DNA of 35,767 bases, from the NCBI GenBank assembly GCA_903842025.1, contig CAIMKX010000001.1, positions 1-35,767 of the forward strand, written 5' to 3'. Below the pieces are notes generated by a model. That model did no database searches. It saw only the letters and a program-made list of their open reading frames with translations, and was not told where the DNA came from. This DNA is from an uncultured bacterium. GTDB taxonomy: Bacteria; Patescibacteriota; Minisyncoccia; Phycocordibacterales; PALSA-1337. Positions 1 through 35,767 of this stretch are shown in pieces (position 1 is the stretch's first letter; every line of letters starts with the position of its first letter). The translations under genes and the position numbers were made by a program.

Positions 1-27
1 GGATTCCCGCCTTCGCGGGAATGACAG
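1..27. repeat. Family-1 repeat arm (ATTCCC-N8-GGGAAT hairpin), truncated by window edge
   Basis: ATTCCCGCCTTCGCGGGAATGACA matches the other family-1 arms in the window. Confidence 0.85.
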
Positions 28-59
28 GCAAGGGTATGTTCTTTTGCGAGAAATGAAAA

Positions 60-79
60 GTGACGAAAATTTTCGTCAC
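60..79. other. 20-bp perfect palindrome GTGACGAAAATTTTCGTCAC
   Basis: Direct reading. Confidence 0.8.
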
Positions 80-92
80 ATATAAGAAGTCA

Positions 93-131
93 AAAAAAAG
101 ACCACTCTGAGAATATCTCGAAGAGTGGTCT
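93..131 (-). terminator. Intrinsic terminator downstream of hisS (minus strand)
   Basis: Minus strand AGACCACTCT...AGAGTGGTCT followed by a T-run. Confidence 0.8.
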
Positions 132-163
132 AAAACCGACGGCGGTTGGCGAACAGAATTCCT

Positions 164-391
164 TTAAGAGGACACGTCCTTGATTGCATCATGCTCACTG
201 ACTGACTGGATCAAGGCGCATCTCAATGTGCAAGGTTTCTGTGGGCGGACTCTTTTTGCGAGCTCCCGCTCCGCAATGTCGTCCGCCGAAGACTCGCCAA
301 CCGCCAAATCTGTTGCCAATATACTCTGGCTATTTTTGTTGTCAAATCTTGACAAGATTGATGATTTCTTCTTCACTGCAAACCGTTTCAT
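164..391 (-). CDS. Small hypothetical protein overlapping the hisS 3' end (uncertain)
   Basis: ORF between the hisS end and the terminator; no recognised family. Confidence 0.25.
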   Translation of the reverse strand: MKRFAVKKKSSILSRFDNKNSQSILATDLAVGESSADDIAERELAKRVRPQKPCTLRCALIQSVSEHDAIKDVSS

Positions 392-1781
392 CTCCTGTCG
401 CCAGAGTTTTCACGCGTAGTTTGCCGTTTTTGACTTCCTCGTCGCCGATGCAGACGATTCTCGGAATATTTCTCTTGGCGGAATTACTGATCTGATCGCC
501 AACCTTCTTATTGGAAAGATCGACGATAACTTTGATTCCTTTTTCCCTCAAAGTTTGGGCCAATTCAAGGGAATATGGCGTATTTTGCTCGCCGACTATG
601 CAAATGGCCAGGTCTGCGGTATCTTCTCTTTTTGGTAACGTCCCGTAAGTTTCCATCAAGTCCTGAGCAACCAAATCGCCAGCGCCAAAACCAACTGCCG
701 GTAGTTTGTCATTGCCGAATAAGGCCAAGAGGTCATTGTAACGGCCACCACCAAAGACTGAACGACGATTGACAGGATTCAAATCGAAAATCTCGAAGAC
801 AATGCCGGTGTAGTAGTCGAAACCCCTCATAAGAGTTTGATCAAAGCGGACATTAGTTATGCCGAGTCTTTCTAGTCCCTGAATAACCTCGCGGATTTCC
901 TTGAGCCCGACATGTTCTTCCTTTGTCTGAGGCAGATTGGAGGTGAATTCTTCAAAGTTCTTGGAATTAAGAAGAGTCAGGAATTTTTGAACGGTTTGTG
1001 TTTTGTCATTCCCGCGAAGGCGGGAATCCAGTGTTGAATTACTGGAGTCCTCTTGTAACTCACTGGATTCCCGCTTTCGCGGGAATGACACAGTGTTTTC
1101 GGGAATGACACTGAAAGAGTCTGAATTACTGCTAAATACTTCTCTTACTCCCATCTCGAAGGCCTCAGGTTTCAATTTATCTTTCTTGTCTATTAATTTG
1201 GATATCTTCAGGGCGGCGTTTTCATTCAAGCCAAAAACTTCGCGGGTAACGTAGTTCATAACCTTGCGATTGTTTAGACGGATCTCGAAATCAATGTCTT
1301 TCAATCCATAAGCGCGGGTTATGTCATAAGCCAAATTTATAATCTCAATCTCGGCATTTATTGATTCTACGCCGAAAATATCAGCATTGAGTTGCCAATG
1401 TTCGCGGGTCCGGCCACGTTGAGGTTGTTCGTATCTGAAAAGGTTGGGGATGGAAAACCAGCGGATCGGTACCTGGAGATCACGGCGTTTACCGGCGATC
1501 ATCCTGGCCACAGTTGGGGTCATTTCTGGTCTAAGCGTAACCTCACGGTCGCCACGATCGGTGAAAGTATAAGTTTGCTCATTTACTATTTCCTCGCCGG
1601 ATTTGGCCTTGTAAAGATCAGCCGGTTCCAAAACAGAGGCGCCGTATTCTTCATAGCCGTACTTTTCGCAGTTGTTCCTCCAGATCTCAAAAATCTTCTT
1701 TTCTATGGCCATTTCAGCCGGGTAAAAGTCGCGGACGCCCTTGTAGGGATCGGTTGAGAGTTTTTTGTTGTTTTCGGACAT
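342..1781 (-). CDS. hisS: Histidyl-tRNA synthetase with repeat-derived in-frame insertion
   Basis: Class II motifs (TLRPEMTPTVARM, FRYEQPQRGRTREHWQLNADIFG, RGFDYYTGIVFEI) and C-terminal anticodon-binding domain; SFPRKRESS...LDSRLRGND insert. Confidence 0.95.
   Translation of the reverse strand: MSENNKKLSTDPYKGVRDFYPAEMAIEKKIFEIWRNNCEKYGYEEYGASVLEPADLYKAKSGEEIVNEQTYTFTDRGDREVTLRPEMTPTVARMIAGKRRDLQVPIRWFSIPNLFRYEQPQRGRTREHWQLNADIFGVESINAEIEIINLAYDITRAYGLKDIDFEIRLNNRKVMNYVTREVFGLNENAALKISKLIDKKDKLKPEAFEMGVREVFSSNSDSFSVIPENTVSFPRKRESSELQEDSSNSTLDSRLRGNDKTQTVQKFLTLLNSKNFEEFTSNLPQTKEEHVGLKEIREVIQGLERLGITNVRFDQTLMRGFDYYTGIVFEIFDLNPVNRRSVFGGGRYNDLLALFGNDKLPAVGFGAGDLVAQDLMETYGTLPKREDTADLAICIVGEQNTPYSLELAQTLREKGIKVIVDLSNKKVGDQISNSAKRNIPRIVCIGDEEVKNGKLRVKTLATGDETVCSEEEIINLVKI
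1004..1090. repeat. Family-1 inverted-repeat element inside hisS
   Basis: TGTCATTCCCGCGAAGGCGGGAATCCAGTGTTGAA ... CACTGGATTCCCGCTTTCGCGGGAATGACA. Confidence 0.95.
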
Positions 1782-1787
1782 AAGAAA

Positions 1788-1796
1788 ATATTAGCA
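1788..1796 (-). promoter_or_regulatory. Extended -10 (TGCTAATAT), 6 nt before the hisS ATG
   Basis: TGC-TAATAT-TTTCTT-ATG on minus strand. Confidence 0.6.
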
Positions 1797-1871
1797 TTTT
1801 CGGTCTCGAGGTGCCACCAGATCTGTGGCACCCAAGTCTGGCGCGAATCGTACTATCAGGATGAAAATCTG

Positions 1872-1880
1872 TGGTACGAT
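1872..1880 (+). promoter_or_regulatory. Extended -10 (TGGTACGAT), 6 nt before ATG 1887
   Basis: TGG-TACGAT-AATCCT-ATG. Confidence 0.5.
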
Positions 1881-1886
1881 AATCCT

Positions 1887-2864
1887 ATGAAACGGATAAT
1901 AATCAAAGAAGGGCCGGTGGTCTTCTTGCGAAATGTCTTGGTGATGGAAATCCTGGCCACTGCCATCTTCATCGCCATTTCCTTCCTGACAAATTATGAG
2001 GAATTGCTCGATACTATAGGTCTGACGCATTTTGTCCATTACAACGATTTGCTCATAATTACTTTCTCTCTTTTCCAGCTATTCTATATTCTGGGCCTAT
2101 TTTTCGACTGGTACATGAAGTTCTTCGAGATCCGCGAAAGGGAAATTGTCCGCCGTTCCGGCCTGCTCTTCAAGCGTGCTAAATCAGTTTCTCTTTTGCA
2201 TATTGTCGCCGTTGAAGTCACCCAAAGCCCGATTGACAGGATCATGCGCCATGCCACGCTCATTCTCGAGCATGATAATGGTCGTACGACCCGTATTCAA
2301 AATGTGGCCGGCTATGAGGATTATGTGGAAATGATCAAGCAAACGATCGACAACACTTTGAAGAAGCCAATGCATGCCAAGAGTCTCCAGATGTTCCTCA
2401 AGGAAGGCGAAGGATTGTTCCTGGAATACAAACAGACTTTGCGTTATGATCTGCGCCGGCAATGCACCAGCAAAGATGTCGAGCGTGCCGTCATCAAAAC
2501 CATAGCCGGCTTTATGAATGCCGATGGGGGAACGTTAATAATTGGCGCCGATGATGAAGGTAAAGTGACTGGATTGAAAAACGATTACGAAACTTTGGCC
2601 AAGAAAAACCGTGACGGTTTTGAAAATCATCTGAACATGCTGGTAAAGACGATGCTTGGCATCAAGTTCGCCAATTATATTCATTGTCGTTTTGATTATT
2701 TCGATGACAACGAGGCCTGCGTTGTCTCAGTCGATCCGAGCCATAAGCCCGCATATATTCACAATTCCGAGGGTAAGGAAGAGTTTTTTGTGAGGATGGG
2801 GAATTCGACACAGCCTTTTTCGATGAGCGAGGCGGAGGAGTACATCAAGACGAGATGGAAGTGA
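1887..2864 (+). CDS. Membrane PH-domain (YdbS/bPH2-like) protein fused to C-terminal Schlafen/AlbA_2 domain
   Basis: N-terminal TM segments plus PH-like region (REREIVRRSGLLFKRAKSVSLLHIVAVEVTQSPIDRIM); C-term EGLFLEYKQTLR...TIAGFMNADGGTLIIGADDEGKVTGL...FFVRMGNSTQPF. Confidence 0.75.
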   Translation: MKRIIIKEGPVVFLRNVLVMEILATAIFIAISFLTNYEELLDTIGLTHFVHYNDLLIITFSLFQLFYILGLFFDWYMKFFEIREREIVRRSGLLFKRAKSVSLLHIVAVEVTQSPIDRIMRHATLILEHDNGRTTRIQNVAGYEDYVEMIKQTIDNTLKKPMHAKSLQMFLKEGEGLFLEYKQTLRYDLRRQCTSKDVERAVIKTIAGFMNADGGTLIIGADDEGKVTGLKNDYETLAKKNRDGFENHLNMLVKTMLGIKFANYIHCRFDYFDDNEACVVSVDPSHKPAYIHNSEGKEEFFVRMGNSTQPFSMSEAEEYIKTRWK

Positions 2865-2893
2865 TTGGAGGTGCGGCCTCCCGGTTAAGAATA

Positions 2894-2902
2894 TGGTATA
2901 AT
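2894..2902 (+). promoter_or_regulatory. Extended -10 (TGGTATAAT), 6 nt before ATG 2909
   Basis: TGG-TATAAT-ACTGAT-ATG. Confidence 0.65.
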
Positions 2903-2908
2903 ACTGAT

Positions 2909-3136
2909 ATGGAATTTCGGGAATCGCTATTCTGGGATACGGATCCCAAGAAAATAGATTTTCAAAAGAACGCCCAATATGTCATTGAGCGGATTTTGGA
3001 TTTTGGCAGGGACGATGAGGTCAGGTGGTTGCATAATTTTTACGATCATTCACTTATCAAGTCAATAGTTGATAAGTCAAGGTGTTTGAGACCGGAAACA
3101 AAAAGCCTATGGGCACTACTTCTCAAGAACAGCTAA
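2909..3136 (+). CDS. DUF6922-like small protein, putative antitoxin partner
   Basis: MEFRESLFWDTDPKKIDFQKNAQYVIERILDFGRDDEVRWL; overlaps the nucleotidyltransferase gene. Confidence 0.6.
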   Translation: MEFRESLFWDTDPKKIDFQKNAQYVIERILDFGRDDEVRWLHNFYDHSLIKSIVDKSRCLRPETKSLWALLLKNS

Positions 3137-3780
3137 ATTTTCACTGGGACGTGATTCCAAAGACGACAAAGAAAGCTTTGGATTTTCTAGCTGGCCAGGA
3201 ATGGATCGGCAGATTCGGCTGGTATTTGGCCGGAGGCACGGCACTTGCTCTACAAACAGGCCATCGAACGTCCGTTGATCTGGATTTTTTTACCAATGAA
3301 GCAAAGTTTGAAGCGACTGAAGTCACCGGTAATTTCAGTGGAAATGATAATTGGGAAATAACTAGCGACAGGCCGAGCACTATTTACGGAAGCCTTTTCC
3401 AGGCAAAAATCAGTTTTATTGCTTATCCGTTTTTCATGCCAAAACAGCCGTTTGTTAAATACGGTTCGATTAATATCTTACAACCGTTGGATATAGCGGT
3501 TATGAAAGTGATTGCCGTTTCTCAAAGGGGAAGAAAGAGGGATTTCTTTGATCTTTATTGGTGTGCCAAGAATTTGGAGTCGCTTGAAAATATTATTGGG
3601 CGGCTCAAAGAGCAGTATCCTTCGGTTGCTCACGATTTTCATCATATTCTCAAAAGCTTGGTATATTTCAACGACGCCGAAAGCGACCCGACATTGATGT
3701 TGCATTTTGATGTAAGTTGGGAGCAGGTCAAGAAGTTTTTCACGGAGGAGATTGAGAAAATAGCGTTTATGTTTGTGTAA
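3109..3780 (+). CDS. AbiEii/AbiGii-type nucleotidyltransferase (putative toxin)
   Basis: WYLAGGTALALQTGHRTSVDLDFF motif; IAVMKVIAVSQRGRKRDFFDLYW. Confidence 0.8.
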   Translation: MGTTSQEQLNFHWDVIPKTTKKALDFLAGQEWIGRFGWYLAGGTALALQTGHRTSVDLDFFTNEAKFEATEVTGNFSGNDNWEITSDRPSTIYGSLFQAKISFIAYPFFMPKQPFVKYGSINILQPLDIAVMKVIAVSQRGRKRDFFDLYWCAKNLESLENIIGRLKEQYPSVAHDFHHILKSLVYFNDAESDPTLMLHFDVSWEQVKKFFTEEIEKIAFMFV

Positions 3781-3819
3781 ATTGAGGCGGAAGAGTACAT
3801 CAAGACGAGGTGGAAGTAA

Positions 3820-4035
3820 TCACTTTTCCCAATCATCTCTTGAAATTCCGGACTGTTTCAAGATTCTGCTCAAAAGATCTATGCTTATATCACCTCTGTG
3901 TGGGTTGGGAATGGTGACGGTAACATTACCTTTCACCATAAAAGGATGACGTCCCTCTTGAAATGGACCAGAAAAACCGCAAGCCTTCATTTTGCGGATG
4001 AAAGCAGTCCAGGAAACAGGGGACAGCTTAGGCAT
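3820..4035 (-). CDS. hicA: HicA-family toxin
   Basis: Short GRHPFMVKGNVTVTIPNPHRGDISIDLLSRILKQSGIS, HicA double-stranded RNA-binding-like fold; follows hicB. Confidence 0.8.
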   Translation of the reverse strand: MPKLSPVSWTAFIRKMKACGFSGPFQEGRHPFMVKGNVTVTIPNPHRGDISIDLLSRILKQSGISRDDWEK

Positions 4036-4276
4036 ACTTTTCTTCTGAGATAGACACTTTTGGAAACTTGAAATTTGGGATTGGCAGGTTTTTCTTCAGT
4101 CGCAAAATCAGCCAGCCTTCAACTGTGGTCATTAGGTTTCTTCGGCATTCTTCTAATGTCTTTCCTAAAGCCCAAACACCGCGGAGATCTTTAATTTCTC
4201 CATAAAATCGTTTGCCGTTATCGATAATCTCATAGGTGGCTTTGTTGAGGTTGGTTGTGAGGAAGTCTTGGATCAT
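4028..4276 (-). CDS. hicB: HicB-family antitoxin
   Basis: YGEIKDLRGVWALGKTLEECRRNLMTTVEGWL; ATG at 4276 preceded by TGA-TACAAT-TTGGCC. Confidence 0.8.
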   Translation of the reverse strand: MIQDFLTTNLNKATYEIIDNGKRFYGEIKDLRGVWALGKTLEECRRNLMTTVEGWLILRLKKNLPIPNFKFPKVSISEEKYA

Positions 4277-4311
4277 GGCCAAATTGTATCAAAAGAATTG
4301 CTGCTAAAACA

Positions 4312-4340
4312 CTTGACAAGCCATGAACAGTATGCTAGTA
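4312..4340 (+). promoter_or_regulatory. Consensus-like sigma70 promoter TTGACA-17-TAGTAT
   Basis: ttgacaagccatgaacagtatgctagtat. Confidence 0.6.
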
Positions 4341-4420
4341 TTTATAGATATTTGGCTCTTTGGGAAATAGATCATTGGATATTTACTCGAGGCGCATTAA
4401 ATCTCAACGTTGGTGTTCTT

Positions 4421-4702
4421 ATGACAGAAAAACGATTGTCGGAAATATGTACAAGTCTTGCCTTTGCCTCTTCAAGAGGACGAAGGAGTCTGTTTTGCGA
4501 ATCTCTTCTGCCAGAGTTAGGTATTCCCTATCAGGCTGTGAGGGAGACAAAGTTAGATATTCCAGATTCGGATCTCAAGCAACTTAGTGCAGAATCCATA
4601 CTTGCTCGTAAGACAATTCAGCTAGTACTTCAGAAATTGCGAGCTGAAGTCTGTAGACTTGATCCTATCACCAGCCAAAGCTATCTGAAACTCTTGGAAT
4701 AA
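4421..4702 (+). CDS. Hypothetical protein (ORF open from 4268; start uncertain)
   Basis: ORF with promoter inside its upstream extension and terminator after; ATG at 4421 used here. Confidence 0.45.
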   Translation: MTEKRLSEICTSLAFASSRGRRSLFCESLLPELGIPYQAVRETKLDIPDSDLKQLSAESILARKTIQLVLQKLRAEVCRLDPITSQSYLKLLE

Positions 4703-4720
4703 AGAAAGGCGGTTTCATAT

Positions 4721-4752
4721 AAAAAGCGGTCCACAGCGGCCGCTTTTATTTT
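4721..4752. terminator. Bidirectional terminator between the hypothetical gene and typA
   Basis: AAAAGCGG...CCGCTTTTATTTTT. Confidence 0.75.
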
Positions 4753-4762
4753 TGCATCATTC

Positions 4763-6670
<1,908 letters not shown>

Positions 6671-6783
6671 GTGATTGAATTTACCCGCCTTCCCTCGATG
6701 AACATCGGGATATGGCGGGCAAAGAAAGCGAGCACTTGGCTCGGACTATAAGTAAAGCATAAAAATAGGCAAAAAGTCAAATA

Positions 6784-6810
6784 AAAGCCCCGGCCTGGTG
6801 GACGGGGCAA
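6784..6810 (-). terminator. Intrinsic terminator (minus strand)
   Basis: GCCCCGTCCACCAGGCCGGGGCTTTTAT on minus strand. Confidence 0.7.
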
Positions 6811-7125
6811 AAACTGCAATAAAACAAAAAAGTCAGGGCTGACTTTGCAACACGACTTGTGCACTCCTTGTCGTCTTGGGATGACGCTTCAATTCCTCCT
6901 GGACGAACCAGGCCGGAGAGTGTAGTGACCAAATCCGGCTTTTTGCCGCGGTATTGACGATTCCTCGCCACGTTCAGAATGCTCTCGGCGTATTGAATAT
7001 CGCCCCGGACAGCTCTGTTCGACATACTTTTGATCCTTTTGTTTTGTACAAATGTACCAACAGTTCGTGTACCATCCTATAAGAAGTCTGACTACTTGTC
7101 AACAAGCTGTGGATAAGTGCGCTTA

Positions 7126-7146
7126 TTACCATGTCAGACATGGTAA
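7126..7146. promoter_or_regulatory. 21-bp odd palindrome TTACCATGTCAGACATGGTAA
   Basis: Perfect inverted repeat around the central A in the intergenic region upstream of pilB. Confidence 0.6.
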
Positions 7147-7152
7147 GACCCT

Positions 7153-7240
7153 GGATTTTATCAAATTTTGAACAAGATTTTATCAGTTCTTGAACAAAAT
7201 TTTATCGTTTCTTGAACAAGATTTTATCAGGATTTTATCT
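7153..7240 (+). repeat. ~22-bp direct-repeat array (ATTTTATCnnTTCTTGAACAAG), copy 1, upstream of pilB
   Basis: gattttatcaaattttgaacaa / gattttatcagttcttgaacaa / aattttatcgtttcttgaacaa / gattttatcaggattttatc. Confidence 0.95.
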
Positions 7241-7245
7241 CTCTC

Positions 7246-7254
7246 TGATATCCT
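7246..7254 (+). promoter_or_regulatory. Extended -10 (TGATATCCT), 6 nt before the pilB ATG
   Basis: TGA-TATCCT-TGGTTC-ATG. Confidence 0.5.
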
Positions 7255-7260
7255 TGGTTC

Positions 7261-8373
7261 ATGACAGAAACAAAAATCTTTCCAAAAGAACCGCTTACAG
7301 CCGTCAGCGCCATCGACAGTCTTATTGCATACGCCGTCAGCCTGCGGGCTTCCGATATTCACTGCGATCCGCGGGAAGGCGATATCTTAATCAGACTGAG
7401 AGTTGACGGACAGATCGACCCTGTCGGGACTTTACCCAAACGTCTTCATGAAGAATTCATCGCTCGGCTCAAGATCCTTTCCGGAGCCAGGACCGATCTT
7501 CATGCCGTTCCGCAGGATGGCCGCTGGTCAACCAAGGTTGATGATGGCAATTTCAACATTCGCATCTCATTCATGCCGACATACCATGGCGAAAACGCCG
7601 TCATGAGGCTCTTGCCGACCAAGGCCTCAGGGGATGTTTCTTTCGCCAAGCTTGGCTTCACGCCCGATCATGTCCGGGCTATCGACACCGCGCTCAAGCT
7701 CAAGCACGGCCTTATCCTCGTCACTGGACCGACTGGTTCCGGCAAAACCACCACTCTTCAGGCTTGTTTGTCATTAAAGGCCAAAGAATCATTATCGATT
7801 GTCACTCTGGAAGATCCGGTGGAGTACGAAATACCTGGCATCCGTCAGATCCACATTCGCCACAATCACGGCGTGACTTTCGCCTCTGGTCTCCGGGCCT
7901 CTTTGCGCCAAGATCCGGATGTCATTATGGTCGGCGAGATCCGAGATAGTGATACGGCCGAAGTGGCAATTCATACCGCTTTGACCGGTCACTTGGTCCT
8001 TTCCACACTCCATACCAATTCCGCCCTTGAAGCCATCCCGCGGCTGGTCGATATGGGAGTCGATCACTATCTGTTGGCTTCGACCTTGAAATTGGTCGTT
8101 GCCCAACGTCTGGTCCGGGCCATGTGCCACGAATGCGATTCCCAAGGCTGTGAAGTCTGCCGCCAAACCGGTTACCGTGGTCGTTCGGTCATCGCTGAAG
8201 TCTGCGAGGTCGATGCCGGCCTCTGCGATCTCATCGCTTCAAGAGAGACTGTTTCGAGCTATACCGATTATGCCTTGTCCCGCGATTTCCGGCCGATCCG
8301 CGATGACGGCTTGGAAAAGATCGAGTGGGGCATCACCACCAAGGAAGAAGTCCTTCGTGTACTTCAATCCTAA
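7261..8373 (+). CDS. pilB: Type IV pilus assembly ATPase (PilB/GspE family)
   Basis: GPTGSGKTTT Walker A, VGEIRDSDTAEVAIHTALTGHLVLSTLHTN, Zn-type MCHECDSQGCEVCRQTGYRGR. Confidence 0.9.
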   Translation: MTETKIFPKEPLTAVSAIDSLIAYAVSLRASDIHCDPREGDILIRLRVDGQIDPVGTLPKRLHEEFIARLKILSGARTDLHAVPQDGRWSTKVDDGNFNIRISFMPTYHGENAVMRLLPTKASGDVSFAKLGFTPDHVRAIDTALKLKHGLILVTGPTGSGKTTTLQACLSLKAKESLSIVTLEDPVEYEIPGIRQIHIRHNHGVTFASGLRASLRQDPDVIMVGEIRDSDTAEVAIHTALTGHLVLSTLHTNSALEAIPRLVDMGVDHYLLASTLKLVVAQRLVRAMCHECDSQGCEVCRQTGYRGRSVIAEVCEVDAGLCDLIASRETVSSYTDYALSRDFRPIRDDGLEKIEWGITTKEEVLRVLQS

Positions 8374-8387
8374 TTTTTTGAAAATCC

Positions 8388-9446
8388 ATGAAGTTATCAT
8401 TCAAAATTGGCAAGAATTGGAAACGCCGCGAAACGATCTTCTTTTTGGAAAGAATGGAGCTTTATCTTTCCTCCGGTCTGGAAATCAATAAATCCCTCGA
8501 GATTTGTGAACAAGGCGTGTCGGCGAAACAAAAAGACGCGATTTTCAGATTACGTTCTGCCGTCGAGTCCGGTAGTCTGCTTTCAAAAAGCCTATACCAA
8601 TATGCGGGCGTCTCGCAAACCTTAACCGGTCTCATTGAACAAGGTGAATTATCAGGTTCATTGCCGAAGTCGTTGTTGTCGGCCAGATTGTTGCTGGAAA
8701 AAGAAGACGAACTTATCAAGAAATGCACCTCGGCCATGGCTTATCCGGTCATTATCGGAATATTTGCCGGACTTCTGACTATTGGACTGGTGCGTGGAGT
8801 TATGCCACAAATCATTCCCATGCTCAAAAGTTTGAAAGTCGAGTTACCGATCATCACCAAGGTTGTCATTGCCCTGTCTGATATTCTGACAAAATATGGC
8901 CTATATATCATTACGGGTTTGTTTATAATCGGTGTCGCCGGTATTTTAATCTACAGAAAAATCAGGATTATCCGCAAAATCATTCAATCGACAATAATTC
9001 ATATTCCGATAATCGGCCGGCTTGTCCATGATTACTACCTGGCGGTCTTTCTCCATTCCTGCGGCGCTTTGATCGAATCCGGTCGGCCGGTTGCAGAATC
9101 GTATTCAAATACCTCAGCAAGTATAAGTCTGTTGCCTTTAAGGGATTTGTTGCAGAGGGAAGTCGTAAGTGTTTCAAGCGGCCATTCTCTTGGAAGCGTC
9201 ATTATCGGCGGAAAGATTCCGTCATATGTCGCCTCACTTTTAAGCGCCGGGGAGCTATCAGGGTCGCTCGGATCGTCGATCATCCGGGCCGGAAGCATCC
9301 TTGATCGCGATATCGAACATTCCTTGAAGAAACTGACAGCGCTTATTGAACCGATAATGATGGCCGGCATGGGCTGTGCCGTCGGAGCCATCGCTTTATC
9401 AATAATGATGCCGATTTATGATATATCGCGAGTGTTACAGAAATAA
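8388..9446 (+). CDS. pilC: Type IV pilus inner-membrane platform protein (PilC/GspF family)
   Basis: FFLERMELYLSSGLEINKSLEIC, LTGLIEQGELSGSL, LTALIEPIMMAGMGCAVGAIALSIMMPIYDI. Confidence 0.9.
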   Translation: MKLSFKIGKNWKRRETIFFLERMELYLSSGLEINKSLEICEQGVSAKQKDAIFRLRSAVESGSLLSKSLYQYAGVSQTLTGLIEQGELSGSLPKSLLSARLLLEKEDELIKKCTSAMAYPVIIGIFAGLLTIGLVRGVMPQIIPMLKSLKVELPIITKVVIALSDILTKYGLYIITGLFIIGVAGILIYRKIRIIRKIIQSTIIHIPIIGRLVHDYYLAVFLHSCGALIESGRPVAESYSNTSASISLLPLRDLLQREVVSVSSGHSLGSVIIGGKIPSYVASLLSAGELSGSLGSSIIRAGSILDRDIEHSLKKLTALIEPIMMAGMGCAVGAIALSIMMPIYDISRVLQK

Positions 9447-9475
9447 GGGACTAGTAATTAGGGACTAGGGACTAG
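9446..9475. repeat. Short AGGGACTAG tandem motif
   Basis: gggactagtaattagggactagggactag; also present at 22861-22890. Confidence 0.7.
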
Positions 9476-9513
9476 TGAATCGCAACTTATATTTGATAGA
9501 TAAATCTTTTGCT

Positions 9514-9733
9514 TGTCATTCCCGCGAAGGCGGGAATCCAGTGCTGAATACCCTAATTGAAAAATCAAAATGGAAAATGACAGTGCAAAATTCAAAATGA
9601 AATCGCATTTGTTTCGGACTTTTTATTTTTTAAATTGTCATTTTCCATTTTGAGATTTACATTTTACATTACACTGGATTCCCGCCTTCCCTCCCTCGTT
9701 GAAGCTTCGGAAGGGCACGGCGCGGGAATGACA
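9514..9733. repeat. Family-1 inverted-repeat element with nested AT-rich inverted interior
   Basis: TGTCATTCCCGCGAAGGCGGGAATCCAGTG ... CACTGGATTCCCGCC..GGCGCGGGAATGACA; interior tggaaaatgacagtgcaaaattcaaaatg / attttaca. Confidence 0.9.
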
Positions 9734-9740
9734 AACGAAA

Positions 9741-11129
9741 ATGTTCTATTTCAAATCATCCAAAGGAATAATTCTTTTCGACATTCTCCTGGCTTTTTCA
9801 TTGTCGTTTCTTTTTATCGCAATAATCTCAGAAGCCAGCATTAATTCCAGACAAATATTCGAAAGAGCCAAAGCGCGGGCCGAATTATTGGACGTTTACG
9901 AAGAAACAAATATGAATTCGCCTTCAAAATTATACGGGAATAATCAGAGTGAAATGGATTTCTCTTTATCTTCATCGACCGGAAATTTGTCTTTCGTAAA
10001 AATCGCCATGAATGAAAATGCCGGTTTGAATGAGGCCGTAGGCACACCATATTGTTCCGTCGATTATTTCAATTCGGAAGCCGCCGGTTCGTATCAGTAT
10101 TTTCAGTCGCTGAATGATTCGGGCCAACCGAACTTCAAAACAGCAGCAATCACACCCATAACTTTACCGATCGATCCGCTATTGCCGTTGACGGACTTGG
10201 AAGTCAGGAATGGTATCGCTTACATCTCAACAGATTCTTCCATCGCTTCTGACCCAGACCTAATAATTGTCGATATTTCTGATCCGAATGCGCCGCGCAT
10301 CATTTCCACAATCAATACCGGCCCCGGTCTGTCATCGATCGCTTTGGCCGGAAAAAGAATATTCGCCGCCGCCACCAGCGCCGCCGCTCAGTTACACATT
10401 ATTAGAATGGACGGTCTGAGCAATCCATTCTTGGAAAAGAAATTCAAATTATCTTTGCCGTATGCGACCGCCACGCCGCCTTTGGCAAGCGCAATATTCT
10501 TCAACAACAATAAAGTCTATCTGGGCACGGAAAAATGGGATGGTGATGAGTTCAGCATTATTGATGTTTCTAATCCGCTGGCACCGATTACAATCGGAGG
10601 TTTTGAGACAAACAGCAAGATAAACGATATATATGTCAAAAATGGTATCGCTTACGCGGCGGCTTCCGACCAGAATCAATTAAGGGTTCTTGATGTTGGT
10701 GATCCGGCCAATCCTATTCTTGTCAATTCGTTCGGTCCATCGGGTTGGCAAAGGCAGGAAGGAAAAGCGATTTCCTTTTTCGAAGATGGCTTGAATTTGG
10801 GACGGACTTCGGGAGGTTTCAACTTCACGACCGACCATGAAGCTTTCGCTTGGGCCAGCACCTCCTCAACAACTTTAATCAATCCGAAATCTGTCGATAT
10901 TCCTGGTGGTGTTTATGGGATTATCAAAGACCGATTTCGAATCTATTTGGCAACCAGACAGATAAATAGGGAATTTCAGGTTTTGGATTCCCAATTTACG
11001 ACCTCGACGACGGTTTCCTATTCCTTGCCGATACAACCGCAAGCTATGGCCTGCGATCGGGATAATATCTATATTCTGGCGCATTCGGCGCCGGTGATTT
11101 ATGAGATTAATTTTATGTCACATGACTGA
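9741..11129 (+). CDS. Prepilin-like protein with C-terminal LVIVD-type beta-propeller repeats
   Basis: N-term SSKG|IILFDILLAFSLSFLFIAII (class III-like cleavage, acidic residue at +5); repeats LIIVDISDPNAPRII, FSIIDVSNPLAPITI, LRVLDVGDPANPILV. Confidence 0.75.
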   Translation: MFYFKSSKGIILFDILLAFSLSFLFIAIISEASINSRQIFERAKARAELLDVYEETNMNSPSKLYGNNQSEMDFSLSSSTGNLSFVKIAMNENAGLNEAVGTPYCSVDYFNSEAAGSYQYFQSLNDSGQPNFKTAAITPITLPIDPLLPLTDLEVRNGIAYISTDSSIASDPDLIIVDISDPNAPRIISTINTGPGLSSIALAGKRIFAAATSAAAQLHIIRMDGLSNPFLEKKFKLSLPYATATPPLASAIFFNNNKVYLGTEKWDGDEFSIIDVSNPLAPITIGGFETNSKINDIYVKNGIAYAAASDQNQLRVLDVGDPANPILVNSFGPSGWQRQEGKAISFFEDGLNLGRTSGGFNFTTDHEAFAWASTSSTTLINPKSVDIPGGVYGIIKDRFRIYLATRQINREFQVLDSQFTTSTTVSYSLPIQPQAMACDRDNIYILAHSAPVIYEINFMSHD

Positions 11130-11271
11130 CACAAACTTGCCAGAAGGCATGTCCCTCTCCAAGACCGGAAAAAACTCTGCAGAGTTTTTTCCTCGGTCCT
11201 CGGCAATTTTGTGCTCAAAATTGCCTGCGGAGTCTTTCCGAGGGACATGCCTTCTGGCAAGTTTGGTCAGT
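11125..11271. repeat. 147-bp compound inverted repeat (long stem with two internal hairpins)
   Basis: ACTGACacAAACTTGCCAGAAGGCATGTCCCTC ... GAGGGACATGCCTTCTGGCAAGTTTGGTCAGT; internal AAAAAACTCTGCAGAGTTTTTT and GGCAATTTTGTGCTCAAAATTGCC. Confidence 0.95.
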
Positions 11272-11283
11272 GGTAATAGGGGT

Positions 11284-11436
11284 ATGACACAAAGAAATGG
11301 AATGACTCTTATCGAAGTCCTAATTTACATAACCCTTTTATCTTTTCTGTTGTCCGGTTTCATCCAATATTCATATTCTGTAAATCTTGGGAACATTCAA
11401 TTAATCCATGAGATTCAAGACAAACAAATTCAATAA
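11284..11436 (+). CDS. Very short (50 aa) type IV prepilin-like protein
   Basis: MTQRNG|MTLIEVLIYITLLSFLLSGFIQ, canonical prepilin N-terminus with E5. Confidence 0.7.
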   Translation: MTQRNGMTLIEVLIYITLLSFLLSGFIQYSYSVNLGNIQLIHEIQDKQIQ

Positions 11437-11791
11437 TCGTGGATTTATGGCTCTGATCGCCGTCATATTGATCTCCACCGGCGTATTGGTATTTTCGCTG
11501 GCCACAATGTCAGCGGCCGTTTCATATTCAGACGTTGTCAGTCGAAAGGAGATCCGAATCCAGGCGCAACTGAACGCAGAGGCCTGTCTCGATACTGCAA
11601 TCTTAATGGCCGCCAAGGATTATTTCATTTCAGGGAATATTCCAATCAAGGAATTCGGTTGTGAAGCGGATTTTGAGAACGATTTTGAAGGCAACATAAC
11701 TATTAGTATTTATGCCAAGTTAGGTGATATCTCAATCCGAGAAAAAAGAATCTTGAAAATCGGCGGTAATGCGATTGAGGTTGTCGCATAA
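11408..11791 (+). CDS. Prepilin-like/PilX-like protein
   Basis: NNRG|FMALIAVILISTGVLVFSLATMSAAVSYSD, T4P operon context. Confidence 0.65.
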   Translation: MRFKTNKFNNRGFMALIAVILISTGVLVFSLATMSAAVSYSDVVSRKEIRIQAQLNAEACLDTAILMAAKDYFISGNIPIKEFGCEADFENDFEGNITISIYAKLGDISIREKRILKIGGNAIEVVA

Positions 11792-11815
11792 AACCATGCA
11801 GGATTCTAACATTTT

Positions 11816-12763
11816 TTATTTAGCTTTCAAGTAAGAGTAAATATCCTCGATCGCCTTGACCGCGTCACCAGCGGCGATGTTGTTTTGGTGGTAAAGGCCG
11901 TCGGTGCAATCACCGGCCGCCCAAATGCCGGAAACAACAGTTTGTTGATTTTTGGCGTCGACGGGAATCCGATTGAATTCATCAAGCTTGATAAGCGTTG
12001 CCGCGAAGCCGGTATTTGGCAAAGAGCCGATCTCCACAAAGATGCCCGTCACCGCAAGCTCAATATCTTCGGTCTTTTTTGATTTTAAATCGGCATAGAC
12101 AAGGGAAGTGACGAATTTGTCGCCTTTGACTTCTTTCGGAACCGCGAAAGTCAGGACTTTGACTTTGGGATTTTTGCTGACTGTTTCTATAGTTCCGGGA
12201 TCAGCCTTGAAAGTTCCGCTTCTGTTCAAAATAGTCACGCTTTTGCAATAGGCCATGAGTTGGGCGGCGCTCTCGAAGGCGGCATTGCCGCCGCCTATAA
12301 CCACCACATCCTGGTCGGCATAAAGAGGGCCGTCGCAGGTGGCGCAGTACGTCAATCCCTTGTGTTCATACATGTCCGCTCCGGGAATGTCTAGCCGCCG
12401 CCGGCGACTGCCGGAGGCGATAAGGATGGACCGGGCTTCGTGCCAACCCTTATCGGTTTTGATGGAAAAACTATTGGTCGGTAGCATCGGGGAAGAGGCC
12501 TTCTCAATATTGAGACAGCTTTCGCCTTCCTTGATATCCACGAGATCATGGGCATAAGCCTTGACGTGATTTTCCAGGCTTTTTGATAAGTCGGTGCCGG
12601 AGATCTTGACCGTTCCGATCCAATTTTCGATGCCTTCAGAAACCGCGCTTTGGCCAAGCCAGTCTTTGGTGATGATGACGGTCCTGAGCCGTTTTCTGGC
12701 GGCATAAACCGCCGCCGCCGCTCCGGCCGGACCGCCTCCGATGATAGCTAGATCATAGATCAT
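11816..12763 (-). CDS. trxB: Thioredoxin reductase-like FAD/NAD(P) oxidoreductase
   Basis: DLAIIGGGPAGAAAAVYAARK, CATCDGPLY redox CxxC, VVIGGGNAAFESA, GIWAAGDCTDG; leaderless ATG at 12763 (TGT-TATAAT-CTATCC-ATG). Confidence 0.9.
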   Translation of the reverse strand: MIYDLAIIGGGPAGAAAAVYAARKRLRTVIITKDWLGQSAVSEGIENWIGTVKISGTDLSKSLENHVKAYAHDLVDIKEGESCLNIEKASSPMLPTNSFSIKTDKGWHEARSILIASGSRRRRLDIPGADMYEHKGLTYCATCDGPLYADQDVVVIGGGNAAFESAAQLMAYCKSVTILNRSGTFKADPGTIETVSKNPKVKVLTFAVPKEVKGDKFVTSLVYADLKSKKTEDIELAVTGIFVEIGSLPNTGFAATLIKLDEFNRIPVDAKNQQTVVSGIWAAGDCTDGLYHQNNIAAGDAVKAIEDIYSYLKAK

Positions 12764-12787
12764 GGATAGATTATAACACGTTTTTTG

Positions 12788-12815
12788 TGTCATTCCCGCG
12801 AAAGCGGGAATGACA
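12788..12815. repeat. Family-1 solo hairpin
   Basis: TGTCATTCCCGCGAAAGCGGGAATGACA. Confidence 0.9.
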
Positions 12816-12829
12816 AGCGAAAAAATCAC

Positions 12830-13693
12830 TCACTTAACCTGACAGACCTTCTTCAATTCTGCCAAATCCGCATCTGTCAGCTTCTCATTATTGCCGGAAT
12901 TGTAAGTATACATGATGGCTTTCGGATCTTCGACATGCTCGAGCCCTAAAGCGTGACCCAATTCGTGTTCAAGAACTCTTTGGAGTTTGCCGTAGTCTTT
13001 GTACTGGTAAATATTGATCCTTTCGCCGTTTTTGTCGCTGACGTACTCGCCTTCCTGGAATTCCTGGCCGTTCGAAAGGCTGACGGTGTTGTAGTCCGAC
13101 ACGTCGCTGTTGATGCTTTTGCCGAGGGAATTGATCCTGTCGGCGGTGGAATTGAGGTCCTTGACTATGGCGTTGAGCTCTTGGTTGGCTTGATTTATCT
13201 GGTTGTAAATGCTTTTGTCAATCTTATAAGAATCCATCATAGATTCAACTTGGGCTTTTTTAGCATTATAGGAAGATTTTAAAGAATCATATCGAGTCTT
13301 GAGATCATTGAGGCTCTTTTTGTCGGAATTGATCGAAGATCCCATGTCGTTCAATTGGACGGTACTGCTCTGCCTATCGTCGTATATCAGATTGATCTTG
13401 AGACCGCCGTCCTCTGAAGATGTTAATAGATTTTTGTTAATCGCTAAATTCCAGATTTGGGCGGCCTGGTTCGTGATATGCAGGAAATCGGCGCGATTGA
13501 TCCCGAATCGCTCATCAAACTCGCCGATGGAATATTTGATCGGTTGCCCGCACGGCTTGTCAATACCGATGCTGAGACGAATATTTTTGTAGGCATTCTG
13601 ATAATTGACGCGATTGTAATAGACCATCCCGGAAAGAACGGCGACGATCATGACGTAAAACAAGGATTTGCCCAATCCGATCAAAAATTTCAT
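12830..13693 (-). CDS. Membrane-anchored matrixin-like zinc metalloprotease with coiled-coil insertion
   Basis: LEHELGHALGLEHVEDPKAIMY (HExxHxxGxxH + Met-turn); N-terminal TM; TGC-TATAAT-TGCCCT-ATG start. Confidence 0.85.
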   Translation of the reverse strand: MKFLIGLGKSLFYVMIVAVLSGMVYYNRVNYQNAYKNIRLSIGIDKPCGQPIKYSIGEFDERFGINRADFLHITNQAAQIWNLAINKNLLTSSEDGGLKINLIYDDRQSSTVQLNDMGSSINSDKKSLNDLKTRYDSLKSSYNAKKAQVESMMDSYKIDKSIYNQINQANQELNAIVKDLNSTADRINSLGKSINSDVSDYNTVSLSNGQEFQEGEYVSDKNGERINIYQYKDYGKLQRVLEHELGHALGLEHVEDPKAIMYTYNSGNNEKLTDADLAELKKVCQVK

Positions 13694-13804
13694 AGGGCAA
13701 TTATAGCAGGTTGGCTGGAAAGTCGGCACCCCAGACAGCGATGGTTCGTATTATTATGCAGAATTTCATCAGCAGTTCTCAATAACCAAGGTCTTGGAGG
13801 AAAA

Positions 13805-14011
13805 ATGAATACAGTCGAATTCTTGAATTTCTTGATGCTTTGTGGCGGTATATGCCTCATAATGTGGTCTTGCTACGAGGTCATTTTTAAGCCCATAATC
13901 AGTCGTAAACAGGTAATCGGTTTCTTTATCCTGTTTGCTATCGGCTTCGTCATGGCTTCAATACCATTCCAAACCGTCTACCTGATTTTCTTTCAGCATT
14001 GGTTGAAATAG
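13805..14011 (+). CDS. Small two-TM membrane protein
   Basis: GGAGG Shine-Dalgarno before ATG; hydrophobic 68 aa; terminator follows. Confidence 0.55.
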   Translation: MNTVEFLNFLMLCGGICLIMWSCYEVIFKPIISRKQVIGFFILFAIGFVMASIPFQTVYLIFFQHWLK

Positions 14012-14012
14012 C

Positions 14013-14040
14013 AAAAGCCCCGGAGTTCGGGGCTTTTCTT
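14013..14040. terminator. Bidirectional terminator
   Basis: AAAAGCCCCGGAGTTCGGGGCTTTTCTTT. Confidence 0.85.
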
Positions 14041-15284
14041 TATTTCAATCGGGATCTCCTCAAAAAGGCCGGTATGGCACCCCAGTCATCATCGTCATCT
14101 TTGGTCTCGACTTTGACTTCCTTTTTCGGCTCGACTTTTTCTCCGCTGACGGTGTCTTTTCTTGGCTCAGGAATCGGATTGAAGATCTTACCCTTGTCCT
14201 GAACACGCTTCATCATGCCGGCGATGGTCGACTCGCTCTGGGCGGCGACTGACGGCAGGCTCTGCGGTCGAGTGGCGGTATTCGTCTCCGGAAAACCGGT
14301 GGCAATGACGGTGATCTTGATCTCGTTCTTCTTGAGCTTGTCGTCGCGGACGGTTCCGAAGATGATCTTGGCCTCGGGGTCGATGGACTCCGTGATGACC
14401 TTGGCGGCATCCTGGATCTCGAACATGGTCAGATCCTCGCCTCCGGCAATGGAGAAGAGGACGCCCTTGGCTCCGGCGATGGAGACGTCGAGGAGCGGGG
14501 AATTGATGGCGGCCTTGGCGGCTTCGATGGCGCGGTTTTCGCCGGAGGCCGAACCGATGCCCATGAGAGCCGAGCCGGCGTTCTCCATGACCGTCCGGAT
14601 ATCGGCGAAGTCGATATTGATAAGGCCTGGGGTAGTGATCAAATCAGAAATCCCTTCAACTGCTTGGCGAAGAATTTCATCGCACATGACGAAGGCGTTC
14701 TTGACTGTGGTTTCTTTGCCAATGGCAGAGAGAAGGCGATCGTTGGGAATGACGATGATGGCATCAACTTCTTTACGAAGGTCTTCGAGTGCGGCTTCAG
14801 CGATTCTGGATCTTTGGCGGCCTTCGAAATAGAAAGGTTTGGTGACAACAGCAACAGTAAGGCAGCCGAGTTCTTTTGCCGTTCGGGCAACAACCGGACT
14901 GGCGCCGCTTCCCGTGCCGCCGCCAAGTCCGCAGGTTACGAAAACCATGTCCGCACCCTTGACGGTTTCCTGAATCTCATCCTTGGTTTCTTCGACGGCT
15001 CTTTTGCCAAGGTCGGAATTCATGCCAGTGCCGAGGCCGCGTGTCAGATTCTTGCCGATATTGATGCGCTTCTTGGCCAAAGAACGGTGCAAATCCTGCG
15101 AGTCGGTATTTATGGAAATGAAATCAACCCCTCTGACCTTCGAGGTGATCATGTGGTTCACGGCGTTGCCGCCGGAGCCACCGACTCCGAGGACTTTGAT
15201 GCGGGCGAAGGCTTCTATGTCAGGGGTGATGTTGGGCATGGAATGTTTAGTCTTAGGTTTCTTTTTAACGGGTATTTGGGACAT
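14040..15284 (-). CDS. ftsZ: Cell division protein FtsZ (ORF open to 15347)
   Basis: [31 protein letters not shown]-terminal peptide IPAFLRRSR. Confidence 0.95.
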
Positions 15285-15509
15285 AAACGAAACTTCTTCC
15301 CAATGTGATTTGGGAAGGTCGATGATGAAATCTGTCAAACGTTGCATCCGGGCAGGTTATTCAAAGCGGTAGGCTCTGTGTCCGTGCCTGTATATTACCA
15401 CAGGGGATTTAGGATACAAGTAAAGGGGCTATGCTTTTTGGGAAACACTGTCGCCTGAATATCGAGCTGCGTTGCATGTGGCTTATAGCGTGGCACAAAA
15501 AAGTAGCTT

Positions 15510-15725
15510 AATCCGTGCTTCGCTCCGGGGCACCCCCTTTTTCAAAGGGGGGATTCTCCAGCGGGAAGTTATTTTAATCGGGGGCATGATCGGCTTCGAC
15601 TTTTGGGTAGAAGATTTAACACTAAGAGTTTTTTGAGCCATAGCGAGTTATATTGAGAGAAAGATTTGATGGAGGATCCCCCTTTGAAAAAGGGGGTGCC
15701 GAGCGAAGCGAGGTGGGGGATTTTA
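15510..15725. repeat. Family-2 inverted-repeat element (CACCCCCTTTTTCAAAGGGGG arms)
   Basis: Left arm gcttcgctccggggcacccccttttt caaagggggg; right arm ccccctttgaaaaagggggtgccgagcgaagcgagg; interior homologous to 21264-21345. Confidence 0.9.
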
Positions 15726-15833
15726 TGAATAGTAGAAGTCAGTTGGTGACATTTTGTCACCAGTTGAAGATGGAGGCTTCTGACGGCAAAGAATATGAAA
15801 CAGATTATTCACAAGTTGAGGGTATTTTTAGGA

Positions 15834-16433
15834 TCATCCGATCTCTGAAATTAATACTACCACCGCTATCATTACGATTAATATCTCCGCATACAGACTC
15901 CAACTTTTCAAAAAGTCACGGGTGGTGATCATTTTCCAGTAATACGAGAAAGTTCCTTTTTGACCGGCCGGTTCGATTTCGACAGTTTTGTGCAGGCAGT
16001 ATCGCTTATTTGAAAAAGGCCAAAACCAGCGGATTCCGAATTCTATAGAGTCAAGAACAAAGTGGCTCCAGGAACCGGCTAGAATTGTAAGGCCGATGAA
16101 GACTGTAAATATTGAATTTGTGATCAAGCCCGCAAGAACAATCAATGCGCACAATATTAACCAAGTCAGCGGCGCGTGAGTAGGGTATTCGCGGTGATTG
16201 GAGGCAATCGTTTTGTCATTCCTGTGAAAGTCGTTTGACTCCTTTGGTAATGACAAAGTTGAATTCCGATTCTCAAAGTAATACCAAATCAGGTCAATAT
16301 CCGGTCCGTCACCGGCCAAAGTGCCGATAATCAAAAGAATTGTTGTTTGATTGGACGAAAAAGAAGTTGCTGTCAGATTCAACAGGATTTGTGTCATGAG
16401 ATAGCCACCTGCAAGATGTCCGGGGAGAACCAT
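15834..16433 (-). CDS. Membrane-bound metal-dependent hydrolase (YdjM/DUF457-like)
   Basis: MVLPGHLAGGYL...GDGPDID...NHREYPTHAPLTWL...GSWSHFVLDSIEFGIRWFWPFS. Confidence 0.75.
   Translation of the reverse strand: MVLPGHLAGGYLMTQILLNLTATSFSSNQTTILLIIGTLAGDGPDIDLIWYYFENRNSTLSLPKESNDFHRNDKTIASNHREYPTHAPLTWLILCALIVLAGLITNSIFTVFIGLTILAGSWSHFVLDSIEFGIRWFWPFSNKRYCLHKTVEIEPAGQKGTFSYYWKMITTRDFLKSWSLYAEILIVMIAVVVLISEIG
16214..16255. repeat. Decayed family-1 hairpin inside the DUF457-like CDS
   Basis: TGTCATTCCTGTGAAAGTCG...TTTGGTAATGACA; protein LSLPKESNDFHRNDK. Confidence 0.6.
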
Positions 16434-16438
16434 TTGTT

Positions 16439-16635
16439 TGTCATTCCCGCGAAAGCGGGAATCCAGTGTTGAACACCAATGTCAAAATCCAAATAACAAA
16501 TGTCAAATCAAATCCAAAGTTCAAAATCCAAAGCCTAGTATTACCAGTTTTGCCATTTGGATTTTGGATTTGATTTGTCATTAGAAATTTGAGCTTTGAC
16601 ATTAACACTGGATTACCGCTTTCGTGGGAATGACA
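16439..16635. repeat. Family-1 inverted-repeat element with nested CAAAATCCAAA interior
   Basis: TGTCATTCCCGCGAAAGCGGGAATCCAGTGTTGAA ... AACACTGGATTACCGCTTTCGTGGGAATGACA. Confidence 0.95.
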
Positions 16636-16650
16636 AGCGAGAGGTTCTCT

Positions 16651-17832
16651 TTATGGCAGAAACTGTTTGACCGCCCTCACCGTCCTTTTCCAAGCGTTCT
16701 TGATGAATACTCTGGAAGCGTCTATCTCCGGGCTCTCTTCATTGTGAAGTCCCCAAATGCACAGTCCGTAGGCGACGGCCCAGGTGGCGTCCTTGAAGGA
16801 CGATTTGTTGTCGAGGGCGCCGATGGTGCCGATTCGCGAGGGCAGTTTGAGGGAGATCTTGGCCATGGTGTCTATGGAATTGAGTCCTGAGCCGCCGCCG
16901 GTGATGACGATGCCGGCCGGCAGCAGACCATTCCTGCCGATCTTTTTCAAATGCGCTTCGATCAATTCAAATATATCGGAAAGACGGGCGGCGATTATTT
17001 CCTCAAGCTTTTTTCGTGGATATGAAGCACCGGTAATGGCGCCGATCTTGATCTGCTCTGCTTCCTCTAACGGAACTTTTAATCCGAGAGCGATGTCATT
17101 GGTGATGTCGGTGGAACCGATGGGAAAGACTTCCAAAGAGGTCGGAATGTTATTCTCAAAGACCGAAATCGAGACAGTCTCGGCGCCGATGTTGGCCAGG
17201 ACACAGCCGGCGACTTTTTGGGACTTGGAAAGGGTGACCATGCCGGCGGCGATCGGCGCAGCGACTACGTCTTCGCATTCGATACCTGCTTCGTTCACGG
17301 CGGAAATAAGGTCTGTGACATGATGATCAAGACAGGTGATGAAAAGAGTTTTCTGTTCGATCTTGTTGCCTTTGAGGCCTTCGATCTTACCGAGAGCGGG
17401 GAAGCCGTCGATCTTGTATTGCAGAGGAATGTCGAAGATGATCCGGCGATTGGCGATGGATGAAGCCGGAATGTCCTTTTCGCATTGCTCGCGAAGATTT
17501 TTGATGTCCAGACTGGTGATCTCGGCGTCAGCCCTGGAAGTCATGACAAAGCTATTTGTGGCAACGCTTGAAAGGCCGATCCCCGAGATGCCGACAAAGG
17601 CTTTCTTGACGGTGACGCCGGCTTTTTCCGAGGCGATCGTCACGGCTTTCTTGATGGCCGAAGAGACGTCACGGACATTGGTAACATAGCCATGACGGAG
17701 GCCGCGCGATTCGGCTTGAGCCGTAGCCAAGATCTTGGGTAGACCCTTCTCATTGCGCTCTTTGGCATTAGCTATGACAACTTTGACACAATAGGTGCCA
17801 ACGTCGATTCCTGTGATGATGTTCCGAGACAT
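16651..17832 (-). CDS. ftsA: Cell division protein FtsA
   Basis: GIDVGTYCVKVVIA, VLANIGAETVSISVFENN, GIVITGGGSGLNSI. Confidence 0.9.
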   Translation of the reverse strand: MSRNIITGIDVGTYCVKVVIANAKERNEKGLPKILATAQAESRGLRHGYVTNVRDVSSAIKKAVTIASEKAGVTVKKAFVGISGIGLSSVATNSFVMTSRADAEITSLDIKNLREQCEKDIPASSIANRRIIFDIPLQYKIDGFPALGKIEGLKGNKIEQKTLFITCLDHHVTDLISAVNEAGIECEDVVAAPIAAGMVTLSKSQKVAGCVLANIGAETVSISVFENNIPTSLEVFPIGSTDITNDIALGLKVPLEEAEQIKIGAITGASYPRKKLEEIIAARLSDIFELIEAHLKKIGRNGLLPAGIVITGGGSGLNSIDTMAKISLKLPSRIGTIGALDNKSSFKDATWAVAYGLCIWGLHNEESPEIDASRVFIKNAWKRTVRAVKQFLP

Positions 17833-17846
17833 ATAAAAATGTTTTG

Positions 17847-17877
17847 TAGAGATGAGGCAATGCCTCGTCTCTACGGG
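17847..17877. repeat. Hairpin GTAGAGATGAGGC-AAT-GCCTCGTCTCTAC between ftsA and ybeY
   Basis: Direct reading. Confidence 0.8.
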
Positions 17878-17882
17878 CCGCC

Positions 17883-18266
17883 TCAGATCTTAAATTTTTT
17901 GCAAATTTCGTTCTCTATAGCCTCCATTGTACTCCCATGGTCGTACCCTTTCAAATGAACGCAACCGTGGATAAAGAGAAAAGCCAGAAAATTTTCAGAT
18001 TTTCGCTGGAATTTGACGGCTTCTTTTTCGGCTTCCGATGGGCAAATGTAGATCTCGCCCTCATTCTCGGAAAGAGGGAAACTGAGGATGTCGGTTGGGA
18101 CATTTTTCTGGCGATATTGATCGTTCAGTTTTTGAATGCCATCGGCTGAGATTATTACCAAAGACAAAGTGTAATCAGGACCGAGCGCCGCTTCTTTTAT
18201 GGATGAAAAATCAATAGGCGGAAGTTTGGATTCCGTCTCGTTTGAGATTGAGAAATTGTGGGTCAC
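17883..18266 (-). CDS. ybeY: Endoribonuclease/rRNA maturation factor YbeY (GTG start here; ORF open to 18356 through a repeat)
   Basis: NVPTDILSFPLSENEGEIYICP and HGCVHLKGYDH. Confidence 0.85.
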   Translation of the reverse strand: MTHNFSISNETESKLPPIDFSSIKEAALGPDYTLSLVIISADGIQKLNDQYRQKNVPTDILSFPLSENEGEIYICPSEAEKEAVKFQRKSENFLAFLFIHGCVHLKGYDHGSTMEAIENEICKKFKI

Positions 18267-18269
18267 AAA

Positions 18270-18418
18270 AAAATCCCCCCCTCCTCGGCTATCGCCTCGG
18301 AGTACCCCCTTTTTCAAAGGGGGATTTTCCAACAGGATCCTTTGATTAAAAATCATGGCGGGTGAGTTGGAGATTCCCCCTTTGAAAAAGGGGGTGCCCG
18401 AAGGGCGGGGGATTTTAC
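18270..18418. repeat. Family-2 inverted-repeat element, short-interior variant
   Basis: aatcccccc...taccccctttttcaaagggggattttcc / gattccccctttgaaaaagggggtgcc..gggggatttta; overlaps the rpsU stop codon. Confidence 0.9.
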
Positions 18419-18663
18419 TTTTTGCCTCCTCTTTCCGGCTTGACGGGAGCTTTGCCGAGCTTGATGAGCTCCGCCATATTGGCGCGGCGCTTCAAGAGGG
18501 TCAGGCGACGCATCTTTACCTTGTAGTGGGATTGGACGCGGGTGCTGGAACGGAGGGTCCTCACGCGAGGAATAACACCAGAACTCTGGACTTTGCGGGT
18601 AAAACGGCGGATGACGCCCATGGCGTTCTCACCGGCATTCTTGCTGACTTCGACGTTTATCAT
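18415..18663 (-). CDS. rpsU: Ribosomal protein bS21
   Basis: Small basic INVEVSKNAGENAMGVIRRFTRKVQSSGVIPRVRTLRS. Confidence 0.85.
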   Translation of the reverse strand: MINVEVSKNAGENAMGVIRRFTRKVQSSGVIPRVRTLRSSTRVQSHYKVKMRRLTLLKRRANMAELIKLGKAPVKPERGGKK

Positions 18664-18742
18664 GGGGAAAAGATAACATATTACCTAGAATGAAGCAAAT
18701 ATTAAGGGTTCTTTACCAATTACTAATATCTAATTTCTAAAC

Positions 18743-19951
18743 TCATCCTCCAATCTTCTTCAAGTATTTCGGCAATTCATCAATAGGAATAATCTCTTGC
18801 GAATGAGTGTCATTCTTGCGGACGATGGCGGTGCGCTCGACAGCCTCCTTTTTGCCCATGACGATGACGTAGGGAGTGTGATGCTTCTCGACGGAAGAAA
18901 CTTGAGCGCCAAGGCGGTCTTTGGCAAGGGAAAGATAGAGAGGGATCTTCATCTTGCGGAGATTCTCAATGATCTCCAAGGAGAGGAGTTTTGATTCGAG
19001 GCCGAGCTGGACAAAGGAAGCGATCGGGCGTTTCATTTTCCTGACCGGTTTTCTCAGGCCCTCTTTGCCGCCTTTGAGAAGAAGGGAAAGGCCGACGCCC
19101 TGGACATCGCGCTTCATGGCCAGTTTTTTGGCCAGACTGTTGTAGCGCATGCCGTAGCCGAGGATCTGTTTGTTCTTGTCGGTGTTGACGATCGTGAAGA
19201 TCGTCTCGGCGCAGTATCGGCGGTTGCCGAGCAAGCCGTTGTTGACGCTGTAGGGTATCTTCAGGGCTTCGAAATATTCCAGAGTCTCTTCGAGATGGCG
19301 GCGGGCCGATTCTGAAAGGAAATCGAGGGCGCGCGGCGCCTTCTCATTGAGTTCCTGGCACTCCTTGTTGTGGCTGGCCAAAAGTTCAAAAGCGTCGGAT
19401 TTGAAAAGTTCCCGACAGACTGGTGGCATGATGTTGAGATTTTTGCGGTAATAAGCCGTCAGCTCTCGGGTGAAGCGGGCCAAAGAGTCCTTGTCACCAA
19501 TGGAGTTGATCTCCACAGAGGTCGATGAATATCCTTCTTCAGCCAAGATCGCTCGGCCGGTCTGGATAAGTATGGCTTCGGCGATCGGTCCGGAAGATCC
19601 CAGGATTTCCAGGTCGGCATAACGTTTTGGATTTGCTCCGCGGCAAGGATCTTTGAAGTAGAGCATGACCGGCTGAGGCAAGTTGTGCATATTTGATTCA
19701 TTGTACGTTCGGATCAAGGCGATTTTTTCCTCCACATGAAGCGGTAAATGGCCATGACTCTCCGTTTCGTCGTCGATATAGTCACCCTCGCTGAAATCCT
19801 TGGCGGCCTCAAGGTCGGCCTTGCCGATGGTCGGGCTTTTGATCGGCTGGAAACCGTAATAGACGGGGATCTCGCCGATCTTGTCCAGATTCTCAAAATT
19901 CATGAATTTCGAGTCGGCTGATTTTTTCTGTTTGGAATTGGATTCGTTCAT
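18743..19951 (-). CDS. HisRS-like class II aaRS paralog, catalytic motifs degenerate
   Basis: KECQELNEKAPRALDFLSESARRHLEETLEYFEALKIPYSVNNGLLGNRRYCAETIFTIV parallels HisRS; C-terminal anticodon-binding-like domain; no RGLDYYT. Confidence 0.75.
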   Translation of the reverse strand: MNESNSKQKKSADSKFMNFENLDKIGEIPVYYGFQPIKSPTIGKADLEAAKDFSEGDYIDDETESHGHLPLHVEEKIALIRTYNESNMHNLPQPVMLYFKDPCRGANPKRYADLEILGSSGPIAEAILIQTGRAILAEEGYSSTSVEINSIGDKDSLARFTRELTAYYRKNLNIMPPVCRELFKSDAFELLASHNKECQELNEKAPRALDFLSESARRHLEETLEYFEALKIPYSVNNGLLGNRRYCAETIFTIVNTDKNKQILGYGMRYNSLAKKLAMKRDVQGVGLSLLLKGGKEGLRKPVRKMKRPIASFVQLGLESKLLSLEIIENLRKMKIPLYLSLAKDRLGAQVSSVEKHHTPYVIVMGKKEAVERTAIVRKNDTHSQEIIPIDELPKYLKKIGG

Positions 19952-19960
19952 GTTTGTGGA

Positions 19961-20536
19961 TTATTCATTAAACTTTCCCGGTAAGATCGACAATGTTGTA
20001 ATGGGCAAAAGACGGAGGATGGGTCGGCCGACGATAAAGCGCTTGTCCAAGTTGCCCCAGACTCTGGAATCGGAGCTTTGGTTGCGGTTGTCGCCCATGA
20101 CGAAATACTCGTTCGGTCCGAGATTGGTCGACAATGTATCATGCGAGGCGTGAATCGGGTCGAGGTAATCCTCGACAAGCTCGGTCGTTGTGGCCGCCGG
20201 TCCGGAACTCGTAACGAAGATCCGACCATCGTTGATCTGGACTTTCTCATTGGGTAAACCGATGATGCGTTTGATGTAATAGATGCTGGGATTATTTGGA
20301 TATTTGAAGATGACGACATCACCACGGGTCGGCTTCTCAAATCTGTAAGTCAGGCGGTCGACTATGAGGAACTGACCGGTGGCGAATGTCGGGTCCATGG
20401 AAGCACCATCGACGATGAACGGTTCGGCGATGAAATAACGGACGGGGAGGGCGATCAAAAGCGCGATGAAGATGACACTGACCCACTCGCGGACATTTTC
20501 CCAAATAGTCCTAAAGGTAGTGTCGCCAGACTGCAT
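19961..20536 (-). CDS. lepB: Signal peptidase I (ORF open to 20557)
   Basis: FIVDGASMDPTFATGQFLIVD, RGDVVIFKYP, YIKRIIGLPNE, YFVMGDNRNQSSDSR. Confidence 0.95.
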   Translation of the reverse strand: MQSGDTTFRTIWENVREWVSVIFIALLIALPVRYFIAEPFIVDGASMDPTFATGQFLIVDRLTYRFEKPTRGDVVIFKYPNNPSIYYIKRIIGLPNEKVQINDGRIFVTSSGPAATTTELVEDYLDPIHASHDTLSTNLGPNEYFVMGDNRNQSSDSRVWGNLDKRFIVGRPILRLLPITTLSILPGKFNE

Positions 20537-20591
20537 AATGGAGCCATTATAGCGCATTTTTTGCCATAATGCAAATTTCAGAAAAATATAC

Positions 20592-20597
20592 TATAAT
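20592..20597 (+). promoter_or_regulatory. -10 TATAAT, 6 nt before the pth ATG
   Basis: TATAAT-CGAGAT-ATG. Confidence 0.6.
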
Positions 20598-20603
20598 CGA
20601 GAT

Positions 20604-21200
20604 ATGCCTTACATCATCGCTGGCCTGGGCAATCCAGGGGAAGAATATGCAAATACGCGCCACAACACCGGGCGCTTGGTTTTGGATTTTATAAGGAAGG
20701 AAAACGGTGACGAAGAATTCAAGCTCAATAAAAAAATCGATGCTTTGACGGCTGATTGTAAAATTGGAAAAGAGAAGGTCAACTTGATCGCTCCGGAAAC
20801 ATTCATGAATAATTCCGGCAAGGCAGTCAGTCTATTAGTAAAAAGCATCAAAGCCGCTGAAAAATTGATCGTTATCTATGATGATTTCAGCCTGCCTCTC
20901 GGTCGTATGAGGATTTCCTACAATCGGAGCTCTGGCGGGCACAATGGTCTGGAGTCGATTATCAAGGCTGTGAAGACCGAGGCTTTCATCCGTATTAGAA
21001 TTGGTACTGCGTCAGAAAACGCCAAAGGCAACGCCAAGCTTATTCATGGAGAAGAAAAGATTGAGAAGTTTATTTTGGGCAAATTCAAGGATGACGAGTT
21101 AAAGACTTTGAAAAAGGTTTCCAAGAATGTAAATGAGGCCGTGGCGATGATCATCAGAGAAGGGAGAGAAAAGGCGATGAGTGTGTGGAATGGAATGTAA
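20604..21200 (+). CDS. pth: Peptidyl-tRNA hydrolase
   Basis: IAGLGNPGEEYANTRHNTGRLVLD, PETFMNNSGKAV, YDDFSLPLGRMRI, GGHNGLESI. Confidence 0.95.
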   Translation: MPYIIAGLGNPGEEYANTRHNTGRLVLDFIRKENGDEEFKLNKKIDALTADCKIGKEKVNLIAPETFMNNSGKAVSLLVKSIKAAEKLIVIYDDFSLPLGRMRISYNRSSGGHNGLESIIKAVKTEAFIRIRIGTASENAKGNAKLIHGEEKIEKFILGKFKDDELKTLKKVSKNVNEAVAMIIREGREKAMSVWNGM

Positions 21201-21205
21201 TCATC

Positions 21206-21444
21206 CAAAAAATCCCCCGTCCTTCGGCTCACGCCTCAGGACACCCCCTTTTTCAAAGTGGGATCCTCCTCTCAAACTGCTTATTGAGTATAACTCGCTT
21301 TGACTCTAATAATTCATTGTGTTTAATTCTTAACCTAGAGAGTATTTGAACAATAGCGATCAGTATTGCAATAGCTGTACGTTGGAGAATCCTCCTTTGA
21401 AAAAGGAGGTGGCTCTGAGCGAAGCGAAGAGACGGAGGATTTTC
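21206..21444. repeat. Family-2 inverted-repeat element, long-interior variant
   Basis: aaatcccccgtccttcggctcacgcctcaggacaccccctttttcaaagtgggatcctcc ... gaatcctcctttgaaaaaggaggtggctctgagcgaagcg. Confidence 0.9.
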
Positions 21445-21467
21445 TAGATCGAAATACGAGGCTTAAT

Positions 21468-22709
21468 TTACTTCTTCTCCCCGGTATACGACAATGCCAT
21501 CTTTTGCTCTTTGGGATCGAATAGGGAAATCTTGAAATCATAAGTCTTGCCCAATTCCAAAGTTTTCCTCAACTTCTCTTCTGAACCAAATTCGGAGACG
21601 TGAACCAGACCGGCGACGCCTTCCTCGATGGAAGCCAGGGCACCGTGTTTGTTGAATTTGATGATGACGCCGGAGACGAGCATGTCCTTCTTGTATTTCT
21701 TGGCGGCTTCGGTCCAAGGATTCGGCTTGAGCTGTTTCAAAGACAGGGAAATCTTGCCATCTTTGATCTCGATGATCTTGGCCTTGATATTCTGGCCGAC
21801 TTTGACGAAGTTTCTCGGATCGTCAACCAGTCCCCAGTCGATCTCTGAAATGTGGATGAGTCCTTCCAAACCTTCCTCAAGCTTGACGAAGACCCCGAAG
21901 TCGACGACTCCGGTGATGGTCCCTTCAACCTCATCGCCGATCTCGTACTTGCTGACGATCTTTTCCTTTTCCTTGGTCTCAGAGCCTTTCTCGGAGAAGA
22001 TCAGTTTGCCTTCCTTGGGATCGGCGGTAATGATGGACAACTGGAGTCGGGTGCCGACCAACTTCTTCAATTCATCGAGGATCTTATCCTTGTCGCCGTC
22101 AGCGATCCTCGGGTAGTGATCAGTCTTGAGTTGGGAAGCCGGAAGGAATCCGACAATGCCTTGCCATTCGATGAGAAGACCGCCTTTGTTGGCTTCCTTG
22201 ACCGGAAGATCGAGGATCTTCTTTTCTCTGATGGCAACCTCGGCTTCATTCCAGATCAGGGCTTGGCGGGCTTCCTTCAGGGAAAGTTCGTAATAACCTT
22301 CCTCATGGGCGGTGTCGACGATCTTGGCGGCGACGACATCGCCGACGTTGATCTTCTTGATGACATCGCGGGCGATGATGAATTCACGGCCGTAGATAAT
22401 ACCGGTGCCAAAAGGCGCCAAGTCAACATAAACAGCTGACTTTTCCAAAGCAATGACCGGACCTTCGACGAGGTCGCCGATGATCGGCGGATTCTTCATC
22501 GTAGCGGACAATTTGCCCATGGCGCTCTCTTTTTGCGCCTCGGTAAGTTCCATGTCGCCTTTGATTTTTGGCGTGGATTCTTTTGTAGAAACCGGCTTCT
22601 TTGAAATCTTGGCCTTTGTTGTTGCTTCGACTTTTTCTATTTCTTTCGATTCGACAACTTCTGTTTCAGACTTGCGACCTGTAAGGGTCTCTTTTAATTT
22701 CTTGAACAT
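21468..22709 (-). CDS. rpsA: Ribosomal protein S1-like protein (multiple S1 domains)
   Basis: GDEVEGTITGVVDFGVFVKLEEGLEGLIHISEIDW and further S1 repeats. Confidence 0.9.
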   Translation of the reverse strand: MFKKLKETLTGRKSETEVVESKEIEKVEATTKAKISKKPVSTKESTPKIKGDMELTEAQKESAMGKLSATMKNPPIIGDLVEGPVIALEKSAVYVDLAPFGTGIIYGREFIIARDVIKKINVGDVVAAKIVDTAHEEGYYELSLKEARQALIWNEAEVAIREKKILDLPVKEANKGGLLIEWQGIVGFLPASQLKTDHYPRIADGDKDKILDELKKLVGTRLQLSIITADPKEGKLIFSEKGSETKEKEKIVSKYEIGDEVEGTITGVVDFGVFVKLEEGLEGLIHISEIDWGLVDDPRNFVKVGQNIKAKIIEIKDGKISLSLKQLKPNPWTEAAKKYKKDMLVSGVIIKFNKHGALASIEEGVAGLVHVSEFGSEEKLRKTLELGKTYDFKISLFDPKEQKMALSYTGEKK

Positions 22710-22912
22710 ATTTGTGTCTCCGCTCCGCTTTTTAGTTGATTAATAATTAAGTGCGGGATAACGCGAGACTATTAAAACGGCCGCTTGCCGCATAGCCAGA
22801 ATCTACCATTTATGTGTGATTTTGTCTACTTTTTTAAAGCGGTATTGAGTATGCGTTTGAAGGGACTAGGGACTAGGTTCTAGGGACTAGGTTGTTGAAT
22901 AAGATTATCTCG

Positions 22913-25204
22913 TTAGAAATCTATAAAAGGGAAGAATATGCGGCTGAAAACTTCAAAGATGTTGGCGGTCATATTCTGATCAAATGTCAAAGCTGTCGGC
23001 AAACTTGAGGGAGAGGGCGACGGATAGGATGAATTTCGGGGTGACGGAGAAGTATTTGGTGATACTGAAACTGAGGCGCTAGGAGAAGCCGTCGGGGTGA
23101 CGCTTGGAGTTGGGCTGGGTGAAGGGAAAATACTGACTGAAGGCAAAGAAGTGAAGCTTGGTGCCGGTGAATTGGACTGGATCGGAATCTGAGAGGGAAC
23201 CGGCACTGCTGAATTTGACGGTGTTGGCAATTGGGAAGGAGTCGGATGAATAGTTGCCAAAGGCGAACTTGAAGGCTTAGGCGTATTGGTCGGAATTGTC
23301 GAGACTTGTGGGGAAACGTTCGGAACATTCAAAACTGTCGGTGATGGCGATTGAACATTCGCGCACGTCTTCCCAGTCCAGATGAAATTGGCCGGACAAA
23401 TCACAGAGACTGGACTATTTGATGGAGCTGGCACCAAAGAGGTATTGAAGGTTGGGATTGAAGAAGATTTGGGTGACGGCAGATTGACCTTCGGGGTATT
23501 GGCCGGAACGCCGGTCACTGTTTCGATGACCGTTGAGATCGTCGAGGAAACCAAGCTCTTCATCTTTTGGAAAAAGCTCTTTTGAGACTGCTGTGCGGAA
23601 GTTATTGGCAAAAAGTTTACTGAAGGTGAAGGTGACGCGTTGAAAAGAAGACTGGCGTTTGCTGCAGAATACAACTGTCCATCGATTGTCCCGTCTTCAG
23701 AGAAATCTTCTGAGATTGTGTAATCATTGATCGAAGACGCTGGATTAATATTTGTCGAAGAAACTGATATCGAATCAGCGGCGGCCGCCAAATTATCCGT
23801 CCGGTCTTCATTTGAATCGGAGATCAGGCTATTGCCCATTTTCTTGCAATCAGGCCAATATTTATAAGCTTCGCCGCCTTTGATGGCCGCTAGAATGTAA
23901 CCGCAGCTCACGACGTTGAACCTGGACGAGCCGGAGACGTCGTTCATGATGCTGACGTTTGAAGGCCGATAGAGATCTGGCAGGCTGCAACCTTCTAGTT
24001 TGGTGGATCCGTAAGGAGTTTTGACGTCATATATGTAGCCAACAGGTGCATTCGAATCCGGTTTCCTACTGCAATTTGTTTCAACCAAACTGAAGTTTCC
24101 CGAGCCATTTTTATACGGGTATTCATCGTTCAAACCGGCAAAGGTGTGGGAAAATTCGTGCAAAGACACCATATTGACGTTCTTTTTTGATCTAGGGTTT
24201 ATGATCGCTCCGGACGCTTGGCCAGGGAAGGCGATGCCGGCGTTGCCGGCGCTTGAGAGCGATGATGAATAAACGAGCCTGATTCCCGGGCAAGCATTGA
24301 CACCATTGAAATGGGCGTTGAAAGCCGCGGCCTTTGCTCCATATTTGTCTCCGGCTTGGGCGATGCTAAGGAGCATGTCGAGCCCGTCGGGATATTGTCC
24401 GAGGTCAGTGATGATTGAAAAAGCGGCGACATTGGATTTGTATGGCTGAATGGCTACCAAGGCTTTTGACCAGAAATCATCACTGAGTTTGAAAATATCG
24501 GCCACAGCCAAACCGGCGCTTTGTCCTCTTACAAAAGCAATTTGATTTGAGCCATTGCCGGCGATCGGAGCGCAAAGTCCGAAAGCCGCACCAGCTGAAG
24601 ATTTTGCAATCGTCCCGTCATTTTGCGGAATTTCGACGACAATATCCGCCGGAATATTATTTTCCGTGGCGGTAATCAACTTTTCCAGTTTTTCTTTGCT
24701 GGCGATCCCATCCGGCCAGCCTTTGATTTTCCATTCATATATCGGTTGCGTCTTGTCGTCACTTCCATCGGGATTTATTACATATTTGTCGTTCCAGACG
24801 AAAGTCCCCGGACCGACCAGGATTTCATTATTTAATTGGAGAGAAACCTTCCAAGGCAATGAACTCGGCGGAGTGGTCGAATAATCGGACGGCTTGTCTG
24901 TATAGCAGAAGCCAAATTGGGGAACGATCTGGACAATAAGATCGTAAATAGGAGTCAAAGGCAAATCAGGAGTCGAACGGGTCTTTTTCATCATTGCTTG
25001 AAATGACGGGTCGACGATCATGTCCAATGAATTGCCTTTAATCCCAGTCGGGTAATTGTATTTTCCGTTGGGCGTAATGTTTTCCGGGCAGGGACCTTGG
25101 CCGTAACGGATGACGGAAGTATTTTGGGCGAGGGTTTTGGGGGCGAAGAAGGTTGAACTGAGGAGGATAGTTGAGAGGATCAAGAATAATCTTTGAACGC
25201 GCAT
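22913..25204 (-). CDS. Secreted M64-like metallopeptidase with long Pro/Ser/Thr-rich stalk
   Basis: Signal peptide; MVSLHEFSHTFAGLNDEYP; PSPSPTPSVTPTASPSAS low complexity; hydrophobic C-terminus; TATAAT-TAAGCC-ATG. Confidence 0.75.
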   Translation of the reverse strand: MRVQRLFLILSTILLSSTFFAPKTLAQNTSVIRYGQGPCPENITPNGKYNYPTGIKGNSLDMIVDPSFQAMMKKTRSTPDLPLTPIYDLIVQIVPQFGFCYTDKPSDYSTTPPSSLPWKVSLQLNNEILVGPGTFVWNDKYVINPDGSDDKTQPIYEWKIKGWPDGIASKEKLEKLITATENNIPADIVVEIPQNDGTIAKSSAGAAFGLCAPIAGNGSNQIAFVRGQSAGLAVADIFKLSDDFWSKALVAIQPYKSNVAAFSIITDLGQYPDGLDMLLSIAQAGDKYGAKAAAFNAHFNGVNACPGIRLVYSSSLSSAGNAGIAFPGQASGAIINPRSKKNVNMVSLHEFSHTFAGLNDEYPYKNGSGNFSLVETNCSRKPDSNAPVGYIYDVKTPYGSTKLEGCSLPDLYRPSNVSIMNDVSGSSRFNVVSCGYILAAIKGGEAYKYWPDCKKMGNSLISDSNEDRTDNLAAAADSISVSSTNINPASSINDYTISEDFSEDGTIDGQLYSAANASLLFNASPSPSVNFLPITSAQQSQKSFFQKMKSLVSSTISTVIETVTGVPANTPKVNLPSPKSSSIPTFNTSLVPAPSNSPVSVICPANFIWTGKTCANVQSPSPTVLNVPNVSPQVSTIPTNTPKPSSSPLATIHPTPSQLPTPSNSAVPVPSQIPIQSNSPAPSFTSLPSVSIFPSPSPTPSVTPTASPSASVSVSPNTSPSPRNSSYPSPSPSSLPTALTFDQNMTANIFEVFSRIFFPFIDF

Positions 25205-25232
25205 GGCTTAATTATACAGCAAAAAGAAAGTA

Positions 25233-25241
25233 TGCTAAATT
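25233..25241 (+). promoter_or_regulatory. Extended -10 (TGCTAAATT), 6 nt before ATG 25248
   Basis: TGC-TAAATT-ACCTCT-ATG. Confidence 0.5.
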
Positions 25242-25247
25242 ACCTCT

Positions 25248-25880
25248 ATGATAATAACCTATCTCGGTGGCGAATTCGTGAAGATCCAATTTGGCGACAC
25301 TATTCTAGCCTTCAATCCGGTTTCCAAGGATTCGCAGTTGAAGACGGCCAAATTTGGTGCTGATATTGTTCTCTGCAGTCTCAACCACTTGGACATGAAT
25401 GGTGTCGATCAGGTGACATTTGGCGACAAAAAACCTTTTGTTGTGAGCGGTCCCGGTGAATATGAGATCAAGGATGTCTTCATAAAAGGTTTGTCGTCAC
25501 AATCAGGCTACGACGGCGAGAAGCGGATCAATACCATATATACGGTGGCTCTTGAAGGAATGAACATTTGTTTTCTTGGTGCGGTCAACACTCCGGAATT
25601 GCCCAAGGATACCGATGAGGCGATCGAAGCTGTCGACATTCTTTTTGTGCCGATCGGCGGCGGAGGCGTTTTGGAGCCGTCCAATGCCTACAAGTTGGCT
25701 GTTTCGATTGAGCCGAAAATAATCATCCCTATCCATTACGGAGACATCGGCATGAAGGACGCCCTCAAAGCCTTTCTCAAGGAAGCCGGCGAAAATCCAA
25801 AACCTGAGTCGAGATTAACTTTAAAGAAAAAAGACTTGGAAGGCAAAGAAGCCGATGTTGTGGTCCTTGAACAAGAATAA
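25248..25880 (+). CDS. MBL-fold metal-dependent hydrolase-like protein (UlaG/lactamase_B_3-like)
   Basis: ITYLGGEFVKIQFGDTILAFNP...DIVLCSLNH...VVSGPGEYEI...IIPIHYGD. Confidence 0.75.
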   Translation: MIITYLGGEFVKIQFGDTILAFNPVSKDSQLKTAKFGADIVLCSLNHLDMNGVDQVTFGDKKPFVVSGPGEYEIKDVFIKGLSSQSGYDGEKRINTIYTVALEGMNICFLGAVNTPELPKDTDEAIEAVDILFVPIGGGGVLEPSNAYKLAVSIEPKIIIPIHYGDIGMKDALKAFLKEAGENPKPESRLTLKKKDLEGKEADVVVLEQE

Positions 25881-25954
25881 GAGCTATTCTCCACAGATTA
25901 GCGATTGCTTGTCTTAAAAAGTAGTATAATGATCTTGTACTGGATATTACAATC

Positions 25955-26254
25955 ATGTCTTTCCAAACTTTTCTTGAAGATCTAAGAGCCAAACCCGAGC
26001 ATATTCGCACTCGTTATGCTTTTCTGACAGCCTTTGGATTTACCGCTATTGTCGCGGCCTTTTGGTTACATTCCTTTTCATTCTTTAATGAAGGCTCCCA
26101 AGCCGCGGTGGCGGCCGCCATCAATAAGACCGGCACTCCGGGTCAGTCTCTCATAGCGGGGGTTGGCTCTTTTGCGACTGATATAAAAGAGATTATTTTT
26201 GGTTCAAAAAAAGTCACTTATACGAGCGTCGAAGTGAGGCCGGGGAAGAGATAA
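25955..26254 (+). CDS. Small single-TM hypothetical protein
   Basis: Upstream TATAAT at 25925-25930; hydrophobic AFLTAFGFTAIVAAFWL. Confidence 0.55.
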   Translation: MSFQTFLEDLRAKPEHIRTRYAFLTAFGFTAIVAAFWLHSFSFFNEGSQAAVAAAINKTGTPGQSLIAGVGSFATDIKEIIFGSKKVTYTSVEVRPGKR

Positions 26255-26261
26255 TTTTGCT

Positions 26262-26442
26262 TGTCATTCCCGCGAAGGCGGGAATCCAGTGTTGAATGTC
26301 AAATGTCAAATTTCCAATGACAAATCAATGTCAAAATCCAAAATCCAAATTTTGACATTTGAGCTTTGGATTTGATTGGAAATTTGTCATTTGGATTTTG
26401 TCATTTGTAATATCCTGGATTCCCGCTTTCGCGGGAATGACA
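26262..26442. repeat. Family-1 inverted-repeat element with nested AAATCCAAA interior, upstream of gyrA
   Basis: TGTCATTCCCGCGAAGGCGGGAATCCAGTGTTGAATG ... CCTGGATTCCCGCTTTCGCGGGAATGACA. Confidence 0.95.
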
Positions 26443-26494
26443 CAAAAACAATTACTTGGAAAAATGACCATATTTATGCTAAGCTTTTCTCAAT

Positions 26495-28975
26495 ATGGCC
26501 AAGAAACCCGGAGATGAAAAGTCCAATCAAGAGGCGGTTGACGCACGAAATGGCGCCGGCATAGTCTCGCGCAACATTTCGACCGAGATGCGCGAGTCAT
26601 ATCTAGACTACGCGATGTCCGTCATCACCGCCCGCGCTCTGCCGGACGTTCGTGACGGTTTGAAGCCGGTTCATCGCCGTATTCTTTACACTATGCACGA
26701 GCTCAACCTCTCGCCCGGTGGCAAGACCAGAAAGTCCGCCAAGATCGTTGGAGACGTGACCGGTAACTATCACCCTCACGGCGACGTGGCGGTTTACGAA
26801 TCTCTTGTCAATCTCATTCAACCATTCCGCATGCGCTATCCTCTGGGCATCGGTCAAGGTAACTTCGGCTCGCTTGATGGCGATCCGGCTGCCGCACCAC
26901 GTTATACCGAAGCCAAAATGTCCCGCATCTCTTCGGAGCTTTTGCGCGACATAGACAAAGACACCGTCGACTTTCGTCCTAACTACGAGGGTACTCGCAC
27001 CGAACCGATCGTCTTGCCGGCATCGGTTCCGAACCTTCTCTTGAATGGCACGCTCGGGATCGCCGTCGGTATGGCCACCAATATCGCTCCGCACAATCTG
27101 CGAGAAGTCGTCGATGCCACTTCTCATCTATTGGAAAACAGTGACGCCACAACCGAGGATCTGATGCAATTCATCAAAGGTCCGGACTTTCCAACTGGCG
27201 CGGTTATGTACGGCCAGAAAGATATTCTCCATGCCTATACAACCGGCCGCGGCGGCATTACCGTTCGCGGCGAAGCGGAAATCATCGAGGATAAAAAGGG
27301 TCAATTCCAAATCATCATCACTTCTATCCCGTATCGCGTCAACAAAGCCGAGCTTATCACCAAGATCGCCGATATGGTCCGTGAGAAGACTCTCGAAGGC
27401 ATCAGGGCTTTGCGTGACGAATCAACCGAGGATGTTCGCATCGTGATCGATCTGAAGCAAGGTTCATATCCGGAAAAGATTCTAAATCAACTCTACAAGC
27501 ATACTCAACTCGAGGATGCTTTTCATGTGAATACCGTCGCTCTCATTGACGGTGTTCCGCACACGCTTTCCTTGAAATCAATTTTGGAGGAATTTATCAA
27601 GCACCGGATTATCGTCATTCGTCGCCGTACTCAGTTTGACCTGACGAAAGCTGAAGATCGCGAGCATATTCTCCTTGGTTTGAAGAAAGCTCTTGATCAC
27701 ATTGACGAAATAATCACTCTTATTCGTGGTTCCAAGGACGCTGTCGAAGCTCATGCCAATCTCATAAAGAAGTTCAAATTTAGCGACAAGCAAGCCACGG
27801 CTATTCTGGAAATGAAATTGCAAAAGCTGGCCGGTTTGGAGCGCAAGAAAGTCCTTGACGAATTGGCCGAAGTTCAGGATCTCATTGCTCGTCTCAAAGA
27901 GCTTTTGGGTAGCGAGAAGAAAGTACGAGCTCTCATTAAGACTGAATTGGCAGAAATCAAGGAGAAGTACGGCGATGACCGCCGGACCAAAATAGTTAAG
28001 CATGGCGTCAAAGACTTTAATCCTGAGGACCTTATCGCCGACGAAGAATCGGTCCTTGTCTTGACAAAAGGTGGCTATATCAAGAGGACGAATCCCGATG
28101 AATATCGCAAGCAGAAGCGCGGTGGTGTCGGCGTCGTCGACCTTGATACCAAAGAGGAGGATTTTATTTCCCATTTGATCTTTGCCTCAACCCATAATGA
28201 TCTTTTGTTCTTCACTGACAAAGGCAAGGCTTATCAGATCAAGATGTACGATATTCCGGAAGGCAAACGGGCGACCAAAGGCAAGTCGGTCATGAACTTC
28301 CTTTCTTTGGCTGAAGGCGAAAAGGTCACTTCTATTTTGCCGATGCCCAATGACAAGAAGACCGCTGAAGGATTGGATCTCATGATGGTCACCAAAGGCG
28401 GCACCGGCAAGAAGACTTCGGCTAAACATTTCCATGATGTCCGCCGTTCGGGACTGATCGCAATATCTCTCGATGCCGGCGATGAGCTTATTTCCGCTTC
28501 CTTTATTTCCAAAAATGACGAGATAGTCATTGCTACCAAAGAAGGTCAGTCCATCCGCTTCAAGGAAAGCGACGTTCGCGAAATGGGACGCAATGCCGGC
28601 GGTGTCCGTGTGATTAAATTGACAAAAGATGACGCGGTTATTTCCGCTGATATTGTTTCCAAGAACGCCAAGAATCCCGCTCTCTTCGTGATGGGCGGGA
28701 ATGGTTATGGCAAGAAGACCCGTTTGGTTGAATACAAGACGCAAAATCGTGGCGGTTCCGGAATCTTGACTATGAAAGTTACGGCTAAGACCGGTTCGCT
28801 TATGGCTGCAAAAGTTGTAACAGATGATGTTGAAGAGGTTGTGGCCATGTCCAAGAAAAGTCAGGTCATTCGCGTTGATCTTCGGGAGATTCCAACTCTC
28901 GGTCGTTCGACCCAAGGGGTCAGAGTTATGAAGCTCAGGGAAGGGGATTCATTGGCGAGTCTGATATGTTTGTAA
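26495..28975 (+). CDS. gyrA: DNA gyrase subunit A
   Basis: [39 protein letters not shown], GyrA-box-like QKRGGVG. Confidence 0.95.
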
Positions 28976-28996
28976 GCTATTGAATGAACAGTGGAT

Positions 28997-29028
28997 AAAA
29001 ACAAGACCCGCCGAAGCGGGTTTTGTTT
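28997..29028. terminator. Bidirectional terminator after gyrA and after the tRNA-like RNA
   Basis: AAAACAAGACCCGCCGAAGCGGGTTTTGTTT. Confidence 0.85.
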
Positions 29029-29126
29029 AGGATTTTACGGGTTTTTTCTCAACCTCATCCTGTCAGCTGATTAAAGTATATACCCAAAAAGAATGTTGTC
29101 AACCTTCTCTAGTTCTTCGAATAGTA

Positions 29127-29200
29127 GTGGACCCGACGGGAGTCGAACCCGTAAAACCTCAGCTGACAGGATGAGGGCGGAGACCGTTCCGCGGGCCCAC
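29127..29200 (-). ncRNA. tRNA-like RNA, non-canonical anticodon arm (possible degenerate or structured regulatory tRNA)
   Basis: Minus strand: GTGGGCCCG/CGGGTCCAC 9-bp stem, ACGGG-TTCGACT-CCCGT T-arm, CGGA-ACGGTC-TCCG D-like arm, CCTCA-(10 nt)-TGAGG arm; TATAAT at 29227-29232. Confidence 0.55.
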
Positions 29201-29226
29201 GAACGAAGTTAATCGTTCTGAGCCTG

Positions 29227-29232
29227 ATTATA
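29227..29232 (-). promoter_or_regulatory. -10 TATAAT for the tRNA-like RNA
   Basis: Minus strand ATTTTATC-TCCGCTGAG-TATAAT. Confidence 0.6.
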
Positions 29233-29240
29233 CTCAGCGG

Positions 29241-29327
29241 AGATAAAATCCTGATAAAATCTTGTTCAAGAAACGATAAAATCTCTTTCAAGAACTGATA
29301 AAATCTGTTTCAAGAAATGATAAAATT
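29241..29327 (-). repeat. ~22-bp direct-repeat array, copy 2 (inverted relative to copy 1)
   Basis: Minus strand gaattttatcatttcttgaaacagattttatcagttcttgaaagagattttatcgtttcttgaacaagattttatcaggattttatctc. Confidence 0.95.
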
Positions 29328-29385
29328 CATCAAATTCATGGTTTATTTGTCCCCATATCACTTATGAATTTGACCATTTCTGTTC

Positions 29386-29391
29386 TATAAT
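29386..29391 (+). promoter_or_regulatory. -10 TATAAT, 6 nt before ATG 29398
   Basis: TATAAT-CATGTT-ATG. Confidence 0.6.
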
Positions 29392-29397
29392 CATGTT

Positions 29398-29913
29398 ATG
29401 TTTTCCGATCCAGCCGCGAATGTGGCAAAATTGGGCGTGAATGACGGGATGCGGGTCGTCGATTTGGGGGCCGGTTCCGGCTTTTACAGCTTTGAGGCCG
29501 CCAGAAGGGTTGGCGGTAGCGGCCGCGTTTATGCCGTAGATGTCCAAAAAGTCCTTTTGGAAAGGCTTCGGGCCACTGGAGCGGCCAATGGTTTGCGAAA
29601 TATCGAAGTGGTTTGGGGCAATGCCGAGAAGATCGGTGGAACAAAGCTTCGTGAGGGCATAGCTGACCGTGTTATAGCTTCAAACATTCTTTTTCAGATC
29701 GAAAAGCCGGATGAATTCATCCTGGAAATAAAAAGGCTTCTGAAGCCTGGAGGCAAAGTCTTGGTTATAGATTGGAGTGAGGTTTCAGCTTTGAGTCCCA
29801 AGAATCTGGTTACCAGCCTCAAGGCCCAGACTCTTTTTGAGAAATCAGGATTCAAATTGGACCAATCATTCAACGCCGGTGACCATCATTATGGCTTAGT
29901 ATTCATCAAATAA
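29398..29913 (+). CDS. Class I SAM-dependent methyltransferase
   Basis: MRVVDLGAGSGFYSFEAARRV...LLKPGGKVLVIDW. Confidence 0.85.
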   Translation: MFSDPAANVAKLGVNDGMRVVDLGAGSGFYSFEAARRVGGSGRVYAVDVQKVLLERLRATGAANGLRNIEVVWGNAEKIGGTKLREGIADRVIASNILFQIEKPDEFILEIKRLLKPGGKVLVIDWSEVSALSPKNLVTSLKAQTLFEKSGFKLDQSFNAGDHHYGLVFIK

Positions 29914-29917
29914 AACC

Positions 29918-31228
29918 ATGAGCAAATTCCAGATCATCACCATATTTATTTTCATCCTGGCGATCATCGCCGGAGTGACGTCTTTTGCTCTTTACAAAGG
30001 CAACAGCGGAACTTCATCTTTGCCTGCAATAACTATTTGGGGAACTTTTCCGGCCAATACCTTCAATGAATATGTAGCAAACATCAATAGTGGCCTGACC
30101 CAGTCAATGAAAATTACTTATGTTCAGAAAAGAGCGGACAGTTTCAATAGTGATTTCGTCAATGCCTTGGCTTTGGGTCAAGGCCCGGATGCAATCCTTA
30201 TTCCGTCCGACATGATGTTGGCCGAACAAAACAAGCTGACCCAAGTACCATTTTCAGCTTTTTCTCAGAGGGAATTCATGGACTCTTACATCGATGAGGC
30301 CCAGATCTATCTTGACAGTACCGGCGCTTGGGCCATTCCGTTTACCGTTGATCCTTTGGTCATGTATTGGAACAAGGATATCTTCAATGCCGCCGGCATC
30401 GCTCTCTATCCGCAATATTGGGATGAGTTGACCGGCACGGGAGTGAAACCTGGTTTGGTTCAAAAGCTTACAGTGAAGGATTCTAACGGCAATGTCAGGA
30501 AGACGGCTGTGGCCATGGGAGATTTTACGAATATCACCAATGCCAGAGAATTACTCGGTTCGCTATTCCTCCAAGCAGGGAATCCTGTAACCTCGAGGGA
30601 TAACAGTGGTCTTATCTATTCGACCCTGAACACCTCCAATTCCACCAACTCGATCTCGCCGGCCGTCCAATATTTCAGCCAGTTCGCCAATCCGACCAGC
30701 GCCAATTATTCCTGGAATAGGGCTATGTCCAATGACAAGACGGTTTTCCTGGCCGGGCAGTCGGCGATCTATTTTGGTTTCGCCTCGGAGATTCTGGAGC
30801 TGCGGGCCAAAAATCCCAATTTGAATTATGACGTGGCGCCATTGCCGCAGTTGCGGTCCGGCCAAAAAGCCGTCTACGGCAAGATGTTCGGTTTCTCTTT
30901 GGTGAGGTCTTCGGCCAATGCCAATGCCACATACCAGATTATTTCCACTTTGATCTTACCAGCCAACCTGGCCGCTCTTTCCAAGACGATGTATTTGCCT
31001 TCAGTCCGCAATGATGTTATCGCCCAAGGCTCGACGAATGCTTACATCACGATCTTCAACAAAGCCGCTCTGATCTCCAAGACGTGGCTGGATATCGATC
31101 CTCAGATATCCAGGCAGATCTTCAGCAACCTGACCCAGTCTCTGATCAGCGGCCAGAAAAATATCGATCAAGCAATTCGAGATGCCGCTGATCAATATAG
31201 TGCGGTGCTTCAGCAGGCGGGGAATTAA
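29918..31228 (+). CDS. Extracellular solute-binding protein (family 1-like), N-terminally anchored
   Basis: ITIWGTFP...DAILIPSDMM...IPFTVDPLVMYWNKDIFNAAGI...AIYFGFASE. Confidence 0.8.
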   Translation: MSKFQIITIFIFILAIIAGVTSFALYKGNSGTSSLPAITIWGTFPANTFNEYVANINSGLTQSMKITYVQKRADSFNSDFVNALALGQGPDAILIPSDMMLAEQNKLTQVPFSAFSQREFMDSYIDEAQIYLDSTGAWAIPFTVDPLVMYWNKDIFNAAGIALYPQYWDELTGTGVKPGLVQKLTVKDSNGNVRKTAVAMGDFTNITNARELLGSLFLQAGNPVTSRDNSGLIYSTLNTSNSTNSISPAVQYFSQFANPTSANYSWNRAMSNDKTVFLAGQSAIYFGFASEILELRAKNPNLNYDVAPLPQLRSGQKAVYGKMFGFSLVRSSANANATYQIISTLILPANLAALSKTMYLPSVRNDVIAQGSTNAYITIFNKAALISKTWLDIDPQISRQIFSNLTQSLISGQKNIDQAIRDAADQYSAVLQQAGN

Positions 31229-31232
31229 AATA

Positions 31233-31751
31233 ATGTCCAAATTCCAAATTCCAAATTCCAAATTCTTCGTCGCAGTAGTGACACTTGTCTTTTTGTTGAC
31301 TATTTCTTTCAATCCTCTTCTGGCCCAGACCAATGTTATGCCGATCAACAGTGAGAACATCAATAGTTCTGCTTTCAGACTGACTGTTTGCGACGGTCCG
31401 GCCATTCCTTCAAGTGCCGCCAGTTCGATCCCTACCGATGCCGCGGAGTTCAAAGCCAAATTCGGCCACGATCTGCCATATGTGCCCTGCGACTTCAAAG
31501 GCCTGATGATGCAGATCCAACATCTCATCAATATCGCCATCATTGGCGGAGTTTTGCTAGCCGTCGGTTTGTTCACCTACGCCGGATTTCTTTACGTTCG
31601 CGGCGGCAAACATGTCGATGAGGCCAAGAAGATATTCCCTAAAGTCTTCTGGGGTTTTATAATAATGCTGTCAGCTTGGTTCATCGTTTACCAGCTGTTG
31701 AATTGGCTAACCGGTAGCAATGTGTTCGGCGTCTTATTGGGTCAACCATAA
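31233..31751 (+). CDS. VirB2/TrbC-like small membrane protein 1
   Basis: Signal peptide plus TM pair LINIAIIGGVLLAVGLFTYAGFLYV / VFWGFIIMLSAWFIVYQLLNWL. Confidence 0.65.
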   Translation: MSKFQIPNSKFFVAVVTLVFLLTISFNPLLAQTNVMPINSENINSSAFRLTVCDGPAIPSSAASSIPTDAAEFKAKFGHDLPYVPCDFKGLMMQIQHLINIAIIGGVLLAVGLFTYAGFLYVRGGKHVDEAKKIFPKVFWGFIIMLSAWFIVYQLLNWLTGSNVFGVLLGQP

Positions 31752-31753
31752 AT

Positions 31754-32221
31754 ATGAAACAAATCAATTTAAAAATATTTTTTACTTTCTATCTATTAGC
31801 AATAATTGTTTTGATTTCTCCTGTTGCTATGGCCCAAACTATTGGTGGTGACGTGCCTAACAGCAGTATTGGTGGTAATACAACAGCGACAAATGGTATT
31901 TTTACTCTTTCAAATCCTTTAAAGGTTGATTCGATCGGTGGTTTGGTTCAGAGTTTGGTGGAAATTTTCAGTTACATTGCCATCATATTTGCTGTTGTGA
32001 TGATTATCTATACTGGTTTTCAGTATGTTACCAATGCCGCTCAAGGTAACGCTAAGAAAATTGAGGAATTGAATAAGCAGATGCTTATGATTATTATCGG
32101 AGTTGCTATAATCATTGCCGCCAGAGTTATGGTTCAGGTAGTTATCAATACTTTAGAGGTTACGGGCGTAGTCAGCCCCGAAGTCATTCAAAGTGCTAAC
32201 AAGGCCACCAAAATCCAATAA
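31754..32221 (+). CDS. VirB2/TrbC-like small membrane protein 2
   Basis: Signal peptide; LVEIFSYIAIIFAVVMIIYTGFQYVTNAAQGNAKKIEELNKQMLMIIIGVAIIIAARVMV. Confidence 0.7.
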   Translation: MKQINLKIFFTFYLLAIIVLISPVAMAQTIGGDVPNSSIGGNTTATNGIFTLSNPLKVDSIGGLVQSLVEIFSYIAIIFAVVMIIYTGFQYVTNAAQGNAKKIEELNKQMLMIIIGVAIIIAARVMVQVVINTLEVTGVVSPEVIQSANKATKIQ

Positions 32222-32230
32222 TTAAAATTT

Positions 32231-32608
32231 ATGTCCAAATTCCAAATTCTATATTCCAAATTCTTAGTCGTTTCATTAATGTTCGTTGTTATTCCACTGG
32301 GTCTCATTCATGCCCAAACTTCTAAAACTCTGAAGGATATGATCGCTTTGGTTGCCGGTTACTTCAATAGCATTTTGGCCTTAATGATGGGCATCGCCGT
32401 CATAATGTTCGTCTGGTACATCATCAATTATTACATCAAAGCCGACGCCGACAAGAAAGAGGCCGGACAATACCTCATGTGGAGCCTGATCGGATTCTTC
32501 GTGATCCTGTCGCTTTGGGGTTTGGTCAATATTCTTATCAATACGTTTGGTCTTGGCACCGGCAGTCCGGGCAGTTGGACCAGCCTAAAAAACCTGTTTC
32601 CGCAGTAA
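32231..32608 (+). CDS. VirB2/TrbC-like small membrane protein 3
   Basis: Signal peptide; IMFVWYIINYYIKADADKKEAGQYLMWSLIGFFVILSLWGLVNIL. Confidence 0.65.
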   Translation: MSKFQILYSKFLVVSLMFVVIPLGLIHAQTSKTLKDMIALVAGYFNSILALMMGIAVIMFVWYIINYYIKADADKKEAGQYLMWSLIGFFVILSLWGLVNILINTFGLGTGSPGSWTSLKNLFPQ

Positions 32609-32617
32609 TTTAATCAC

Positions 32618-33106
32618 ATGAAAAAAACATTTATATCTTCTATTCTTCTAATAGTGGTGTTGGCAATTCCACTTACGTCTTCAGCTCTGACGGCGGTTTA
32701 TCAAGCAACACCGGCGGCGCAAGTAACAACTCAAACTCAGTCCTTGAATAAAATAACCGATGCCAATGGTCTCATAAATAGAATAGCTAGTTTTGGAAAC
32801 GTGGCCGTTTATCTTCTGGTTGCCTTGGCGGTCGTCTTTATTGTCTATAACGTCGTAATGCGTCTGACCAAGCCCGGTGCGGAAGATCAGGCCAAGGCCA
32901 GTATGGATATTTTGTGGGGAATCATCGGTTTGGCCATAATAGTCTCGCTTTGGGGCCTGGTTAACATTTTGGTCAACACTTTTTCGACTGACAATAGTAT
33001 GCAAAACACTTTGCCAAACGCCAATTTCATCAATACTACCAACAGTGGCTCGAGCAATAGTTCCAATTCAAACAACAATGATTACGGCGGCGAGCTTAAC
33101 AATTAG
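32618..33106 (+). CDS. VirB2/TrbC-like small membrane protein 4
   Basis: VVFIVYNVVMRLTKPGAEDQAKASMDILWGIIGLAIIVSLWGLVNILVNTF. Confidence 0.65.
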   Translation: MKKTFISSILLIVVLAIPLTSSALTAVYQATPAAQVTTQTQSLNKITDANGLINRIASFGNVAVYLLVALAVVFIVYNVVMRLTKPGAEDQAKASMDILWGIIGLAIIVSLWGLVNILVNTFSTDNSMQNTLPNANFINTTNSGSSNSSNSNNNDYGGELNN

Positions 33107-33151
33107 CGTAATCCACAGTTTCATTTGTCTATTTTGGGGAATAATGGGGTA

Positions 33152-33157
33152 TAATTA
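33152..33157 (+). promoter_or_regulatory. Possible internal -10 (GGGGTATAAT) before protein 5
   Basis: ataatggggtataattagc in the 84-nt gap before 33191. Confidence 0.4.
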
Positions 33158-33190
33158 GCAAAGTATTAAGTTTATTAATTTATCATAACT

Positions 33191-33586
33191 ATGAAAAAAA
33201 TCATCGCTTTAGTCGCCGCCCTTATGCCTTCCATGGCATCGGCCCAGGCTCTCTCCACTATTACCAATATCAATGATGTCTCCAAAAGAGCTTTGAGTAT
33301 TGGAGACACGTTCACCTATATTCTCGTCGCTCTGGCCGTCATCTTCATCGTTTGGAATGTCGTCATGTATATCATCAAGCCTGCGGCTTCCGATGACAAG
33401 GCGGCTGCCAGCAAGAACATTCTCTGGGGCATTGTCGGTCTTTTCATTATCGTCTCCATTTGGGGCTTGGTGAACATATTGACCAATAGCTTCAAGACCA
33501 CGACCGGTACGCAACCTATACCTAATTCTGGTGGCAATCCGAACACCGGTGGTATTCCAGCCAATCAGATTCCTGTTGTTCAGTAA
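33191..33586 (+). CDS. VirB2/TrbC-like small membrane protein 5
   Basis: IFIVWNVVMYIIKPAASDDKAAASKNILWGIVGLFIIVSIWGLVNIL. Confidence 0.65.
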   Translation: MKKIIALVAALMPSMASAQALSTITNINDVSKRALSIGDTFTYILVALAVIFIVWNVVMYIIKPAASDDKAAASKNILWGIVGLFIIVSIWGLVNILTNSFKTTTGTQPIPNSGGNPNTGGIPANQIPVVQ

Positions 33587-33588
33587 TC

Positions 33589-33888
33589 TTGATGTTTCAA
33601 TTTCTTGATCTTATCCCGAGAGCGAAAGCGGCAGTTGATCTGGCCGCTTTTGGCGTTATCGTCAATCCGATAATAACGAATATCGTTTACCCTGTAATTG
33701 CCCTCATGTTCGGCGTCGCCGTCTTGTTCTTCGTTTACGGTGTGATTCAAATGATCATTACGAACGATGAAAGCGGCCGCGAGAAGGGGAAGATGACCAT
33801 CTTGTATGGCACCTTGGGTATGTTTATAATGGTCTCGGCCTGGGGGATAATATATCTGGTATCAAATACGGTTAAGGGAGGATTTTAG
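33589..33888 (+). CDS. VirB2/TrbC-like small membrane protein 6
   Basis: VLFFVYGVIQMIITNDESGREKGKMTILYGTLGMFIMVSAWGIIYLVSNTV. Confidence 0.65.
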   Translation: MMFQFLDLIPRAKAAVDLAAFGVIVNPIITNIVYPVIALMFGVAVLFFVYGVIQMIITNDESGREKGKMTILYGTLGMFIMVSAWGIIYLVSNTVKGGF

Positions 33889-33893
33889 GTCAG

Positions 33894-33908
33894 CGATGTC
33901 GGACATCG
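33894..33908. other. 15-bp odd palindrome CGATGTCGGACATCG
   Basis: Shares ATGTCnGACAT with 7126-7146. Confidence 0.5.
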
Positions 33909-33921
33909 GTAGTAGATAAAA

Positions 33922-33956
33922 GAAAAGACCGTCCCGATTACTCGTGGCGGTCTTTT
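33922..33956. terminator. Bidirectional terminator
   Basis: AAAAGACCG...CGGTCTTTTT. Confidence 0.8.
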
Positions 33957-33977
33957 TGATTCTTAAAAGAACTACTA

Positions 33978-34436
33978 TTACAGAGTTGTTCGTCTGGGAT
34001 TATGTGCCCAGCCGACTTTTTCTGTTGTAACTGCTTGGCCATCCTGGACCATAATCTCAATGGCATTGAAGCCACTGGATATTTCCAGGTGCGCACCAGG
34101 TTTCCAGTGTGGTGGATAGATCGGGTAAACCCGATTTGTACTGTAATCGAGACGAGCCCAACACGGCGCGTCACCCAGTATTGTCGCATCAATCCGTTTT
34201 GTTGGATCAGAGCAACTGGTCACGAGCGTCCACTTTCCGGTAGTCACCATGACTTCGCCGAATGATGGCTGCGCTGCCTCTTTCTGCTTTTCCGCCTCTG
34301 CGAGGCGGTTAGCGAGAGGGGGGCGCGTTACGAATTCACTAAACTTCATTTTGGTCGAGGCCTTTGAATGCCTCCACATTCCCCAAAAGAAGATTATGGC
34401 TCCAACAAGGAGCCCGATCGTCATCAATTTTTTCAT
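33978..34436 (-). CDS. Membrane-anchored hypothetical protein
   Basis: N-terminal TM LMTIGLLVGAIIFFWGMW; AGGAG Shine-Dalgarno upstream. Confidence 0.6.
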   Translation of the reverse strand: MKKLMTIGLLVGAIIFFWGMWRHSKASTKMKFSEFVTRPPLANRLAEAEKQKEAAQPSFGEVMVTTGKWTLVTSCSDPTKRIDATILGDAPCWARLDYSTNRVYPIYPPHWKPGAHLEISSGFNAIEIMVQDGQAVTTEKVGWAHNPRRTTL

Positions 34437-34445
34437 TCATTACTC

Positions 34446-35489
34446 CTAGCTTGATGGAACGTTGGCAATGTTCAATCCACCCTGATTGATCACCTGAGTC
34501 ACCTTGCCATCGTGAATAAGGTTCTCCTGAATGACCATCGCTCTAATTTCGGCGATCGATGGAATATCTTTGTCCGGGGTCGGTTGTTTGAGAATGTTTC
34601 CTTTGTCATCCTTTACCCCTTCGCGATATAATTTGAGCCGTTCTGCAATCTGATTGTTGACGGTTTCAGTACCGTAAGTCTGCGCTTCCCGTTTTGCGTT
34701 TTGGACTTGGATATCAACCCGAGAGTCGATAACCTTGTCTTGAGGACGCAGAACTGGTTGTAACTTCTTGATGCGGATTCCAAATCCGCGAATATCATCG
34801 AGAGTACTGTTTCCAGATTCATGTGGCGCTCCCTTTTCTCCCGAGATATAGCCAAGAAGAGTCTCCTGCAGTTCACGAGAACTTTTTTCCATGTACTCAC
34901 TTCTTTTATCGTTTGCGATAACTTGAATCCAGGTCGTCAAAATGTCATCAAGTTGGGGAAATATCTGAGTGACGTCTCCACCCGTGACATTAGCAAAATC
35001 CCGTAGTTTTTCGCCGCCAGTTTTCCAGTTGTTCTGGGTGTCTACGAATCCACTCGGGTCATCGTACTCATCTGGTAGTACACTTATGGACACTGATCCG
35101 ATAATGTACTGACCATCTTGGCAACGAACCGGCTTGGCGAGAGTTATATCTTTGTCAACCTGCTTCATCGTGAATTCAACATAGCCGATCACCTTGATGG
35201 CTGGAATCCAGTCCAGAAGCAGTGTCAATTTATCGACTTTAACCGTTGTCATCTGTCCCAAGAAGGTTAAAAGCCAAACCCTTCGAGGCATTGCCTCTTT
35301 GGGTTGCTTGAAGCCTTGAAACATCAAGACTCCCAACAGGAACGGCACTATACAAAGATAGTTCCCGTTGAAAAGTCCAACGCTTCCCCAACCAAGTAAT
35401 ATGATCATTACAAATAGCAGGGAACAGCTGTATCTATTTAACAGACTCGGATATGGGTTCATTCTTCCATCCTTTTCTTTGCGAACCAC
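34446..35489 (-). CDS. SPFH/band 7-like membrane protein
   Basis: N-terminal TM pair; VKVIGYVEFTMKQVDKDI..., VDIQVQNAKREAQTYGTETVNNQIAERLKLY. Confidence 0.55.
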   Translation of the reverse strand: MVRKEKDGRMNPYPSLLNRYSCSLLFVMIILLGWGSVGLFNGNYLCIVPFLLGVLMFQGFKQPKEAMPRRVWLLTFLGQMTTVKVDKLTLLLDWIPAIKVIGYVEFTMKQVDKDITLAKPVRCQDGQYIIGSVSISVLPDEYDDPSGFVDTQNNWKTGGEKLRDFANVTGGDVTQIFPQLDDILTTWIQVIANDKRSEYMEKSSRELQETLLGYISGEKGAPHESGNSTLDDIRGFGIRIKKLQPVLRPQDKVIDSRVDIQVQNAKREAQTYGTETVNNQIAERLKLYREGVKDDKGNILKQPTPDKDIPSIAEIRAMVIQENLIHDGKVTQVINQGGLNIANVPSS

Positions 35490-35577
35490 CCCATCGGGCA
35501 GTCCTGTTTTTGTTATTTTCTATTATCCAAATTGTCAAAGTACCGGTATTCCGGAACGCCCGGAAAGGTTACTTTTT

Positions 35578-35617
35578 CTGCCCTCTATTGTAGCATGGAA
35601 ACGGTACAAATGTCAAG
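35578..35617 (-). promoter_or_regulatory. Promoter TTGACA-18-TGC-TACAAT type for the SPFH-like gene
   Basis: Minus strand ccTTGACAtttgtaccgtttccatgcTACAATagagg. Confidence 0.55.
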
Positions 35618-35718
35618 GAATATACCAGTAACCCCTCACACCCCTCCTCGACCTAATCGCCGCCCTGTGAATAACAACACAGTTGTTTCGTTTCATCCAT
35701 GTTAAAATATATGTCGTA

Positions 35719-35767
35719 ATGAGTTTAACTGACAACGAAATCAGAGAACGAATGGTTGAACTTCACA
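35719..35767 (+). CDS. 5' end of a CDS truncated by the window (MSLTDNEIRERMVELH...)
   Basis: Open frame to window edge. Confidence 0.5.
   Translation, partial: MSLTDNEIRERMVELH

Follow-up and report, generated by a model that had tools for sequence, protein, structure and literature searches.

Arrays of short direct repeats standing immediately before -10 boxes define what is, on the predicted functions of the genes behind them, a competence and type IV pilus regulon with accessory genes in one genus of Patescibacteria, and they very probably act as activator-dependent promoters of that regulon, with a regulator of the OmpR/PhoB family as the activator. Two of the arrays lie in the window, i.e. 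the whole stretch of 35,767 nucleotides analyzed here, which belongs to a genome of 949,867 bases in 56 contigs.

Both arrays were recovered by reading and by TRF (7154-7229 and 29252-29326, period 22) at the places given in an earlier note on this DNA, and a shared 30-mer with at most 3 mismatches had 6 matches in the window compared with 0 in 100 shuffles. Array 1 (7157..7239, + strand) is made of eight in-register 11-bp half-sites, TTTATC or TTGAAC, with the last TTTATC at 7234-7239, and is followed by an extended -10 box, TATCCT, with TGA before it (7249..7254, +). Array 2 (29242..29324, - strand) also has eight in-register 11-bp half-sites, the last TTTATC at 29247-29242, and its -10 box is TATAAT (29227..29232, -). 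At both the last half-site starts 15 nt from the -10 box and the terminal GATTTTATCAGGATTTTATCTC is separated from it by 7 nt; the spacing of exactly 9 nt from the last TTTTATC to the -10, reported earlier, was confirmed on each strand (TATCCT 7249-7254, +; TATAAT 29232-29227, -). The common terminal sequence reported for the two window arrays is more general, as ATTTTATCAGGATTTTATCT ends all 11 arrays of the genome, bar one or two letters. The target operon of array 1 begins with a gene for a PilB/GspE-type ATPase (PF00437; 7261..8373, +) followed by a PilC/GspF-type gene (PF00482; 8388..9446, +). A palindrome, TACCATGTCAGACATGGTA, lies just 5′ of array 1 (7127..7145, +), similar ones lie 5′ of four other arrays (C9, C38 twice, and C44), and copies were located at 266 and 318 in L107, at 4346, 4398, 6995, and 7047 in L109, and at 8539 in L110; found near several arrays and at times paired about 52 bp apart, it is possibly a second regulator site or a terminator. 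Palindromic GTCATTCCCGCGAA repeats occur at 1000-1034, 6002-6099, and other places in the window and also within comEC (L109), sitting in frame in protein genes (hisS, typA, and comEC by eye) in a manner resembling Rickettsia palindromic elements.

The arrays had been described as repeats of a 22-bp unit carrying a CTTGnnCAAG dyad, but what actually repeats is a half-site of 11 bp, TTnAYC. The final two units of both window arrays are GATTTTATCAG GATTTTATCTC, both with TTTATC and spaced 11 bp, and because of this spacing and the plain 11-bp phase seen in relatives the period is 11 bp. TTTATC mostly alternates with TTGAAC in this species, hence the look of a 22-bp period and of CTTGnnCAAG. The dyad is particular to this species rather than conserved and the half-sites are direct repeats, which rules out a palindromic reading. 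Upstream of congeneric pilB genes the letters vary (TTTATC, TTCATC, TTCAGC, TTGAGC, and TTGATC), with the 11-bp phase and the -10 kept. Among 725 half-sites in 11-bp register, positions 1, 2, and 4 were T, T, and A at 0.99 each, a figure owed mainly to the TTnAnC-type scoring rule by which the half-sites were gathered, and position 6 was C in 0.73. Arrays in this genome had 6-9 detected half-sites each.

A genome-wide search for the array sequence returned 25 matches, forming 11 arrays, with 0 for the reversed pattern. A 31-mer with up to 3 mismatches had no match outside this species, because the half-sites have diverged, and a degenerate half-site pattern was therefore required. The genus search used a pattern of five half-sites without any -10 and covered 34 congeneric genomes and 26 outside the genus. 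Matches occurred in 27 of the 34, mostly many in each (57 in this genome, with a maximum of 63), while the 26 outside genomes had 0-1 each and the reversed control 0-2. Matches on C65 of G012 were a different palindromic repeat and were excluded. For 57 distinct arrays from seven species, TGnTAnnnT in or just after the array fell in a single one of the 11 phases in 41 of 44 cases, and farther downstream it was spread across phases. From the start of the last half-site to the -10 the distance is 15 nt in most species and 16 nt in G006, G028, and most of G011; as some of the promoters tabulated were retrieved with a pattern that contained the -10, the table describes this distance rather than testing it. 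Spacing statistics of a second batch of promoters were left out of the evidence because their search pattern included the -10. In the pilB upstream regions of 30 congeneric genomes, the best three-half-site score at the right distance from the -10 was 8-12 of 12, compared with a mean of 3.4 in control windows, 0.3% of which scored 10 or more. The earlier remark that no good -35 is visible held across 113 array promoters, where matches to TTGACA at 16-18 bp spacing were mostly 2/6, below background.

The genes behind the arrays in this genome are pilB-pilC, a prepilin gene followed by one for a D-Ala-D-Ala carboxypeptidase, comEC (PF03772), comM (Mg_chelatase/ChlI), and a gene for a 309-aa protein without Pfam match that by eye resembles the metallo-beta-lactamase part of ComEC-type proteins. 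Other protein targets are a 963-aa LCAT-like protein and an 86-aa coiled-coil-like protein, the RNA targets are two tRNA-like RNAs and one RNA adjoining a response regulator gene, and for one of the 11 arrays the target runs off the contig end. In relatives the same orthologs are found under arrays, together with dprA, the rpsF-ssb operon, a histidine kinase gene, Y1 transposases, and PemK/MazF-like and LPD3-like genes; dprA and ssb are under arrays in relatives and not in this genome. In their promoters, comEC, dprA, ssb, comM, and type IV pilus genes thus have one site in common, as in a competence regulon, and the PemK/MazF-like, LPD3-like, and LCAT-like targets, not being competence genes, were counted against this reading. 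The Y1 (IS200/REP-type) transposase genes stand under array promoters in G003 and G001 (L219, L228, and L377), each with a hairpin just before it, an arrangement that would tie REP-type mobility to competence. The proposal that array 2 might also serve the divergent methyltransferase/SBP/T4SS-pilin operon was dropped, as all arrays face one way and none of the proteins of that operon matches sequence downstream of any of the 113 array promoters. Downstream of a solute-binding protein gene, the region itself (31182-33888, +) has six small consecutive genes with matches to T4SS_pilin (PF18895), five of which pass the curated cut-off.

The regulator had been called unknown in the earlier note; its view that a single regulator serves the arrays stands, and the candidates can be narrowed to one response regulator of the OmpR family, encoded on contig C6 (15469-16164), which is the best candidate for the arrays. 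There are only two OmpR-type regulators in this genome, and this one is widespread in the genus, the other patchy. A search of 33 congeneric relatives found its orthologs (51-62% identity) in 28, including every relative at least 90% complete. It has a receiver domain (PF00072, E 2.7e-22) and a winged-helix domain (PF00486, E 9.9e-20), its best solved relative is 1kgs (DNA-binding response regulator D, E 2e-43), and reading of the sequence places a predicted phospho-acceptor Asp in IILDNALPKKNG together with VKPF. The arrays have direct repeats about 11 bp apart, as do sites of the OmpR/PhoB family, and the C6 regulator is their putative binder. Of 28 congeneric orthologs, this genome included, 27 have an array with a -10 at 61-210 bp on the 3′ side of the stop codon of the regulator gene, with only one recognisable half-site in G029 and weak arrays in a few others; none was found 3′ of the ortholog in G034, a relative outside the genus. 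Next to the regulator, 15 congeneric genomes have a histidine kinase gene (HATPase_c/HisKA), which in G012 is located elsewhere and in G003, G026, and G001 follows the array; no close homolog of this adjacent kinase was found in the present genome (best E 2e-5). At L106 (G000 C6, array 4388-4462) and at regulator loci L127-L155, a hairpin of the GTTATnnGTCGAnATAAC type starts the predicted transcript 3′ of the regulator gene, a transcript that in this genome is a short RNA and in some relatives forms the leader of the mRNA for a histidine kinase. In 27 hand-picked sequences the stem of this hairpin had 26 double-changed cells compared with 6.5 in shuffles, indicating a covarying palindrome that is probably an RNA hairpin.

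One relative, G009, had no match to the TTnAnC pattern. It had nine matches, eight of them exact, to GTnAnC followed by a -10, compared with 0-2, none exact, in seven other congeneric genomes including this one, and the switched arrays precede pilB, comEC, prepilin, coiled-coil protein, and PemK-like genes, rpsF-ssb, and the regulator-linked RNA. Position 1 of the half-site is G in 0.89 of 54 G009 half-sites versus 0-0.02 in 16 other genomes, whose half-sites were gathered with the T pattern, although pilB promoters fetched by protein give the same contrast. The recognition helix of the regulator reads TVEAHMARLR in G009 and TVEAHIRNLR or close variants in the others, with the R-N pair kept in 26 of 28 orthologs. 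The sister regulator of G013 (HIAHLR) is the only other ortholog altered at these two helix residues, and its half-sites, judged by eye only, look altered at position 3, not position 1. The N to R change in G009 falls at the position of PhoB R201, one of four base-contacting residues (PMC3264566). Since the change of half-site and helix is one evolutionary event, it is a strong lead rather than statistics, and G009 is a natural half-site swap by which the specificity of the regulator is directly testable in vitro.

These patterns are consistent with a mechanism in which tandem 11-bp half-sites (TTnAYC-N5) run to the -35, the last two covering the -35 region and the last one starting 15 nt (16 in some species) before an often extended -10. 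The OmpR/PhoB-family regulator (C6:15469-16164) would bind head-to-tail on one face of the DNA and would contact RNA polymerase, standing in for the absent -35 contact, and it would jointly switch on pilB-pilC, the prepilin, comEC, comM, the RNAs, and the accessory genes, and in relatives dprA and ssb. Binding of the arrays, the direction of activation, and a signal are what we infer, and activation is preferred over repression because of the missing -35 and the array geometry.

PhoB and the regulator described here have the recognition helix frame T-V-x-x-H-I-R-x-L-R in common, and the pho box, like these arrays, keeps a fixed distance to the -10. In pho boxes, direct repeats of 11 bp (CTGTCAT plus 4 bp) stand head to tail and overlap the -35 region (PMC3348028, PMC4832192, PMC3264566), and the present arrays are likewise 11-bp direct repeats at the -35, but with mostly 4-10 half-sites rather than one pair, a predicted regulon for DNA uptake rather than phosphate, and a kinase that is often missing. 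ArcA sites, whose architecture is diverse and which mostly repress, have two to five direct repeats mainly 11 bp apart, beyond the dimer pair (PMC3798270). Extra 11-bp direct repeats beyond a pair are therefore shared with ArcA, whereas the present arrays exceed ArcA sites in length, keep a rigid phase relative to the -10, and seem to activate. Joint control of competence genes by one regulator is familiar from ComE/ComX of Streptococcus, ComK, and Sxy/TfoX, each of which turns on genes such as comEC, dprA, ssb, comM, and pilus genes, and a similar control may operate here; to our knowledge none of these uses an OmpR-type regulator with long 11-bp arrays.

Alternative explanations could retain the same regulon and promoters but assign the sites to another binder, such as a one-component regulator or an alternative sigma partner, with the OmpR-family regulator merely neighboring one target. 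The C6 regulator is a predicted binder and the kinase is missing in this genome, which would leave room for such a protein, but 11-bp direct repeats placed like the pho box are a hallmark of the OmpR/PhoB family (PMC4832192, PMC3798270), the array adjoins the regulator gene in 27 of 28 species, and a helix change accompanies the half-site switch; another binder is unlikely on these grounds. We consider it about equally unlikely that the arrays are repressor operators, at which bound regulator would block RNA polymerase and its release would turn the genes on. The sites do overlap the core promoter, and the family member ArcA mostly represses from such sites (PMC3798270), but these promoters have no -35, which fits a promoter needing help, and the spacing of the last half-site to the -10 is constant, which is also true of pho boxes.

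It is barely credible that the arrays are passive or mobile repeats (REP- or CRISPR-like) that came to lie near genes by chance, even though the unit resembles a tandem repeat and other repeat families are common in the window, given the single orientation relative to the -10, the fixed phase, and the same gene set in diverged species despite different half-site letters. The earlier note had held that a lack of positional conservation in relatives would mark a passive repeat; because promoter spacing is conserved in relatives, that reading is refuted. The data agree instead with its main suggestion of a multi-site array at the -35 through which one regulator, here the putative OmpR/PhoB-family activator, would control loci far apart, the pilus operon and a tRNA-like RNA among them.

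The tRNA-like RNA behind array 2 has a predicted transcript that starts with a 5′ hairpin (GAACGA-TTAACT-TCGTTC; 29201..29218, -). The RNA proper (29127..29200, -) has a 7-bp acceptor stem (extended to 9), G3.U70, A73, a D-like arm, a T-arm, and an anticodon-like arm with a 10-nt loop. Downstream, a consensus-like promoter, TTGACA-16-TATACT (29075..29102, -), precedes a predicted small RNA (28998..29071, -) with the terminator CCCGCTTCGGCGGG-T, and the 18 nt of this small RNA at 29070-29053 are perfectly complementary to the anticodon-like arm. There were 11 examples of array-driven tRNA-like RNAs in six species (besides the window copy, L111, L226, L248, L250, L351, L352, L363, L364, L376, and L382), all with the T-arm at a constant distance from the -10. 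A73 was present in 11/11 and G3.U70 in 9/11, and acceptor pairs were 7/7 in nine and 6/7 in two. The four that were folded were all more stable than shuffles (z -3.5 to -5.3), and the anticodon-like loop, read by eye in four, is 8-11 nt compared with the 7-nt loop of tRNA. ARAGORN labeled the window copy “tRNA-???” and recognized only 3 of the 10 other loci as tRNAs, with three different anticodons, and no Rfam family, tRNA included, reached its gathering score. A tRNA was rejected on the enlarged loop, the ARAGORN calls, and the Rfam scores below gathering, and a tmRNA was rejected at 20.2 bits against a gathering score of 47, with a 74-nt match to a 374-position model.

A TTGAC-type promoter, in which a TAnnnT lies at 15-19 nt, comes after every tRNA-like RNA. 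When each RNA was compared with its own downstream sequence, the longest complement measured 7, 9, 7, 9, 13, 7, 12, 10, 8, 14, and 18 nt; the 110 cross pairings averaged 6.8 nt and did not go above 9 nt. Five loci (10-18 nt) therefore exceed all controls, two reach the control maximum, and the other four are not distinguished by this measure. In six loci, reading of the sequence shows a GTCGA-type hairpin and then TGGTGGA, the complement of a CCA-tailed 3′ end; species-specific extension of this complement matched at 11/11 positions in two loci and 10/11 in one, with the rest within cross-pair levels. From the complement lengths and the partial matches of the 3′-end extension, a predicted partner RNA complementary to the anticodon-like loop (class A) is well supported and one complementary to the CCA-tailed 3′ end (class B) is tentative. 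We give slightly better than even chances to a competence-induced tRNA-like RNA, with the alanine identity pair and an enlarged loop, that acts on or is held by a dedicated partner RNA; if this is true, we found no known parallel.

Among Patescibacteria, Saccharibacteria also have a com system, although they are another lineage, and their comEC and natural transformation have been studied genetically (PMC10633639); the main text of that article contains neither “response regulator” nor any word beginning with “regulat”. No description of a competence regulator in Patescibacteria was found in the open-access literature searched, nor was one of the predicted circuit found for this group. Arrays were longer in lineages lacking a kinase next to the regulator (p 0.0055 and 0.0016, uncorrected for the tree), but on the tree, with only 2 well-supported independent pairs, the association was not significant, and a tie between array length and kinase loss is suggestive. 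The longer kinase-less arrays raise the idea of kinase-free control driven by cooperativity. Patescibacteria are poor in genes and in known regulators, and genetic work on them is almost absent; for the control of their DNA uptake, a gene set, a promoter code, and a probable regulator can now be named in one genus.
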